Assembly: GCF_002571225.1 (NCBI RefSeq)
Contig: NZ_NVEC01000035.1
Span: 1 to 64,000, forward strand
Direction: 5' to 3'
Length of the DNA: 64,000 nucleotides
Origin: Bacillus sp. AFS059628
GTDB lineage: Bacteria; Bacillota; Bacilli; Bacillales; Bacillaceae_G
The position numbers were made by a program, and so were the translations under genes. Within the stretch, counting starts at the first letter, position 1, and each line of letters opens with the position of its first letter. Positions 1 to 64,000 of the stretch are shown piece after piece. The notes under the pieces are model-generated. The model saw only the letters and a program-made list of their open reading frames with translations. It was not told the DNA's origin and did not search any database.

Positions 1-93
1 GGACTTTTATGGGCAGCCCGACCCCTACCTAACTTCTTTGCTTTCGCTGAATTTGAGGTGGGGGTCTTACTGCCCATTAAAGTGGGATAAAGT
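1..93. repeat. Dispersed hairpin repeat, copy 1
   Basis: A long imperfect hairpin: GGGCAG at 11-16 pairs with CTGCCC near 70-75, and GACCCCTACCT pairs with AGGTGGGGGTC, around a loop containing CTTTGCTTTCGCTG. A near-identical element lies at 34945-35044, where the outer stem is ACGAGCAG/CTGCTCGT; both arms have changed together. Such hairpins resemble intergenic repeats known in the B. cereus group, but I cannot name the family. The rest of 94-309 is AT-rich, with no gene seen. Confidence 0.75.
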
Positions 94-309
94 GCTTTTT
101 TATTATGTTTGAAAATTGAAAATATGTAATGTTCATTTGTCAATAGCAGCATGACAACAAACAATTTTAATGTTGCTTATTACTTTGAAACTTTCTCAAC
201 AATTCGACAAGATACTACAAAAAAACCACCTATTCTCTTTTTTTCACTATAAGTACAATGAAACAGTAAGATTGCTTCATGTAGAAATTTATATATGGTG
301 GTGGAGAGA

Positions 310-2466
310 ATGAAACGAAAGATGGTAGGGAAATGGTTTAGTTTTTTAAGTGCTCTTATTATTTTATTAGGAATTGCAATGCCGCAAGTGAAGGCAGAAG
401 TAATGAACAGAGAAACATATAAAATGGATTGGAGTTATAGTAAGTCGAAACAGCGTGAAATAAAGACAGAAATAATTAAAACGGCTTCGGGTAGTATTGC
501 GTATTGTTTAACGCCTGATTTGCGTTCTCCAAATGGAGATGATTTGCCTGAGATGGGGAAATCATCTGATGCCGTATATCGTGTTTTATTAAACGGGTAT
601 CCTCAAAAAAGCCCATCTGAATTAGGGGTAGTGACAGTAGAAGAGGCGCATTATGCTACACAATTAGCGGTATGGATTGCAGCAAATGAATTAACGGAAG
701 AAGATTTAGTTGCAAAAAATGAACGAGTACATAATCTTATGAAGCGTTTAGTAGAGGTTTCAAAAAAAGAAACTGGATCACAAGATATATTTTTTAAAGT
801 TAATCCTGTAGATCCACAAACTGCTACACAAAAAGGGAATTATTTAGAAACAGGATTTTATGCAGTGCAAACAAATGCGATTTCTGGCTCTTATACAATT
901 CTTCCTGAAAATGCTCCTAAAGGGCTTCGAATTGTAAATGAAAAGGGAGAAGAAAAAAGTACATTATCAATTAACGAAAAATTTAAAATATTAATCCCGA
1001 AAGATACGAGTAGTGGTAATTTTAAAATGAAAGTGAAGTCTACTTTAACAAATTTACAAGCAATAGCTTTTAAAGGATCAGAAAAAGTTCAAAATACAAC
1101 GGTATTGTTACAAAGAAATAGTGAGAAAATCAGTACAGATTTAGTTGTAAATTGGGAATCAGTAGGCTCTTTAAAGATTATGAAATTAGGAGAAAAAAAG
1201 GAATTATTAAAAGGGGCTGTGTTTGAAGTTTCTAATGAAAACTTTAAACAAAGTGTTACGACTAATGATAAGGGAATTGCGGAGTTAGGCAATCTTCCAA
1301 TCGGTATATATAGCGTCAAAGAAATTCAAGCGCCAGCTGGATATGTGTTAGACGGAAGTGTTAAAAAAATTGAAGTGAAAACTGGTGAAACTGCTGTATT
1401 AGAGTTGAAAAATGAAAATGTAAAAGGTGAATTAGAAATAACGAAAGTAGATATAGCGGATGGGAATACAAAATTGCCAAATGCAGAGTTTACAATTTAC
1501 AACGAACAAGGAAAAGAAGTAGTAAAAGGGAAAACGGATGAAAAAGGTATAGCGAAATTTAAACTACCATACGGAAAGTACACGTATAAAGAAACCATAG
1601 CGCCAAATGGATATGTAATAAATGAAGAAACATTCACATTTGAAATAAAAGAGAATGGAGAAATTATTAAACATATCGTTCAAGATAAGAAAGTAGAAGG
1701 TGAATTAGAAATAACGAAAGTAGATGTAGCGGATGGAAATACGAAACTGCCGAACGCAGAATTTACAATCTACAATGAACAAGGAAAAGAAGTAGTAAAA
1801 GGAAAAACGGATGAAAAAGGTATAGCGAAATTTAAACTACCATACGGAAAGTACACGTATAAAGAAACAATAGCACCGAATGGATATGTAATAAATGAAG
1901 AGACGTTCGCCTTTGAAATAAAAGAGGATGGAGAAATTATTAAACATATCGTTCAAGATAAGAAAATAGAAGGTGAATTAGAAATAACGAAAGTAGACGT
2001 AGCCGATGGGAATACAAAATTACCAAATGCAGAGTTTACAATCTACAACGAGCAAGGAAAAGAAGTAGTAAAAGGGAAAACGGATGAAAAAGGTATAGCG
2101 AAATTCAAATTACCATACGGAAAGTACACGTATAAAGAAACAATAGCACCGAATGGATATGTAATAAATGAAGAGACATTCGCCTTTGAAATAAAAGAGA
2201 ATGGAGAAATTATTAAACATATTGTGAAAAATAAGAAAGAAGAAAAGGCATCGCTTCCTTCTAAGCCAAATAAGCCAATGCAGAATGGAGAAGTGAAACC
2301 TTCCGCTGATGTGAAGCAGGTGCAACAACCTAGTACTCATAATGAAGTGCGTTTACCAGCTACAGGAAGCGTCGGCAATGAATTTACAACTTTATTCGTT
2401 TTAGGAATTGGTTTTATTATTGCTGGTGCTTATGTGTTAAGGTTGAAAAATAGAAAAGAAATGTAG
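310..2466 (+). CDS. LPXTG cell-wall adhesin: thioester domain plus SpaA/CnaB repeats
   Basis: A 718-residue surface protein. The ATG at 310 is chosen over the one at 295 because GGTGGTGGAGAG precedes it. A signal peptide spans about residues 1-29. A thioester (TQXA) domain follows, with Cys66 in AYCLTP and Gln118 in ATQLAVW as the likely internal thioester pair, which in such proteins binds host amines covalently. A first SpaA-like domain is followed by three almost identical 91-residue units (about 373-463, 464-554, 555-645), each with a strand Lys (EITKVD) and Glu (YKETIAP), as in isopeptide-forming CnaB domains. LPATG near residue 682, a hydrophobic stretch and a basic tail give sortase anchoring. 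The gene stands alone and faces a regulator on the other strand. Confidence 0.9.
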   Translation: MKRKMVGKWFSFLSALIILLGIAMPQVKAEVMNRETYKMDWSYSKSKQREIKTEIIKTASGSIAYCLTPDLRSPNGDDLPEMGKSSDAVYRVLLNGYPQKSPSELGVVTVEEAHYATQLAVWIAANELTEEDLVAKNERVHNLMKRLVEVSKKETGSQDIFFKVNPVDPQTATQKGNYLETGFYAVQTNAISGSYTILPENAPKGLRIVNEKGEEKSTLSINEKFKILIPKDTSSGNFKMKVKSTLTNLQAIAFKGSEKVQNTTVLLQRNSEKISTDLVVNWESVGSLKIMKLGEKKELLKGAVFEVSNENFKQSVTTNDKGIAELGNLPIGIYSVKEIQAPAGYVLDGSVKKIEVKTGETAVLELKNENVKGELEITKVDIADGNTKLPNAEFTIYNEQGKEVVKGKTDEKGIAKFKLPYGKYTYKETIAPNGYVINEETFTFEIKENGEIIKHIVQDKKVEGELEITKVDVADGNTKLPNAEFTIYNEQGKEVVKGKTDEKGIAKFKLPYGKYTYKETIAPNGYVINEETFAFEIKEDGEIIKHIVQDKKIEGELEITKVDVADGNTKLPNAEFTIYNEQGKEVVKGKTDEKGIAKFKLPYGKYTYKETIAPNGYVINEETFAFEIKENGEIIKHIVKNKKEEKASLPSKPNKPMQNGEVKPSADVKQVQQPSTHNEVRLPATGSVGNEFTTLFVLGIGFIIAGAYVLRLKNRKEM
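1426..2244 (+). repeat. Three 273-bp tandem coding repeats
   Basis: Units begin at 1426, 1699 and 1972, each with GGTGAATTAGAAATAACGAA, a period of exactly 273 bp (91 codons). They differ at few positions, mostly silent, so expansion or homogenisation looks recent. Copy number is likely to vary between strains. Confidence 0.9.
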
Positions 2467-2498
2467 AAAAAAACGCCTTGTAATAGAGGCGTTTTTTA
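2467..2498. terminator. Bidirectional terminator, adhesin/TrmB
   Basis: AAAAACGCCT and AGGCGTTTTT flank a short loop (TGTAATAG). It serves both convergent genes and overlaps the last codons of the regulator. Confidence 0.85.
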
Positions 2499-3254
2499 GT
2501 ATCTCAACTTCATCAACAAACTTTTAATTTCCTCATCTTCCATAAAGAGATCATGGTGTTTCTGGGTAATTTTCGCAAGTGCAACGTCATGATAGAAAAA
2601 TTCTGTAAAGAACTTTACGAAAGGTTGTGACATTGTTTTCATTGCTTGCCATGACTCTTGCTCTACACCAGCAAATAAAATTTCGCGGTCGTCAACGATG
2701 AGTAGTAAATAGCGCTCTAATGCGTTAGGTTCTTCAGCTGGAATTAGAAAATGCATGTTTTCTAAATTCGTTTCTACTTCTCCAACTATAAGAGACTCAA
2801 TTTGGACGCCTTGTTTTGCCTTTTCTTCTAATAAAGGAAGGTATTCAGAAAGAGTATCATTCCAAGCTGAAATAAGAATGGACTTTTTTGCACCTTCGAT
2901 GAGTTCTTTACTTTGAACGCGAATAGAAGATTGCATTTTTAAGCTCCATACACGGTCATCTGTAAATGATTTTTGCGATATAGTTGTCTCTAATTCTTTA
3001 ATATTTGATTGAAATTCTGTCGTTAATTTCTCAATTGCTAGCTTGAGTGGTAATGCTGTATACAGCTTTTTCTTTTCTGAAACAGAATCCATTACCATCC
3101 CTTTATCGATCAGTCGTGCTAGCACTTCATATATTTTTGCTTTTGGAACACCAGAATGCTTCACGATTGTTGTAGCATCTAATGGCTCGTTGCTTGATAC
3201 GACAACTTCGTAAGCTTGGCTTTCATATTGTGAGAAACCGAATTTTTGTAACAT
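2496..3254 (-). CDS. TrmB-family transcriptional regulator
   Basis: A 252-residue protein. The N-terminal winged helix (about residues 1-80, FSQYESQAYEVVV then VPKAKIYEVLARLIDKGMV) is typical of TrmB-like sugar or metabolite regulators. A short coiled segment follows (about 85-105), then a C-terminal PLD-like effector region (about 110-250, with ESLIVGE and DDREILFAGVE). It converges on the adhesin gene and sits upstream of a chemoreceptor, which gives no clue to its ligand. The start ATG is preceded by a GGAGGTAAC-like site on the minus strand. Family assignment is confident; targets are unknown. Confidence 0.85.
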   Translation of the reverse strand: MLQKFGFSQYESQAYEVVVSSNEPLDATTIVKHSGVPKAKIYEVLARLIDKGMVMDSVSEKKKLYTALPLKLAIEKLTTEFQSNIKELETTISQKSFTDDRVWSLKMQSSIRVQSKELIEGAKKSILISAWNDTLSEYLPLLEEKAKQGVQIESLIVGEVETNLENMHFLIPAEEPNALERYLLLIVDDREILFAGVEQESWQAMKTMSQPFVKFFTEFFYHDVALAKITQKHHDLFMEDEEIKSLLMKLRY

Positions 3255-3431
3255 AGTTACCTCCGAACGAATGAGATTATATTTTAAGGATAATGAACTA
3301 TTTGTTTTTGCACAAGTGGTAGTAGGTTTTCTATTCAGATTGAGGTGAGAATTAGTTTCAATTTTTTAATTTTATCTATTATACTTAATATAATGATTAA
3401 TAAGATTTAAATTCAATGCGAAGGGGATGCT

Positions 3432-5441
3432 TTGGGGAAGATGTTAAGAAGTTTACGTTTAAAAATTGCGGTAGTATTTTCGGTACTTATTTCTATGATG
3501 TTCGTAATATTGGGTACAGCTATGTATGAATTACAGAAAGAGAAGGAAGTGCGCTCCTTAGATCAGTATTCTCAAAATACGATGGATCTTGTGACAGAGC
3601 AACTTACGACATTTGTTCAAAGAACGGATGAAGACATGGGGTATTATGCGAACAGTGAGATGATTCGTAATATGCTTCAAGACGGAGTTACTCCGGAAGA
3701 GGAAGCATTTTTGACGAAAGAGTTTTCGGAGTACAAAAAGAATCATCCGGGCATTTTAGACTTATATATTGGTACGAAAGATAAAAAAACATTAAGTGCC
3801 AATCTTGCTGAAGGTGGAAAAGTACCAGAGGGATATGACCCAACGACAAGACCATGGTATAAAGACTCAGAAGCTGATGTGAAGAAAGTTCACTGGGGAC
3901 AACCTATGTATGAAATTGCAACAGGTAAGTTAAGCGTGGGAGTTTCTAAAGCAATTACAGCTCAAGATGGATCTGTATTAGGTGTTGTGGCGATGGATGT
4001 ATCGCTCGGAACAATTCAGAAATTACTTCATAATATTCAGTACAATAACGGCGGAGAAATGTTTATTATAAATGATAAAAATATGGCTCTTGTTTACCCA
4101 GAGAAAGTAGGTAAAGATGTTTCAAAAGAGGCACTTGTGAAGAGTTTAAATAAAGATGTAACAAAGTATGCTGTCACTACATTAAAAGGTGAAGATGTAG
4201 TTGTATATAGTCAGTCATTTGATTTGATGAAATGGAAGATAGGAATTTTTTATCCGAAAGAAACAATTGATGGGTTATTGCATAGTACGAGAAATACAGT
4301 CATTATAATGGCATGTATTAGCTTATTAGTTGGAATTGCAGCTTCATACTTGTTCTCAAGAAGATTAGCAAGACCGCTGCAACTATTAACGAATCACGTT
4401 CAAAAAGTAGCAGAAGGTGATTTAACGTTGCAAATGAAAGTGACAAGTAAGGATGAAGTTGGAGAACTGACGAACCATTTTAATCATATGGTTGAGCAAA
4501 TGAATGAAATGGTAAGCAAAATTAAAAATAGTGTATCAACAGTGCAACAATCAACGAATAATCTACATTATTTAACGAATGAAACTGTAGCAGCTAGTAG
4601 AGAAGTGTCAGGTGCAATGGATGATGTGAGCGGAGGAGCGTCCACTCTTGCTAATAGTGTCGATGAAGTTTCAGAGCAACTCGAGAATATGGCACAGTCA
4701 GTGGAACAAATGAATAACTCTGTTGGGGAAATAAAAGATGTGGCTGGCAAAGCTGAAGAGGCATCTAAGCAAGGATTAAATACGATGCGCAATTTAGTTC
4801 GTACGAGAAGCCAATCCTCTTCAATTGTTGTTCATACAGAGGAAGCATCCGGAAAGTTAGAGCAAAGGGTTGGATCGATTCAAAATGTTGTAGAGCTTAT
4901 AAAAGGTATTTCGGATCAAACGAATTTACTTGCTTTAAATGCTTCAATCGAGGCAGCACGTGCGGGTGAACAAGGCAAAGGCTTCGCTGTTGTTGCGGAA
5001 GAAGTTAGGAAATTAGCGGAACAATCAAAGGATGCAACAGTAGAAATTGCGACGATGATCGGTGATGTACAAGTAGAGGTAAGAAGAGTAGTAGAAGTTG
5101 TAAGCAAATTGAAAGACATTGCGGATATACAAAATAAAGTTACGACAGAGGCAGAAGCGGAATTCCGCACAATTATGTCAGTTGTAAATACGATTAGTAC
5201 GTCAGTGGAACAAATTGTAGAAGAGGTATATAATATCGGTCACGAGCAAGGAGAAATTACAGCGGTCATGCATACAATTGCTGGTACGAGTCAAGAAAGC
5301 GCAGCTGTTTCGGAAGAAGTAAATGCTGCAACTGAATCACAAGTGAATCATCTAGAAAAGGTAGCTCATACGATGGAAAGTTTGACCGAGCATATGAGAG
5401 ACTTAGAAAGATTAGTTGAGCAGTTTAAAATAGAGGAATAA
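3432..5441 (+). CDS. Methyl-accepting chemotaxis protein, dCache type
   Basis: A 669-residue transmembrane chemoreceptor resembling B. subtilis McpA/TlpA. Membrane segment 1 is about residues 10-28. The extracellular double-Cache sensor carries RPWYKDSEA and [10 protein letters not shown] motifs. Membrane segment 2 is about 288-308, followed by HAMP (about 309-361) and a long coiled-coil signalling domain with the conserved tip [20 protein letters not shown] and [20 protein letters not shown]. The ligand is not predictable. A TTG start at 3432 follows AAGGGG; an ATG at 3441 is an alternative. It is monocistronic by spacing. Confidence 0.93.
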
Positions 5442-5518
5442 CAAATTAGTAAAATGATGAGTATTTCGGTAAAATAGACAATGGATATATAAGAAGCAAT
5501 TATAGGAGGAAGACTACT

Positions 5519-5821
5519 ATGGCAATTGTTGACGTATCGATTATTCCAGTAGGAACAGGTAATCCAAGTGTGAGTGAATATGTAGCAGAAGTACAAAAGG
5601 TGCTAGAGAAAAATGCAGATCGCGTGAAGTATCAATTAACACCAATGAATACAATTATTGAAGGAGATCTTCCTGTCATTCTAGAAGTAATTCAACAAAT
5701 GCATGAAGTTCCATATGCGAAAGGTGCGCAGCGCGTTGCGACAACAATTCGTATTGATGATCGTCGCGATAAAGTAAGCACAATGGAGAAGAAATTAAAC
5801 TCTGTTCGATCAAAATTATAA
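5519..5821 (+). CDS. MTH1187-family thiamine-binding protein (YqgV-like)
   Basis: A 100-residue cytoplasmic protein matching the MTH1187/YkoF-like thiamine-binding family, a ferredoxin-like fold of about 100 residues. The N-terminal strand AIVDVSIIPVGTGNPSVSEYV and the region PMNTIIEGDLPVILEVI are characteristic. Members bind thiamine or related pyrimidines and may buffer or deliver them. A strong AGGAGGAAG site precedes the ATG. A terminator separates it from the next small gene. Confidence 0.85.
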   Translation: MAIVDVSIIPVGTGNPSVSEYVAEVQKVLEKNADRVKYQLTPMNTIIEGDLPVILEVIQQMHEVPYAKGAQRVATTIRIDDRRDKVSTMEKKLNSVRSKL

Positions 5822-5822
5822 A

Positions 5823-5851
5823 GAAAAGCAGCGATCTTCGCTGCTTTTTTC
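5823..5851 (+). terminator. Terminator after yqgV-like gene
   Basis: AAGCAGCGA and TTCGCTGCTT hairpin followed by a T run. Confidence 0.85.
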
Positions 5852-5869
5852 ATATAGGAGGTAGATAAG

Positions 5870-6115
5870 ATGAGTGAAAAGTTTAACGAACAATTTGACG
5901 GGTTGTTAGAGAAATACACGGAACTATTACTTGGAGAGAGCAATGAAGAGAGAAAAGAACAGGTGCAGAAGTGGGCACTGTATTCTTACATAGCCAAGAC
6001 GATGCCGGCTTTAGTGAAGCATTGGAATGAAACATATCCTGATGCGAAAGAAGAGATGGTACAGTTAATTACAGATATTAAAAGGCTGAATGAAGAGAAG
6101 AGAAATGAGCAATAA
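5870..6115 (+). CDS. yusU: YusU-like DUF2573 protein
   Basis: An 81-residue, mostly helical, acidic protein resembling YusU (DUF2573) of B. subtilis: FDGLLEKYTELLLGES, then VQKWALYSYIAKTMPALVKHWNETYP. No catalytic motif or membrane segment is visible, and the function is unknown. The start follows ATAGGAGGTAG. It lies just behind a terminator, so it may have its own promoter or depend on readthrough. Its position beside fadM fits the yus-region synteny. Confidence 0.75.
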   Translation: MSEKFNEQFDGLLEKYTELLLGESNEERKEQVQKWALYSYIAKTMPALVKHWNETYPDAKEEMVQLITDIKRLNEEKRNEQ

Positions 6116-6148
6116 AAAAACTTGAGGCAAATATAATCTCAAGTTTTC
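6116..6148 (+). terminator. Terminator after yusU-like gene
   Basis: AAAACTTGAG and CTCAAGTTTT stem with a loop of about 11 nt. Confidence 0.75.
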
Positions 6149-6193
6149 TGTATTAATATCCTTGTATAATTTACATGGAATATAAAGGGTTTT

Positions 6194-6225
6194 ATAGGCA
6201 TGTCGAATATTTTCGACATGCCTAT
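6194..6225. repeat. Perfect 14-bp inverted repeat
   Basis: ATAGGCATGTCGAA (6194-6207) and TTCGACATGCCTAT (6212-6225) with a TATT loop. A second TGTCGAAA...TTCAGGCATA sequence lies near 6257-6280. It could be an operator, an RNA hairpin or a small repeat. The T run after it is too short for a good terminator. Confidence 0.7.
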
Positions 6226-6425
6226 TTTGTGCCTAGTAAACTCCATTTTTCTAAATGTCGAAAAATATTTCAGGCATATTTATAAGCGAGAATATAGGGT
6301 TTTAAATGTTTTTATAGTATTTTATAAATTATCTAAATAATTATTTGTATCCAATAATTTTAAACAATGATATAATTTTGAAGAGGGGTAAAAAACAGAT
6401 AAATTAAGTCATAGGGGTGAATTAC

Positions 6426-7343
6426 ATGGAACAATTAATGCGAAATTCGTTTCTTTTCTTATCTAAAAATAAAGCGCTAACAAAACTGGCTAAAAAGTAC
6501 GGTTTACGCTTTGGTGCAGGTCGCTTTGTCGCAGGGGAGACAATTGAATTAGCGACAGCAGCTATTAAACAATTGAACAAGCAAGGACTTTGTGTAACGA
6601 TCGATTATTTAGGAGAATTCGTTGATAATGAAGCGGAAGCAAATGAAATGGCTAACCAATCGATTGAAGCGATCCGTGCTATTGGAAGAGAAGGTCTTGA
6701 TTCGCAACTTTCTTTAAAAATGACTTCTATGGGATTAGATATCTCTGATGAAATCGTAATGAACAATATGCGCCGTATTTTGGAAGCTGCAAAAGAAAAT
6801 GGTGTGTTCGTTACCATTGATATGGAAGACTATACACGCTGCGGAAAGACAATTGATATCTTTAAACAGTTAAAATCTGAGTACGATAATATTGGTACAG
6901 TTATTCAAGCCTACCTATATCGTACAGAAAAAGATATGGAAGAATTAAATGCTTATAGTCCTAATTTACGTCTTGTAAAAGGAGCTTATAAAGAACCTGA
7001 AGAGGTAGCGTTCCCGGATAAGAAAGATGTAGATGATAACTATAAAAAAATTATTAAAATGCACTTATTAAATGGAAATTATACTGCAATTGCTTCACAT
7101 GACGAAGCGATTATTGAATATACGAAAAAACTTGCCGAAGAACACAACATTCCAAGAGACCAATTTGAATTCCAAATGTTATATGGTATTCGTAATGAGC
7201 GTCAACTTGAGCTAGTAAAAGAAGGGTACAAAATGCGTGTTTACGTACCTTATGGAAACGACTGGTATGGCTACTTCATGCGTCGTCTAGCAGAGCGTCC
7301 AGCAAACGTTGCGTTCGTATTAAAAGGTATGGTTAAAAAATAA
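6426..7343 (+). CDS. fadM: Proline dehydrogenase
   Basis: A 305-residue FAD-dependent proline dehydrogenase, which oxidises proline to pyrroline-5-carboxylate. The family barrel is evident from FVTIDMEDY (flavin-binding strand), RLVKGAYKEPEEVAFPDK, ASHDEAII, FEFQMLYGIRNE and RVYVPYGNDWYGYFMRRLAERP, the usual substrate-binding Arg-x-x-Arg end. In B. subtilis the orthologue (YusM/FadM) lies beside fadN, as here. The ATG at 6426 has AGGGGTG upstream; a GTG at 6417 is in frame but lies inside that site. It is separated from the fad operon by a convergent carboxypeptidase gene and yuzL. Confidence 0.92.
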   Translation: MEQLMRNSFLFLSKNKALTKLAKKYGLRFGAGRFVAGETIELATAAIKQLNKQGLCVTIDYLGEFVDNEAEANEMANQSIEAIRAIGREGLDSQLSLKMTSMGLDISDEIVMNNMRRILEAAKENGVFVTIDMEDYTRCGKTIDIFKQLKSEYDNIGTVIQAYLYRTEKDMEELNAYSPNLRLVKGAYKEPEEVAFPDKKDVDDNYKKIIKMHLLNGNYTAIASHDEAIIEYTKKLAEEHNIPRDQFEFQMLYGIRNERQLELVKEGYKMRVYVPYGNDWYGYFMRRLAERPANVAFVLKGMVKK

Positions 7344-7374
7344 CCAAGGAGAAAATACTCCTTGGTTATTTTAA
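7340..7374. terminator. Bidirectional terminator fadM/dac
   Basis: AATAACCAAGGAG and CTCCTTGGTTATT stem; serves both convergent genes. Confidence 0.85.
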
Positions 7375-8205
7375 TTGCTGAAATGCGTAATGTGCCATTT
7401 TCTTTGTATCAGGATACAGTTGCTTGCGAGTAGAAGATAATACAACATTAATGACGCGTTTACCATCTTTCTCATCTACTGTTACGACCGTATATTTGCC
7501 GAGTGCCGATAGACCGCTTTTACTTCCAATTGCATATGGATCGTCATATAGTTCTTCTCGTCCATAGTTTGCGATGTTTGGAGAGCGTTCTGAAGTATGT
7601 AGAGTTGTACGTGTTGAATTCATATATTCTAAAACAACTGGGTACTTTAATGCTTCTTTCGTAATCATAGCAATGTCATATGGTGATACTTTATTTCCGA
7701 GTGCATCAGCACCACTTGCGTTTTTGAAAGTCGCATGCTTTGTACCAAGTTCCTTCGCTCTAGCATTCATCATTTTTACAAATTCATTTTTTGATCCTGC
7801 AATATGTTCTGCGATGGATTCAGCTATTGGATCTGCACTAATGATAAGCATCAGTTTTAATGCCTCATCACGCTTTAACTTTTCTCCAGCACGAAGTTTA
7901 ATTTTTTTACTTTGACTTTCTGTTTTAATTGCGTTCTCTGTAACTGTAATTTCTTCGTCTTCTTTTACATTCTCTAGTAAAAGAAGGGTTGTCATCATTT
8001 TGGCTATACTAGCCGGATAAGAGCGTTCGTCTTCTCGTTTTCCATACAAAATTTCACCTGTGTCTGCATCGATTGTAACGGCGTATTGTCCAGTGATACT
8101 AGGTTGATCGGATCTTACAGCTTGCTGTCTTTGTGCGTAAGAGAAGAAAATCATCCCTGTAAATAGTGTGGCAATCATTACAATCATAACTATTGTTCGT
8201 TTCAT
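7366..8205 (-). CDS. D-alanyl-D-alanine carboxypeptidase-like PBP
   Basis: About 279 residues. A hydrophobic N-terminus (about 5-24) is followed by a penicillin-binding transpeptidase-like domain of the S11 (DacF) family, which trims D-Ala from peptidoglycan stem peptides. The nucleophile motif SIAK is at 66-69. The second motif, normally SxN, reads S-A-D (123-125), and the third, normally KTG, reads K-S-G (229-231). There is room for only a short C-terminal domain, so it is smaller than DacA or DacF. The start is one of two adjacent ATGs behind AGAGGGA; longer in-frame extensions lack a site. The Asn-to-Asp change could alter activity. Confidence 0.85.
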   Translation of the reverse strand: MKRTIVMIVMIATLFTGMIFFSYAQRQQAVRSDQPSITGQYAVTIDADTGEILYGKREDERSYPASIAKMMTTLLLLENVKEDEEITVTENAIKTESQSKKIKLRAGEKLKRDEALKLMLIISADPIAESIAEHIAGSKNEFVKMMNARAKELGTKHATFKNASGADALGNKVSPYDIAMITKEALKYPVVLEYMNSTRTTLHTSERSPNIANYGREELYDDPYAIGSKSGLSALGKYTVVTVDEKDGKRVINVVLSSTRKQLYPDTKKMAHYAFQQLK

Positions 8206-8302
8206 CATCGTTCCCTCTTTTGTTTTCCATATGTACAAATAAATTGGGCAGAAAAAGCAGCCATTACCCATTATGCCACGTTCTCTGCCCAAAAATATAG
8301 CG

Positions 8303-8449
8303 TTATTTTTCGCCCATATTATGCTTCTTATATTGCTGGTTATTACCTTGACGGCCCTTTTCCACACCGTGATTATGCGGACCTGCATTTCCAGTTACGC
8401 TTGCTGCACTAATTCCAGCCTTTGAAGGGTTCTTCTTAAGTTTTGCCAT
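8303..8449 (-). CDS. yuzL: YuzL family small spore-associated protein
   Basis: A 48-residue, very basic, Asn/Gly-rich protein starting MAKLKKNPSKAGISAASVTG and ending KKHNMGEK. It matches the YuzL family, and yuzL also lies between fadN and fadM in B. subtilis. The composition resembles minor small acid-soluble spore proteins, but the role is unknown. A strong CTGGAGGAATATAT site precedes the ATG. It is divergent from fadN and in the same direction as the carboxypeptidase gene. Confidence 0.85.
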   Translation of the reverse strand: MAKLKKNPSKAGISAASVTGNAGPHNHGVEKGRQGNNQQYKKHNMGEK

Positions 8450-8573
8450 ATATATTCCTCCAGTTTCGTCAGATTATAAAAAGGGAAAGTGTATTTTAGT
8501 GAAGAAAATACATATATAGCATGGGCAAATAAAAGAAAAATATTTATTTCAGAAAATTTTATCAATAAATATA

Positions 8574-8602
8574 TTGCGAAAATTTAAACAGTATCATATA
8601 TT
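8574..8602 (+). promoter_or_regulatory. Probable promoter of the fad operon
   Basis: TTGCGA (8574-8579), a 17-nt spacer, then TATATT (8597-8602). The FadR-type box lies about 45 nt downstream, which would fit a roadblock or a second closer promoter. Confidence 0.5.
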
Positions 8603-8647
8603 TATTAGTAGAGGCTCACTCATTGATTGCGACTTATGTCGAAAAAT

Positions 8648-8665
8648 TGAATGAGCATTCATTCA
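8648..8665 (+). promoter_or_regulatory. FadR operator
   Basis: TGAATGAGCATTCATTCA is a perfect match to the Bacillus FadR box, TGAATGA-N4-TCATTCA. It lies 19 nt before fadN, so the operon should be repressed by FadR and released by long-chain acyl-CoA. The palindrome extends one more base on each side. Confidence 0.9.
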
Positions 8666-8684
8666 AGAATAGGGGGAGAAATGG

Positions 8685-11066
8685 ATGTTCCAAATTAAAA
8701 AGGCTGCTGTTCTAGGTTCAGGCGTAATGGGTTCAGGGATTGCGGCACACTTAGCTAATATTGGTATTCCGACATTATTGCTTGATATTGTACCACCTGC
8801 GCTTACGAAAGAAGAAGAAGCGAAGGGACTTACATTAGAACATAAAAGTGTGAGAAATCGTTTTAGTAATACGGCACTGCAAAAACTATTAAAGCAAAAA
8901 CCAGCTCCTCTGACAGTGAAAGGAAATCTAGCACTGATTGAAGCAGGTAACTTAGAAGATGATCTTGAGCGTCTAGCTGATGTAGATTGGATTATTGAAG
9001 TAGTAGTTGAAAACTTAGATATTAAAAAGAAACTATTTGAAAAAGTAGATGCTGTTCGTAAACCGGGTTCTATTGTAAGCTCCAATACGTCAGGCATTTC
9101 AGTTGAAAAAATGGCAGAAGGTCGTTCAGACGACTTCCAGAAACACTTCTTAGGCACACACTTTTTTAACCCACCACGATATTTAAAACTTCTAGAGGTA
9201 ATACCGACGAAAGAAACTGATCCACAAGTATTAAGCTTCATGAAATTATTTGGCGAAGACGTTCTTGGAAAAGGCGTTGTTATCGCAAAAGACACACCAA
9301 ACTTTATTGGAAACCGCATCGGTACGTATGGTTTACTTGTAACTCTTCAAGAGATGGTAAAACGCGGCTATAGCATTGGGGAAGTTGATTCTGTAACAGG
9401 CCCGCTTATTGGTCGTCCGAAGAGCGCAACGTTCCGTACATTAGATGTTGTTGGTTTAGATACATTCGTACACGTTGCAAATAACGTATATGAAAACGTA
9501 CAAGAAGAAGAGCGCGATGTATTTAAAGTACCAGCTTTCATGCATGACATGCTTGATAAAAAATGGCTTGGAAGCAAAACTGGTCAAGGATTCTTCTTAA
9601 AACAAGGAAAAGAAATTTTAGAATTAAATCCAGAAACGATGGAGTATGAAGCTCGCAAAAAATTAAAAGCTGCATCTATCGAGTTAAGTAAACAAGAAAA
9701 AGGTTTATCGAATAAATTGAAAGCGCTTGTATATGCGAAAGACCGCGCAGGAGAGTTGTTATGGAACATCATTACACCGACTCTTCTATACTCTGCAAAA
9801 CTTCATAAAGAAATTGCTGACGATATCGTTGCAATTGACCAAGCGATGAAGTGGGGCTTCGGCTGGGAGCAAGGACCGTTTGAAGTTTGGGATGCAATCG
9901 GCGTTGAAAAGTCCGTTCAAAAGATGGAAGAAAACGGCGTAGTTGTTCCTACTTGGGTGAAAGACATGTTAGAGAAAGGTTTCACTACTTTCTACAAACA
10001 TGATAACGGAGATAGCTACTATTACGATAATGGCGAATATAAGCTAATTGAGCGTAATAAAAAGGCAATTTCTCTTAAACAATTAAAAGCGAAAAATGGC
10101 GTATTAAAGAAAAATAGCGGAGCGAGCTTAATCGATTTAGGTGACGGTATTCTTTGCTTAGAATTCCATTCGAAGAGCAATGCGATCGGTATGGATATTA
10201 CGCAAATGATTAACTACGCTGTTGATGAAGTAGAAAAGAATTACAAAGGTCTTGTTATCGGTAACCAATCGAAGAACTTCTGCGTTGGTGCGAACCTAGC
10301 AATGATCTTAATGGAAGCACAAGATGACAACTACTTTGAAATTGAGTTAGTTGTGAAAAACTTCCAAGATGCAATGACGAAAATTAAATACTCTTCTAAG
10401 CCAGTTGTAGCAGCACCATATGGTATGACGCTTGGTGGAGGTACAGAAGTTTGCTTACCAGCAGCTAGCATTCAAGCTTCTAGTGAAACGTATATGGGCT
10501 TAGTAGAAGTTGGTGTTGGCTTAATCCCTGGCGGAGGCGGTAATAAAGAGCTATATATTAAACACTTAAATAAAATGGCAAACGGCGTAGAGTTTGATCT
10601 GCAAAAAGTTGCAAATAAAGTGTTCGAAACAGTCGCAATGGCGAAAGTTTCAACTTCAGGACAAGAAGCATTTTCTCATAACTTCTTAGGTGATAAAGAC
10701 GGTATTAGTGTGAATGGTGATCACTTACTATACGATGCAAAACAGAAAGCACTTGCTTTATATGAAGCAGGTTATAAAGCACCGATTCGTAAAAAGATAC
10801 CGGTTGTTGGTGAAACAGGATATGCAACTCTTGCACTTGGTGCAGAAGCAATGCATTTATCTGGTTATATTTCAGAGTACGATCTTCACATTGCGAAGAA
10901 ACTTGCATATGTCATCGCGGGCGGAAAAGTGCCGTATGGAACAGAAGTTGATGAGCAGTATTTATTAGATGTAGAACGTGAAGCATTTATTAGCTTAGTA
11001 AGTGAGATGAAATCACAAGCAAGAATGCAGCACATGCTTGTAAAAGGAAAGCCATTACGTAACTAA
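8685..11066 (+). CDS. fadN: 3-hydroxyacyl-CoA dehydrogenase / enoyl-CoA hydratase
   Basis: A 793-residue bifunctional beta-oxidation enzyme. The N-terminal Rossmann part begins KAAVLGSGVMGSGIAAHLAN, with FLGTHFFNPPRYLKLLEV and FIGNRIGTYG typical of hydroxyacyl-CoA dehydrogenase. The C-terminal crotonase domain (about residues 470-660) has SKNFCVGANLAMI and GMTLGGGTEVCLPA, which form the oxyanion hole. It adds water to enoyl-CoA and oxidises the hydroxyacyl-CoA product with NAD. It is first in fadN-fadA-fadE, 21 nt before fadA. The ATG at 8685 is in frame behind AGGGGGAGAA; an ATG at 8681 is out of frame. Confidence 0.95.
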   Translation: MFQIKKAAVLGSGVMGSGIAAHLANIGIPTLLLDIVPPALTKEEEAKGLTLEHKSVRNRFSNTALQKLLKQKPAPLTVKGNLALIEAGNLEDDLERLADVDWIIEVVVENLDIKKKLFEKVDAVRKPGSIVSSNTSGISVEKMAEGRSDDFQKHFLGTHFFNPPRYLKLLEVIPTKETDPQVLSFMKLFGEDVLGKGVVIAKDTPNFIGNRIGTYGLLVTLQEMVKRGYSIGEVDSVTGPLIGRPKSATFRTLDVVGLDTFVHVANNVYENVQEEERDVFKVPAFMHDMLDKKWLGSKTGQGFFLKQGKEILELNPETMEYEARKKLKAASIELSKQEKGLSNKLKALVYAKDRAGELLWNIITPTLLYSAKLHKEIADDIVAIDQAMKWGFGWEQGPFEVWDAIGVEKSVQKMEENGVVVPTWVKDMLEKGFTTFYKHDNGDSYYYDNGEYKLIERNKKAISLKQLKAKNGVLKKNSGASLIDLGDGILCLEFHSKSNAIGMDITQMINYAVDEVEKNYKGLVIGNQSKNFCVGANLAMILMEAQDDNYFEIELVVKNFQDAMTKIKYSSKPVVAAPYGMTLGGGTEVCLPAASIQASSETYMGLVEVGVGLIPGGGGNKELYIKHLNKMANGVEFDLQKVANKVFETVAMAKVSTSGQEAFSHNFLGDKDGISVNGDHLLYDAKQKALALYEAGYKAPIRKKIPVVGETGYATLALGAEAMHLSGYISEYDLHIAKKLAYVIAGGKVPYGTEVDEQYLLDVEREAFISLVSEMKSQARMQHMLVKGKPLRN

Positions 11067-11087
11067 TAACGAGGGGAGATATCGTTC

Positions 11088-12260
11088 ATGAGAGAAGCTG
11101 TCATTGTTGCGGGAGCAAGAACACCAATTGGAAAAGCAAAGAGGGGTTCATTAAAAACAGTTCGTCCTGACGATTTAGGGGCGTTAGTAGTAAAAGAAAC
11201 ATTAAAGCGTGCGAATTATGAAGGACCAATCGATGATTTAATTTTCGGTTGTGCGATGCCAGAAGCAGAGCAAGGTTTAAATATGGCTCGTAATATCGGC
11301 GGATTAGCAGGACTTTCTTACGATGTTCCAGCTATTACAATTAACCGTTACTGTTCTTCAGGTTTACAAAGTATCGCTTACGGAGCAGAGCGCATTATGC
11401 TTGGTCACTCGGAAGCGGTATTATCAGGCGGAGCGGAATCAATGAGTTTAGTTCCAATGATGGGACACGTTGTTCGTCCGAATAGTCGCCTTGTAGAAGC
11501 AGCTCCAGAATATTATATGGGTATGGGACATACAGCAGAGCAAGTTGCTGTGAAATATGGAATTTCTCGTGAAGAGCAAGATGCATTTGCAGTAAGAAGT
11601 CATCAACGCGCTGCGAAAGCATTAGCTGCAGGTAACTTCGCTGATGAAACAGTATCTGTAGATGTAACGTTACGTACTGTTGGAGCAAACAACAAATTAC
11701 AAGAAGAAACAATCACTTTCGCACAAGACGAAGGTGTAAGAGCAGAAACGACATTAGACATTTTAGGTAAATTACGTCCAGCATTTAACGTTCGCGGTTC
11801 TGTAACAGCTGGTAACTCTTCACAAATGAGTGATGGTGCAGCATCTGTACTATTGATGGATCGTGAAAAAGCAGTAAGCGATGGTATGAAGCCACTTGCG
11901 AAATTCCGTTCATTTGCAGTAGCGGGTGTACCACCAGAAGTAATGGGAATTGGCCCAATCGCTGCCATTCCGAAAGCGTTAAAACTAGCTGGTTTAGAAC
12001 TATCTGATATCGGCCTATTCGAACTAAATGAAGCATTCGCTTCACAATCAATCCAAGTTATTCGTGAACTTGGTTTAGATGAAGAAAAAGTAAACGTAAA
12101 CGGCGGTGCAATCGCACTTGGACATCCACTTGGCTGTACAGGAGCAAAACTAACACTATCTCTTATTCACGAAATGAAACGTCGCAACGAACAATTCGGT
12201 ATCGTAACAATGTGTATCGGCGGCGGAATGGGAGCAGCAGGAGTGTTTGAATTACTATAA
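11088..12260 (+). CDS. fadA: Acetyl-CoA C-acyltransferase (3-ketoacyl-CoA thiolase)
   Basis: A 390-residue thiolase that cleaves 3-ketoacyl-CoA with CoA to acetyl-CoA and a shortened acyl-CoA, the last step of the cycle. The nucleophile Cys89 lies in NRYCSSGLQSIAYGAERI. The catalytic His is in GGAIALGHPLGCTGAK and the second Cys in CIGGGMGAAGVFELL. Length and motif spacing are normal for the family. It is second in the fad operon, with GAGGGGAGA before the ATG. Confidence 0.96.
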   Translation: MREAVIVAGARTPIGKAKRGSLKTVRPDDLGALVVKETLKRANYEGPIDDLIFGCAMPEAEQGLNMARNIGGLAGLSYDVPAITINRYCSSGLQSIAYGAERIMLGHSEAVLSGGAESMSLVPMMGHVVRPNSRLVEAAPEYYMGMGHTAEQVAVKYGISREEQDAFAVRSHQRAAKALAAGNFADETVSVDVTLRTVGANNKLQEETITFAQDEGVRAETTLDILGKLRPAFNVRGSVTAGNSSQMSDGAASVLLMDREKAVSDGMKPLAKFRSFAVAGVPPEVMGIGPIAAIPKALKLAGLELSDIGLFELNEAFASQSIQVIRELGLDEEKVNVNGGAIALGHPLGCTGAKLTLSLIHEMKRRNEQFGIVTMCIGGGMGAAGVFELL

Positions 12261-12402
12261 AAAAGTAGAAGCGGCTCGCTCAGAAAGAGACGTCACCAAT
12301 GCAAAGAATGGAAGCAACAAAGGTTTATAAAAACAAAAGGGAGAGCCAGCTTCTTTCAAAATGAGAGAAGCGGCTTATGAAAATATGAAGGAGGAAATTT
12401 TC
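12261..12402 (+). other. 142-nt fadA-fadE spacer with hairpin
   Basis: No convincing gene. AGCCAGCTTCT and AGAAGCGGCT (about 12343-12373) can pair, and the sequence AGAAGCGGCT also occurs at the start of the spacer (about 12269-12278). The hairpin lies just before the fadE ribosome binding site and could process or modulate the operon mRNA. Confidence 0.5.
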
Positions 12403-14187
12403 ATGGAAAAAACAGTAGGAAGTGCGGTTAAAGGCGGTAGCTTTTTAGTAGATGAGATTACGATTGATCAAGTGTTTACGCCAGAAGATTTTTCGTCTGA
12501 GCATAAAATGATTGCAAAAACGACAGAGGACTTTATCGTAAATGAAGTTCTACCAGAGCTTGAATATTTAGAGCAACATGAGTTTGATCGCTCTGTTCGT
12601 CTTTTAAAAGAAGCTGGGGAACTTGGTTTATTAGGCGCTGACGTACCAGAAGAGTACGGTGGAATTGGTCTTGATAAAGTAAGCTCAGCGTTAATCGCAG
12701 AGAAATTCTCTCGCGCTGGTGGTTTTGCAATTACTCACGGTGCTCACGTAGGTATCGGATCTTTACCAATCGTATTATTCGGTAACGAAGAGCAAAAGAA
12801 AAAGTATTTACCATTACTTGCAACTGGTGAGAAATTAGCTGCATACGCATTAACAGAGCCAGGTTCAGGATCTGACGCATTAGGTGCAAAAACAACTGCA
12901 CGTTTAAATGCAGAAGGTACACATTACGTATTAAACGGTGAAAAACAATGGATTACAAACTCTGCATTTGCTGACGTGTTTATCGTATACGCAAAAATTG
13001 ATGGAGAGCACTTCTCAGCGTTTATCGTAGAGAAAGAATATGCTGGCGTATCTACAAGCCCAGAAGAAAAGAAAATGGGTATTAAATGTTCTTCAACTCG
13101 TACGTTAATTTTAGAAGATGCATTAGTACCGAAAGAGAACTTACTTGGTGAAGTTGGTAAAGGTCATATTATCGCATTCAACATTTTAAATATCGGTCGT
13201 TATAAATTAGGTGTTGGTACAGTTGGATCTGCGAAACGTGCAGTAGAAATTTCAGCACAATATGCAAACCAACGTCAACAGTTCAAACAACCAATCGCTC
13301 GCTTCCCATTAATTCAAGAGAAACTTGCGAATATGGCAGCGAAAACATATGCAGCTGAAAGCTCTGTATATCGTACAGTAGGTTTATTCGAAAGCCGCAT
13401 GAGCACATTATCTGAAGAAGAAGTGAAGGACGGTAAAGCAGTAGCAGCTTCTATCGCTGAATATGCAATCGAGTGCTCTTTAAATAAAGTTTTCGGTTCT
13501 GAAGTACTAGACTATACAGTAGATGAAGGTGTTCAAATTCACGGTGGTTACGGATTTATGGCAGAGTACGAGATTGAAAGAATGTACCGCGATTCTCGTA
13601 TTAACCGTATTTTCGAAGGAACGAACGAAATTAACCGCCTAATCGTACCAGGTACGTTCTTACGTAAAGCGATGAAAGGTGAATTACCACTTCTTCAAAA
13701 AGCACAGAAATTACAAGAAGAGTTAATGATGATGATGCCAGAAGAAGTGGGCGATGAGCCATTAGCACTTCAAAAATATTTAGTAAGTAACGCGAAGAAA
13801 ATTGGCTTAATGGTAGCTGGATTAGCTGCTCAAAAATACGGTAAGACATTAGATAAAGAGCAAGAAATTCTTGTAAATATCGCTGACATCGTAAGCAACC
13901 TATACGCAATGGAGTCAGCTGTTCTTCGTACAGAAAAAGCAATTAAAGCAACTGGTCTTGAAAAGAATAAACAAAAAGTGTTATACACTGAAGTATTTTG
14001 CCAAGAAGCATTCAACGAAATCGAAGCAGATGCGAAAGAAACACTTATCGCAGTTGAAAACGGCGACATGCTACGCATGATGTTATCATCATTACGTAAA
14101 TTAACTCGCCACACACCACTTAACGTAATTCCGAAGAAACGTGAAATCGCTGCGAAAATTTTAGAAGATGAGCGTTACACAGTTTAA
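12403..14187 (+). CDS. fadE: Acyl-CoA dehydrogenase
   Basis: A 594-residue FAD acyl-CoA dehydrogenase catalysing the first beta-oxidation step, the same size as B. subtilis FadE (YusJ). The N-terminal helical domain is followed by the flavin-contact motif [19 protein letters not shown] and [11 protein letters not shown], then the C-terminal FAD-binding helices with [36 protein letters not shown] cut here as the family QIHGGYG signature. The long C-terminal extension (about 420-594) is typical of this subfamily. The ATG at 12403 follows AGGAGGAAATTTTC; the in-frame ATG at 12361 has no good site. Last gene of the operon. Confidence 0.95.
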
Positions 14188-14194
14188 TATCTTT

Positions 14195-14236
14195 AAAGAA
14201 CAGTAGTCGTTTATACGACTACTGTTCTTTTTTTTT
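14195..14236 (+). terminator. Terminator of the fad operon
   Basis: A 16-bp perfect stem (AAAGAACAGTAGTCGT with its complement), TTAT loop and T run. Confidence 0.95.
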
Positions 14237-14254
14237 GAAAAAAAGAAATTTTTA

Positions 14255-14305
14255 GTGACATAAAACTAATGCCATTAGTATAATAAAACTAATAGTATTA
14301 GTTTT
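14255..14305 (+). promoter_or_regulatory. Promoter with two palindromic TetR-type operators
   Basis: GTGACA (14255-14260), 18 nt, TATAAT (14279-14284). Palindrome one, ACTAATG-C-CATTAGT (14265-14279), fills the spacer. Palindrome two, AAAACTAATA-G-TATTAGTTTT (14285-14305), lies just after the -10. Both share the ACTAAT/ATTAGT core, so one dimeric repressor probably binds both. The TetR gene in the same operon is the obvious candidate, giving autorepression. Confidence 0.85.
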
Positions 14306-14326
14306 CGTGAAAAGGGAGATGGGAAT

Positions 14327-15049
14327 ATGAGAATGATACATGAAAAAACGGTATATCAATTGTCATTTTTGCCAAGAGTGTTTCCAGTGAATTGTTACTT
14401 CGTGGAGGAAGAAGATGGTTTAACTTTAATTGATGCGGCTTTGCCATATAGCGCAAAAGGTATTTTACAGACTGCTGAGAAAATAGGGAAACCAATTACG
14501 AATATTGTATTAACACATGCGCATGATGATCACATCGGTGCACTAGACGCATTAAAAGAAGTACTTCCTAATGTTCCAGTCTATATTTCTAAAAGGGACG
14601 CAAAGCTGTTAGAAGGAGATGCGACGTTACAAAAGGATGAACCGAATATACCGATAAAAGGCGGTGTGCCTAAAAAAGTAAAAACGGTACCTGATGTTTT
14701 ATTAGAAGATGGCGACCAAGTTGGATCGCTTCTTGCGATTATGACACCGGGACATACGCCAGGCTCCATGTCGTTTCTTGATGTACGAAATAAAGCTCTT
14801 ATTGTCGGGGATGCATTCCAAACAAGAGGAGGTATGGCTGTTTCAGGACAAATGAAATTTTGGTTTCCGTTTCCGGCGATGGCAACGTGGAGCAAAGACA
14901 TATCATTACAAAGTGCAGAGAAGTTAAGAGAATATGAGCCTTCCTTGCTTGCGGCAGGACATGGAAAAATGATAAACGATCCAGGCGCTATCATAGAGCT
15001 TGCTATTAAGGAAGCAAAGCGGAATATAGAAAGTAGAAAAGAGGGGTAA
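14327..15049 (+). CDS. MBL-fold metallo-hydrolase
   Basis: A 240-residue metallo-beta-lactamase-fold hydrolase with the metal motif HAHDDH (64-69), a later TPGHTPGSMSF histidine, an Asp in IVGDAFQ and a C-terminal AAGHGK histidine, so the full binuclear metal site is present. The substrate is not predictable; many relatives are glyoxalase II-like or lactonase-like. It is first in a two-gene operon, 3 nt before a TetR regulator, and the promoter carries paired operators. Expression is therefore probably induced by a small molecule, perhaps one it degrades. Confidence 0.9.
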   Translation: MRMIHEKTVYQLSFLPRVFPVNCYFVEEEDGLTLIDAALPYSAKGILQTAEKIGKPITNIVLTHAHDDHIGALDALKEVLPNVPVYISKRDAKLLEGDATLQKDEPNIPIKGGVPKKVKTVPDVLLEDGDQVGSLLAIMTPGHTPGSMSFLDVRNKALIVGDAFQTRGGMAVSGQMKFWFPFPAMATWSKDISLQSAEKLREYEPSLLAAGHGKMINDPGAIIELAIKEAKRNIESRKEG

Positions 15050-15052
15050 TTT

Positions 15053-15601
15053 ATGTCACCGAGAATCGGACTTACATTACAGAAAATTGTAGAAACAGCA
15101 GCAGAAATTGCAGATGCAAATGGAATACAAGAAGTAACGTTAGCTTCATTGGCGCAAACATTAGGAGTACGTTCCCCCTCGCTATATAATCATGTGAAAG
15201 GCTTACAAGATGTACGAAAAAATCTTGGTATTTATGGAATCAAACAGCTGTATAACAGACTGGAAGAAGCAGCCGAGGGTAAACGGATGGATGAAGCAAT
15301 TCATGCTTTAGGAGAAGCGTATGTAGCATTCGTACGTAAACATCCTGGACTGTATGAAGCAACCTTTTTACGAGATGAAGAAGTAAGAAAAGCAGGTGAC
15401 GGGATTGTAAAGCTTTGTCTGCAGGTGTTACAACAGTACGGCTTAGAAGGGGAGAATGCACTTCATGCAACCCGTGGATTCAGAAGTATTTGTCATGGAT
15501 TCGCTTCGATTGAACAGCAAGGTGGATTTGGTTTGCCGCTAGATTTAGATACGAGTTTACATGTATTGTTGGAAACGTTTATTAAAGGATTACGTGAATA
15601 A
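15053..15601 (+). CDS. TetR/AcrR family repressor
   Basis: A 182-residue regulator. The N-terminal HTH (about 10-55) has EVTLASLAQTLGVRSPSLYNHVKGLQDVR, the TetR recognition region. The ligand-binding C-terminal part (about 70-180) contains HPGLYEATFL and a GFASIEQQGGFG segment, as in TetR proteins with a WHG-type C-terminal domain. It lies 3 nt after the metallo-hydrolase with its own GAGGGG site. The operators upstream of the operon suggest it represses itself and its partner. Confidence 0.92.
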   Translation: MSPRIGLTLQKIVETAAEIADANGIQEVTLASLAQTLGVRSPSLYNHVKGLQDVRKNLGIYGIKQLYNRLEEAAEGKRMDEAIHALGEAYVAFVRKHPGLYEATFLRDEEVRKAGDGIVKLCLQVLQQYGLEGENALHATRGFRSICHGFASIEQQGGFGLPLDLDTSLHVLLETFIKGLRE

Positions 15602-15609
15602 GAAGCAAG

Positions 15610-15655
15610 GCAAACAAAAACCTTAGAAGTGATTCTAAGGTTTTTGTTTGCATAT
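15610..15655 (+). terminator. Terminator of the MBL-tetR operon
   Basis: Perfect 19-bp inverted repeat from GCAAACAAAAACC to GGTTTTTGTTTGC with a GTGA loop. Confidence 0.9.
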
Positions 15656-15695
15656 GATTTGAAAAGAATGGTAGGCTTTTTCTCATGAAATGATA

Positions 15696-15824
15696 TCATT
15701 TTGCAGGTTTGAAAAATGTATATATCGCTAAGAAAAAGCAAACGAAACTGAATGCGATAGGATCTTGATATGGACTAGGCTCAGAGCCCTTCTGGATTTC
15801 TGTAAGGAAGTCGTGTGTTTTCAT
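15696..15824 (-). CDS. Small membrane-type peptide, unrecognised
   Basis: A 42-residue ORF, MKTHDFLTEIQKGSEPSPYQ followed by a hydrophobic segment (about residues 22-38, AFSFVCFFLAIYTFF) and a KPAK end. A good TAAAGGAGCA site lies 7 nt before this ATG; another ATG at 15830 is possible. It is too short for routine calling, but the site, the composition and its place in an otherwise empty 460-nt gap support a real single-pass peptide. I do not recognise a family. Confidence 0.55.
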   Translation of the reverse strand: MKTHDFLTEIQKGSEPSPYQDPIAFSFVCFFLAIYTFFKPAK

Positions 15825-16065
15825 GTTCATTGCTCCTTTAACTAATAAGTTTTATATGATGCGAGGGTTATGGTGGATAGGAAGTGTTTTTTGAAATTTC
15901 ATATAATAATTATTGCATAGCAATCCTATTCCTAAAACTATAAAATATAAAGTTTTCATAATATGTAAAATTGCATATTATTCTTTTTGTAAATTTCGTT
16001 ATATTATCTATATATATGAATTGCGAGATTTTGATAAGGTAAATGAGAATAACTGGAGGGATACT

Positions 16066-16779
16066 GTGAGTAAAACAGTGTTAGAAACGTATAGTGTGGA
16101 AAGAAAAATAGAGAATATAACATATAAAAATCTATTTGTAATGATAGCAATGATTATAGGGATTTCACTCCTAGGAGGACTATTCCTTGGTTTAGCCTTT
16201 GGGATTTATGGAGAAGAAGCATTAAGTACTAAATTAGAAGGATATTATTTGCTCTTATTCGATGCATCTGTTGTTGTTACCGTTTTATTAGCTTATAAAC
16301 CAGTTCTTCATTTTATTAAATCTATTTGGTATTTATCCGTTTTGAAGAGTTGGAAGACATATTTATATCTATTAATTGGCTTTATTGTCATTGCGTTATC
16401 ACAATATTTAATGTTACATGTATTTAGTTTTGAAAGTGCAGCAGAACAAAAGAAACAATTAGGGAGTTTAGGGCTTCAAAATAGCATACAAAGTATTATA
16501 TATGTGCTAAGTGTCGCTATCATTACACCGATTAAAGAAGAAATTCTATTTCGAGGTATTTTATATCGATTTTTAGAAAAGAAATATAATTTTTTAGTTA
16601 GTATCATTATTTCTTCCTTCATTTTTGGAATTCTTCATGGGGGTCTTTTAATTACGGCAACGATTATGGGGATGGTATTTGCAATGTTATACAAAAAGAC
16701 GCAATCTATTATACCTGGTATTATTTTACATATCGTATGGAACTTACTTGTGAGTATAAGTATGATTGTATCTCTATAA
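16066..16779 (+). CDS. CPBP-family intramembrane glutamic protease
   Basis: A 237-residue integral membrane protein with about seven hydrophobic segments. The C-terminal CPBP (Abi/Rce1-like) domain holds the diagnostic motifs: KEEILFRGILYRFLEKK (Glu-Glu-x3-Arg), FGILHGG and HIVWNLL. Relatives cleave prenylated or bacteriocin-like peptides or confer self-immunity; the substrate here is unknown. The GTG at 16066 follows ACTGGAGGGATACT; the longer in-frame extension to 15913 lacks a site and is rich in unlikely residues. It is monogenic, with a strong terminator. Confidence 0.85.
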   Translation: MSKTVLETYSVERKIENITYKNLFVMIAMIIGISLLGGLFLGLAFGIYGEEALSTKLEGYYLLLFDASVVVTVLLAYKPVLHFIKSIWYLSVLKSWKTYLYLLIGFIVIALSQYLMLHVFSFESAAEQKKQLGSLGLQNSIQSIIYVLSVAIITPIKEEILFRGILYRFLEKKYNFLVSIIISSFIFGILHGGLLITATIMGMVFAMLYKKTQSIIPGIILHIVWNLLVSISMIVSL

Positions 16780-16788
16780 AAATAAATA

Positions 16789-16839
16789 CATACAAAATAA
16801 AAGATGAATGGCTCAGCTATTCATCTTTTATTTTGTATG
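16789..16839 (+). terminator. Terminator after CPBP gene
   Basis: Near-perfect stem CATACAAAATAAAAGATGAAT with its complement; likely active both ways. Confidence 0.85.
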
Positions 16840-16923
16840 CACGTGAAAAAGTTAATTCATGTATACAATTAAAGAATAGCTAAATACTAACAGTGAACGA
16901 ATAAAGAAAGGTAGGAGTATTCT

Positions 16924-17109
16924 ATGCAAAACTTAACAGAGCTTGAAGTAGAAAACTTACGTCATTTGATTGGCGGACACGCAACAATTATTAACAAGCT
17001 GGAGCAGTATGCACAGACGTGTACAGATCCACAACTGAAACAAATGCTACAAAAGGATGCGCAAGATGCACGAAATACGAAGCAACAATTAATGACTTTC
17101 CTAGGATAG
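16924..17109 (+). CDS. CotF-like spore coat protein, N-terminal-half type
   Basis: A 61-residue, two-helix protein: LTELEVENLRHLIGGHATII then LEQYAQTCTDPQLKQMLQKD. The His...Cys-Thr-Asp-Pro pattern resembles the first half of the CotF ferritin-like coat domain. The next gene, 13 nt on, resembles the second half, so the pair may rebuild one four-helix bundle. GGTAGGAG lies before the ATG. The location in the yus region fits the spore-coat-like yusN neighbourhood of B. subtilis. The coat assignment is by resemblance only. Confidence 0.7.
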   Translation: MQNLTELEVENLRHLIGGHATIINKLEQYAQTCTDPQLKQMLQKDAQDARNTKQQLMTFLG

Positions 17110-17122
17110 GAGGAAGCGGAAC

Positions 17123-17371
17123 ATGAATGAAAAAGATATGGTAAATGATTATTTAGCAGGATTAAATGCAAGTTTAACAAGCTACGCAAATTATATTGCT
17201 CAGTCTGATAATGAACAGTTACACCAAACATTAATCCAAATTCGTAATCAAGATGAAATGCGCCAACGTAATATGTATGAGTACGCAAAGCAAAAGAGTT
17301 ATTATAAGCCAGCAGCACCTGCGAATCCAATGATTGTGCAGCAATTAAAAAGCCAATTAAGTGCGGAATAA
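17123..17371 (+). CDS. CotF-like spore coat protein, C-terminal-half type
   Basis: An 82-residue protein beginning NEKDMVNDYLAGLNASLTSY, a helix common to CotF-family coat proteins, then a second helix (QTLIQIRNQDEMRQRNMYEYA) and a Tyr/Pro-rich tail (KSYYKPAAPANP). It is 13 nt behind the preceding half-domain gene with TAGGAGGAAGCG before its ATG, so they are co-transcribed. Expression during sporulation is likely, but no sigma-K promoter was confirmed. The name rests on family resemblance. Confidence 0.75.
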   Translation: MNEKDMVNDYLAGLNASLTSYANYIAQSDNEQLHQTLIQIRNQDEMRQRNMYEYAKQKSYYKPAAPANPMIVQQLKSQLSAE

Positions 17372-17380
17372 TGGGATGAC

Positions 17381-17413
17381 AAAAAACGGGCGAATGAAGT
17401 CGCTCGTTTTTTT
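17381..17413 (+). terminator. Terminator after CotF-like pair
   Basis: ACGGGCGA and TCGCTCGT stem followed by seven Ts. Confidence 0.8.
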
Positions 17414-17618
17414 GTTTTGAGCATGTCAATAAATATAAAATAAATATTTTTCCAGTTGTAACAAATATGACGAAAATGGAATATAACAATTCACAAAAAG
17501 GACAAAAGTTTGTTCGGCATTTCACAAAGTATCCATGGTTTCTATCGTGGGAATCTCTATAATTAGGGGTGTAAAGAGCAAAAGAAATAGATTATATGAT
17601 CAATTAGGAGAGATTGCT

Positions 17619-18569
17619 ATGAAAAGACATACAAGAAAAATTGCAATTATCGGTACTGGATTAGTTGGATCAAGTTGTGCATATTCCATTGTGAATCAAG
17701 GCATTTGCGAAGAGCTATTATTAATTGATATAAATCATGAACGTGCAGTTGGGGAAGCAATGGATTTATCACACTGCATTAACTTTACAAATACAAGAAC
17801 AAAAGTATATGCAGGAAGCTATGAAGACTGCAAAGATATGGATATCGTTATTATTACAGCAGGACCAGCACCAAAGCCTGGACAAAGTCGCTTAGATACT
17901 TTAGGAGCGAGTGCGAAGATTATGGAAAGTGTTGTTGGCGGCGTAATGGAAAGTGGATTTGATGGTATTTTCTTACTCGCATCGAACCCAGTTGATATTA
18001 TTACGTATCAAGTGTGGAGATTATCTGGATTACCTAGAAATCGTGTGATCGGCACTGGTACATCACTAGATTCTTCTCGCTTACGAACAATTTTATCTGA
18101 AATGTTACATGTAGACCCTCGTAGTATTCATGGGTATTCATTAGGAGAACATGGTGATTCGCAAATGGTTGCTTGGTCTCACGTAACTGTTGGTGGAAAG
18201 CCAATTCTACAAATTTTAGAAGAGAAAAAAGACAAATTTGGTGAAATAGATTTAGATGAAATTGTTGAGAAGACTGCAAAAGCTGGATGGGAAATTTATA
18301 AACGAAAAGGTACTACTTATTACGGAATCGGAAATTCTCTAGCATATATTGCGAGCTCAATCTTTAACGATGATCACCGTGTCATTGCTGTATCAGCTAT
18401 TTTAGATGGGGAGTATGGTGAATATGATATTTGTACAGGAGTACCAGCTATTATTACTAGAGATGGTATAAGAGAAATTGTAGAACTAAATTTAACAGAG
18501 GATGAAGAATCTCGATTCGCAAAATCAAACGATATTTTACGTGATTATATAAAAACAATTGGTTACTAA
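17619..18569 (+). CDS. ldh: L-lactate dehydrogenase family protein
   Basis: A 316-residue NAD-dependent 2-hydroxyacid dehydrogenase, one of several ldh paralogues in this group. The dinucleotide motif is [11 protein letters not shown] (11-21). Catalytic residues are visible: Arg91 in the mobile loop, Asp151/Arg154 and His178 in SLGEHGDSQ. The residue that usually sets specificity (Gln in lactate, Arg in malate dehydrogenases) aligns by eye with Pro85 in [11 protein letters not shown]. The true substrate may therefore differ from lactate. The ATG at 17619 follows TTAGGAGAG. It lies 22 nt before a PTS IIC-like gene, probably in one operon. Confidence 0.85.
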
Positions 18570-18591
18570 CTTATAGGAGAAGGTGAAACAA

Positions 18592-19605
18592 ATGAAGGAA
18601 TATATAATGTCTCGTGTATTTAAAGCATCTGCTGGAATCGCACAAGGTATTTTCGTATCCCTTGGAATTGGTTTACTAATCGAAAATATAGGAAGAATTG
18701 TTGATCTTCCGTTACTTATTACAATCGGAGTTGTTGCAAAATCACTTATGGCACCAGCCATTGGTGCCGGAATTGCTTTTATGCTCGGTGCAAATGGCCT
18801 TGTAATCTTCTCGGCTATGGTAGCTGGAGCGATTGGTGCGGGATCCATTTCAATTACTGAAGCAGGTCTAATTATTAAAACAGGTGAGCCAATCGGTGCA
18901 TTATTAACAGCAACTTTAGCTGTATATATTGGTAAACGTTTAAGCGGGAAAACGGCTTTAGATATGATGCTCGTTCCATTTGCGGCCATATTAGGTTCTG
19001 GTTTAGTCGGTATTTGGTTATCTCATAATATTACTCCTGTTTTAAATGCAGTTGGGGCATTTATTAAAGATAGCTCAGCTGGTAGCCCGTTCATCGCTTC
19101 TATCGTCATTGCAGTCGTTTGGGGACTATTACTTATCTCCCCAGCTTCATCAGCTGCGTTAGCAATCGCACTTAGCTTAGACGGTGTTGCAGGTGGTGCT
19201 GCTCTTGCAGGCTGCGTTGCCCAGTTTATCGGATTCTCTGTTATCTCAGCGAAAGAAAATAATTTGGGCGGCATATTAGCTCAAGCACTTTGTACTCCGA
19301 AAGTACAGTTGCCAAATATCACTAAAAATCCAATGATTCTCGTCCCAACTGTTGTCGCCAGTGCGATAGTTGGTCCAGTATCCGCATTGATTTTCCAACT
19401 GGAAGCAGGAAAAGAAATTGCAGGTCTTGGATTAAGTTCTCTTATCGCACCAATTAATTTAATTTCCAGCGAAGGATGGGAAGTTGTCCCAGCGATGGTA
19501 ATCACATATATCATCATTCCAGTAGCTGTTTCTTATATACTTTACATTGCTCTTAAAAAAGCAGGTCGTATTCACTCTGGTGATATGACTGTACCGCAAT
19601 CTTAA
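18592..19605 (+). CDS. PTS_EIIC_2-type membrane transporter
   Basis: A 337-residue, very hydrophobic protein with about ten membrane segments and Gly/Ala-rich helices (GAGIAFMLGANGLVIFSAMV, VIAVVWGLLLISPASSAALA). It resembles the standalone PTS IIC-like family PTS_EIIC_2. No IIA or IIB domain is fused or adjacent, so phosphotransfer is unproven and it may act as a simple permease. It is co-directional with and 22 nt downstream of the ldh-like gene, suggesting import of that enzyme's substrate or export of its product. The ATG at 18592 follows TAGGAGAAGG. Confidence 0.8.
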   Translation: MKEYIMSRVFKASAGIAQGIFVSLGIGLLIENIGRIVDLPLLITIGVVAKSLMAPAIGAGIAFMLGANGLVIFSAMVAGAIGAGSISITEAGLIIKTGEPIGALLTATLAVYIGKRLSGKTALDMMLVPFAAILGSGLVGIWLSHNITPVLNAVGAFIKDSSAGSPFIASIVIAVVWGLLLISPASSAALAIALSLDGVAGGAALAGCVAQFIGFSVISAKENNLGGILAQALCTPKVQLPNITKNPMILVPTVVASAIVGPVSALIFQLEAGKEIAGLGLSSLIAPINLISSEGWEVVPAMVITYIIIPVAVSYILYIALKKAGRIHSGDMTVPQS

Positions 19606-19626
19606 ATTGAAAATCTCCTTTTATAT

Positions 19627-19664
19627 AGAGAAAAGCAGACTGTAGAAGCCACAGTCTGCTTTTT
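19627..19664. terminator. Bidirectional terminator IIC/PAP2
   Basis: AAAAGCAGACTGT and ACAGTCTGCTTTTT stem between convergent genes. Confidence 0.9.
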
Positions 19665-20310
19665 ACATTTTTTGATTTTGTTTTACTGGAACACGTACCG
19701 TTTCTTTGGCTAATAACAACTGAACGCCGAAGTAAAGTATGCTTGCAAGCGTCATTCCAGAAATGGCGTCTACAAATGCGTGTTGCTTTGTAAATAACGT
19801 TGATAAAATAATAAGCGTACCGAAGAAGGTAAGAATGTAATATTCAAAAGCATGTTGTTCCCTACGTCTAAAGGCAGCTAACATAATGATAAAGGTAGTA
19901 AGAACGTGAATGCTAGGGAAACAGTTCACCGGTTGGTCGATACTATAAATATAGCGGACTAGTTCGGAAAATACGTCGGATCCAACGACTGCTGGACGTG
20001 GTACAGTTGTTTGCCAAAAATAATAAATAGAAAAACAAGCAAGTTTTCCAAGAATGATACTACTTAAAGTGACATAATATTGTTTTCGATCGGCAAAGCA
20101 GTAATAAATAAGTGCGCCGTATAAGTAAGGAAACCAAAGTAAATAAGGAATAATAAATGCTTTCACAAATGGAATCCAATCGTCTACTACAGTTGTGACA
20201 TCTACTGCATGAACAGCTGATTTATTTAATACATCGTAAAGGGGACTTACGAGTACGAGTAGAAGTATATAACTTAACGGAAGAAAAGATGAAAGTTTAA
20301 ATTTCTTCAT
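19663..20310 (-). CDS. PAP2-family phosphatase
   Basis: A 215-residue membrane protein with about five hydrophobic segments and the PAP2 signature: NCFPSIHVLTTFIIM (P-S-x-H) and, about 50 residues on, FTKQHAFVDAISGM with the catalytic His and Asp. Such enzymes dephosphorylate phosphatidic acid, undecaprenyl pyrophosphate or inositol-phosphate lipids. The weak or absent first KxxxxxxRP motif (KYTVPR-like TTVPRPAVVG is the best candidate) leaves the substrate open. CATAGGAGATTATC precedes the ATG. Confidence 0.85.
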   Translation of the reverse strand: MKKFKLSSFLPLSYILLLVLVSPLYDVLNKSAVHAVDVTTVVDDWIPFVKAFIIPYLLWFPYLYGALIYYCFADRKQYYVTLSSIILGKLACFSIYYFWQTTVPRPAVVGSDVFSELVRYIYSIDQPVNCFPSIHVLTTFIIMLAAFRRREQHAFEYYILTFFGTLIILSTLFTKQHAFVDAISGMTLASILYFGVQLLLAKETVRVPVKQNQKM

Positions 20311-20453
20311 GATAATCTCCTATGTTTAGTAATGTAAGCAAATTCAATTGATTATAATATAGAAACGTAATTTGGGCTATCGATTTTACTTACATTTTCT
20401 TGAATGAACCTTACGTTTTTGTCACTTGACTGAAAAGAAGGGGAGGGTGCTAT

Positions 20454-20981
20454 ATGAAGCGTTTATCGTATTTCTTAGTTTTTATATTGATATGCCTAGT
20501 CGGTGCTGGGTGTGCAAAGGATAAAGAAGGAGAGAAATTAGAATATAACGGAAGAGCACTCGTAATTGGAGTTGTTGGAGAAAAACCGAAAGATACGTTT
20601 AGGAATATAAAGTTTGAGGAAATGAAGTTAGAGGACCTGGAAAAGAAATCTAAGGAAGTGGATGGCTTTCTAATAATGAAAGATCACTTTCAAGAAGCCT
20701 CAACAGAGCAATATAAAAATGTATTTTCATCGCTAAAGAAACCAGTGTTTTTTATCGGTTTACAAGATAAGTCATATTCAATTTTTACTACAAAAGGGAT
20801 AGAGTATAACAGTGCCCGAAAAGATGTAAATGCTATGTATACGCAAGGGTTTGCAAATATCGGAAGTGGTGAAGGACAACAATGGGCAGTTGGTTTATCG
20901 AATGGTGGAAATACTGAAGAAAGCATTCATAATATGTATATCATAGTATTTCAAACAATTGCAGATTATTTAAGTCGATGA
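20454..20981 (+). CDS. Putative lipoprotein, unknown function
   Basis: A 175-residue secreted protein. A hydrophobic signal (about 4-19) ends in a lipobox-like VGAGC with Cys20; the Gly at -3 is unusual. The mature part mixes charged helices and strands (RALVIGVVGEKP, KPVFFIGLQDKSYSIFTTK, GEGQQWAVGLSNGG). No domain is recognised. GGGGAGGGTGC precedes the ATG. It opens the variable islet reaching to about 23.6 kb. Confidence 0.7.
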   Translation: MKRLSYFLVFILICLVGAGCAKDKEGEKLEYNGRALVIGVVGEKPKDTFRNIKFEEMKLEDLEKKSKEVDGFLIMKDHFQEASTEQYKNVFSSLKKPVFFIGLQDKSYSIFTTKGIEYNSARKDVNAMYTQGFANIGSGEGQQWAVGLSNGGNTEESIHNMYIIVFQTIADYLSR

Positions 20982-20983
20982 TG

Positions 20984-21017
20984 AGGAAGCCTGTAAACGA
21001 GGCTTCTTATTTTTTAT
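20984..21017 (+). terminator. Terminator after lipoprotein gene
   Basis: GAAGCC and GGCTTC stem with a T-rich 3' side. Confidence 0.7.
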
Positions 21018-21355
21018 GCAGAAGCACAGATAAAAATATGATTGAGAAGTTCATGCAAGCTTTACAACGTATGCGAGATGTAATGATACCGATTTATAAT
21101 TTTATATCAGCTATTGCGGATTTAAATATAAATTTTTAATGAAGCGCATCCATTATTAGCTCGTTTTATTAAGGGGTGATAATGTTAGTTCCACATCTCC
21201 CTTTGTAATTAGTATTGGTTAGTGGCGTCTGCTTGAGCAGGAATTGCAGTAGGATATTCATATGCATATAAACACCTTTATTTATATACTCGTTTACTCT
21301 TTCTATATCTCATTACATCATAACGACTATGCCATAGTTATGTAATGGGTTTCTT
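21018..21355. other. Decayed or non-coding stretch
   Basis: No convincing gene. A 33-codon ORF (21038-21139, MIEKFMQALQRMRDVMIPIY) lacks a ribosome binding site. Around 21213-21300 a frame encoding VASA-stop-AGIAVGYSYAYKH reads like the remnant of a membrane peptide broken by a TGA. This suggests gene decay in the islet. Confidence 0.4.
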
Positions 21356-21745
21356 TTAAAAATTAGTATTAACTATCTTAATTGAAGTGCACTGCATTTC
21401 TACCCATTCATTTTCTATATCTTGCTCGATTTCTTCTAAATCAATTAGTATTATACTATCGTAGATATGTAGTGTTGCTAAGTTATCCTCAACGTTATAA
21501 TCTAGCTTAGCGATTACTTTAAAGCCTTTACTATTCTGAATTATTGCATTTGCATTTTTATCTGAAAAGGCTATATTTGTATTCCATATAAATTCATCAT
21601 CTATATGTATTTCTACATTATAGTTTTCGTATTTTTCTGGCTTATCGCCATCCCACTCAGCGATAAATTGATTGCTATCTACTTGAACTAAAACTTTATA
21701 TCCATCTAATAATTTGTCTGATATATCCACTATTTTAATATTCAT
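21356..21745 (-). CDS. Hypothetical acidic cytoplasmic protein
   Basis: A 129-residue, soluble, strand-rich acidic protein (IKIVDISDKLLDGYKVLVQV, EIHIDDEFIWNTNIAFSDKN, HIYDSIILIDLEEIEQDIEN). No signal, membrane segment or known motif is visible. A strong AAAAAGGAGTAATAAGC site precedes the ATG. Size, acidity and the islet position resemble stand-alone immunity-type proteins, but nothing proves that, and no toxin gene is adjacent. The gene is more AT-rich than the flanking core genes, suggesting acquisition. Confidence 0.65.
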   Translation of the reverse strand: MNIKIVDISDKLLDGYKVLVQVDSNQFIAEWDGDKPEKYENYNVEIHIDDEFIWNTNIAFSDKNANAIIQNSKGFKVIAKLDYNVEDNLATLHIYDSIILIDLEEIEQDIENEWVEMQCTSIKIVNTNF

Positions 21746-21881
21746 TGCTTATTACTCCTTTTTATTTTTTATATGGTACTCTAACAAGGGGATTGTCAAG
21801 ATTCATCACGTTATTTACGGGGGCATAGGTCCATTTTTCTTTATGAAAGAAAAAATGTAAATAAGAGGATAAGGGGGAATG

Positions 21882-22271
21882 ATGTTGAAAACTATTAAAA
21901 ATATATTATTATTTGTTCTATGTTTGGTGGTTCTTAGTGGTTGTTTTACAAGAGAGGGAACGATTGTTGGTGGTAAGGTTCATGGAGGTTCAAATAGTAT
22001 AGATGGAAAGTATAAAAGTTTCACAGGTTTTGCAACTCAAGATATGGATGTAAAAAAAGGTGAAAGCTGGACATTTAACTTTGATGATAAAACTAAACAA
22101 GGAACCATAAAGGCTTATGTTTTAGATTCAAATGATAATACAATACTGGAAGTTAATAGTGGAAACAGTAAAAATAATATTAAAGTTTCTAAAGATGATA
22201 CATATAAAGTTAAAATTATAACAGAAGAACATGGTGGAGAATTTGAAATATCATGGAAAAAAGAAAGGTAG
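21882..22271 (+). CDS. Putative lipoprotein
   Basis: About 129 residues. The signal segment ILLFVLCLVVLSGC ends in a good lipobox (VLSGC). The mature part has Gly/Lys/Asp-rich beta strands (GGKVHGGSNSIDGKYKSFTG, GESWTFNFDD, DTYKVKIITEEHGGEFEISW) like small immunoglobulin-like lipoproteins. The start is the second ATG, set by AAGGGGGA; an ATG at 21879 and a TTG at 21885 are alternatives. No enzymatic motif. It may sense or coat the cell surface. Confidence 0.7.
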   Translation: MLKTIKNILLFVLCLVVLSGCFTREGTIVGGKVHGGSNSIDGKYKSFTGFATQDMDVKKGESWTFNFDDKTKQGTIKAYVLDSNDNTILEVNSGNSKNNIKVSKDDTYKVKIITEEHGGEFEISWKKER

Positions 22272-22299
22272 TTAAGTTAATGAGTATCGGGCTATTATT

Positions 22300-22473
22300 A
22301 TGTTCTTAGGATTCGGATATCTTCCAAAGAGATGGGGAAAAAGGAAAGTTTCAGAAAAGTTTCTGCAAGCAAAATTTGCGGATGAAGGAAAAGGGATTTT
22401 GATTATTACTTATGCTATAGATTTATATGTAATATCTATTCCTTTAAAAGTAAAGAAATATAATTCACTTTAA
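22300..22473 (+). pseudogene. Possible frameshifted membrane-protein fragment
   Basis: A 57-codon frame begins MFLGFGYLPKRWGKRKVSEK and ends PLKVKKYNSL. No ribosome binding site precedes this ATG. An ATG at 22280 in another frame gives MSIGLLLCS then stops; a one-base shift would join the two into MSIGLLL-FLGFGYLP. I read it as a decayed small gene, or as a very short gene following the lipoprotein. Confidence 0.4.
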
Positions 22474-22892
22474 TTTGTATTGAATATAGAAGTGATTATG
22501 CTATGAAAGTCATGTGTATACATGGCTTTTTCTTTGCAGTAATTTCTTACTTGTTGGTTCTATCGCATCCGCTGTAGCGTTATGCGGCGGGCTATTCATT
22601 ATGGGTAGGTAGCCAGGAACAGGGATTTCCCCTTATTTCAAGGGCTGGGATTGTCTATATAGTGGTTCAAATGATTTCGTTATTTATGCGATTATTTGTT
22701 GGGATTGCTAAAGCTATTTTGCCCTACATTAGTAGGACTTTTTTATTAACAGTAATTCCTCAATATTCATGAAATATGCAAATATGCATATTGTATTTAT
22801 TTGGATATTCTCTGTGTTAAAATTAAATATAGGGATTTTTGTATATAAGGAACTAAGATCAGAAATATACAATGAATTTTGAGAGGTGTTAC
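22474..22892. other. Mostly non-coding islet sequence
   Basis: A terminator-like hairpin (AGTCATGT/ACATGGCT then Ts) spans about 22506-22531. After it, a frame encoding LVGSIASAVALCGGLFIMGR then stop looks like another hydrophobic remnant. The stretch TTTTCTTTGCAGTAATTTCTT near 22527 recurs, slightly altered, near 23145, marking a small local duplication. No intact gene seen. Confidence 0.45.
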
Positions 22893-23135
22893 ATGTTTAC
22901 AAACAAGAAATTAATTCGATTTGGTCTAACATTACTTGTATGTTTATTTATAATTGATTTTACAATCGGTTATTTTCAAACATATCTTGAATCAGCGGCA
23001 GGTATTAAATGGGTAATACCAGAAACTTGGAGAACTATTTTGTTAGATGCCCCTGAAAGTATATTGGTTATTTTAGGCGCAATTGCTTTATATGATTTTA
23101 CAAAAGAAACATCGAAAAAAGACGCATCAATTTAG
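22893..23135 (+). CDS. Small two-TM hypothetical protein
   Basis: An 80-residue protein with two hydrophobic helices (about 8-27, FGLTLLVCLFIIDFTIGYF; and about 53-68, PESILVILGAIALYDF). The ATG at 22893 follows TTTGAGAGGTGTTAC. The 3' end of the gene is embedded in the terminator: its stop codon lies inside the hairpin. No family is recognised. It is probably an islet accessory gene. Confidence 0.6.
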   Translation: MFTNKKLIRFGLTLLVCLFIIDFTIGYFQTYLESAAGIKWVIPETWRTILLDAPESILVILGAIALYDFTKETSKKDASI

Positions 23136-23149
23136 ATGCGTCTTTTTTC
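23114..23149 (+). terminator. Terminator overlapping the gene end
   Basis: AAAAAAGACGCATC and GATGCGTCTTTTTT stem; the TAG stop codon is within it. Confidence 0.85.
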
Positions 23150-23279
23150 TTTGCGGTAATTTCTTCAACACCATGGAATACTCTCACTATTACGGCCAAA
23201 ATCGTTATTTCCTTTTATCTGTACGCCTTGTCAGGTGAAGTTTTCCAGGTATTGTGACTATAGGCTGGAATGGTTAAAT

Positions 23280-23475
23280 AAACGTTTGTTTAAGATATAT
23301 GTTCGGTAGGAAGAAACTGATGCAGCTCAAGGGTTAACAAAGAAAAGTGGGGAGTTAATCAAATGTTTGTTTAAGATATATGTTCGGTAGGAAGAGACCG
23401 ATGCAATTCAAGGGTTAACAAAGAAAAATGGGGAGCTAATCAAACGTTTGTTTAAGGTGTATGTTCGGAGGGTGG
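23280..23475. repeat. 81-bp tandem repeat, about 2.4 copies
   Basis: Copies start at 23280, 23361 and 23442 with AAACGTTTGTTTAAG (AAATGTTTG in copy two) and share ATATGTTCGGTAGGAAG and AAGGGTTAACAAAGAAAA. Each copy starts with the palindrome AAACGTTT. No frame stays open across the array. The flanks 23150-23279 and 23476-23662 show no gene. Confidence 0.9.
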
Positions 23476-23662
23476 ATGAGAGAAGAATCAAAAAAATTTA
23501 TATATTTATTTTTTCTTAACAAATGGCGGAAAAATAAGAAAAATTTGCAGGATTATTAAAAATTATCACGAAATAAGTAAAAGTTTAGCGAATAATCGTT
23601 TGAAATAATAAAACGTTTTCTATATGATAAAGGTAAAGGTTAGTAAAAAAGTAGGTGAATTT

Positions 23663-24028
23663 ATGACAGTAACATTTTATTCATATCCAAAGTGTGGCAC
23701 ATGTCAAAAAGCAAAGAAATGGTTTGAGGCAAACGATGTAGCATATGAGATGATTCATATTGTTGAAAATCCACCATCAAAAGAAGATTTACGTAATTTA
23801 CATGAAAAAAGTGAATTACCATTGAAAAAATTCTTTAATACAAGTGGAATGCGTTACCGTGAACTTGGTCTGAAAGATAAGTTAAAAGATGCAAGTGAAG
23901 ACGAAATGTACGAGCTTTTAGCATCTGATGGCATGTTGATCAAACGTCCAATTGTAACAGATGGAACGAATGTAACACTTGGTTTTAACGAAGAGCAGTT
24001 TGAAAGTGTGTGGAAAAAGTACCAATAA
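23663..24028 (+). CDS. yusI: ArsC/Spx-family thioredoxin-fold protein YusI
   Basis: A 121-residue ArsC-like protein. [20 protein letters not shown] carries Cys11 and Cys14, a CxxC as in Spx, while the end IKRPIVTDG matches the ArsC family. The Arg needed for RNA polymerase-binding Spx activity cannot be judged by eye, so it may be a redox enzyme rather than a regulator. TAGGTGAATTT precedes the ATG at 23663; the 13-residue upstream extension has no site. It is directly upstream of gcvH, as in B. subtilis. Confidence 0.88.
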
Positions 24029-24069
24029 GGTATTTTTACATAATTAATACATTCACTGGAGGTACAGTC

Positions 24070-24453
24070 ATGAGCATTCCAAATAATTTACGTTACTCTG
24101 AAGAACACGAATGGGTAAAAACTGAAGGTAATGAAGTTGTTATCGGTATTACTCACTTTGCACAAAGTGAGCTAGGCGATATCGTATTCGTTGAACTTCC
24201 TGAAGTAGGTGCAACAATCGAAGCTGACGAGCCATTCGGAAGCGTAGAATCTGTTAAAACAGTTTCTGAGTTATATGCACCTGTAAGCGGTAAAGTTGTA
24301 GCAGTAAACGAAGAATTAAGTGACCAACCAGAACTTGTTAACGAATCTCCATACGAGGGTGCATGGATGGTTAAAGTTGAACTTTCTGATGCAAGCCAAG
24401 TTGAGAAGTTATTAACTGCTGAAAAATATGCAGAAATGACAAACCAAGACTAA
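24070..24453 (+). CDS. gcvH: Glycine cleavage system H protein
   Basis: A 127-residue lipoyl carrier protein of the glycine cleavage complex. In Firmicutes it is also the entry point for lipoyl transfer to other complexes. The lipoylated Lys63 lies in [18 protein letters not shown]; the N-terminal strand YSEEHEWVK is diagnostic. CTGGAGGTACAGTC precedes the ATG. It is separated from the other gcv genes, as in B. subtilis. lipA, in the same window, makes the cofactor. Confidence 0.96.
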
Positions 24454-24464
24454 TTATAGTCGAC

Positions 24465-24496
24465 TAAAGGACAGCCTTTGTGCTGTCCTTTTTTAT
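24465..24496 (+). terminator. Terminator after gcvH
   Basis: AAAGGACAGC and GCTGTCCTTTTTT stem-loop. Confidence 0.9.
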
Positions 24497-24592
24497 TTTG
24501 TGTTACATAATATATTTAAAATCGAGTGTAAATGAATAAGCTATTATGGGAATGAACGTTTTTTGGTAAGGTTTCATGGGCTTGGTAATCTG

Positions 24593-24692
24593 AACAGTCG
24601 ATCATTTCACTCCTTCACTTGAGGTGAAAAGCGCCTTCTGTGCGAAAGAACCTTAGCCAACAGGGCTAAACAGTCGGTTCCGCTTTTCTTTA
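24593..24692. repeat. Dispersed structured repeat, copy A
   Basis: Shares with copies B (24694) and C (26447) the order: CAGTCG, a GAGGTG-loop-CGCCTT core hairpin, and a CCGCTTTTC end. It is the most diverged copy. It fills the gcvH-yusF gap together with copy B; no gene is seen in 24496-24900. Confidence 0.7.
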
Positions 24693-24693
24693 A

Positions 24694-24814
24694 GATCCAG
24701 CTCTAGCGGCTAAATTGTTCGGTGGCTTCGCTTCTTCCTGCAAGGCAAAAAGCGCCTTTACGTCAGAAGCTCCATCCCCCTCACAATCTGAACGAGCCGC
24801 TTCCGCTTTTCTTT
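24694..24814. repeat. Dispersed structured repeat, copy B
   Basis: Begins AGCTCTAGCGGCTA and ends GAACGAGCCGCTTCCGCTTTT; AGCGGCT and AGCCGCT can pair as an outer stem. The core AAGGC-AAAAAGC-GCCTT is a hairpin, matched in copy C by GAGGC/GCCTC, a paired change. Confidence 0.85.
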
Positions 24815-24906
24815 TGCAAAAATAAACAGGAAACAACATGAAAATAACGAATATACTATATACTAAGTTAAAGGTTGTATAGTATATGGTGATCGGGTGA
24901 TGACAT

Positions 24907-25251
24907 ATGATTTATGTAGAAAAAGTCATTATTGTAGAAGGTACATCAGATAGAAGAAAGATTGAATCTATTATTCGGGAACCGGTGGAAATTGTTTGTA
25001 CAAATGGTACAATTGGTTTGGCGAAAATGGATGAGCTCGTTGATCAGTTTTTTGATAAAGAAGTGTATGTACTTGTGGATGCTGATGATGCTGGAGAAAA
25101 GTTAAGGAAACAATTTCGAAAAGAATTTCCGCAAGCAGAGCATATTTATATTGATCGCTCGTACCGAGAAGTGGCAACTGCGCCATCTTCACACTTAGCA
25201 AATGTATTATGGGGAGCTGACATTGACGTTTATACAGAATATTTACGGTAA
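24907..25251 (+). CDS. yusF: Toprim domain protein YusF
   Basis: A 114-residue protein that is almost entirely a Toprim domain. The catalytic Glu is in KVIIVEGTSDRRKIESI and the DxD region is YVLVDADDAGEKLRKQFRKE. Small Toprim proteins relate to primases and to RNase M5, so a nucleic-acid or nucleotide role is likely, but none is assigned. The gene order yusF-yusE-yusD follows B. subtilis in this neighbourhood. The ATG has GATCGGGTGATGAC upstream, a modest site. Confidence 0.85.
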   Translation: MIYVEKVIIVEGTSDRRKIESIIREPVEIVCTNGTIGLAKMDELVDQFFDKEVYVLVDADDAGEKLRKQFRKEFPQAEHIYIDRSYREVATAPSSHLANVLWGADIDVYTEYLR

Positions 25252-25263
25252 GGAATGATAGAA

Positions 25264-25563
25264 GTGATTGACTGGACAGGAGCCGAGGCAACAGCCCTAA
25301 TAGAGAACGAAGAAAAAACAGTGTTATATGTATATACTCCAATGTGTGGAACATGCCAATTAGCAAAAAAGATGTTAACTGTCGTTGAGATGACAATTGA
25401 AGATTTGAAAATTGGAATGTTAGATTTAAATTATGCTCCGCATTTAGCGAAAGAGTATGGAATCGAAAGTGTGCCGTGTTTACTTGTTTTTGAAAATGGG
25501 ACACTCATGAAGAAGATATATGCATTTCATTCGGTTGAATATTTATATACGGAATTAAAGTAG
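25264..25563 (+). CDS. yusE: Thioredoxin-like protein YusE
   Basis: A 99-residue thioredoxin-fold protein with an active-site YTPMCGTCQLAKKML (CGTC) and the cis-Pro segment SVPCLLVFENG. The GTG at 25264 is preferred because AAGGA lies about 9 nt before it; the ATG at 25255 abuts that site. It is close behind yusF and likely co-transcribed. Partner and redox role are unknown; CGTC suggests a reductase-like or transfer function. Confidence 0.85.
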   Translation: MIDWTGAEATALIENEEKTVLYVYTPMCGTCQLAKKMLTVVEMTIEDLKIGMLDLNYAPHLAKEYGIESVPCLLVFENGTLMKKIYAFHSVEYLYTELK

Positions 25564-25584
25564 GCGGCAAAGTTTTTGCCGCCT
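25562..25584 (+). terminator. Terminator after yusE
   Basis: GGCGGCAAA and TTTGCCGCC perfect stem starting at the stop codon; few Ts follow. Confidence 0.6.
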
Positions 25585-25611
25585 CGACATATTTCTTGGG
25601 AAATATGTCGA
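25584..25611. repeat. Perfect 12-bp inverted repeat
   Basis: TCGACATATTTC and GAAATATGTCGA around TTGG, directly after the yusE hairpin. The ATGTCGA core is shared with the inverted repeat at 6194-6225. Confidence 0.75.
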
Positions 25612-25717
25612 GATGCAGGGTGGTTACAGTATTTGTCGAGCGAAAGTAACAGGATTGCTCTTTAGTAAGAGGGAATGGTATGTGTAATAGAAAGTGATAT
25701 GAAGGATGTGATTTAAG

Positions 25718-26062
25718 GTGAAATTATATTCTTTGCTGCAATCATTTGTAAATTACGCTAATGGTCAATATCATTTAGAGCCGCTTTTAAGACAAGGAGA
25801 AAAAACTGTTAATTTCCGCTTTGGAGATGAAAGTTGTTCGTTACAAATTTCAAGAGATTATATAGAACTGCTACATGAGGAAATAGGGACGGAGCAAATC
25901 GTTTGTGTAGATGAAGAAGATGTAAAACAATTGGTAAACGGCAATGTACGATTGCAAATGTTAATGAACGATGGACGTGTACAATATTCGGGAACATATC
26001 GAACGATGCTATTAGTCGAATCGATGTTTCACATATGTAAACCGATGTCAGTAGGGGCTTAA
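25718..26062 (+). CDS. yusD: SCP2-like protein YusD
   Basis: A 114-residue soluble protein, GTG start behind GAAGGATGTGATTTAAG. The pattern KTVNFRFGDESCSLQISRDY, then LVNGNVRLQMLMNDGRVQYSGTYRTMLLVESMF resembles the SCP2/sterol-carrier-like domain annotated for YusD proteins, with a hydrophobic groove but no enzymatic residues. It lies between yusE and the methionine transporter, as in B. subtilis. Function unknown. Confidence 0.72.
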   Translation: MKLYSLLQSFVNYANGQYHLEPLLRQGEKTVNFRFGDESCSLQISRDYIELLHEEIGTEQIVCVDEEDVKQLVNGNVRLQMLMNDGRVQYSGTYRTMLLVESMFHICKPMSVGA

Positions 26063-26096
26063 AATTCTGAAGGTTCATTTTTTACGAAAATTTCTG

Positions 26097-26125
26097 TTGA
26101 CATGATGTGTGGATATTGATACAAT
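26097..26125 (+). promoter_or_regulatory. Promoter of the met riboswitch transcript
   Basis: TTGACA (26097-26102), 17-nt spacer, TACAAT (26120-26125); about 60 nt before the riboswitch. Confidence 0.85.
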
Positions 26126-26186
26126 TCAATTCATAAAATATAGACAATTTCATAAATTACAAATCAGACGAAAATGTAATCTGATT

Positions 26187-26361
26187 TCTCTTATCAAGAG
26201 AGGTGGAGGGACTGTGCCCTGTGAAGCCCGGCAACCGTCAACTTATGTTGAAATGGTGCCAATTCCTGCAAAGCAAATGCTTTGAGAGATGAGAGAGAGG
26301 GATAATGTTGTTATATACGCATATAAACCTTTCTGCTTCTCTAAAGCGGAAAGGTTTTTTT
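26187..26361 (+). promoter_or_regulatory. SAM-I (S-box) riboswitch with terminator
   Basis: The S-box consensus is clear: CTTATCAAGAGAGGTGGAGG, then GAAGCCCGGCAACC, GGTGCCAATTCC and AGATGAGAG. The intrinsic terminator is AACCTTTC/GAAAGGTTTTTTT at 26326-26361. S-boxes bind S-adenosylmethionine and end transcription early, so metN-metP-metQ should be expressed only when SAM is low. Confidence 0.95.
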
Positions 26362-26446
26362 GTTGTTTGAATGTGGAGGACATTCAAATAATAAAAGTAG
26401 TGATAGCGGTGGACTACACGCACTAAACATAAAAAATTGCGGAGTC

Positions 26447-26571
26447 GATCAAAAATCTAGCTCCAGCGGCTAGAACAGTCGGTCGTTTCATCCCGTCCTA
26501 TGAGGCAAAAAGCGCCTCTACGTCAGGGATTCCAACGTCCTCTTGTTCTAAACGAGCCGCTTACGCTTTTT
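26447..26571. repeat. Dispersed structured repeat, copy C
   Basis: Matches copy B along its length: CTAGCTCCAGCGGCTAG start, CAGTCGGTCGTTTC, the core GAGGC-AAAAAGC-GCCTC and the end AAACGAGCCGCTTACGCTTTT. It lies between the riboswitch terminator and metN, so it is part of the metN mRNA leader. Confidence 0.88.
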
Positions 26572-26594
26572 ATTAAAAAAAGGGGTGATACACC

Positions 26595-27620
26595 ATGATT
26601 CTATTAGAAAATGTAAAGAAAATATATAAAGCAAAAAGCGGTGATGTCACTGCTGTAGATAACGCCAATTTAAAAATAGACAAAGGTGAAATCTTTGGTG
26701 TTATCGGATATAGTGGCGCTGGGAAAAGTTCTTTAATTAGATTATTCAATCAGTTGGAGAAACCAACTTCTGGCCAAATTACAATTGCAAATCGTGTCAT
26801 TTCAGCCATTACAGGAAGTGAACTTCGTAAGGCAAGGCAAGAAATCGGAATGATTTTTCAACACTTCAACTTACTTTGGTCACGAACTGTACGCGAAAAT
26901 ATCGAGTTCCCGCTTGAAATTGCAGGTGTTGATAAGGCGAAGAGAAGAAAACGCGTGGATGAGTTAATTCATCTTGTTGGATTAGAAGGAAGAGGAGATG
27001 CGTATCCATCTCAGCTGAGCGGAGGACAAAAGCAACGTGTTGGAATTGCAAGAGCATTAGCTAACAATCCGCAAGTGCTTTTATGTGATGAAGCGACGTC
27101 GGCTCTTGATCCAGAAACGACAGATCAAATTTTAGATTTATTATTAGATATTAATAAGCGTCTCGGTTTAACAATTGTACTCATTACACATGAGATGCAC
27201 GTGATTCGAAAGATTTGTAATCGAGTGGCGGTAATGGAAAAAGGAAAGATTGTAGAAACGGGTCCAGTACTTGATGTATTCCGTAATCCACAGCAAGATA
27301 TTACAAAACGATTTGTAAAGCAATTAACAGATTCTGAAGATACAAATGAAACGATTGAAAGTTTAATTGAAAAATATCCAGATGGTAAAGTCGTTCGTTT
27401 GCAGTTTATCGGTGAAGCTGTAGAAAGACCAGTACTTCAAAGATTAATGCAACGTAGTGATATAGAAGTTAGCATTCTGCAAGGAAATATCGCACAAACG
27501 AATGACGGTTCTTACGGTAGTTTAGTTGTTCATTTAAATGGTGAGGAAACAGCGATTCAGCAAGCAATAGAGGGAATACATCAAGATCAAGTAGAGCTGG
27601 AGGTGATTGCACATGGATAA
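26595..27620 (+). CDS. metN: Methionine ABC transporter ATP-binding protein
   Basis: A 341-residue ATPase that powers methionine uptake with MetP and MetQ. Walker A is GYSGAGKSS (38-46), the signature LSGGQKQR, and Walker B VLLCDEATSALD. The C-terminal NIL domain (about 265-338) binds methionine and inhibits transport when the cell is replete. AGGGGTGATACACC precedes the ATG. The gene overlaps metP by 8 nt, giving translational coupling. Transcription is under the upstream SAM riboswitch. Confidence 0.97.
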   Translation: MILLENVKKIYKAKSGDVTAVDNANLKIDKGEIFGVIGYSGAGKSSLIRLFNQLEKPTSGQITIANRVISAITGSELRKARQEIGMIFQHFNLLWSRTVRENIEFPLEIAGVDKAKRRKRVDELIHLVGLEGRGDAYPSQLSGGQKQRVGIARALANNPQVLLCDEATSALDPETTDQILDLLLDINKRLGLTIVLITHEMHVIRKICNRVAVMEKGKIVETGPVLDVFRNPQQDITKRFVKQLTDSEDTNETIESLIEKYPDGKVVRLQFIGEAVERPVLQRLMQRSDIEVSILQGNIAQTNDGSYGSLVVHLNGEETAIQQAIEGIHQDQVELEVIAHG

Positions 27621-28278
27621 GTTACTCACAAATGTCGATTGGAATCAAATGTTAGAAGCAACTGGTGAAACGTTATATATGACGGCAATCGCAGCTCTTG
27701 CCACATTTGTTTTCGGACTCATTTTAGGATTGTTACTCTTTATGACAGCAAAAGATAATTTATGGGAAAACAAGACGGTTAACACAGCGATTGGAGCGTT
27801 CGTAAATATATTCCGTTCGATACCGTTTATTATTTTAATCATTTTATTAATCCCATTTACAAAGATTCTGCTTGGAACAATTCTTGGAGCGAGCGCTGCA
27901 CTTCCAGCTTTAATTATTGGAGCGGCACCGTTTTACGCGAGAATGGTTGAAATCGCACTTCGCGAAATTGATAAAGGTGTAATTGAAGCTTCAAAAGCAA
28001 TGGGAGCAAAAACAAGCACAATTATTTTGAAAGTATTAATTCCAGAATCGTTACCAGCATTAGTATCTGGTATTACGGTTACGACAATTGCTTTAGTAGG
28101 CTATACAGCAATGGCAGGAGTTGTTGGTGCTGGTGGTCTTGGAACACTTGCATATTTAGAAGGATTCCAACGAGGAAATAATGATGTAACGATCATTGCG
28201 ACAATTTGTGTATTACTAGTTGTATTTTTCATTCAGTGGATGGGTGATCGTGTAACGACTCGAATAGATAAACGATAA
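27613..28278 (+). CDS. metP: Methionine ABC transporter permease
   Basis: A 221-residue MetI-type permease with five membrane segments. The ABC-coupling EAA loop reads EIDKGVIEASKAMGAKTSTI. The ATG at 27613 overlaps the metN stop region and has GGAGGTGATTGC upstream; the TTG at 27607 is less likely. Named metP in B. subtilis and metI in E. coli. The metQ gene follows 23 nt later. Confidence 0.95.
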   Translation: MDKLLTNVDWNQMLEATGETLYMTAIAALATFVFGLILGLLLFMTAKDNLWENKTVNTAIGAFVNIFRSIPFIILIILLIPFTKILLGTILGASAALPALIIGAAPFYARMVEIALREIDKGVIEASKAMGAKTSTIILKVLIPESLPALVSGITVTTIALVGYTAMAGVVGAGGLGTLAYLEGFQRGNNDVTIIATICVLLVVFFIQWMGDRVTTRIDKR

Positions 28279-28301
28279 TAAAAAATGGGAGGATATTTCA
28301 A

Positions 28302-29114
28302 ATGAAAAAATTATTACTGACAGCACTTATTTCAACTTCAATTTTTGGGTTAGCAGCTTGTGGCGGGAAAGATAAAGATGAAAAGAAACTTGTTGTGGGG
28401 GCTTCTAACGTACCGCACGCTGAAATTTTAGAAAAGGCAAAACCGTTACTTGAGAAAAAAGGAATTGAATTAGAGGTGAAAAAATTCCAAGATTACGTGT
28501 TGCCAAATAAAGCGTTAGCGGATAAGGAATTAGACGCTAACTACTTTCAGCACATTCCGTATTTAGAAAAAGAAATGAAAGATAAAAAGTATGACTTTGA
28601 AGTAGCAGGAAAGATTCATTTAGAGCCAATTGGTGTATACTCTCAAAAATATAAGAGCTTAAAAGAGCTTCCAGACGGAGCGACAATTATTATGAGTAAT
28701 TCTGTTGCAGACCATGGACGTGGTTTAGCAATTTTACAAAAAGAAGGTATTTTAAAAATTAAAGACGGAGTAGATCCGGTTAAAGCAACTCCGAAAGATA
28801 TTGCGGATAATCCGAAAAACTTAAAATTTAAAACAGATATTGAGCCTGGTTTGTTACCACAAGTGTATAACAATAAAGAAGGCGACGCTGTTTTAATTAA
28901 CTCAAACTATGCAATTGATGCGAAATTAAACCCAGAAAAAGATGCAATTGCAATTGAAAGCAATGATTCACCGTACGCAAACGTAGTAGCTGTTCGTAAA
29001 GGTGATAAAGATAAAAAAGAAATTAAAGAGCTAGTAGAAGTGCTGCATTCAAAAGAAATTGAAGACTTTATTAATAAAGAATATAAAGGGGCAGTTGTTC
29101 CTGTAAAAGAATAA
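28302..29114 (+). CDS. metQ: Methionine-binding lipoprotein
   Basis: A 270-residue NlpA/MetQ-family substrate-binding lipoprotein. The signal LISTSIFGLAACGG ends at lipobox Cys20. The family segments VGASNVPHAEILEKAKPLLE and DANYFQHIPYLEKEM are clear, the latter contributing aromatic residues to the methionine site. GGGAGGATATTTC precedes the ATG. A second, truncated copy of its last 42 codons follows immediately, evidence of a past tandem duplication. Confidence 0.96.
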   Translation: MKKLLLTALISTSIFGLAACGGKDKDEKKLVVGASNVPHAEILEKAKPLLEKKGIELEVKKFQDYVLPNKALADKELDANYFQHIPYLEKEMKDKKYDFEVAGKIHLEPIGVYSQKYKSLKELPDGATIIMSNSVADHGRGLAILQKEGILKIKDGVDPVKATPKDIADNPKNLKFKTDIEPGLLPQVYNNKEGDAVLINSNYAIDAKLNPEKDAIAIESNDSPYANVVAVRKGDKDKKEIKELVEVLHSKEIEDFINKEYKGAVVPVKE

Positions 29115-29242
29115 TTGCGGTTCGTAAAGGTGACGAGAAGAAAAAAGAAATGAAAGAGCTAGTAGAGGTATTGCATTCAAAAGAAATTCAAGATTTTATT
29201 ACTAAAGAATATAAAGATGCTGTACTTTCGGTAAGTGAATAA
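29114..29242 (+). pseudogene. metQ C-terminal remnant
   Basis: A frame reading IAVRKGDEKKKEMKELVEVL and on to KEYKDAVLSVSE-stop closely matches the last 42 residues of metQ (VAVRKGDKDKKEIKELVEVL), but sits in another frame directly after the metQ stop, with no start or ribosome binding site. It is the tail of a second metQ whose body was lost. The transcription terminator follows it, so the operon's original end was probably that of the duplicate. Confidence 0.9.
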
Positions 29243-29250
29243 ATATAAGG

Positions 29251-29283
29251 AAAGGACTGGTAATTTTCCAGTCCTTTTTTCTT
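29251..29283 (+). terminator. Terminator of the met operon
   Basis: AAAGGACTGG and CCAGTCCTTTTTT stem-loop. Confidence 0.92.
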
Positions 29284-29373
29284 TATATAAATAAGAAGAA
29301 AGGTGTATCATATAAGGATGCAAGTGAAATACTTATATACATTTGTGAAAAAATTGTTACTTTTTTTCGTCGT

Positions 29374-29402
29374 TTGCGATATCATTTTATTTGATATAAA
29401 AT
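29374..29402 (+). promoter_or_regulatory. Probable promoter of the suf operon
   Basis: TTGCGA (29374-29379), 17-nt spacer, TAAAAT (29397-29402). Directly downstream are two direct repeats of TGAGAATA (about 29408 and 29419), a possible regulator site. Confidence 0.55.
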
Positions 29403-29480
29403 TAGAATGAGAATAAAATGAGAATATGAACGTTTTAGGAATTTTTAAAATGTATATATAGGATTAATGGAGGTATTGAG

Positions 29481-30266
29481 ATGGCTGGTTCTACATTAAC
29501 GGTTAAAGACTTACACGTATCAATTGATGGCAAAGAAATTTTAAAAGGTGTAAACCTTGAAGTAAAAGGTGGAGAAATCCACGCAATTATGGGACCTAAC
29601 GGAACAGGTAAATCAACTTTATCTTCTGCAATTATGGGTCACCCAAAGTATGAAGTAACAGAAGGTAGCATCATCATCGACGGTGAAGATGTATTAGAAA
29701 TGGAAGTAGACGAGCGCGCGCAAGCAGGTCTATTCCTAGCAATGCAATATCCAAGTGAAATTAGCGGAGTAACAAACGCTGACTTCTTACGTTCTGCAAT
29801 TAACGCACGTCGTGAAGAAGGCGATGAAATTTCTCTTATGAAATTTATCCGTACATTAGATAAAAACATGGAATTCCTAGAAATGGATCCAGAAATGGCA
29901 CAACGTTACTTAAACGAAGGTTTCTCTGGTGGAGAGAAAAAACGTAACGAAATTCTTCAATTAATGATGATTGAGCCAAAAATCGCAATCTTAGACGAAA
30001 TCGACTCAGGTCTTGATATCGATGCATTAAAAGTTGTATCTAAAGGTATTAACGAAATGCGCGGCGAAGAGTTCGGTTGCCTAATGATTACGCATTACCA
30101 ACGTTTATTAAACTACATCACTCCAGACTTCGTTCACGTTATGATGAACGGTCGTATCGTTAAATCTGGTGGTCCTGAGCTTGCACAACGTCTAGAAGCT
30201 GAAGGTTATGACTGGATTAAAAAAGAATTAGGTATTGAAGACGAAACAACAGAGCAAGAAGCGTAA
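29481..30266 (+). CDS. sufC: Fe-S cluster assembly ATPase SufC
   Basis: A 261-residue ABC-type ATPase that forms the SufBCD scaffold complex for Fe-S cluster assembly. Walker A is GPNGTGKST, the Q-loop YPSEISGV, the signature FSGGEKKRNEIL and Walker B IAILDEIDSGLD, all typical of SufC. AATGGAGGTATTGAG precedes the ATG. It is first of sufC-D-S-U-B, the main and essential cluster assembly route in Bacillus. Codon use resembles highly expressed genes. Confidence 0.97.
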   Translation: MAGSTLTVKDLHVSIDGKEILKGVNLEVKGGEIHAIMGPNGTGKSTLSSAIMGHPKYEVTEGSIIIDGEDVLEMEVDERAQAGLFLAMQYPSEISGVTNADFLRSAINARREEGDEISLMKFIRTLDKNMEFLEMDPEMAQRYLNEGFSGGEKKRNEILQLMMIEPKIAILDEIDSGLDIDALKVVSKGINEMRGEEFGCLMITHYQRLLNYITPDFVHVMMNGRIVKSGGPELAQRLEAEGYDWIKKELGIEDETTEQEA

Positions 30267-30281
30267 GAGAGGAGCATAAAC

Positions 30282-33215
<2,934 letters not shown>

Positions 33216-33264
33216 TGTTTAAAGGTTCCTAAAAACGAGGTTATCTAAGGAGGGACACACCAAC

Positions 33265-34662
33265 ATGGCGAAGCAACTGCCAGATATCGGCGATTATAAA
33301 TATGGTTTCAAAGACAAAGACGTTTCGATTTTCCGTGCTGGACGCGGTTTAACAAAAGAGATCGTTGAAGAGATTTCACGTATGAAAGAAGAACCACAGT
33401 GGATGTTAGACTTCCGTTTAAAATCACTGGATAAGTTCTATGAAATGCCAATGCCACAATGGGGCGGCGACTTAAACGACTTAGATTTCGATGAAATTAC
33501 GTACTACGTAAAACCATCTGAGAAATCTGAGAAGTCTTGGGATGAAGTACCTGATGAAATTAAAGCGACATTTGATAAATTAGGTATTCCAGAAGCTGAG
33601 CAAAAATATTTAGCTGGTGTATCTGCACAGTACGAATCTGAAGTTGTATACCACAACATGAAAGAAGACCTAGAAGCTCTAGGAATCGTCTTCAAAGATA
33701 CAGATAGCGCATTAAAAGAGAACGAAGATATTTTCCGTGAGCATTTCGGAAAAGTAATTCCACCAACAGACAACAAATTCTCTGCATTAAACTCTGCAGT
33801 TTGGTCTGGTGGATCATTCATCTACGTTCCAAAGGGTGTGAAAGTTGATACACCACTTCAAGCGTATTTCCGTATTAACTCTGAAAATATGGGACAATTC
33901 GAGCGTACGCTTATCATCGTAGACGAAGGCGCACATGTACACTACGTAGAAGGTTGTACAGCACCTGTTTACACGACTAACTCACTTCACAGTGCGGTAG
34001 TAGAAATCATCATTAAGAAAGATGCATATTGCCGTTATACAACAATCCAAAACTGGGCGAACAACGTATACAACCTAGTTACAAAACGTGCGGTTTGTGA
34101 AGAAAACGCAACGATGGAATGGATTGACGGTAACATCGGATCTAAATTAACGATGAAATATCCAGCAGTTATCTTAAAAGGCGAAGGCGCTCGTGGTTTA
34201 ACATTATCTATCGCGATTGCTGGTAAAGGCCAACACCAAGATGCTGGTGCGAAAATGATTCACTTAGCACCAAACACGTCTTCAACAATCGTTTCTAAAT
34301 CGATTGCGAAGCATGGTGGTAAAGTAACTTACCGTGGTATCGTACACTTCGGACCAAAAGCGAAAAACTCTCGCTCTAACATCGAGTGTGACACGTTAAT
34401 CATGGATAACCAATCTACATCAGATACAATTCCTTATAACGAAATCAAAAACGATTACGTTTCACTTGAGCACGAAGCAAAAGTATCAAAAGTATCAGAA
34501 GAACAATTATTCTACCTAATGAGCCGCGGTATTTCTGAGCAAGAAGCTACAGAAATGATCGTAATGGGCTTCATCGAGCCATTCACTCGCGAACTTCCAA
34601 TGGAATACGCAGTTGAAATGAACCGCCTGATCAAGTTTGAGATGGAAGGTTCTATCGGTTAA
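33265..34662 (+). CDS. sufB: Fe-S cluster assembly protein SufB
   Basis: A 465-residue scaffold core subunit. Family segments include [43 protein letters not shown] (conserved Cys), and [20 protein letters not shown]. It forms the cluster-binding complex with SufC and SufD. A 49-nt gap after sufU includes AAGGAGGGACACACC before the ATG. It closes the operon and is followed by a GC-rich terminator. Confidence 0.97.
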
Positions 34663-34675
34663 TATAAGTATGAAG

Positions 34676-34706
34676 AAAGCGCCCTGCTGTGCAGGGCGCT
34701 TTTTTA
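34676..34706 (+). terminator. Terminator of the suf operon
   Basis: AAAGCGCCCTG and CAGGGCGCTTTTTT with a CTGTG-type loop. Confidence 0.95.
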
Positions 34707-34749
34707 TGTTGTGCTTGGTTGGAATCAGTTTATAGGTCAGTTCAGGCTA

Positions 34750-34785
34750 GGGCAGGCTGGCTGGCTGGGATACCCAGCCAGGTGT
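34750..34785. repeat. GC-rich hairpin
   Basis: GGCTGGCTGG and CCAGCCAGG pair around GATAC; tandem GGCT units lie on the left arm. It begins a 360-nt gene-free stretch. Confidence 0.6.
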
Positions 34786-34791
34786 TTAGTT

Positions 34792-34856
34792 AAATATATC
34801 AGCGATTATTTCAATATATCGACGATTCGACAAGGAATATCGACTTATCGACAAAG
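34792..34856 (-). repeat. TATATCGA-type repeat, copy 1
   Basis: Units with AATATATC...CGATT recur with a 20-nt step (TATATC ends at 34800 and 34820). The reverse complement, running from TAAGTCGATATTCCTTGTCG, matches 61630-61690 closely. Confidence 0.8.
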
Positions 34857-34906
34857 TAAGACAAAAGAAATTCTTCATATACCCCCGCAACATAAAGTGA
34901 AACTTT

Positions 34907-34939
34907 AATCAGTGGGGGGGGGTCATTCCCCACTGATTA
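34907..34939. repeat. Hairpin with long G tract
   Basis: AATCAGTGGGG and CCCCACTGATT are perfectly paired; the left arm continues into a tract of ten Gs, prone to slippage. Confidence 0.75.
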
Positions 34940-34944
34940 TTAGT

Positions 34945-35044
34945 TGAACCAATCGGGCTTTTACGAGCAGCCCGACCCCCACCTCACTTCTTTGCTTTCG
35001 CTGAATTTTGAGGTGGGGGTCTTACTGCTCGTTAAATGCGGGAT
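34945..35044. repeat. Dispersed hairpin repeat, copy 2
   Basis: Same element as at 1-93: ACGAGCAG...CTGCTCGT outer stem, GACCCCCACCTCA/TGAGGTGGGGGTC inner stem, loop CTTCTTTGCTTTCGCTGAAT. Confidence 0.85.
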
Positions 35045-35070
35045 AAAAATAGAGCTAACGATAACTAGCT

Positions 35071-35328
35071 CTAAAATCCGAATCCTACAAATATAAAAGG
35101 AATACCTATTAATACAAAGAGAATTAATAGAAGTAAGATAAAGATACCAGCAAATCTCAATTTGCTAGCTTCGTTTTTAGATATTGCAACCATGCTAAAC
35201 ATGAAGCCGAGAATAACGGGAGGGAAGCTAATAAATAGATATAGATTCGGTAAGTAAAGTACGGAAGCGATAAATAAAATGCTTCCTACTAATGAAAACA
35301 CGAGTGAGAGTAAGCTATAAAGTTTAAT
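35071..35328 (-). CDS. Small membrane protein, probable ATT start
   Basis: About 85 residues with three hydrophobic segments (KLYSLLSLVFSLVGSILFIA; LYLFISFPPVILGFMFSMVA; FILLLLILFVLIGIPFIFVG). The pattern with SKNEASK between helices recalls DUF4190-like proteins. A perfect TATAGGAGGTG site lies 7 nt before an ATT codon at 35328, with no ATG, GTG or TTG at proper distance. The open frame continues to an ATG at 35400 without a site. I favour initiation at ATT, or a gene that has lost its ATG by a point change. Confidence 0.6.
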   Translation of the reverse strand: MKLYSLLSLVFSLVGSILFIASVLYLPNLYLFISFPPVILGFMFSMVAISKNEASKLRFAGIFILLLLILFVLIGIPFIFVGFGF

Positions 35329-35506
35329 AAGAACACCTCCTATATAGATGATAATGCAGAAAAATTTATATGAAAAGGGCAATCTTTTGCTTTTTCTCAT
35401 AATGCGAGTACAATGTAAAATAGCAAGAAAAGACGAAAAGTATTTACAGGATTATTGCGTACGCATAGCGTAAATGGCAGTAAGGAACTGAGGGGAGGTT
35501 TTTTCT

Positions 35507-36922
35507 CTGAATATAAATAAAGAAACAATCATCCATCTTTATCATACAAACGATATACATAGTCATTTTGAAAATTGGCCGCAAATTTCTCGGTTTGTAC
35601 AAGGGGAGAAAAAGCGAAGACAGGAAGCGGGAGAGACCGTTTTGACGGTTGATATCGGCGATCATGTGGATCGTTTTCATAGTATTTCGGAAGCGACGAA
35701 TGGACTTGGCAATACGAAGCTTTTGAATGAGGCTTTATATGATTATGTAACGATCGGAAATAATGAAGGAATTACGTTAGCGAAGGAGCATTTGAATCGT
35801 CTATATGATGATGCTGGATTTGAGGTGCTCGTCGCGAATTTATTTGAAAAAGAAGGTGTACGTCCAGAGTGGGCAAAGCCTTATAAATTACATACAACGA
35901 CAGATGGGATTACGATTGCTTTTATCGGGTTAACGGTAGCTTATCCAGAGTTTTACCATATGCTCGATTGGCATATTGAAGATCCGCTTATCCATTTAGA
36001 GTCTATTTTAGAAGAAGTGCGAGATGAGGCTCATATTACAGTTGTCCTTTCTCACCTTGGAAAAAGCATGGATGAGTATATGGCGGAGCATTATGATGTA
36101 GATGTTATTTTAGGGGCACATACGCATCATTTATTTGAGCGAGGCGTTCTTATGAATAATACGTTACTTTGTTGTTGTGAAAAGTGGGGACGTTACGTTG
36201 GGCACGTTCAGCTTACTGTGGATAAAGAGACGAAGAAGCTGTTGAAAAAGGACGGTAGGGCAATTAAGACAGAACGTTTAGGTGCTTATAGCAAACCGTT
36301 ATCCACAATTGAATTGCTGCAGGAAGAAAGTAAACAGATTATGGCAGAGCCTGTCGTTCATGTAAAGGAATCATTACCAGTCGATTGGTTTCAGGAGACA
36401 GCATTTTCGCACATGCTAGCAAATGCGCTGAAAACGTGGTGCGGTGCAGAGATTGGAATGGTGAACGCGGGTGTACTTCTGGAAGGATTAGAAGAAGGTG
36501 TTGTGACGCGCGGAGATATTCACAGAATTTGTCCACATCCAATTAATCCATGTTTATTAAAAGTGCCGGGGAAAACGTTACGAGAAGTTATTTTGAAAGC
36601 ACGTCGCCCGAATATGGAGAACCTTGAGGTAAAAGGATTCGGATTTCGCGGGAAAGTGATGGGGAAAATGATTTACGCTGGTGTCGAAGTCATTCCAGAT
36701 ACGATTCCTGGAAATAAAATCTTACTCGAAGATGTATTGATTAACGGGGAATCGCTGGAATTAGATCGTATATATACAGTAGGAACGATTGATATGTTTA
36801 CATTTGGCTACTTATACCCAGAGCTATCCACACTTTCTGACAAACAATATTATATGCCAGAACTACTTAGAGATGTGTTAACAGACATGTTAATAACTTA
36901 TACATCTTCCGTCAAACTATAG
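35507..36922 (+). CDS. yunD: YunD 5'-nucleotidase/phosphodiesterase, probable CTG start
   Basis: About 471 residues of the bifunctional UDP-sugar hydrolase/5'-nucleotidase family. The N-terminal metallophosphatase domain begins IIHLYHTNDIHSHFENWPQI and includes VDIGDHVD, IGNNEG, VVLSHLG and GAHTHH metal ligands. The C-terminal nucleotidase domain covers about 250-460. The metal motifs lie upstream of the first conventional in-frame start (TTG at 35642), so translation must begin earlier. The only candidate behind AGGGGAGG (35491-35498) is CTG at 35507, spacing 8 nt. No signal peptide, so likely cytoplasmic. Confidence 0.88.
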   Translation: MNINKETIIHLYHTNDIHSHFENWPQISRFVQGEKKRRQEAGETVLTVDIGDHVDRFHSISEATNGLGNTKLLNEALYDYVTIGNNEGITLAKEHLNRLYDDAGFEVLVANLFEKEGVRPEWAKPYKLHTTTDGITIAFIGLTVAYPEFYHMLDWHIEDPLIHLESILEEVRDEAHITVVLSHLGKSMDEYMAEHYDVDVILGAHTHHLFERGVLMNNTLLCCCEKWGRYVGHVQLTVDKETKKLLKKDGRAIKTERLGAYSKPLSTIELLQEESKQIMAEPVVHVKESLPVDWFQETAFSHMLANALKTWCGAEIGMVNAGVLLEGLEEGVVTRGDIHRICPHPINPCLLKVPGKTLREVILKARRPNMENLEVKGFGFRGKVMGKMIYAGVEVIPDTIPGNKILLEDVLINGESLELDRIYTVGTIDMFTFGYLYPELSTLSDKQYYMPELLRDVLTDMLITYTSSVKL

Positions 36923-36986
36923 GCTAGTTAACTTGTAACACTCATTTTTCTCTGTCATACAGATAAGAAAGAGAGGAGTGTGAACT

Positions 36987-37289
36987 ATGGTTAATGTGGA
37001 GCCAATTATAATCGATAATTATACGTTTATTGCGGTTAGCGTCAAACTTCCAAAGACAAATTTGCTAGCTGTAATGAGCGATAAAGGATATATTATGTGC
37101 GGTGCATTAGATGTAGGTCTTTTAAATGAGAAGTTAGGGGATCGAGGAATTATTGCTGGCCGCGCGGTTGGTGTAAGAACGATTGAACAACTTCTTGAAG
37201 CACCGCTAGAATCAGTAACGATTGAAGCTGAAGCTTTAGGTATTACGGCCGGCACAATCGGAAAAGAAGCATTATTAAAAATGAGATAA
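36987..37289 (+). CDS. yunC: YunC family protein (DUF1805)
   Basis: A 100-residue conserved protein, matching YunC: VEPIIIDNYTFIAVSVKLPK, then GYIMCGALDVGLLNEKLGDRGIIAGRAVGVRTIEQLL. One conserved Cys (about residue 33) stands in a glycine-rich turn. Its function is unknown. AGAGAGGAGTG precedes the ATG. It is 64 nt after yunD in the same direction and shares its neighbourhood with yunB and lytH as in B. subtilis. Confidence 0.85.
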   Translation: MVNVEPIIIDNYTFIAVSVKLPKTNLLAVMSDKGYIMCGALDVGLLNEKLGDRGIIAGRAVGVRTIEQLLEAPLESVTIEAEALGITAGTIGKEALLKMR

Positions 37290-37300
37290 GCATATATCGT

Positions 37301-37343
37301 CCCTCCTTCTTGCATAGAAATGATATAAGAAGGAGGGTTTTTT
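37301..37343 (+). terminator. Terminator after yunC, includes yunB RBS
   Basis: CCCTCCTTCTT (37301-37311) and AAGAAGGAGGG (37327-37337), then TTTTTT. The right arm contains the yunB Shine-Dalgarno GGAGG and the T run leads into the yunB ATG at 37344. Confidence 0.9.
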
Positions 37344-38075
37344 ATGAGTATATTTCGTTCGAAAAATTCGCGGTTTCGAAGGGGGCCTATTTCCTTTCGG
37401 CACATACTGCTTATGTCATTTATTCTTTTTGTCATATTACTCGTGCAAGGATTATGGATTGTGAATAGCAGCATTCAGCCGACATTAATGAAATATGGAG
37501 AAGTAGAGACACATAAAATGGCGACAGCGGTTATGACGAAGGCGGTAAAGGACAGAATTAATGAAGGGTTCGATGTCGATTCATTAATGAAAGTACAAAA
37601 TGATAAAAACGGGAAAGTATCCACAATTAATTTAAATACGAAGCAAGTAAATGAAATCGTAACGTCAACGACCACGTACATAGAAAAATATTTACAGCAA
37701 GTAGAGAAAGGTGATTTGAAGGGGCTAGGTATTTCTGAAAAAAATGGGGCGACGATGGCAGTTCCTTTTGGGCGTATAACGGATAATGCGCTTCTTGGAA
37801 ATATAGGACCCGATATTCCAATTGATTTCACGACGATTGGTCATGTGAATACCGATATTAAACAAAAAATTGAGCCGCACGGAATCAATACGACAGCGAT
37901 TCAAATTATTATGGAGATGGAAGTAACGTTGCAAGTCATTATTCCATTTCATACGAAGGAAATAAGGGTAAAACAAGATGTTCCAATTGCAACGCGTATC
38001 GTTCAAGGGGAAGTGCCTACGTATTATGGAAGCGGAAGTGTTGTTGTACCTGATAAAAAGAAAACGGATAGTTAG
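37344..38075 (+). CDS. yunB: Sporulation protein YunB
   Basis: A 243-residue YunB homologue, needed for normal sporulation in B. subtilis and made in the mother cell there. One N-terminal membrane segment (about 18-38, HILLMSFILFVILLVQGLWI), then a soluble domain with TVMTKAVKDRI-like ATAVMTKAVKDRINEGFDVD and VPFGRITDNALLGNIGPDIP. The strong ribosome binding site is part of a terminator stem, so readthrough mRNA from yunC would hide it, while a transcript begun inside the hairpin would expose it. Confidence 0.9.
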   Translation: MSIFRSKNSRFRRGPISFRHILLMSFILFVILLVQGLWIVNSSIQPTLMKYGEVETHKMATAVMTKAVKDRINEGFDVDSLMKVQNDKNGKVSTINLNTKQVNEIVTSTTTYIEKYLQQVEKGDLKGLGISEKNGATMAVPFGRITDNALLGNIGPDIPIDFTTIGHVNTDIKQKIEPHGINTTAIQIIMEMEVTLQVIIPFHTKEIRVKQDVPIATRIVQGEVPTYYGSGSVVVPDKKKTDS

Positions 38076-38085
38076 ACTGTAAATA

Positions 38086-38118
38086 AAAAATAACCGTAGC
38101 AATGTGCTACGGTTATCG
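38086..38118. terminator. Bidirectional terminator yunB/lytH
   Basis: ATAACCGTAGC and GCTACGGTTAT stem; the 3' end of lytH lies within it. Confidence 0.85.
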
Positions 38119-39096
38119 TTTTGTATTCGCGCGTTCTTTTCGTTCCCAAAGACTTAAATGCATGTATGGATCGAAAGCCCATTCTGTATAGCCATTGTCT
38201 TTATACATGCCGAAATGTAAGTGAGGTGGGAATTTTCCAGCTGTGCCGGGAGGGCCGTAACCGGTGCTACCAACAAATCCGATTACTTTTCCAGGCTCGA
38301 CAATTTGTCCGAGCTGTATTTCTTTTGAGAATCCGCCTAAATGAGCGTAATAATGGTAATTATTATGAAGGTCGCGAATACCGATGCGCCATCCGCCAAG
38401 GCGATTCCAGCCTTTTGTTTCAATGATGCCATAGCAAGTGGATCTTACTGGTACGCCATAGCCTGCAAAAATATCAGTTCCTTCATGAACTCTTCGTCCT
38501 CCAAAACTTCTTCCAGCGCCAAAAGTACTACGGTAGCTATGGTCACTACGAATCGGAAGAGGGAACGCATTTCCTTCTAAATTAATACGTCCGTAATGTT
38601 TATAAATTTGGGCGTATTCGGTAATTAATTCAACTGTTTTTGCACGTCTATAATATTCCCAGAGCATGATTTTAATACGGTCTTCGGACGTTCCTTGTTT
38701 CTTTAAAATTGTTGCTGCTGTATGCAAAAGATCACGGTCGTTATTTGCATTTGCAAATCCATCTTTGTCACCATCTAAACCTAACCCGCCAAATAGAGCA
38801 ATTGTATGGGGAAGAGTGTCGTTACCATTAACAGGTCCAGCCCATATTTCTGGTTTGAAATAGAGGGAGATGATGGCATCTGGTTTTTTCGGAATATCTT
38901 TTCTTACGCTCCGTATATTTCTTTCATATTGATCCATTGCAGCTAAGTAATACCACGGAATGCCTGAAGATTGCTCGGTTTCTTTATATAGTGCCATGCG
39001 CTTTTCGTATATGCTTTGCTGATTATCTTCACCGTAAGCGATGTTTTGGTGGAGAAGAAAGCAAATCGAAAGCAAAAGAGAAATTTTTCGAAGCAT
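38113..39096 (-). CDS. lytH: L-Ala-D-Glu endopeptidase LytH
   Basis: A 327-residue secreted M23 metallopeptidase, orthologue of LytH (YunA), which cuts spore cortex stem peptides to single L-alanine residues. A signal peptide covers about 1-24. The N-terminal half has a lysozyme-like helical segment (SGIPWYYLAAMDQYERNI). The zinc motifs are HEGTDIFAGYG and PHLHFGM in the C-terminal half. The ATG at 39096 follows GAAAGGAGTC; the longer frame upstream has no site. It is convergent with yunB, as in B. subtilis. Confidence 0.92.
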   Translation of the reverse strand: MLRKISLLLSICFLLHQNIAYGEDNQQSIYEKRMALYKETEQSSGIPWYYLAAMDQYERNIRSVRKDIPKKPDAIISLYFKPEIWAGPVNGNDTLPHTIALFGGLGLDGDKDGFANANNDRDLLHTAATILKKQGTSEDRIKIMLWEYYRRAKTVELITEYAQIYKHYGRINLEGNAFPLPIRSDHSYRSTFGAGRSFGGRRVHEGTDIFAGYGVPVRSTCYGIIETKGWNRLGGWRIGIRDLHNNYHYYAHLGGFSKEIQLGQIVEPGKVIGFVGSTGYGPPGTAGKFPPHLHFGMYKDNGYTEWAFDPYMHLSLWERKERANTKR

Positions 39097-39285
39097 GAAA
39101 TAGACTCCTTTCACATCATCACTCTTTTTAGTGTGGGATATACGGAGTATTTCATTATAGGGAACGATTGGAAAAAATCTTAGAATCTTCATTTGAGCAA
39201 ATCGCTTTCATACGTTAGAATAGATATGTTACATTGAAAGAAGCGAACACGGTAAACTATTTCATATTGTGCGGAGTTGATAACC

Positions 39286-40182
39286 ATGACAAAACAAACA
39301 GAATATAAGCGCAAGCCCGAATGGTTGAAAATTAAGTTAAACACGAATGAAAACTATACAGGCTTAAAGAAAATGATGCGTTCTAAAAATCTTCATACAG
39401 TTTGTGAGGAAGCAAAATGTCCGAATATTCATGAATGCTGGGCTGTAAGAAAAACAGCAACATTTATGATTTTAGGTGCGGTTTGTACACGTGCTTGTCG
39501 TTTTTGTGCGGTTAAAACAGGCTTACCAACTGAGCTTGATTTACAAGAGCCAGAACGCGTAGCAGATTCTGTAGTACAGATGGGCTTAAAGCACGTTGTT
39601 ATAACAGCGGTTGCACGTGACGATTTAAAAGATGGTGGAGCAGCTGTTTTTGCTGAAACAGTACGCGCTGTACGTCGTAAAAATCCATTTACGTCAATCG
39701 AAGTATTACCATCTGATATGGGTGGAGTAGAAGAAAACTTAAAAATGTTAATGGATGCAAAACCAGATATTTTAAACCATAACATTGAAACAGTACGTCG
39801 ATTATCTGACCGAGTTCGCGCTAGAGCAAAATATGATCGTTCATTAGAGTTTTTACGTCGAGCAAAAGAAATGCAGCCTGATATTCCAACTAAATCGAGC
39901 ATTATGGTGGGCTTAGGTGAAACGAGAGAAGATTTAATTGAAGCAATGGATGACTTACGTGCAAACAATGTGGATATTTTAACTCTTGGACAATACCTAC
40001 AACCATCTAAGAAGCATTTACCAGTTCTTAAATATTACCCACCAGCAGAATTTGCAGAGCTTAAAGAAATTGCACTTAGCAAAGGCTTTAGCCACTGTGA
40101 AGCTGGTCCACTTGTGCGTTCTTCTTACCATGCGGACGAGCAAGTTCGTTCTGCAAAAGAAAACACAGCAGAAGCAAAATAA
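39286..40182 (+). CDS. lipA: Lipoyl synthase
   Basis: A 298-residue radical SAM enzyme inserting two sulfurs into octanoyl groups on GcvH or E2 domains. The auxiliary cluster Cys are 40, 45 and 51 ([14 protein letters not shown]) and the radical SAM cluster Cys are 67, 71 and 74 (CTRACRFC). The end has the conserved [13 protein letters not shown] with the third cluster ligand Ser. The ATG at 39286 follows GCGGAGTTG; the length equals B. subtilis LipA. It uses Fe-S clusters supplied by the suf system. Confidence 0.97.
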
Positions 40183-40185
40183 TGA

Positions 40186-40218
40186 AAAAAAGAGAGCTAT
40201 TATAAGCTCTCTTTTTGT
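40186..40218. terminator. Bidirectional terminator lipA/ybaK-like
   Basis: AAAAAGAGAGCT and AGCTCTCTTTTT stem. Confidence 0.85.
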
Positions 40219-40682
40219 TTATATTCTAAAACAGTATTTGAGCATGTTGATAAGATTTTCTTTAATTCCTCTGTGGATAATTCGATTGTAAATTCAGGTA
40301 CACCAGGTGTAATTAAAATTTTATCGTACGTATAAATAGCGTTATCCACAATAATTGTTACATCGTGTGAATACCCGAAAGGAGCGACACATCCTGGCGT
40401 ACAACCAGTTTTGTCTCGCATTTCATCAGGAGAACAGAGAGATAAGCGTTCTCCTGTTATTTCTTTCATCTCGCCCCGGTTGAGCCTTGTACCCTCTAAC
40501 GTAAAAAATACGTAATAATCTCCAGACTTGGATTTTAAAAATAAGCTTTTACTTGGAGTACCTTGTAAGCCAAGCCTTTCACGTACGATACGATCTGTTT
40601 CATAATCGAGTACCGGTTCGTGTTCAAACTTTTCGTAAGAAGCATTTGTTTTATGTAGTAAAGCAAGTACATCTTCGTACAT
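40200..40682 (-). CDS. YbaK/EbsC-family aminoacyl-tRNA deacylase
   Basis: A 160-residue protein of the YbaK/ProX editing family, which hydrolyses mischarged aminoacyl-tRNA. Typical parts are KSLFLKSKSGDYYVFFTLEG with the conserved Lys, then LNRGEMKEITGERLSLCSPDEM and CTPGCVAPFGYSHDVTIIVD, the GxxPPG-like substrate loop reading CTPGCVAPFG. Specificity (Ala, Pro or Cys) cannot be told. AAGGGGTATCACTCC precedes the ATG. It converges on lipA. Confidence 0.88.
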   Translation of the reverse strand: MYEDVLALLHKTNASYEKFEHEPVLDYETDRIVRERLGLQGTPSKSLFLKSKSGDYYVFFTLEGTRLNRGEMKEITGERLSLCSPDEMRDKTGCTPGCVAPFGYSHDVTIIVDNAIYTYDKILITPGVPEFTIELSTEELKKILSTCSNTVLEYKQKESL

Positions 40683-40756
40683 ATGGAGTGATACCCCTTT
40701 CTATTGTTAGTACAGTTTCTTCTCGTGGCGTCAACTGAATGTGTTGGAAAGAGATA

Positions 40757-41311
40757 TTACTTGGATGATGCTTCCCATAATCGTTTTATAGTACATTGTT
40801 CATCAATTACAATTTCATAAACATCAGGATTCGTTAAAGCTCTCCATTCATGAAAACCAATCGTATGATCAAAGTGCTTTAAAATGAGCGTCAGTAAGTT
40901 GCCATGTGTAACGAGTAGTGTTGTAGTATGGTTTAATTTTAAAACGTCTTGGATAAGCGATATAGCACGGTCTGTTGCTTGTTTTGTTGACTCTCCGCCT
41001 GAAAAGGCAATATCTATATTTATAAAAGTAGATTCTAGTTTTTGCATCCAATCGTCCATTGGAACGTCGCTTAATATGCGTTCAGCTAATCGTTCATCTT
41101 CTTGGATAGACAAATTAGCTTGGAGTGCATAAGGCCGAATAGAATCGATAGCTCGTACAAATGGGCTTGAAATAATATGATCTATTTGTAGTTGGTTTTC
41201 TAAGAGGAATGTAGCAAGGATATGTGCTTGGTTTTTCCCATCGGTCGTTAATTCGGCATCACGTTCTTGGCCAGTTGCTGAACAATGTCGTATTACAATT
41301 AATTTCTTCAT
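40757..41311 (-). CDS. Histidine phosphatase family protein
   Basis: A 184-residue phosphoglycerate-mutase-like protein. The nucleophile motif IVIRHCSATGQERD has Arg-His, with Cys where Gly is usual. The remaining catalytic residues include Arg near ISSPFVRAIDSIRPY, Glu in EDERLAERILSD and the second His in LLVTHGNLLTLIL. The substrate is unknown; relatives act on small phosphates or proteins. A GAAAGATGGGGATGAATT stretch precedes the ATG. Confidence 0.9.
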   Translation of the reverse strand: MKKLIVIRHCSATGQERDAELTTDGKNQAHILATFLLENQLQIDHIISSPFVRAIDSIRPYALQANLSIQEDERLAERILSDVPMDDWMQKLESTFINIDIAFSGGESTKQATDRAISLIQDVLKLNHTTTLLVTHGNLLTLILKHFDHTIGFHEWRALTNPDVYEIVIDEQCTIKRLWEASSK

Positions 41312-41445
41312 AATTCATCCCCATCTTTCAAGTTGACGCTATATACTTCGACAAATGCGGAAAAAATTCCTTTTTATTGGAAACGACATAATGATCTAAG
41401 CATGTGGAAAAGTAATGTGGATAATAAAAAAATTGAGGTGCAATG

Positions 41446-41889
41446 ATGAAAAAAATGATCTGTCTCGTATCCATGATTTATTTTCTTACGCAAATGTCCA
41501 CAGCATATGCACAATCCAATCCAAAAGTAGATTATCCGAGCAATCGAAATAAATCATTTATGAGTGAAGATGTGTTTTACGAACAATTAGATAAGAAAAT
41601 GTATAGAGAATACAACAATGCAGCGTATAGTGTTCGAAAGAAGATTTTATTTAAAGAAGTACCCGATGAAGAATTTTCTTTTCTACAAAAAACAGCCGCG
41701 GGTTGTCGGAGTGAAGTGATGCTTCATGAGTCTTTTATTCACCCTAATCGCCAAGTTTATTTTTTCGCTTCCTTTTCTCAAAATGAAGTAAAAGAGTTAC
41801 ATAAGTACATCGTTATAGATGCAGAAAAGAAGAAAGGGCTGCGAGAGGGGAAAAATTATCATCATTGTAATAATTTATATAAAAAATAA
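41446..41889 (+). CDS. Secreted hypothetical protein
   Basis: A 147-residue protein with a signal peptide (about 1-22, ending STAYAQS) and a soluble charged domain. It contains two Cys (AAGCRSEV and YHHCNNLYKK) that may form a disulfide and a region VYFFASFSQNEVKELHKYIV. No family recognised. TTGAGGTG precedes two ATGs at 41443 and 41446; spacing favours the second. A terminator shared with the convergent YhfC-like gene follows. Confidence 0.7.
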   Translation: MKKMICLVSMIYFLTQMSTAYAQSNPKVDYPSNRNKSFMSEDVFYEQLDKKMYREYNNAAYSVRKKILFKEVPDEEFSFLQKTAAGCRSEVMLHESFIHPNRQVYFFASFSQNEVKELHKYIVIDAEKKKGLREGKNYHHCNNLYKK

Positions 41890-41918
41890 CCCACCAATTT
41901 TGGTGGGTTATTTTTTAC
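41885..41918. terminator. Bidirectional terminator
   Basis: AATAACCCACC and GGTGGGTTATT stem between convergent genes. Confidence 0.88.
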
Positions 41919-42688
41919 TCTGGCACACTCATTAATTTTGCTTTCATTTTACGAATAAGAATGATAGCACCAATTGTGAAGAGAAGGGTAATTCCTTCTG
42001 CAACAAAAATGTTAATTGTTTTCGTTTGATAAAGTGCCGCGAAGAAGTCTACAAGTGCGTGGAATAGTATAGCGTACACAAGGAAGATATACTTCTTCTG
42101 TTTTACTGCGTATAAAACAAGCATTGTAAAGGCGATTTGTAGCACGAGTGCCATAATTCTTTCTAAGCTACCAAGGAAGTATAAGTAGGCAGGTTGCTGG
42201 ATTAACATGTCCTGTAGGCGGCTTAGTTCTGGCATTTTTTCGACCATCTGAGCGAAGCTACCGTTGTTAATTGAATTCGCAAATATAAGTGCTTGGAATG
42301 CAGAGAATCCGCCAACTAAAATGGATTCAATGCCGCCGTGACCAATTCCGTAAGCGAAGCCATCTTTATATTCTTGATATTTTTTTAGTAGGAAGAAGAA
42401 GGCAACGAAGCGTCCTAATTCTTCAAAAATACCAGCAGTTAGTCCGCCATAAAGTGCGAAGACAAATGGATTTTCTAAAATTGGAGCGATTGCTGGATTA
42501 CCGCGCATAAATAGGTGGAATGGTGTTTCGAGAATTTGGGTAAATCCGATAAAGATAAGAACACCAACGCCGACTACTTTCCAATTTATATTGTATTTCT
42601 TACGGAAATAAACGAGTACAATAATTGGGACCAGAATCGAAACAACGAGTTGAAAGATGATGCTGGCAATTACAGTATTTGAAACCAT
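41915..42688 (-). CDS. YhfC-family intramembrane metalloprotease
   Basis: A 257-residue protein with about seven membrane segments. Motifs of the YhfC/PrsW-like glutamic or metallo intramembrane protease clan are present: GIFEELGRFVAFFFLL, GIGHGGIESILVG and FHALVDFFAALY, giving Glu-Glu, His-Gly-Gly-x-Glu and His-x3-Asp at the membrane core. Target unknown. The ATG at 42688 follows AAGCGGTGAAAG; the frame extends upstream without a better site. It is divergent from a MerR-type regulator. Confidence 0.85.
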   Translation of the reverse strand: MVSNTVIASIIFQLVVSILVPIIVLVYFRKKYNINWKVVGVGVLIFIGFTQILETPFHLFMRGNPAIAPILENPFVFALYGGLTAGIFEELGRFVAFFFLLKKYQEYKDGFAYGIGHGGIESILVGGFSAFQALIFANSINNGSFAQMVEKMPELSRLQDMLIQQPAYLYFLGSLERIMALVLQIAFTMLVLYAVKQKKYIFLVYAILFHALVDFFAALYQTKTINIFVAEGITLLFTIGAIILIRKMKAKLMSVPE

Positions 42689-42777
42689 ACTTTCACCGCT
42701 TTCTAATATATGTACATATCTATTATGCATGAAATATAGGAGAGATGAAACTTTTTAAGATAAAATGAATTTACTTA

Positions 42778-42808
42778 TTGACTCTAACGTTGCGTCATAC
42801 TTTATCGT
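42778..42808 (+). promoter_or_regulatory. MerR-type 19-bp-spacer promoter
   Basis: TTGACT (42778-42783) and TATCGT (42803-42808) are 19 nt apart, with an imperfect dyad CTCTAACGTTGCGTCATA in the spacer. Overlong spacers are typical of promoters activated by MerR proteins, and the gene downstream encodes one. Confidence 0.7.
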
Positions 42809-42830
42809 ATGTACTAAGGGGGAGATACAC

Positions 42831-43565
42831 ATGACAATGAAGGTAAAAGAGGTAGCTAATTTAGTTGGAATTAGTGTGCGCACACTGCATCATTACGATG
42901 AAATTGGGTTGTTAACCCCAGATGAGACGACAGAGTCTGGATATCGTCTGTATTCCAATGAAAATTTAGAGACGTTGCAGCAAATTTTATTTTTTAAAGA
43001 ATTAGGCTTCCCTTTGAAGAAAATTAAAGAAATTATCATGAGTCCATCATTTGACCGGGAAGAAGCATTGCAGCTTCATAAGAAAATGCTTCTTGAAAAG
43101 CGTGCTAGGTTAGATAAAGTGATTGCGACGATTGATAAGACAATTCAGCATACAAAAGGAGAGATTGAAATGACGAACAAAGAGAAATTTGAAGGCTTCG
43201 ATTTCAGCCATAACCCATATGAAGAAGAAGCTCGTGAAAGATGGGGAGACGCAGCTGTAGATAAAGCGAATGAATATGCAAAAGGTATGTCAAAAGAGAA
43301 GCAAGAAGAGTTTAATGCTATTTACAGAAATTTAGCGGCACTTAGACATGGCGCACCAGATTCTAAAGAGGCACAGGAAGCAATCGGAGTATGGTACGAT
43401 TACTTGCAAAACTTTGGTGAATATTCATTAGATGCTTTTAAAGGACTTGGCCAAATGTACGTCGCTGATGAGCGCTTCACGAAAAACATCGATAAGTTTG
43501 GTGAGGGGTTAGCTCAGTTTATGTGTGATGCGATGGAAGTTTATGCGGATCGTAATAAAAAATAA
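42831..43565 (+). CDS. MerR-family regulator with TipAS domain
   Basis: A 244-residue TipA/Mta-like regulator. The MerR winged HTH ([37 protein letters not shown]) is followed by a dimerisation coiled coil (about 75-115) and a C-terminal TipAS antibiotic-sensing domain (about 120-244). Such proteins activate drug efflux and their own promoters. AAGGGGGAGATACAC precedes the ATG, and a 19-bp-spacer promoter lies just upstream, consistent with autoactivation. No efflux gene is adjacent. Confidence 0.92.
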
Positions 43566-43568
43566 AAA

Positions 43569-43604
43569 GTAAAACAGGTGGAGATTTTCTCCACCTGTTT
43601 TACT
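43569..43604. terminator. Bidirectional terminator merR/yutC
   Basis: AAAACAGGTGGAG and CTCCACCTGTTTT perfect stem. Confidence 0.92.
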
Positions 43605-44178
43605 TTTTAATCATATTATTCAAAGTCTGATCCCCGGTATTGTTCAAATGGGGATTTTTGCTCATTTCTCGTTTTAGCATATCAAGGCTCTGTGTATATT
43701 CTGTATCATTTAATGCGCCAGATTGCAGACCTTGAATTTGAGAAATCAACTTTTGGTCTGTTGAGACATATGCTTTATAATAGCGAGGGACGATGGACAA
43801 AGCAGCTCTATATACTTGATCCGCTACGAGTTTTGGATCCGTTGTGTTTGCACGGTATACAACAAATACTTCATCATCGGTAACGAGCGTAGCAGCGTTT
43901 GTAACGTCAGGAAGTTTGACTGTCATGCTTGTGATCATTTCAGCGACTTTCTCACGGTTAATGGCCCCTACTTGTTTGTTAGACACTTCATGCTTTTGTT
44001 TAGATGAATAACCGACTCTCGTTAATCGTGTATTTGTATTTTCCGTATGATACATGTCGTTTTTGTTGGAAACAAGAACACGGCTTCCTTCTTCACGTTC
44101 CATTTCGGCTTTATTCGTTGGTTGGCAGCCTGCAAATAAGGAAAGAGTGAGGAGAGAGAGTATAATTTGTTTTTTCAC
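43600..44178 (-). CDS. yutC: YhcN/YlaJ-family sporulation lipoprotein (YutC-like)
   Basis: A 192-residue lipoprotein: signal LSLLTLSLFAGC with lipobox Cys18. The YhcN/YlaJ domain is recognised by KVAEMITSMTVKLPDVTNAATLVTDDEVFVVYRAN and, downstream, VYRAALSIVPRYYKAYVSTD. Family members sit in spore membranes and influence germination. GGAGGTGATACATC precedes the ATG. Its position between lipA and yutD matches yutC of B. subtilis, though two or more genes have been inserted here. Confidence 0.88.
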   Translation of the reverse strand: MKKQIILSLLTLSLFAGCQPTNKAEMEREEGSRVLVSNKNDMYHTENTNTRLTRVGYSSKQKHEVSNKQVGAINREKVAEMITSMTVKLPDVTNAATLVTDDEVFVVYRANTTDPKLVADQVYRAALSIVPRYYKAYVSTDQKLISQIQGLQSGALNDTEYTQSLDMLKREMSKNPHLNNTGDQTLNNMIKK

Positions 44179-44293
44179 GATGTATCACCTCCTTCTCCAT
44201 AGCATGCACTAATTTTCAATTTTTTGTATTTGAAATTGTTGGTTGTTATGCTTTGTGATACGATAAAAAGAAGAATGCTTAGAGAGGAAGTTA

Positions 44294-44599
44294 ATGATGG
44301 AGCAAAAGCAAGAGATTCATGCTACGGTGAGCATTAATAATGTGCAGTACGAAGTAATTAAAAACTTTCGTGACGGTTTTAGTGAAGAAGCATTTAAAGA
44401 GCGCTATGCAGAAATTTTAAATAAATATGATTATATCGTTGGAGACTGGGGTTATGAGCAACTTAGATTGCGCGGATTCTTTGATGATAGTAACCAGCGT
44501 GCGACATATGATACGAAAATTAGTACGTTAACGGAGTATTTATACGAGTACTGTAACTTCGGTTGTGCACACTTCGTATTACGAAAAGTGAAGAAATAA
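44294..44599 (+). CDS. yutD: YutD family protein
   Basis: A 101-residue conserved protein of the YutD family (NYEVIKNFRDGFSEEAFKERYAEIL-like region, YDYIVGDWGYEQLRLRGFF, then CNFGCAHFVLRKVKK). The closely spaced Cys-x3-Cys near the C-terminus could bind metal or be redox-active. Function unknown. AGAGAGGAAGTTA precedes ATG-ATG at 44294 and 44297. It is monocistronic, with a terminator after. Confidence 0.85.
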   Translation: MMEQKQEIHATVSINNVQYEVIKNFRDGFSEEAFKERYAEILNKYDYIVGDWGYEQLRLRGFFDDSNQRATYDTKISTLTEYLYEYCNFGCAHFVLRKVKK

Positions 44600-44601
44600 A
44601 A

Positions 44602-44636
44602 AAAATCCTCTTACGATTGTAAGAGGATTTTTTGCA
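44602..44636. terminator. Bidirectional terminator yutD/S4 gene
   Basis: AAATCCTCTTAC and GTAAGAGGATTTTTT stem-loop. Confidence 0.9.
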
Positions 44637-45131
44637 TTATAAACAAATCGAGATATAATCGCCTTCAGAAAGTATTGTATTTGGCTTCATTTGTTGTCCG
44701 TTTAATTGAATATCACCATTTTTAATTTTATCCACAATGCGTGTACGGCTCCAGTCAGAAATATATGTGGATAAAGCTTTATCGATTCGGTGGGAACCGA
44801 AAACGAGGTCTAATACAATCGTAATTTCAGCTACGCCGCTTTCCTTATGTTGTGTAATGGAGATAGTAGTTGTTTCTGTTTGATCTTGTTGCGTCACATC
44901 GACTGTTTCCACATGATCAGTAAATGATTTATAAATACGAAGCTTTTGGTTCCATGTATGGTCTTTCGGACATTTATAAATGGCAAAGCGGTATATGTTT
45001 TTTCCGTTGGCATTATGCCTACGAATATTTGTGTCAGTAAATAGGGTAGTTCGTCTGCAATTTTTACAATATTTTTCGATTGTGTTTTGCTCGTTTTCAT
45101 ATAAACTCCAAGAAAGTTGTACTTTCTGCAT
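44637..45131 (-). CDS. Zinc-ribbon / S4-like RNA-binding protein
   Basis: A 164-residue protein with two parts. The N-terminal half has a treble-clef-like zinc site: YCKNCRRTTLF, then IYKCPKDHTWNQKL with a third Cys and a His. The C-terminal half (about 112-162) reads as an S4 domain: HRIDKALSTYISDWSRTRIV, GDIQLNGQQMKPNTILSEGDYISI, as in RNA-modifying enzymes and ribosomal S4, but no catalytic domain is attached. It probably binds structured RNA, such as rRNA or tRNA. ATAAGAGGTGAAGG precedes the ATG. The gene lies downstream of a long structured transcript from its own strand, which it might bind. Confidence 0.8.
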   Translation of the reverse strand: MQKVQLSWSLYENEQNTIEKYCKNCRRTTLFTDTNIRRHNANGKNIYRFAIYKCPKDHTWNQKLRIYKSFTDHVETVDVTQQDQTETTTISITQHKESGVAEITIVLDLVFGSHRIDKALSTYISDWSRTRIVDKIKNGDIQLNGQQMKPNTILSEGDYISICL

Positions 45132-45157
45132 TTTCCTTCACCTCTTATAGTAGTGGT

Positions 45158-45282
45158 AAAGGAACGTAATACAGCTATTTGGATGTCTTGTAGTATGAAG
45201 ACATGGGAAAAAGACAAAAATAAAAGGAGGTTCCCTTAGGAACCTCCGTAAACATCATACTACAGATGCGTTACGTTCCTTT
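45158..45282. repeat. Nested long-range inverted repeats around a terminator
   Basis: AAAGGAACGTAA (45158-45169) is the exact reverse complement of 45271-45282. Inside it, TGTAGTATG (45189-45197) is the exact reverse complement of 45256-45264. CTATTTGGAT (45175-45184) is complementary to 45402-45411. These pairs enclose the terminator hairpin at 45226-45247 and compete with the rod-shaped fold of the upstream RNA. Confidence 0.85.
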
Positions 45283-45416
45283 GTAATGGGAATGGGCAGA
45301 CTACTCCCTTGAAAAAGCACGGTGCTTTTTTGAGAGTAATGCTATCCAATTGCTGGTCCATTACAAAGTAGTTGTTGGCATACGTAGATAACGTCCTTTC
45401 TATCCAAATAGATTTA
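45216..45416 (-). ncRNA. Structured leader or small RNA candidate
   Basis: On the minus strand a promoter at 45423-45450 starts an RNA of about 200 nt. Read by eye it folds as a rod: closing stem ACGTTATCTACG with TGTAG-T-ATGATGT, an internal bubble, an 11-bp stem (45358-45368 with 45279-45289), a second bubble, ACTCTC/GGGAGT, and an apical AAAAAGC/GCTTTTT hairpin (45312-45330). A terminator (GGAGGTTCC/GGAACCTCC, 45226-45247) then T-rich sequence ends it. No ORF fits. It lies 85 nt before the zinc-ribbon/S4 gene, so it is either an attenuating leader or a separate RNA with 6S-like shape. Confidence 0.6.
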
Positions 45417-45422
45417 TTCTTA

Positions 45423-45450
45423 ATTATAACATAAAAGATCGAAAATTCAA
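45423..45450 (-). promoter_or_regulatory. Promoter of the structured RNA
   Basis: On the minus strand TTGAAT (45450-45445), 16 nt, TATAAT (45428-45423). Confidence 0.75.
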
Positions 45451-45460
45451 AATACTTATA

Positions 45461-45494
45461 ATGAAAAAACACCAGCTAAAACAGCTGGTGCCTA
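45461..45494 (-). terminator. Terminator after DUF3055 gene
   Basis: Minus strand CACCAGCT-GTTTT-AGCTGGTG followed by six Ts, just upstream of the RNA promoter. Confidence 0.9.
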
Positions 45495-45501
45495 AGATAA
45501 A

Positions 45502-45768
45502 TTATATAAGTTCAAATAAAAATGAGCGTAGTTCTTCTGCAATTTCTTCAGTCATAGAAAATGCGTGCTCTAAGTAGCCTGGTTCGTTTAAATCGTCAGT
45601 GCCGATGATTGCAAATTTATTGCGCTGCATATCAAGGACAATTGTTTTACCGTAATGACGATCAGAGTATAAAAGCGCTAAATCATGACGCTCATTTTCT
45701 CCCATAAAGCTAACGAAACGCGTTTTTGTAGCGACAGTATCGTCGTACAGAAAGAAACGATCTTCCAT
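45502..45768 (-). CDS. DUF3055 family protein
   Basis: An 88-residue acidic soluble protein matching the DUF3055 (SAV0927-like) family: DRFFLYDDTVATKTRFVSFM, ENERHDLALLYSDRHYGKTI, VLDMQRNKFAIIGTDDLNEPGYLEHAF. Function unknown. The start is the ATG at 45768, 8 nt after AAAGGAG; another ATG at 45774 abuts that site. It is 16 nt downstream of glpX in the same direction, so they form an operon that ends at the terminator before the structured RNA. Confidence 0.85.
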   Translation of the reverse strand: MEDRFFLYDDTVATKTRFVSFMGENERHDLALLYSDRHYGKTIVLDMQRNKFAIIGTDDLNEPGYLEHAFSMTEEIAEELRSFLFELI

Positions 45769-45784
45769 ACACATGGCTCCTTTA

Positions 45785-46756
45785 TTAAATATCTAAGTTT
45801 AAGTGTGGCTTATGATCTAAATGGTGATGCGTTTTAATGAATCGTACTGTTCTTGTTTTGTAACGCATTACGATTGAATATGTTTCAGCTAAATCTCCGC
45901 CAAGGAATTTCACGCCGTCTAATAATTCACCAGCAGATACACCAGTTGCTGAGAAGATTGCGTCATCACCAGATACTAAATCATCTAACATAAGAAGTTG
46001 ACGTGGGTCTTCTAATCCCATTTCACGACAACGAGCTTCTTCTTCTTCGTTCATTGGAACTAAGCGAGCTTGCATTTCACCTTCAAGGCATTTTAATGCT
46101 GCTGCAGAAATAACACCTTCTGGAGCTCCACCAATACCTACGAATAAGTCGATACCTGTCCCAGGTAGTGCTGTTGCGATTGACGCACCAACATCACCAT
46201 CACCAAATAATTTTACGCGTGCACCTTTTGCACGAACACGATCAATAATATCTTGATGACGCTCACGTTCTTGAATGATAACCGTTAGATCGCGAATCTT
46301 TTTATTGTTAGCTTCTGCTACAATTTCAATTGTTTTTTCAATTGGATCATCTAAGCTAATTTTACCAGCTGCTTTTGGACCAACCGCGATTTTTTCCATG
46401 TACATATCAGGAGCATGAAGAAGGTTTCCTTTATCTGCGATTGCGATAACTGCCATTGCATTTGCAAGACCTTTTGCAACGATGTTTGTACCTTCTAATG
46501 GGTCAACGGCGATGTCTACTTCTGGACCGTTACCTGTTCCTAGTTCTTCACCAATATACAACATCGGTGCTTCATCAAGTTCTCCTTCACCAATTACAAC
46601 TGTACCTGCCATGTTTACTGAATCAAACATATCACGCATTGCTGTAGTTGCTGCATCATCTGCTTCGTTTTTCTTTCCGCGGCCCATCCACTGTGCGGAT
46701 GCTAATGCTGCTGCTTCTGTTACACGGACAATTTCTAGTGCGAGTTCACGTTCCAA
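45785..46756 (-). CDS. glpX: Class II fructose-1,6-bisphosphatase
   Basis: A 323-residue GlpX-type FBPase for gluconeogenesis. Metal and substrate motifs are clear: [50 protein letters not shown] and [23 protein letters not shown] start at 46756 behind TTGGAGGAATGAAATC; the ATG in between is out of frame. It is first of a two-gene operon with DUF3055. No other gluconeogenic or glycerol gene is adjacent. Confidence 0.94.
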
Positions 46757-46903
46757 GATTTCATTCCTCCAATTTCAAAAATCATACAAATATAACTATA
46801 ACAAATAACGGAGAAAAGGTGAATTCGAAAAATTGTCGATTTTTTCAGAAGAAAGCGTTACAATTAAAATGTAAATGCTTTAATTTCCAGGTAGGTGACA
46901 TTC

Positions 46904-47344
46904 ATGTATTTTGTAGACAGAAAGAAAATAGAACAAATGCTAGTATGTTTAGAACGAGCAACAAATACATTTCAAGAGAAAAAGATATATGAAACCGAGT
47001 TTGAATTTTACGCATTAGAACGCATAGCTCATCTAATGATTGATACTGTATTAGATGTAGGGAATGCGATGATTGATGGATTTATTATGCGCGATCCAGG
47101 AAGTTATGAAGATATTATCGATATTTTGATGGACGAGCGAGTGATAAGTGCAGAAGAAGGGCAAGGCATGAAAGAAGTGATTCTTCTTCGAAAAATGCTT
47201 ACGCAAGATTATATTCAAATGAATCATGATGAATTATATAAGACGATTCAAAAACATATTGCAGTGGTAGAGAAATACCCAGCAAATATTCGCAGTTATT
47301 TAGAGAAGGAATTAGGACCTGTATCTGCATTTGTACCAGAATAA
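46904..47344 (+). CDS. yutE: HepT-like DUF86 protein YutE
   Basis: A 146-residue all-helical DUF86 (HepT-like) protein: YFVDRKKIEQMLVCLERATN, then FYALERIAHLMIDTVLDVGNAMI and FIMRDPGSYEDIIDILMDE. HepT proteins act as toxins with MNT antitoxins, but no MNT gene is adjacent and the RxxxxHxY toxin motif is not obvious, so a housekeeping role is more likely for this conserved gene. GGTAGGTGACATTC precedes the ATG. It is followed by its own terminator. Confidence 0.85.
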   Translation: MYFVDRKKIEQMLVCLERATNTFQEKKIYETEFEFYALERIAHLMIDTVLDVGNAMIDGFIMRDPGSYEDIIDILMDERVISAEEGQGMKEVILLRKMLTQDYIQMNHDELYKTIQKHIAVVEKYPANIRSYLEKELGPVSAFVPE

Positions 47345-47349
47345 TTATG

Positions 47350-47391
47350 CTTATAAGATCCCCAAGGTACCTATTTGGGGATCTTATATTG
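47350..47391 (+). terminator. Terminator after yutE
   Basis: TATAAGATCCCCAA and TTGGGGATCTTATA stem. Confidence 0.85.
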
Positions 47392-47423
47392 TATGTGAGA
47401 AAGAAAAGGGAGAAGGTTGAAAC

Positions 47424-48056
47424 ATGGGGGAAGCACGTACGACGAAAGATGAAATTGTTCAATTGTTGAAAGTAAAGGGAGAGCATACGGTAGCGGAACT
47501 AGCAGACGTTTTAGAGATTACAGAAATGGCAATCCGAAGACATTTAAGTAATCTTGAGAAAGATGGTTTTATCTATTCCAAGATGGTAAGGCAACATGTC
47601 GGAAGACCAACTTATTTGTATGGATTAAGTGAAAAGGGAGAAGATACATTCCCGAAAGAGTATAAGCAATTTGCGATTGATATGCTAGAAGATTTAGCTC
47701 GAATGGGTGATGAAAAAATACTTCGCTACGTTTTAAAAGAGAGAACGAAGCGAATGGAAGAACAGTTGCAAAAACGAGTGAGTAATCAAAAGAATTTAGC
47801 ATATAAAGTGCAAGAGATAGCGGCTATGCAAGAGAAAAATGGTTATATGGTTCAAATAAAGAGAGATGGAGAGAACTCTTTCGTAATTGAAAAACAAAAC
47901 TGTCCGTTAAAGGAAATTGCAGAGAGATTCCCGCAAGTATGCGAAGATGAAAAAGAGATGTATAAGCGTTTATTTGCAGGAGCAGATGTAAAGACATTAG
48001 CAAATATGTGTGAGGGCGATTGTAGTTGTTCTTACCAAGTAAAAGAGAAAAAATGA
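47424..48056 (+). CDS. Winged-helix regulator with C-terminal Cys cluster (SufR-like)
   Basis: A 210-residue regulator. The DeoR/ArsR-like N-terminal HTH is VAELADVLEITEMAIRRHLS, and the wing ends RQHVGRPTYLYGLSEKGEDTFP. The C-terminal part has QNC-x12-C (about residues 159 and 172) then C-x3-C-x-C in MCEGDCSCSY. Cys spaced by 12 is a hallmark of SufR-type Fe-S sensors that repress suf genes. A Fe-S or metal-sensing role is therefore likely, but the ligand set is not identical to SufR. AAGGGAGAAGG precedes the ATG. Targets unknown. Confidence 0.82.
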   Translation: MGEARTTKDEIVQLLKVKGEHTVAELADVLEITEMAIRRHLSNLEKDGFIYSKMVRQHVGRPTYLYGLSEKGEDTFPKEYKQFAIDMLEDLARMGDEKILRYVLKERTKRMEEQLQKRVSNQKNLAYKVQEIAAMQEKNGYMVQIKRDGENSFVIEKQNCPLKEIAERFPQVCEDEKEMYKRLFAGADVKTLANMCEGDCSCSYQVKEKK

Positions 48057-48163
48057 ACGTTATGGGGCGCTTTTAGGTAAAGCGTTTTTTTCTTTGGAAA
48101 AAGCGGGTAATATAAGAGTGGTATGATAAGGTGAGAACGTTAGCATAGAAGGAGAGACATAAT

Positions 48164-48928
48164 ATGTATAAAGGTTACTTAATTGACTTAGACGGTACGA
48201 TGTATCGCGGTGAAGAACAAATTGAAGAAGCGAGCGACTTCGTAAAAGCATTAGGAGAGCGCGGCATTCCTTATTTATTCGTTACGAATAACTCAACGCG
48301 TAAACCAGAACAAGTGGCAGAAAAACTTGTTCGTTTCGATATTCCAGCGGAAGCAGAGCAAGTATTCACAACGAGTATGGCGACAGCGAACTTCATTTAT
48401 GAACGTAAACAAGACGCAACTGTATATATGATTGGTGAAGAAGGCTTGCATGATGCACTTGTGGAAAAAGGATTTGAACTTGTGGATGAAAATCCTGATT
48501 TCGTTGTTGTTGGTTTAGATCGTGACATCACATATGAAAAGTTAGCAAAAGCGTGTCTTGCTGTGCGTAACGGCGCAACGTTTATTTCCACAAATGGAGA
48601 CATTGCCATTCCGACTGAGCGCGGATTATTACCAGGTAACGGCTCATTAACATCAGTTGTAGCAGTATCAACAGGTGTGGATCCAATCTTTATCGGAAAA
48701 CCAGAATCAATCATTATGGAACAAGCTTTAAAAGTACTTGGCATAGAAAAAGATGAAGCATTAATGGTTGGGGATAACTACGATACAGACATTTTAGCAG
48801 GAATAAATGCTGGTATGCATACCCTTCTTGTCCACACAGGAGTCACAACTGTGGAGAAGTTAACAGAATATGAAGTACAACCAACGCAAGTTGTGCATAA
48901 CTTGACGGAGTGGATTGAGAAGATGTAA
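48164..48928 (+). CDS. yutF: HAD-superfamily phosphatase YutF (NagD type)
   Basis: A 254-residue TIGR01457-type HAD hydrolase. The nucleophile motif is YLIDLDGTMYRG, motif II VTNNSTRKP, the Lys IFIGKPES and the acidic motif MVGDNYDTDI. The C2B cap between motifs II and III resembles NagD. Such enzymes dephosphorylate sugars or nucleotides. GAAGGAGAGACATA precedes the ATG. Order yutD-yutE-yutF is as in B. subtilis apart from inserted genes. Confidence 0.93.
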   Translation: MYKGYLIDLDGTMYRGEEQIEEASDFVKALGERGIPYLFVTNNSTRKPEQVAEKLVRFDIPAEAEQVFTTSMATANFIYERKQDATVYMIGEEGLHDALVEKGFELVDENPDFVVVGLDRDITYEKLAKACLAVRNGATFISTNGDIAIPTERGLLPGNGSLTSVVAVSTGVDPIFIGKPESIIMEQALKVLGIEKDEALMVGDNYDTDILAGINAGMHTLLVHTGVTTVEKLTEYEVQPTQVVHNLTEWIEKM

Positions 48929-48930
48929 TG

Positions 48931-48968
48931 AAAAGCAGGTAACCGGAATAGGTTACCTGCTTTTTTTA
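48931..48968 (+). terminator. Terminator after yutF
   Basis: AAGCAGGTAACC and GGTTACCTGCTTTTTTT stem-loop. Confidence 0.93.
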
Positions 48969-49040
48969 TGCATAATTGCATATTCGCTGTCGTTATATAA
49001 AATGTAAAATTTATATGTAATGATACAAGGGGGAATCAGC

Positions 49041-49571
49041 GTGTACTGGATGTCATGTATTATGTTTGTTTTTACATTATGTGTTTTGTTTTTTGTTCTG
49101 TGGAAGATATATAAAATAAATGAAATGAAAAAAAGCGCAGGAAAACTCATTGCAATGTATCCTCGGGTGAAAAGACGTTGGATTGCATTACTTGGACCAA
49201 CATATTTCATTGGACAATGTATGTATATATATGCTCAGTACGTAAGTGGCGATATTGATACAGTTGACCAGTTTCTCATTCAGCTAGGTATTCATGCTGT
49301 AGCAAGTTGTTTTATGATTTTAATAGCTATTCATCTTATTAAAAGTGTACAAATATATGAAAAAGGTGTAGTAGACGGATTAAACTTTTATTCATACGAA
49401 GAATTAAAAGGCTATAAAACATCAACATGGGAAAATCCAAAAGAAAATATATTTTTATATCGCGGGCGAGAAAAAATGAATGACAATGTAAATTTACTTA
49501 TTAGACAGGAAGATATGAATGAATTAGAAAACATTCTTCAAAGATATATTCCGAAATTAATGATGAAATAA
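49041..49571 (+). CDS. Membrane protein, unknown
   Basis: A 176-residue protein with a first membrane helix (about 2-23), a basic loop, two further helices (about 53-70 and 86-106, IQLGIHAVASCFMILIAI) and a soluble C-terminal domain (YEELKGYKTSTWENPKENIF, LLIRQEDMNELENILQRY) that resembles DUF5673-like PH-type tails. No enzymatic motif. The GTG at 49041 follows AAGGGGGAATCAGC; the ATG at 49020 lies ahead of that site. Inserted between yutF and yutG relative to B. subtilis. Confidence 0.7.
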   Translation: MYWMSCIMFVFTLCVLFFVLWKIYKINEMKKSAGKLIAMYPRVKRRWIALLGPTYFIGQCMYIYAQYVSGDIDTVDQFLIQLGIHAVASCFMILIAIHLIKSVQIYEKGVVDGLNFYSYEELKGYKTSTWENPKENIFLYRGREKMNDNVNLLIRQEDMNELENILQRYIPKLMMK

Positions 49572-49605
49572 AAAACTCCGGTTTTAACAACCGGAGTTTT
49601 TTATT
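49570..49605. terminator. Bidirectional terminator
   Basis: AAACTCCGGTT and AACCGGAGTTTTTT stem between convergent genes. Confidence 0.92.
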
Positions 49606-50185
49606 AGAATGCACGATTCACAACATCTTTAACTTCTTCAAGATATTGCTTACGCACACTATTATCCACAGAAGGAACACTTGTATAGAATGTATGCTCA
49701 ATTGTTTCAATACCTGTAAATTCAAAAATACCAACATCTGTTGTTTTCTTCATTGCTTCAAACATACCGCCTGCTGTGTATGCTTCTTTCGTATTTCCCA
49801 TTGTAGATAATAATAAGCCTTTTTTACCGCTTAATAACTTCTCAATACCATTTTCACCGTAAGCATAAGCAAAGCCGTGGCTAAATACACGGTCAACGTA
49901 TCCTTTTAAAATAGCAGGAAGTCCCGCCCACCAAACTGGATAAATGAATGTAATGCTATCGGCCCAAGAGATATACTCTTGCTCTTCTTTAATATCTTCT
50001 GGTGTGTTTCCTTGAGAAAATGAGATGAAATCGGAAGCGCCTAATACTGGATTGAAGTTTAACTCGTATAGATCGCGAACGCGTACTTCATGACCTTTTT
50101 CTTCTAATTCACTTTTTACCGTTTCTAAAATCGCATGGTTGAAGCTTTCTGTATTTGGGTGTGCATAAACGATTACATGTTTCAT
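49604..50185 (-). CDS. Flavodoxin-fold NAD(P)H quinone oxidoreductase
   Basis: A 193-residue FMN-dependent oxidoreductase of the NQO1/KefF/YwrO type: KHVIVYAHPNTESFNHAILE at the N-terminus, YPVWWAGLPAILKGYVDRVF around the active site and GKKGLLLSTMGNTKEAYTAG in the flavin loop. It likely reduces quinones or nitro compounds with two electrons. AGGAGGAAGAAC precedes the ATG. It is divergent from the ABC exporter operon, separated by 221 nt. Confidence 0.92.
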   Translation of the reverse strand: MKHVIVYAHPNTESFNHAILETVKSELEEKGHEVRVRDLYELNFNPVLGASDFISFSQGNTPEDIKEEQEYISWADSITFIYPVWWAGLPAILKGYVDRVFSHGFAYAYGENGIEKLLSGKKGLLLSTMGNTKEAYTAGGMFEAMKKTTDVGIFEFTGIETIEHTFYTSVPSVDNSVRKQYLEEVKDVVNRAF

Positions 50186-50406
50186 TGTTCTTCCTCCTAT
50201 TTGTGAATAGTTTTTTATTTATGTAACTATTATGGTTACCTCTGTTGTGAGAGTCAACTTTTTTGGCGTGAGAAATAAAGCGGAAATGTAATCAGATAAT
50301 ATTGGATACATGTTAGTATGTGACAAAAAAATACAAAAAAGTAGGGATTTTGCATTTTTGAATAGAATATATAGATTGGTAAATAGAGAGAGAAGGGGAT
50401 ATCGGG

Positions 50407-51195
50407 ATGAATATTATTGAAATTGAAAGGTTAGAAAAATCATTTGAGATTGGGGATAGTAAAGTAAAGATATTAAAAGGTATTAATCTTCAAATTCAAA
50501 AAGGAGATTTCGTTTGTATTATGGGGGCAAGTGGTTCAGGAAAAACAACTTTATTGCAGCTATTAGGTGGATTAGATATTCCATCGGTAGGTAGTATTCG
50601 AGTTGATGGTACAGAGATTTCAACGTTAAAAGAAAAAGAGCTCGCTTTATTTAGAAGGCATAAAATCGGTTTTATTTTTCAGCAGTTTAATTTGATTCCA
50701 GTGTTTAGTGCAGAAGAGAATGTAGGGTTACCGTTACTGTTAGATAATGTCTCGCAAAAGAAGGCAACGGTGACGGCAACTCGTTTATTAGAACTCGTCG
50801 GGCTAAAGGGAAAAGAAAAGCATTTACCAGCGCAATTATCAGGCGGGCAACAGCAAAGGGTTGCAATCGCAAGAGCTTTTGCAAATGAGCCGGCAATTAT
50901 ATTAGCGGATGAGCCAACAGGGGCATTAGACTCAGAAAATAGCAAAAATATCATCGCGGCACTTCGAAATGCGTGTGATGAGTTAGGGCAAACAGCTGTC
51001 GTTGTAACGCACGACCCGTTCGTAGCGGCTCATGCTGATAAAGTTGTTTTCTTATTAGATGGTGAAGTAATTCATGAACATGCTGAAAGTAAAGGGTGGA
51101 AGTTTCGAAATATCCCACAACAAGTTACTCACATTCAAGAGATTATGAATCGCCACTTTAAAGTAGGGGGTAAAGGTGATGCGATGGGTAATTAA
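50407..51195 (+). CDS. MacB-type ABC transporter ATP-binding protein
   Basis: A 262-residue ATPase of the MacB/LolD (antimicrobial peptide exporter) class. Walker A is MGASGSGKTTLLQ, signature LSGGQQQRVAIA and Walker B IILADEPTGALDSENS. AGAGAAGGGGATATCGGG precedes the ATG. It overlaps the permease by 17 nt. No two-component sensor or peptide gene is adjacent, so the cargo (drug, lipoprotein or peptide) is unknown. Confidence 0.93.
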   Translation: MNIIEIERLEKSFEIGDSKVKILKGINLQIQKGDFVCIMGASGSGKTTLLQLLGGLDIPSVGSIRVDGTEISTLKEKELALFRRHKIGFIFQQFNLIPVFSAEENVGLPLLLDNVSQKKATVTATRLLELVGLKGKEKHLPAQLSGGQQQRVAIARAFANEPAIILADEPTGALDSENSKNIIAALRNACDELGQTAVVVTHDPFVAAHADKVVFLLDGEVIHEHAESKGWKFRNIPQQVTHIQEIMNRHFKVGGKGDAMGN

Positions 51196-53752
51196 GTATG
51201 CAGTAAAATCGATGAAACAAAATTGGCTGCGAAATATGTTGATTGCTCTCGGTGCAGCTTTAGGTGTTATGTTAGCAACGATGTTATTGCTAGGTAATCA
51301 ATCAGTAGAGAAAAGTGTGAAGGAACAAGTAATAACCCGGTATGGAGATTATAATTTACAATTTGGCTATATAAAAAACGATATGTATTTAAATAATGAA
51401 AGTTTAAAAGGAATAGATGGCTTAGGAAATGCTGAGAAAATATCAAAAGCACTTATACCATATCCTTTTCCGCATTATAAAGAGCTATCGGGAAAACCGT
51501 CCTATTGGGGTGTTGAGCAAGATTCTCCAGAAATGCATTCTTATAAAATAGTAGAAGGGCGATATCCGAAAGAAGGTGCTGAGGTAGCACTGACAAAAGG
51601 GTATACAGATCGTGAAAATATAAGAGTAGGAGATACGATTAAGTTGCCATTCCCGCAGCATGGAGAAAAGACTGTGAAAGTCGTCGGGATTTTAAATCCG
51701 CCGTTAATGGCAGCAATGGGGCATAGTGCTTATTTTCCGATCCATTGGCTTCAAAAAGAATTAAATCTACCAAATCAATTCAATCTCGTTCAAGTGAAAA
51801 CAGCCGATGTAAATGTGAAAAGAGCAATTGCTTTTGATGTACATAAAAAGATTGAGAATATAAAGGTGGACCAACGTACTTATGTTGATAAGGCATTTGA
51901 ACGATTAAATGTAATGAAGCCGTTAATTTTTAGTTTAGGTGGTATTGCTTTATTTGTTGTAGCTCTTTTAATAATGGGAAGCTTCTTCTTATCTGTTAGA
52001 AGTCGATTTAAGCAGTGGGCATTATTACGTGCGCTCGGTAGCAATCCAAATCAAATTATATTAGTCGTTTTATTAGAGGCTTTATGCATCGGAGCAATCG
52101 GATCGCTAGCAGGAGTTATTCTTGGGGCAGGTACGCAAACAATTGCCGCATCGTTCATTAACGAATGGGTGAATATTGAGGGGACAGGGAAAGCATCATT
52201 CTCGATTTCAGGTGAGATTTTACTCATTACGTTTTTACTAGGCATTGTTATGTCTGTCATAGGGGCCATTATACCAGCTTTCATGGTTAGAAAGATTCCG
52301 CCAGTTCAAGCACTTCGGCCAGGTCTTCCTAGTAATGAGAAAAAAGAAAAAAGGTGGAGTACTTTTAGCCTTAGCATTTTAATCATTGGTACTGTGATTG
52401 GACTAGCAGGTAGCGTATTAGAGGAGTATATTGGTTTTAATCCAAGTGCGATAGGAGCGCTTTTATTTGCGGTCGGTTTGTTATTGGCCATTCCGTTATT
52501 TATTCGCGTAATAGCACCAGTGATTGCAAAACCATTTCAAATGATATTACGAGTTGAAACGACGATTAGTAGCCGGAATGTAATTCGTAATCGGAATAAG
52601 GCAGCTGTGTCGGTTGCTATACTAGCATTTGGTTTTATGTTAGCACTTGTTGGAACGATGTATGTAAATTCTATGTATGAAGGTATGAAAAAAGGGTTAC
52701 AAAAACATTTACCAGCTGATTTAGTAATAAGAATTCCAATAGAGTCGCAAAGTACCGAAGTATTACCATTTAGTTGGATGGAGAAGATTAAAAAAATAGA
52801 TGGTGTAGAAGAGAGCGTAGCAAATGTTACTGACTTTACAGCGAAGCTTATAAATTATGATTTTAAAAAAGCGGATCAAGAGTGGTATGAACATGCAAGG
52901 AAAAATGGTTTTGAATATGATGGGATAGAGGTTGTGGGGAATGATATTGTTGCTTATCAAAAAGTAACGAAAGCGAAAGTGATTACAGGACAAGAGTTAA
53001 ATAAGCCATTACAAGATGGTGAGGGAGTCGTTACGAAGAGAACTGCTAAAACATTAGGGATTCAGTTGCATGATACAATTGAAGTACAAGGGAAAGGAAA
53101 AGAAAAACAAACGATTAAAGTCGTTTCGATTATTGAGCAAGGATTAAGGGGAAGAGGATTAGACATTTTCGTAAATGAACAATGGGTTCGTGATAAGTTT
53201 CACGTGCAAGGCTATGAAGCAATTCAAGTTATGACAAATTCTAATCAATCATTTGAAGAGATTAAGAAGCAAGTAAAAGACATTACAAAGAATAAAGAGA
53301 ATGTAGAAGTTATAAACAGTTATGATTTATTGAAAGAACAAGAGCAGTTATTATCGCAAATGATGATGTTAATTCGCTTGTTAGTTGTAATTGTTTTCAT
53401 TATTTCTGGCATAGGATTAATGAATGCAATTGTCGCAAGTTTGCATGAAAGACGTGCTGAAATTAGTATGATTCGTGCGGTAGGAGCTATTCCGAAGCAA
53501 ATGAGACGGATCGTTTTATTAGAGGGAACTTTACTTGGAGCGATAGCTGGTTGTATCGGCATCTTTGGTGGGATTCTGTTTAGCTATATCGTGTTATCAA
53601 GCTTAGAGTTAACGGTCATTATTATTCCGTATAATCAAGTTGTCATACTGGCTCTAGCTAGCGTGATGCTTGGAGCAGGCGCAGCACTGATTGCTTCATT
53701 ACAAGTAAGAAAATTTAAATTAAGTGATACTTTAAAGGAGTTATCAGCATAA
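51179..53752 (+). CDS. FtsX/MacB-type ABC permease
   Basis: An 857-residue permease. An N-terminal helix (about 15-37) and an extracellular MacB periplasmic-like domain are followed by a first FtsX domain (about 255-375, three helices). Further helices and a second MacB-like extracellular domain (about 490-720) precede a final FtsX domain (about 745-855). This ten-helix double-FtsX layout is typical of single-protein permeases in Firmicutes for peptide export or detoxification. The ATG at 51179 follows AGGGGGTAAAGGTG within the ATPase gene. Confidence 0.92.
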   Translation: MRWVIKYAVKSMKQNWLRNMLIALGAALGVMLATMLLLGNQSVEKSVKEQVITRYGDYNLQFGYIKNDMYLNNESLKGIDGLGNAEKISKALIPYPFPHYKELSGKPSYWGVEQDSPEMHSYKIVEGRYPKEGAEVALTKGYTDRENIRVGDTIKLPFPQHGEKTVKVVGILNPPLMAAMGHSAYFPIHWLQKELNLPNQFNLVQVKTADVNVKRAIAFDVHKKIENIKVDQRTYVDKAFERLNVMKPLIFSLGGIALFVVALLIMGSFFLSVRSRFKQWALLRALGSNPNQIILVVLLEALCIGAIGSLAGVILGAGTQTIAASFINEWVNIEGTGKASFSISGEILLITFLLGIVMSVIGAIIPAFMVRKIPPVQALRPGLPSNEKKEKRWSTFSLSILIIGTVIGLAGSVLEEYIGFNPSAIGALLFAVGLLLAIPLFIRVIAPVIAKPFQMILRVETTISSRNVIRNRNKAAVSVAILAFGFMLALVGTMYVNSMYEGMKKGLQKHLPADLVIRIPIESQSTEVLPFSWMEKIKKIDGVEESVANVTDFTAKLINYDFKKADQEWYEHARKNGFEYDGIEVVGNDIVAYQKVTKAKVITGQELNKPLQDGEGVVTKRTAKTLGIQLHDTIEVQGKGKEKQTIKVVSIIEQGLRGRGLDIFVNEQWVRDKFHVQGYEAIQVMTNSNQSFEEIKKQVKDITKNKENVEVINSYDLLKEQEQLLSQMMMLIRLLVVIVFIISGIGLMNAIVASLHERRAEISMIRAVGAIPKQMRRIVLLEGTLLGAIAGCIGIFGGILFSYIVLSSLELTVIIIPYNQVVILALASVMLGAGAALIASLQVRKFKLSDTLKELSA

Positions 53753-53759
53753 AAGATTG

Positions 53760-53846
53760 CTATACCCCGCTCATACAAAGAACAAAGAAAACAAATAAAA
53801 TGATAACAATACCAATGCCGAAGTTAAATAAGAGAGTACTATCCAT
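53760..53846 (-). CDS. 28-residue hydrophobic peptide
   Basis: MDSTLLFNFGIGIVIILFVF followed by FVLCMSGV and stop: a single membrane helix. AAGGAGGTTACATAGT, a perfect Shine-Dalgarno, lies before the ATG. It is antisense to the 3' leader of the exporter transcript. Such tiny membrane peptides are common in spore-formers or as regulators of transporters. I do not recognise a family, but start, site and composition argue for translation. Confidence 0.6.
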   Translation of the reverse strand: MDSTLLFNFGIGIVIILFVFFVLCMSGV

Positions 53847-53872
53847 ACTATGTAACCTCCTTGTTTGAAAGT

Positions 53873-53904
53873 AAAAAGCACTCTAGCCAAGAGTGCTTTT
53901 TTAT
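53873..53904. terminator. Terminator downstream of the ABC exporter
   Basis: AAAAGCACTCT and AGAGTGCTTTTTT stem-loop. Confidence 0.88.
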
Positions 53905-54255
53905 TTTGAGTCTACTTCAAAACTTTGAGAAAAGGACTCATGCATGTAAAGAGTTACATTATTTTATGTGTTTATGCTTTGAAATGAGTAAGTCCTTGTC
54001 AGGTATAGAAAAAAAGACACTCTTTTGAGTGTCTTTAACGATGACAAAATGTGCCAATTGCTTGAGTTTGATAAGGCGCTAATATCCGTTTTAACGCCTT
54101 TTCTTTGATCAAGAAGTGTAACAACAGCGATTCAAATAAATTGTACCATTTGTTTTATAGCTGTGCGTATGTAATTCTGCATATTGCAATTAGAGGGAAA
54201 TGAGGCACGAAAAATGAATGAGTATATATAGAATATTCGATTAGGAGAGATAAGG
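53905..54255. other. Gene-free stretch with three hairpins
   Basis: AAGGACTCAT (about 53934) can pair with ATGAGTAAGTCCTT (about 53984-53997) across about 45 nt. AAGACACTC/GAGTGTCTT (about 54012-54036) is terminator-like. AAGGCG/CGCCTT (about 54074-54103) is a weaker one. No ORF with a ribosome binding site is seen before the acetyltransferase. Confidence 0.5.
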
Positions 54256-54735
54256 ATGGATATACATAAGTTAACGGTAGAAGAAGCAAATGAGATAAAT
54301 ACGTGGACGTACGAAGAAACTTATAATTTATATAGTTTTTCAGGCGAGGAAGAAGTAATAGAAGAATTATTAGATGGGACGTATTATGGTTGTTGTGACG
54401 ATAAGGGAGAGTTTATCGGCTATTTTTGTTTTGGGGAAAATGCACAAGTACCAGGGGGAAGAGATGCTCATTTATATGGTGGAGAAGATGTAATTGATAT
54501 CGGACTTGGCATGAAGCCGGCGTTAACAGGGAAAGGGCTGGGGAAAATGTTTTTTCAAGCTGGGATAGCCTTTGCTGTTAAAGAATTTAAGCCGAAAACG
54601 TTTCGACTTAGTGTAGCGACATTTAATACAAGAGCGATTGCGCTTTATAAAAACATAGGTTTTCAGCAAGGCCCTATTTTTTTGAGCCGTGGAAGAGAAT
54701 TTATGCTTATGGAATACGAAAGACCGTCAGTATGA
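54256..54735 (+). CDS. GNAT family N-acetyltransferase
   Basis: A 159-residue GNAT protein. The acetyl-CoA loop is ALTGKGLGKMFFQAGIAFAV (GxGxG/A type), followed by RLSVATFNTRAIALYKNIGF, the family's C-terminal strand-helix. The N-terminal part (VIEELLDGTYYGCCDDKGEFIGYFCFG) fits the fold. The substrate is unknown. GATTAGGAGAGATAAGG precedes the ATG. It is alone, convergent with yutG. Confidence 0.9.
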   Translation: MDIHKLTVEEANEINTWTYEETYNLYSFSGEEEVIEELLDGTYYGCCDDKGEFIGYFCFGENAQVPGGRDAHLYGGEDVIDIGLGMKPALTGKGLGKMFFQAGIAFAVKEFKPKTFRLSVATFNTRAIALYKNIGFQQGPIFLSRGREFMLMEYERPSV

Positions 54736-54753
54736 AACTGACGGTTTTTCGTA
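54721..54753. terminator. Terminator after acetyltransferase
   Basis: ACCGTCAGT and ACTGACGGTTTTT stem overlapping the stop codon. Confidence 0.88.
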
Positions 54754-54758
54754 TTTTA

Positions 54759-55250
54759 TTATTCCGAATGCTCAGCTCTGTGTGCTAAGCGGCTTGAAGC
54801 AGCAGCAGCAATTCCGCCAACGATATCATCAAGGAATGTATGCACCTTTCCAGTTGATTTATCATTTAAGTATTCTAAAATACCAGGTTTTAATTTATCG
54901 ATATATCCAAAGTTTGTGAAACCGATAGAGCCGTACACATTAACGATAGAAAGTGCGATTACTTCATCAATTCCGTATAAGCCTTCATCACGTTTTACGA
55001 TATCTTGTAACGGCTCACTTAACATTCCTTTTTCAGCAAGAACATCGAGTTCGATACCAGTAATCAGTGCGTTTTGTACTTCACGTTTTGATAATACACG
55101 CTCAACGTTATAACGGCATTCTGACATCTCTAAATTTGGATGATATTTTTTTTGAAGAAAATGAACAAGCTCAGCAATATCGTCAATTGTTACACCGCGC
55201 TCTTGTAATAGTTGTAATGCTCTTTCTTGTAGTTGATTTGATTCTTTCAT
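54759..55250 (-). CDS. yutG: PgpA-type phosphatase YutG
   Basis: A 163-residue protein of the phosphatidylglycerophosphatase A-like family: GVTIDDIAELVHFLQKKYHP, then DEGLYGIDEVIALSIVNVYGSIGFTNFGYIDKLKPG and VHTFLDDIVGGIAAAASSRLAHR. Membrane segments are weaker than in E. coli PgpA, so it may be a soluble or peripheral relative; YutG is a related name in B. subtilis. The ATG at 55250 follows AAAAAGGTGATAAAC. Confidence 0.85.
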   Translation of the reverse strand: MKESNQLQERALQLLQERGVTIDDIAELVHFLQKKYHPNLEMSECRYNVERVLSKREVQNALITGIELDVLAEKGMLSEPLQDIVKRDEGLYGIDEVIALSIVNVYGSIGFTNFGYIDKLKPGILEYLNDKSTGKVHTFLDDIVGGIAAAASSRLAHRAEHSE

Positions 55251-55370
55251 GTTTATCACCTTTTTTTCTTTTTAGTATTTGTATACGTTTCGTTGCTTTA
55301 TCACGTGCATAGGAATGAAAGGCGAGCACAAGCTCATATATATAAAGAAAAACCATAGGTGGCGAATGCG

Positions 55371-56372
55371 ATGATTCATCATATTTATGAGCATTATCAT
55401 ATGCATGTTAAAGAATTAATCCCCCTTGGCCCCTATAAAAGCTTTTGGATTCGCAACAAAATTTATGTACTTGTTCCAATTGGAGAAATGGAGGAAGAAG
55501 TACTTGTAGAGATGAAAAAGCTCAGTGACTATATGAACCAGCAAGGGGATATAACTGTAGCGACTTTCGTTCCGACTATACACGGCTACTATGTAAGTGA
55601 GATAGAAGAACAAAATTACTGCTTATTAAAAGGTATGCGTGCGTTAGAACGACATGCTACATCATTAGGAAGTGAGCTTTCTATATTCCATAAACGAGGT
55701 GCTTTTTTTCCGGAAGAGATCGAACAATTAAGCCGCATTGGTGAATGGAAAGCGTTATGGGAAAAAAGGCTCGACCAATTAGAAAAGTTTTGGCAATCAC
55801 AAGTGATGAACCACCCTACAGACGTATTCGATCAATTGTTTATTGAATCCTTCCCATATTACTTAGGAGTTGCAGAAAATGCAATTCAATATGTTGTTGA
55901 TACAGAGATGGATGATACGCCGCAACTAACTGATGCAGCAACCATTTGCCAAGAACGATTCACACCTTTATTATGGCATCAAACGAAGCTTCTCAAACTT
56001 CCTTTTGATTGGGTGTATGATCATCCAACTCGAGATATGGCAGAATTAATCCGCTATATGATGATAGAAAAAAAGAAAGACTGGGAGCAAACAATCGTTC
56101 AATTTGTTACAGATTACGAACGAAATTATTCGCTATCCTCATTTGGTTGGCGCTTATTATTTGCAAGGCTCCTGTTCCCGCTTCACTATTTCGAAACAGT
56201 CGAACGATATTACCAAACGGGAAACGAAGAACAAAAAAGCATATATAGAGATCGCTTAGAAGCCATTTTACACGATGTGAACCGCTCTGAGCAATTTATG
56301 AAGCACTTTTATGGATCACTGCGTTTACCAGTTGATAAGCTCGGGATTAGAAAATTAGATTGGCTGTCTTAA
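55371..56372 (+). CDS. yutH: Spore coat-associated protein YutH
   Basis: A 333-residue protein of the CotS/YutH kinase-like family, found in spore coats. The fold is that of aminoglycoside-phosphotransferase-like kinases, but the usual HGD and DFD motifs are absent: the expected catalytic loop reads LLWHQTKLLKLPFDWVYDHP, suggesting a pseudokinase. AGGTGGCGAATGCG precedes the ATG at 55371; a GTG at 55359 is also open. The gene order yutG-yutH-yutI agrees with B. subtilis. Confidence 0.85.
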   Translation: MIHHIYEHYHMHVKELIPLGPYKSFWIRNKIYVLVPIGEMEEEVLVEMKKLSDYMNQQGDITVATFVPTIHGYYVSEIEEQNYCLLKGMRALERHATSLGSELSIFHKRGAFFPEEIEQLSRIGEWKALWEKRLDQLEKFWQSQVMNHPTDVFDQLFIESFPYYLGVAENAIQYVVDTEMDDTPQLTDAATICQERFTPLLWHQTKLLKLPFDWVYDHPTRDMAELIRYMMIEKKKDWEQTIVQFVTDYERNYSLSSFGWRLLFARLLFPLHYFETVERYYQTGNEEQKSIYRDRLEAILHDVNRSEQFMKHFYGSLRLPVDKLGIRKLDWLS

Positions 56373-56374
56373 AA

Positions 56375-56407
56375 TGAAAAAAGAGACCGGGTGAGGTCTC
56401 TTTTTTA
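56375..56407 (+). terminator. Terminator after yutH
   Basis: AAAAAGAGACC and GGTCTCTTTTTT stem-loop. Confidence 0.92.
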
Positions 56408-56429
56408 TACTACAATTGTATGTAATACA

Positions 56430-56645
56430 TTATGCCCCTACTTGTTGATCTGCACATATATTTAAAATGAATTGATGTTGTTCGATTTTTTCATTTACTT
56501 TACTTAATAATTCTTGCTGGATTTCTTTGAATAAAAATTGGTAGCTCGCATTCCACGTTGGTATAACGGATGAAAGATCTAATAAATATTCTTTTTTCTT
56601 TTCTAGTTCTTGAATTGTTAAAAAAGTGTTTCCCATTCTTGGCAT
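56430..56645 (-). CDS. Small helical hypothetical protein
   Basis: A 71-residue protein with predicted helices (NTFLTIQELEKKKEYLLDLS, ASYQFLFKEIQQELLSKVNE, KIEQHQFILNICADQ). No motif recognised. ATAGGGGGACGACAC precedes the ATG at proper distance, so translation is likely. It is between yutH and yutI on the other strand and has no evident partner. Confidence 0.65.
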   Translation of the reverse strand: MPRMGNTFLTIQELEKKKEYLLDLSSVIPTWNASYQFLFKEIQQELLSKVNEKIEQHQFILNICADQQVGA

Positions 56646-56772
56646 GTGTCGTCCCCCTATGTTTTTTACTTTATATGTGTGAACGATTCACTATATAGTA
56701 TCAATTATCTCATTTTTTGAGAGGGATTTCCAATTTTGTTTTATGATGTTAACGGATGGTTGTTATTTGAAT

Positions 56773-56804
56773 AAAAAAAGGAGACCAAATTTGGTCTCCT
56801 TTTA
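56773..56804 (-). terminator. Terminator after yutI
   Basis: Minus strand AAAGGAGACCAA/TTGGTCTCCTTT followed by Ts. Confidence 0.88.
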
Positions 56805-56814
56805 GCAAGTGACT

Positions 56815-56841
56815 TTGAACGAGCCGCTGCCGCTTTTAATT
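56815..56841. repeat. End fragment of the structured repeat
   Basis: TTGAACGAGCCGCTGCCGCT matches the 3' end of copies B and C; only the right terminus remains, between yutI and its terminator. Confidence 0.75.
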
Positions 56842-57076
56842 AAAATACTTGTTCTACTTCAATAACGCCTGGTACTTCTTCAAGTAATGCGCGTTCGATA
56901 CCAGCTTTTAGTGTGATTGTAGAACTTGGGCAGCTTCCGCATGCACCCATAAGGCGTAATTTTACGATACCTTCTTCAATGTCTACTAATTCAACGTCTC
57001 CGCCATCGCGAAGTAAGAATGGACGTAATTTATCTAATACTTCTAGTACTTGTTCTTGCATATGTGGGTTTTCCAT
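56840..57076 (-). CDS. yutI: NifU-like Fe-S scaffold YutI
   Basis: A 78-residue NifU C-terminal-type domain: [20 protein letters not shown] and [20 protein letters not shown] with the Cys-x-x-Cys that holds a transferable Fe-S cluster. It likely carries clusters from SufBCD to apoproteins such as LipA. ATAAAACTGATGAAAGGAGTCG precedes the ATG. Single gene; the terminator lies beyond a repeat fragment. Confidence 0.94.
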
Positions 57077-57282
57077 TTTTATCGACTCCTTTCATCAGTT
57101 TTATTATAATCAAGATAGAGGGGAAAATCTATTTTTTCTGTTCTTGTTTTAATGTCGAAATTTTTTATCATGTTTACAACGTGTTTTTTCAGTATAGGGG
57201 TATGGAATAAGTTTGTAAAATGATGTGCTTATGTACTAAGACATCTGAATATACTGTTGAAACAAGAAGTGGGGGAGAAGAA

Positions 57283-57591
57283 ATGGTTAATGTGCAAGTG
57301 TATGGGACGAAAGTAATTTGTGCTAGCTGCGTTGGAATGCCATCTTCAACAGAAACGTTTGAGTGGTTACAAGCGGCAATTGGTCGTAAATATGAAGGAC
57401 AAGAAAATAAATTTAATTTCGAGTATATCGATTTCCAAGAAGAACAAGAAGATGAAGATAAAAAAGCATTCGCAGAGCGCGTAGTGGAGGAAGATTTATT
57501 TTATCCGGTCGTTCTTGTAAATGGAGAAATTGTTGGGGAAGGAAATCCTCGTTTGAAGGATGTTTACGAAGAAATCGAGAAATATTTATAA
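57283..57591 (+). CDS. yuzD: YuzD family protein (DUF1462)
   Basis: A 102-residue thioredoxin-like protein matching YuzD: VYGTKVICASCVGMPSSTETFEWLQAA with a CASC pair, then YPVVLVNGEIVGEGNPRLKDVYEEIEKYL. In B. subtilis it is next to yutI/yutJ. A redox or metal role is plausible but unshown. GTGGGGGAGAAGAA precedes the ATG at 57283; the longer frame from 57220 lacks a site. Confidence 0.88.
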   Translation: MVNVQVYGTKVICASCVGMPSSTETFEWLQAAIGRKYEGQENKFNFEYIDFQEEQEDEDKKAFAERVVEEDLFYPVVLVNGEIVGEGNPRLKDVYEEIEKYL

Positions 57592-57596
57592 AGCAG

Positions 57597-57631
57597 GAAG
57601 TCTTTGCGAATTCGCAAAGGCTTTTTTTATT
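57597..57631 (+). terminator. Terminator after yuzD
   Basis: AGTCTTTGCGAA and TTCGCAAAGGCTTTTTTT stem. Confidence 0.88.
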
Positions 57632-57643
57632 GGAGGGATAGAT

Positions 57644-58438
57644 GTGAAAAATGGAGTGAAGCATGCGTTACCAACGGAAGTACAACAGTTAATGGAGTGG
57701 TACACAAGAGAATTAAAAGAGATTTTTTTAGATGAAAAAATAGTCGGGGTATATATTTACGGGTCCATCGCACTCGGTGCATTTCATGCAGAAACGAGCG
57801 ATGTTGATTTTGTTACGGTAATAAATGATTCTTTGAATAAAGCTGAAAAACAGCAACTGATAGAACTTCATAAGAAACTTAGTGGTAGTACGTTAGGCAA
57901 AAGAATGGACGGTATGTATATTCCACTTGCTGATTTAGGGAAATACAATGATGAACTGAATGAGTACGTGTATTGTGCAGATGGTAAAGCGAATGTAGGT
58001 CATTGGGATATTAATGCGGTCACATGGTGGACATTGAAAAATCAAGGTATTACAGTAATCGGGAAAGAAGCGGAAGATCTTTCGTTTCAAATAAGGTGGG
58101 ATGATGTAGTCAATACGATGAAATACAACGTAGAACAGTACTGGAGTGGAAAGGCGAAGCAGCCATATTTATTTTTTATAGAAGAGTGGGTAGAATCAGC
58201 AGTCGTTACGATGGGCCGCATTTTATATACACTGGATCATAAAACAATCGTTTCAAAAGATAGAGGATTGCAATACTTGTCAGAACGTTCAGGGGAAGAA
58301 TGGGAGATTTTATTAAAAGAAGTAGGGAGAATACGGAAAAATCCAAAAGAAAAGCGAATGCTCTCAAGATGGAGAAGGGCAGATATGACGAGGAAGTACT
58401 TACTGCATTTAATTGAAACGTGTAGAGAGAAATGGTAA
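57644..58438 (+). CDS. AadA-like nucleotidyltransferase
   Basis: A 264-residue protein of the aminoglycoside adenylyltransferase (ANT(9)/AadA, DUF4111) type. The catalytic core is GVYIYGSIALGAFHAETSDVDFV (G-S-x-A-x-G...D-x-D); the helical C-terminal domain (about 150-260) has SVVTMGR-like VESAVVTMGRILYTLDHKT. Substrate unknown; resistance cannot be inferred from sequence alone. The GTG at 57644 follows TTGGAGGGATAGAT, right after the yuzD terminator. Confidence 0.87.
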   Translation: MKNGVKHALPTEVQQLMEWYTRELKEIFLDEKIVGVYIYGSIALGAFHAETSDVDFVTVINDSLNKAEKQQLIELHKKLSGSTLGKRMDGMYIPLADLGKYNDELNEYVYCADGKANVGHWDINAVTWWTLKNQGITVIGKEAEDLSFQIRWDDVVNTMKYNVEQYWSGKAKQPYLFFIEEWVESAVVTMGRILYTLDHKTIVSKDRGLQYLSERSGEEWEILLKEVGRIRKNPKEKRMLSRWRRADMTRKYLLHLIETCREKW

Positions 58439-58439
58439 G

Positions 58440-58475
58440 GAAAAAGACGATACAGTACATTGTATCGTCTTTTTT
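58440..58475 (+). terminator. Terminator after nucleotidyltransferase
   Basis: AAAGACGATACA and TGTATCGTCTTTTTTT stem. Confidence 0.92.
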
Positions 58476-58531
58476 TAATCAAAATTGGTATATAATGGTT
58501 TAAAAGGGTTAATTATACTGGATGGGATAGG

Positions 58532-59209
58532 ATGAATACAGAATTAGCTACTTATAAAGAAAAGAATGTAGTAATGAGTATGCGCGAAGTAATTAGCATG
58601 ATAATAATTATTTTTGGGGTAATGTATGGAATCGGTTTTTTGAACCTTATATATGACTCTTCCTTATATCCATGGTATGTAGATCATCTTATTTCGCCTG
58701 TAACATTTCTCGCTATTATTTTAATATACTCACCAGCAAGAAATTACTGCGTGCATTTATTAAAAACAATGCAATTTAACAATTTTAAACATTATGTAAC
58801 GATAGTAATGACGATGATCGTACTGCTTATATATCTTGCGATATTAAATTTAGCTTTACCGCATGGACTTGGTGTGGATGAATCTAATATAGTAATAGAG
58901 CCTACTAAAAGTGAAATCCTTTTATACGTAGTTGTACTCACTGTTTTTGCACCAATTTGGGAAGAGCTTGTATTCCGAGGTATGTTTTTTATGAAATTAT
59001 TTCAGCGCTTCTCTATACTTAGCAGTGCCGTTATAAGTGCTTCTATATTTACTTTAGGTCATCCCCTTACAGTAGGTAGTGTTTTATATATTTTTGGTGG
59101 CGGTATATGTTTAGCTTATACGTATAAGAAAACAAATAACTTACTAGTCCCATGGGGGATTCATTTATTAAATAATGCATTTTTCATATTAGTAAATTTT
59201 CAATTGTAA
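58532..59209 (+). CDS. CPBP-family intramembrane protease
   Basis: A 225-residue membrane protein with about six helices. The CPBP motifs are APIWEELVFRGMFFMKLFQR (Glu-Glu-x3-Arg), FTLGHPL (His) and WGIHLLNNAFF (His-x3-Asn). It is a second such protease in the window and is only distantly similar to the one at 16 kb. Target unknown. The upstream TGGGATAGG is a weak ribosome binding site next to the ATG. Monocistronic. Confidence 0.87.
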   Translation: MNTELATYKEKNVVMSMREVISMIIIIFGVMYGIGFLNLIYDSSLYPWYVDHLISPVTFLAIILIYSPARNYCVHLLKTMQFNNFKHYVTIVMTMIVLLIYLAILNLALPHGLGVDESNIVIEPTKSEILLYVVVLTVFAPIWEELVFRGMFFMKLFQRFSILSSAVISASIFTLGHPLTVGSVLYIFGGGICLAYTYKKTNNLLVPWGIHLLNNAFFILVNFQL

Positions 59210-59241
59210 AAAGACGCCTTTTTGAAAAGGGCGTCTTTCGT
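59208..59241 (+). terminator. Terminator after CPBP gene 2
   Basis: AAAGACGCC and GGGCGTCTTT stem with a T-rich loop side. Confidence 0.8.
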
Positions 59242-59512
59242 ATTTTGTAGAGGAAAGATAATAAGAAATATGGATAGTTTCATGTGAAACATTTTTATTA
59301 TCAAATATATAAAATGTTTAACTTAGTGTATTAAACATATAATTCGTAAGTATTCTAATATATTTAAAAGTAAAATGGAATAATAAACGGGTAATTGTCG
59401 GATTATATTCGATTTTCGTTCATTTTTATGAAATATATGTACTTTTTGTTAGATTCCTTCTTTTTATTTCTGTAAAATACATGTATGTAGAAATAAGAAA
59501 AGGATGATGTAC

Positions 59513-60289
59513 GTGAAGGACACTGTTTTACAAGAAACAATTTCTCCGCAACAGTTACATACAGTCGTTCAAAAGAATACGGCGTATTATGACTTTAAGT
59601 GGGGGAAAGTAGAAAATCCAGCGCAAGGAAATACGTGGAATTGGGTAGCCTTTTTCTTCCCAACTTTTTGGTTAGCTTATCGTAAAATGTATAAGTTGTT
59701 TATTATACTTACGTTATTGGCGGTACCTACTTTCATTGTAGCTACTTTTATTGATATACCAATGTGGATAGATTTTATCATATATGCTGGAACGATGCTG
59801 TTTACTGGATGGCAAGGAAATCGATTGTATTATAAGCATGTTATCCGTATTTTACATAAAGTAGAAGATGTACCTGAGTATAAGAAAGAGTATTATTTAC
59901 AATCAAAAGGCGGTGCTCATATCGGGCTTATGATTGGTTTGCAAACGATAGTATTTGTATTGTTTGCAGGTGCTAGCTTTGGTTTATCTTATGTACCAAC
60001 TGAACCTAATATTAAAAACGTTGTTCGCCTAAGTCTTGAAGGAGAGGCTTTAGAGTCTATTACAGATAAACCAAATTGGAAGTATGTAAAGAAAGAAAAG
60101 GATTATGACGTAGTAGAATTTACTGGTTATGATTATGAAGAAAAGAAAAACGTGAAAATTAAATTCGCTGTATACTTAAATGATGATTATTTTGAATGGC
60201 AAGAAGTGTATGTAAATAATAAAAAGTTAAGTGAAGAAGAAGTAGAAGAATATCAAATGTACGTTGAAGAAAATATGTGGTTTTTCTAG
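59513..60289 (+). CDS. DUF2628 membrane protein
   Basis: About 258 residues. The DUF2628 region WNWVAFFFPTFWLAYRKMYK is followed by two helices and GWQGNRLYYKHVIRILHK, then a fourth membrane helix (about 142-162) and a soluble acidic C-terminal domain (KFAVYLNDDYFEWQEVYVNN). Such proteins are of unknown function. The GTG at 59513 has AAAAGG at 9 nt; ATGs at 59504 and 59507 are too close to it. The 270-nt gap before it holds no gene. The next gene is 75 nt on, beyond a terminator. Confidence 0.8.
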   Translation: MKDTVLQETISPQQLHTVVQKNTAYYDFKWGKVENPAQGNTWNWVAFFFPTFWLAYRKMYKLFIILTLLAVPTFIVATFIDIPMWIDFIIYAGTMLFTGWQGNRLYYKHVIRILHKVEDVPEYKKEYYLQSKGGAHIGLMIGLQTIVFVLFAGASFGLSYVPTEPNIKNVVRLSLEGEALESITDKPNWKYVKKEKDYDVVEFTGYDYEEKKNVKIKFAVYLNDDYFEWQEVYVNNKKLSEEEVEEYQMYVEENMWFF

Positions 60290-60308
60290 AGAGAAACTCG
60301 TTTATTTT

Positions 60309-60346
60309 GAAAAGAAGAATCTTGTGAAGGTTCTTCTTTTTATATG
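60309..60346 (+). terminator. Terminator after DUF2628 gene
   Basis: AAGAAGAATCTT and AAGGTTCTTCTTTTT stem. Confidence 0.75.
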
Positions 60347-60364
60347 TTAGGAGGAAAAGATAGT

Positions 60365-61033
60365 ATGGTAGATGTTCATTTTTATGATTGGGCTAAGAAA
60401 CGTCCTAAAAAACATTATAATCGATTACATGAAATGAGAATTTTTGAATTGATTTTTTCAAAGAAGTTAAGTAGCTTGGATCTTGGATTAGAAAATATAG
60501 ATATATATTGCCTAGCAAACTCTAATGAAGATATGTCTTATGAACTACATGAGGCTCTGGAGAAAATTCGTATATTCGTACCTTATGATTATATGCAATT
60601 TTTAAATTTGGAATCAGTTGAGGAGAAGTATAAGCATTTTTGTGAGTTGGTTTACCTCTATGTCGTACCAGCTATTGAAAAATATTCAAAAATATCATTA
60701 GAAATGATTAAAGAGTATGTGAATGAAGCGCTTCAAGAAATAGAGAAAGAGAATTATGAGATTGTGTTTTTAGTGGATAAAACACCGAAGAAGAGCCCAA
60801 GCCGAAAGAAAACAGCTATATTAAAAGGAATTCATCGTTCGGAAGGATTTCAGCTAATGTGTGAAGTGTATAACGATAAAGGACTCAGAGTGGTAAATAA
60901 ATTGCTCGTAGAAGAAGTAGGGAATGAAGTAGTCTATTCTAGATTTTTAGGCAAACTAAAATGGGAAAATGAGCACTTAATAGTAGTGAAATCTAAGACG
61001 AGCAGCTGGATGGAAGAAGTACATGTCGAATAA
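60365..61033 (+). CDS. Hypothetical soluble protein
   Basis: A 222-residue soluble, mixed-charge protein: HFYDWAKKRPKKHYNRLHEM, then helical middle (VYLYVVPAIEKYSKISLEMI) and a C-terminal strand region (YEIVFLVDKTPKKSPSRKKT, GFQLMCEVYNDKGLRVVNKL). No family recognised. The ATG at 60365 follows TTAGGAGGAAAAGATAG. It is after the DUF2628 gene in the same direction; the link between them is by position only. Confidence 0.65.
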   Translation: MVDVHFYDWAKKRPKKHYNRLHEMRIFELIFSKKLSSLDLGLENIDIYCLANSNEDMSYELHEALEKIRIFVPYDYMQFLNLESVEEKYKHFCELVYLYVVPAIEKYSKISLEMIKEYVNEALQEIEKENYEIVFLVDKTPKKSPSRKKTAILKGIHRSEGFQLMCEVYNDKGLRVVNKLLVEEVGNEVVYSRFLGKLKWENEHLIVVKSKTSSWMEEVHVE

Positions 61034-61236
61034 GCGAATTAACGAAAAATGTGAATACAAAACACCATACGAATTGAAATTTTGTAAAATACAATAAAAA
61101 ATGAGAATTTGAGGTAGGCTTGTCAATAACGTGAGACTATGGCACTATAAAGAAATGCTGTACAAATTTTATTTATCGAGATGTAAACATCAATTTTGAT
61201 TTTTACGTATAAATAATGAACGGAGGAAATGAATTT

Positions 61237-61578
61237 ATGGCTACTTTACCAAATTGTCCAAAATGTAATTCAGAATATACGTATGAGGATGGCGTTCTTT
61301 TCGTATGTCCTGAGTGTGCTCATGAGTGGGGCCAAGAAGCAGAAGCTGAAAATAATGATGGTGCAAAAGTTGTAAAAGATGCGAACGGAAACGTTCTTCA
61401 AGACGGCGATGCTGTTACTGTTATTAAAGACTTAAAAGTAAAAGGAACTTCTTCAGTTGTGAAGATCGGTACGAAAGTAAAAAGTATCCGTCTAGTTGAT
61501 GGCGATCACGATATTGATTGCAAAATCGACGGTTTCGGAGCGATGAAGTTAAAATCACAATTCGTTAAGAAGGCGTAA
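61237..61578 (+). CDS. Zinc-ribbon protein YjdM (PhnA family)
   Basis: A 113-residue YjdM/PhnA-family protein. The N-terminal zinc ribbon is [21 protein letters not shown], and the C-terminal KOW/SH3-like part reads [30 protein letters not shown] and [16 protein letters not shown]. Despite the old name it does not carry the phosphonoacetate hydrolase active site; function unknown. CGGAGGAAATGAATTT precedes the ATG at 61237. Confidence 0.9.
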
Positions 61579-61580
61579 GT

Positions 61581-61613
61581 AAAAAGAGGAGGCGAGTAGC
61601 CTCCTCTTTTTTA
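61581..61613 (+). terminator. Terminator after yjdM-like gene
   Basis: AAAGAGGAGGC and GCCTCCTCTTTTTT stem-loop. Confidence 0.93.
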
Positions 61614-61621
61614 TTGTCATT

Positions 61622-61735
61622 TATTGTCGGTAAGTCGATATTCCTTGTCGAATCATCGATATATTTCAAAAATCGTTGATATATTTTGAGTTACGATAGA
61701 TATATTCGAAAAATCGTCGATATAATTTCATTTAC
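61622..61735 (+). repeat. TATATCGA-type repeat, copy 2
   Basis: Four units around TCGATATATT start at 61656, 61676, 61697 and 61717, a step of 20-21 nt. The first 60 nt, from GTAAGTCGATATTCCTTGTC, match the reverse complement of 34793-34853. It fills the gap to the FetB-like gene. Confidence 0.85.
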
Positions 61736-61752
61736 CATGAACAGTTCACGAT

Positions 61753-62550
61753 TTACCGCCTGCCATGATCAACCTCTTTCAACTGACAACGCTTATTAAA
61801 GAAGGTCTTATATCCAAGCTGTAAAAAGATAATGACAGCAAAGGCAGTGCTTCCTGAAATCCCAAGTATGATAGCAATTTGATATTGAATAGCTGTAAAT
61901 GGAGATACACCAGATAAGATTTGTCCTGTCATCATGCCCGGTAGGCTTATAATCCCCATTCCGACCATAGAATTGATTGTTGGTAAAATAGCAGAGTCAA
62001 AAGCGTCGCGTATGAGCGGAGCAGCGGCTTCTTTCGGTGTTGCGCCGAGCATAAGTGCTCCTTCAATTTGACCTCTTTGTGATTTCATATTGTTTAAGAA
62101 CGTATTGGCACCGAGAGAAACACCTGTCATCGCATTCCCAACTAACATTCCGGTAATAGGAACGATATATTGCGGTGCATACCAAGGATCGTGACCGATA
62201 ATAACAAAGATAAATAGTAGAAGTGGTCCAATTGATCCAGCAACCATGGAAAGCGCGGCTACTCGTTTTAAATCTTTTGACATTGGGATGTTGACTCGTT
62301 TATAAATATTAAAAATTGCAAAGGTAGTAATAGAAGTAATAAGAGCAATTGTATAAAATGGATTACTATTTTCAAATACGTATGTAAGGACATAGGCAAC
62401 AAGTACGAGCTGAATCGTCATACGGAACGTTGCGAGTGCAATTTGTTTTTCGCGTGGTATTCCTTTTAATTTTACAAGTCCAATTAATATAAGAATAAAA
62501 ATATATGCAGTGGCAAGTTGCCAAATTTGGAGTTCAATAACGCCCTTCAA
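61753..62550 (-). CDS. FetB-type ABC transporter permease
   Basis: About 265 residues with six to seven helices, of the FetB/YbbM (UPF0014) family, implicated in iron export or oxidative stress in E. coli. The conserved block PITGMLVGNAMTGVSLGANTFL and the ATPase-contact segment IEGALMLGATPKEAAAPLIRDAFDSA are clear. The TTG at 62550 (LKGVIELQIWQLA) lies behind AAAGGAAGTGC and overlaps the ATPase gene by 17 nt; an ATG start is not available nearby. Confidence 0.88.
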   Translation of the reverse strand: MKGVIELQIWQLATAYIFILILIGLVKLKGIPREKQIALATFRMTIQLVLVAYVLTYVFENSNPFYTIALITSITTFAIFNIYKRVNIPMSKDLKRVAALSMVAGSIGPLLLFIFVIIGHDPWYAPQYIVPITGMLVGNAMTGVSLGANTFLNNMKSQRGQIEGALMLGATPKEAAAPLIRDAFDSAILPTINSMVGMGIISLPGMMTGQILSGVSPFTAIQYQIAIILGISGSTAFAVIIFLQLGYKTFFNKRCQLKEVDHGRR

Positions 62551-63193
62551 CTGAGAGCACTTCCTTTCTAGTTGCACCGTTTGCTTTACTAATCTCAATA
62601 ATATCGTCTGCAATTTCTTCTGGAAGTTGTTGTGAGTGTGTGATGAAGATAACTGTTTTGTTCTTTTCTCTTGCTAGCGTAGTAAATTGTTTCATAACAC
62701 GGCGTTCTGTATCGCTATCTAGCGCCGATGTTGGCTCATCTAATAAATAAACAGGCGGATCCATAAGTACGATACGGGCAAAAGCAAGTCGTTGTTTTTC
62801 CCCACCTGATAATGAATCAGCGTTGTCTTCTAAATTTTTTTCTAAGCTAACAGTCGTTAATGCACTTCGCAAGGCATCATCATTTGGGAATGGTTTTTCA
62901 GAAAGGCGAAGTCCCATTAATAGATTGTCTTTAATCGTTCCATCAAAAATAGGTGGTGTTTGTCCAAGCATGACTACGTCACGTCGTAATTGAATAGGGG
63001 GATAGTCAGAAATCAGTTTTCCGTTATATTCAATTGTACCGGATATGGGAGACTGCAAATCATTTAGCATACGGAGCAATGTACTTTTTCCGCTCCCACT
63101 CTCACCGATAATACATGTGATTTTTTCTTTTTGAATCTGTAAATAAGGAATGTGTAATATATCTTTATATGTAACATTTTTTAATATAAACAT
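62534..63193 (-). CDS. FetA-type ABC transporter ATP-binding protein
   Basis: A 219-residue ATPase with Walker A GESGSGKST, signature LSGGEKQRLAFA and Walker B VYLLDEPTSALD. It pairs with the FetB-like permease immediately downstream. In E. coli FetAB enhances resistance to hydrogen peroxide by exporting iron; the same role here is inferred. AGAAAGGAGACATTT precedes the ATG. Confidence 0.9.
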   Translation of the reverse strand: MFILKNVTYKDILHIPYLQIQKEKITCIIGESGSGKSTLLRMLNDLQSPISGTIEYNGKLISDYPPIQLRRDVVMLGQTPPIFDGTIKDNLLMGLRLSEKPFPNDDALRSALTTVSLEKNLEDNADSLSGGEKQRLAFARIVLMDPPVYLLDEPTSALDSDTERRVMKQFTTLAREKNKTVIFITHSQQLPEEIADDIIEISKANGATRKEVLSVEGRY

Positions 63194-63247
63194 AAATGTC
63201 TCCTTTCTGATTCTAGTTCTATCGTATCAAAAAAGAGAAGGTAACGG

Positions 63248-63421
63248 TTATAAAGAGCAACGTTTTTTCTTCGTCTTGAGTTCTATTAATAAGTTAAGTA
63301 AACGATCTAATTCTTGGCTGAAAGAAATTACTTTATGATGAGTGAATCCATATTGTTCAACGAGATGAATCAACTCTTTCTTCTTCGCTTCTATTCGATC
63401 GTTTAGTTTCGTTAAGTTCAT
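63248..63421 (-). CDS. Spo0E-family aspartyl-phosphate phosphatase
   Basis: A 57-residue two-helix protein with the Spo0E signature SQELDRLL in its second helix (HHKVISFSQELDRLLNLLIE). Such proteins dephosphorylate response regulators such as Spo0A-P and delay sporulation. The ATG at 63421 is 15 nt from the AGGAGG site, too far; an in-frame ATT at 63430 has better spacing and could be the true start. The target cannot be told from sequence. Confidence 0.85.
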   Translation of the reverse strand: MNLTKLNDRIEAKKKELIHLVEQYGFTHHKVISFSQELDRLLNLLIELKTKKKRCSL

Positions 63422-63617
63422 AAGTGAAATGGAATGCCTCCTGTAAAAGTATTTACAACACAAAAAATAAGACCGAATGGTTTCGGCCTTGAAGGAAATA
63501 AAACAACTTATAAATAGCATACACTGTTTATCGGTAGTTTTTAATATGAAAATGAAAAATAAATCATTATTCATATTGAGAAAGATGTGTCTGATAATTA
63601 TATTTTAACGAATAAGA

Positions 63618-63645
63618 GAGGCTGCCTACTTAGTAGACAGCCTGT
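63618..63645 (-). terminator. Possible terminator after yutJ
   Basis: AGGCTGTCTACT and AGTAGGCAGCCT pair on the minus strand; only a CT-rich tail follows. Confidence 0.6.
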
Positions 63646-63651
63646 AAAGTA

Positions 63652-64000
63652 TTAACCGTTATGATATTTGTACATCCAGAGGATACCGGATTTTAATAAT
63701 CTCGGTACACGTCCCATTAATGGTTGGTTTGCTAGTAAACCGAAGCCGTGCTTTTTACCAAGAGAGCCGAGAACACCTTTTAATTTAATTACAGGTAGTT
63801 CGTCAGGAAGTGTTTCATTATTCCAACGTTTTAATAATATTTGGACAATTTGTTCTCCTTGACCTTCAGCAAGTTGTGCAGATGGTGCGTGTGGAAGTGC
63901 TGCGCAATCTCCTACAACATACACGTGCTCGTTATTTGGAATATTGTGATATTTTGTTAAAACAACCCGTCCGCTACCATCTTGTTCAACTGGAAGGTTT
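63652..64000 (-). CDS. yutJ: NADH dehydrogenase-like FAD oxidoreductase YutJ (3' part)
   Basis: The C-terminal 116 or so residues of a type II NADH dehydrogenase-like flavoprotein; the gene runs off the window. VYVVGDCAALPHAPSAQLAEGQG is the conserved FAD-contacting segment (GDCA...P.tAQ.A..QG), followed by LPVIKLKGVLGSLGKKHGFG and a C-terminal LKSGILWMYKYHNG. The position after yutI/yuzD matches yutJ of B. subtilis. It would move electrons from NADH to a membrane quinone or another acceptor. Confidence 0.9.
   Translation of the reverse strand, partial: NLPVEQDGSGRVVLTKYHNIPNNEHVYVVGDCAALPHAPSAQLAEGQGEQIVQILLKRWNNETLPDELPVIKLKGVLGSLGKKHGFGLLANQPLMGRVPRLLKSGILWMYKYHNG

Follow-up and report, generated by a model that had tools for sequence, protein, structure and literature searches.

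A gene for a protein with a zinc ribbon and an S4-like domain in Bacillus sp. AFS059628 is preceded by a leader that folds into an extended structure, which raises the questions of what kind of RNA this is and how it might act on the gene behind it. The leader lies on the minus strand of the stretch of 64,000 nucleotides analyzed here, referred to below as the window. The preliminary description of the locus recognized a long rod ending in a terminator, and folding bears this out: the rod (45205-45413) has a predicted free energy of -73.8 kcal/mol (z -6.9), and the 289-nt leader that includes the 3' segment (45125-45413) reaches -104 kcal/mol (z -9.1), values that none of 200 shuffles equalled in either case. 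The promoter proposed for this transcript, TTGAAT-16-TATAAT, is there to the letter, with TG preceding the second hexamer, and is a consensus match only: the window holds 4 such promoter-like matches against a mean of 3.8 in shuffles, which contain them no less often, so that there is no excess. Directly upstream is a SAV0927-like gene (PF11256, E 1e-35; 45502-45774, minus strand), followed by a terminator-like hairpin (45467-45493). A search of Rfam returned no family match at the leader locus, where six sub-threshold matches appeared under permissive settings, none above the gathering score, and 6S RNA was matched at neither the gathering nor the permissive thresholds. The sole Rfam match in the window at gathering scores is a SAM riboswitch (RF00162, 91 bits; 26188-26295, plus strand).

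All three long-range complementarities reported for this leader are present. The 12-bp pairing of segments 2 and 3 (B:B') falls within repeat I2 and the 10-bp A:A' pairing within repeat I4; the third, C:C', had been given as 9 bp (45256-45264 with 45189-45197) and is actually 10 bp long, forming repeat I13. Two elements had been missed, namely a short uORF and a hairpin that joins an anti-SD strand to the SD of the S4 gene (Table 1). The end of the uORF (CTTTGTAATGG) is at the same time one strand of helix P1, and the terminator sits between segments 2 and 3. Because the anti-SD strand overlaps B', the SD hairpin and the 12-bp B:B' helix are mutually exclusive.

Table 1. Features of the leader and of the adjoining S4 gene, in the order of transcription.
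Feature	Position	Strand	Basis
Promoter-like TTGAAT-16-TATAAT	45423..45450	-	Consensus match only
Segment A, partner of A' (45175-45184)	45402..45411	-	Complementarity and covariation, z about -7
SD-like GAAAGGA of the uORF	45394..45400	-	Sequence; similar motif ahead of most uORFs
P0 5' strand = segment 1, spacer before the uORF, partner of B	45382..45393	-	Covariation, z -4 to -5
uORF ATGCCAACAACTACTTTGTAA (MPTTTL*)	45361..45381	-	In frame, in 87/89 leaders with RNA
P1 5' strand = end of uORF	45358..45368	-	Complementarity, model-aligned pair counts
P2 hairpin, conserved core GGATAGC / AGTCTGCCC	45293..45348	-	Fold, model-aligned pair counts
P1 3' strand	45279..45289	-	Complementarity, model-aligned pair counts
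Segment 2 (B), hub: pairs with P0/P1, B' and possibly the terminator 5' arm	45271..45282	-	Complementarity, covariation, folding
Segment C, partner of C' (45189-45198)	45255..45264	-	Complementarity and covariation, z about -6
Intrinsic terminator, hairpin (45226-45247) and T tract	45216..45247	-	Terminator-like in 48/51 leaders
Segment C'	45189..45198	-	Complementarity and covariation
Segment A'	45175..45184	-	Complementarity and covariation
Segment 3 (B'), partner of B; overlaps the anti-SD strand	45158..45169	-	Covariation, z about -8
Anti-SD CCUUUACC	45155..45162	-	Covariation with the SD, z -4 to -6
Segment 4 = SD region GGUGAAGG of the S4 gene	45135..45142	-	Sequence and covariation
S4/zinc-ribbon protein gene, 164 aa	44637..45131	-	Homology
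Terminator-like hairpin 3' of the S4 gene	44600..44633	-	Sequence

The search with the S4 protein yielded 40 loci, in Bacillus relatives, Lysinibacillus, Fictibacillus, Brevibacillus, Paenibacillus, Hazenella and others, whose products are at most 54% identical to the window protein; both the leader RNA and the uORF were seen by eye upstream of all 40 S4 genes fetched. Of the 25 rows of one listing, the six weak and short ones (L068-L073) were set aside, and L074 and L075 are second pieces of loci already counted; seven leaders that duplicated others were taken out as well. Among 397 genomes of one order, 24 have matches to the S4 profile (the one in G177 is partial), and a model of the RNA places it next to 22 of the 23 full-length S4 genes, the one in G220 being without such an RNA. 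In a phylum-wide sample the protein was found in only 2 of 398 genomes, one of which is the sample centre. Plasmid and phage collections gave no match, and in viral contigs none of 8 pattern matches encoded a relative and none of ten exact matches of a 17-base pattern carried the RNA according to the model. The structure does stand upstream of orthologous genes.

The model, R1, was built from 20 sequences and, for scans of more than 40 genomes, run under stricter filters at which weak matches are lost. It found the RNA in 37 of the 397 genomes of the order, in 26 of 26 S4-locus genomes tried (of 40), in 9 of 179 genomes of the Paenibacillus order, in 17 of 39 of the Brevibacillus order and in 5 of 131 of the Lysinibacillus family. 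Counting each place once, and excluding an antisense match in G143 as well as a weak match in G387, which has an E of 0.005 and shows no uORF, we obtained 90 RNA places, of which 62 precede S4 genes, 16 DUF1062-like genes, 6 GNAT genes, 4 SDR genes and 1 a serine-hydrolase gene (L170, directly before a gene of the beta-lactamase fold); the single unassigned place, L123, has a beta-lactamase-fold gene 705 nt away. A Pfam search with eight of the non-S4 proteins identified one DUF1062 (E 2.7e-35), two GNAT, three SDR and two beta-lactamase-fold proteins, and the other non-S4 proteins were assigned by eye from likeness. No NCBIfam resistance model reached its cut-off among the matches listed (best 25 per protein), and the genes behind the RNA have no common metabolic theme.

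In the window S4 protein, Cys22, Cys25, Cys54 and His58 are invariant positions, and the C-terminal S4-like domain scores below the Pfam cut-off. The protein does not reach the gathering cut-off of DUF1062 (PF06353; 12.1 bits, cut-off 23); profile comparison nevertheless shows the S4 and DUF1062 families to be homologous (probability 97.8, E 1.1e-12), so that 78 of the 90 RNA places precede members of one superfamily. In comparison with PDB structures the S4 part resembles RluD (E 0.00018) and YlmH (E 0.0035), the latter of which is linked to ribosome-associated quality control (PMC11317155). A literature search found no function for the S4/zinc-ribbon family or for DUF1062.

The uORF consists of 5 or 6 codons in frame to a TAA and is present in 87 of the 90 leaders examined, or 87 of the 89 with the RNA, a count in which some leaders represent the same genome twice (L033, L089) and beside which stand 47 distinct uORF sequences, 24 of 21 nt and 23 of 18 nt. 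The exceptions are L099, in which no RNA is present, and the DUF1062-like leaders L133 and L134, which are one base short, so that the TAA is out of frame and reading continues to the next TAA. Since the search pattern itself demanded these lengths and a TAA, what is informative is that the frame is kept and that there are two length classes. The peptide is mostly M-P-x-(x)-x-L; codon 2 is Pro except in SDR leaders, which have Trp or Ala there. As the middle codons differ between leaders in each codon position, the peptide is not strictly kept. With two exceptions, the 47 distinct uORFs carry TTG or CTG directly before the stop. GAAAGG or GGAAGG stands ahead of most uORFs at a long distance from the start codon (12 nt in the window), and in the DUF1062-like leaders the uORF begins with TTG. 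A GTG start noticed by eye upstream of the DUF1062 uORFs is in frame in L126 and L132 and not in L171, and was dropped.

Pairing between the segments was assessed with duplex energies of each leader's own segments against those of swapped segments, the segments being picked by position in 50 leaders, at three non-redundancy thresholds and with 5000 permutations; L057, which has no S4 SD in the stretch cut, was left out here and in the SD and nascent folds (50 of 51 kept). Five pairings covary, namely B:B' (z -7.6 to -8.6), A:A' (-6.9 to -7.4), C:C' (-5.5 to -6.4), anti-SD:SD (-4.1 to -5.9) and P0:B (-4.1 to -5.0), each value being matched by at most 1 of the 5000 permutations, and four control pairings drawn from these segments showed no covariation signal (z -0.6 to 1.3). 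For B:A' the values are -1.9 to -2.7, with an A' stretch that overlaps B'. Only 8 of 24 rows for B:B' and 6 of 31 for A:A' (threshold 0.6) have their own partner as the single best one, a minority that reflects the sharing of partners among related leaders. An example of complete replacement is A:A', CTATTTGGAT/ATCCAAATAG in the window versus GGAGATATT/GATATCTCC in L029. Thus, the complementarities noted in the window exceed chance, as the pairings covary between species.

RNAalifold with default scoring recovered only P1 from MAFFT alignments (L022 and L040 omitted), and was replaced by the swapped-duplex tests together with a covariance model. P1 is almost invariant and hardly testable by swapped duplexes (n 2 to 6). 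In 66 model-aligned sequences, that is, in an alignment fitted to the structure, 84.8% of the cells of the P1 and P2 pairs are paired, against 40-53% when the columns are slid by 1-3, and 11 of the 24 pairs show changes on both sides, a number reached by 3 of 500 shuffles. In 25 leaders of non-S4 genes B:B' (z -3.4), P0:B (-3.6) and anti-SD:SD (-2.8) hold, with the B anchor misplaced in four of them (L124, L128, L133, L134) and B' not found within the stretch tested in another four (L125, L130, L131, L173); A:A' is unsupported in this set (z -1.6), one control pairing, A:B', comes out equally strong (-2.6), and two other control pairings gave 0.0 and 1.6. In 11 of 15 DUF1062-like leaders B:B' amounts to -21.8 to -25.5 kcal/mol. 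Taken at the level of sequence, the covariation supports a four-segment attenuator in which 1:2 (the uORF stem) together with 3:4 (anti-SD:SD) would compete with 2:3. Of the earlier view, a leader that acts in cis through pairings excluding each other is upheld, and both its terminator and its place before the S4 gene prove to be conserved. Covariation in homologues and presence before orthologous genes were two of the conditions named beforehand for refuting such a switch, and the idea came through both.

Folding of complete transcripts at equilibrium, by methods that cannot show pseudoknots, gave a mean SD openness of 0.13 in all three conditions, whether the uORF was blocked or not (n=50). 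In a set of 44 of the 90 leaders (43 had no recognised gene start and 3 no uORF, and the starts of at least two of the 44, L053 and L175, seem misplaced), blocking the uORF raised SD openness, slightly, in only 4. Given that the SD stays shut at equilibrium, a switch would need co-transcriptional folding or a pseudoknot. In nascent transcripts ending before the SD, a ribosome footprint placed over the start codon (-15 to +16) lifts the B:B' index from 0.14 to 1.03, with values above 0.5 in 45 of 50 leaders compared to 5 of 50 when free; the footprint at the stop codon gives 0.53 (21 of 50), and a block of the same size in P2, used as a control, 0.15 (5 of 50). In transcripts ending before the terminator 3' arm, pairing of B with the 5' arm rises from 7 of 50 leaders to 41 with the start-codon footprint, to 23 with the stop-codon footprint and stays at 7 with the P2 block. 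That covering segment 1 sets segment 2 free is in part built into the model, and the folds support, without proving, a co-transcriptional switch. The antiterminator pairing of B with the 5' arm does not itself covary (z -0.9). Once complete, the terminator forms nearly regardless of blocking (mean 0.86 free, 0.83 blocked), falling clearly in few leaders, such as L015, L028 and L037; the T run is anchored late in L007, L019, L051-L053 and L060, which lowers their terminator values.

The conserved uORF and the anti-SD:SD hairpin point to an attenuator of the ribosome-stalling kind, and we consider it probable that the leader is a uORF-dependent attenuator of the vmlR/ermC type. Its segments, the frame of the uORF and the mutually exclusive pairings are documented by sequence and covariation. 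By default, segment 1, which comprises the spacer and the end of the uORF, would pair with segment 2 in the nascent RNA, much of the transcription would stop at the intrinsic terminator, and in the read-through RNA segment 3 would pair with the SD (segment 4) and shut off translation. A ribosome arrested on the uORF, with the strongest effect at the start codon, would cover segment 1 and set segment 2 free, a step supported by the folding models. The freed segment could act as an antiterminator by pairing with the terminator 5' arm, and could then engage segment 3 before transcription reaches the SD, leaving the SD open. The signal would likely be a small molecule that targets the ribosome, or another cause of stalled initiation, and the downstream proteins might protect from the inducer or modify it. 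For the inducer itself, the translation of the uORF, the share of transcripts that terminate, the co-transcriptional order and the antitermination, this is the course of events that we infer. Several observations count against it: the closed SD of complete transcripts, the lack of covariation for the antiterminator pairing and the little-changed complete terminator, the minority of rows in which the own partner is the best, the long spacing ahead of the uORF start, the unsupported A:A' and the strong control in non-S4 leaders, the broken uORF frames of L133 and L134, and the S4 gene of G220 that has no such RNA.

Several other readings of the leader have to be weighed against this attenuator. 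One of them is a variant of it, with which it shares part of its probability: the uORF would sense a defined starvation or termination problem instead of an antibiotic, with the ribosome stalling at the Leu-stop end. The nearly constant last sense codon would fit this reading (the TAA that follows was demanded by the pattern), but the conservation of TTG-TAA can also be explained by this stretch being half of helix P1; a ribosome at the stop codon does free segment 2 in 21 of 50 nascent transcripts, although this is a weaker effect than that of the start-codon stall (45 of 50), and the uORF contains no repeated codon for any amino acid. We regard this variant as rather unlikely. Improbable in our view is a riboswitch in which the P2 core binds a small-molecule ligand, with the uORF as a bystander or a relay. 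P2 does have conserved letters beside the paired ones, and the RNA exceeds the size that a minimal attenuator needs; a pure aptamer, however, would not need a frame that is kept in all but two of the uORFs in leaders with the RNA while their middle codons vary, the downstream genes lack a shared metabolic theme, and L040 retains the uORF although it has lost P2.

S4 domains bind RNA, and the preliminary description suggested that the leader is perhaps autoregulated by the S4/zinc-ribbon protein; in that case the protein would attach to its own leader and repress its production. The tight gene link (all 40 S4 genes by eye, 22 of 23 by the model) and the fact that most RNA places precede the S4/DUF1062 superfamily are in keeping with this idea. 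Nevertheless, 11 of the 90 places precede GNAT, SDR or beta-lactamase-fold genes, and the occurrence of the RNA before several unrelated gene families argues against autoregulation, which is not supported as a general mode and which we consider quite improbable; the S4 protein may control these other genes in trans. The reading as a 6S-like or otherwise trans-acting small RNA, whose target would be the complementary sites downstream, draws on the rod and the conserved terminator, which could yield a stable short RNA. It appears highly improbable given that Rfam gave no 6S match and that the complementary sites lie in cis, in the leaders of different genes, and covary with their partners.

By analogy, the uORF-dependent attenuator would work much like the leaders of vmlR and ermC, to which it is close. 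In translational attenuators of the ermC type, pairing of segments 1:2 and 3:4 alternates with 2:3, and the SD is freed when a ribosome stalls on the leader ORF. The leader described here likewise has four segments, with 1:2 plus 3:4 against 2:3; it differs in a much shorter uORF, in the terminator between segments 2 and 3 and in the genes that follow. In the leader of B. subtilis vmlR (PMC9226507), a uORF lies in a bulge of the first stem, with a single-stranded SD before it, and is followed by a terminator and an SD-sequestering hairpin; an alternative pairing is proposed to disrupt both of the latter, and the uORF peptide differs among Bacilli (MIN, MDN, MDK, MRK). The architecture is thus alike in having a short uORF in or at the first stem, a terminator, an SD hairpin and a variable peptide. 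In contrast, the vmlR uORF encodes MIN and the gene an ABCF ATPase, whereas here the peptide is mostly of the pattern given above, the S4 leaders add A:A' and C:C', and one RNA precedes several gene families.

Two other systems resemble this leader in part. uORFC-6-1, found before hflX in Bacillales and suggested to be a sensor of stalled ribosomes, is also a uORF leader with covarying structure, but has an Arg-Leu-Arg peptide motif and a structure wholly past the uORF start, and occurs mainly with hflX (PMC8632094). In the topAI leader of E. coli, pairing along the uORF toiL likewise hides the ribosome-binding site of the gene, stalled ribosomes relieve this occlusion, and at least five classes of drugs act on it; the differences are the coupling to Rho-dependent termination, the host and the toxin-antitoxin gene pair (PMC12121999). 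The accessible parts of the literature contain no report of the leader described here, which might be an unnamed motif in supplementary lists (PMC2965389, PMC11109978, PMC8632094, PMC2864571). Within the reach of these searches, it is new for a single RNA family to combine several unrelated gene families with long-range clamps.

More tentatively, and with a probability that we put somewhat short of even, these leaders could form one family of RNA sensors, with a start-stalling uORF as the receptor, that governs a dispersed regulon against a common class of translation inhibitors in Bacillales, Brevibacillus, Paenibacillus and relatives. The S4/zinc-ribbon and DUF1062 proteins, as the main effectors, would then represent a new family of factors for the protection or rescue of ribosomes, and inactivation of the inhibitor would fall to the GNAT, SDR and serine-hydrolase proteins. 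If this is true, genes responding to ribosome stress in several groups of Bacilli are marked by a so far unlisted RNA family, which offers a handle on the S4/zinc-ribbon and DUF1062 proteins, as an agent that stalls ribosomes on the uORF would reveal the function of the gene.

Individual loci show further features. In Bacillus sp. CH30_1T (L040) a natural deletion has removed the P2 arm and spared the uORF, P1 and B, which is relevant to whether P2 is needed. No T tract follows the hairpin in the two leaders of RimJ-like GNAT genes (L136, L137); L170 has the SD of its gene immediately behind the rod. The GNAT gene in L125 (1750-2548) is split into frames of 135 and 125 aa and is intact in L131 (265 aa), and the DUF1062-like gene in L134 (2922-3359), where the uORF is also out of frame, appears to be broken near its start (only a 145-aa frame). 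In G203, about 200 nt lie between the terminator and A' (L096/L057), far more than in other leaders, and A:A' and B:B' are complementary by eye despite this spacer. Some genomes carry two copies of the RNA, before an S4 and a DUF1062-like gene in G815 (L167, L169) and before an S4 and a GNAT gene in G143 (L102, L137) and G203 (L110, L131).
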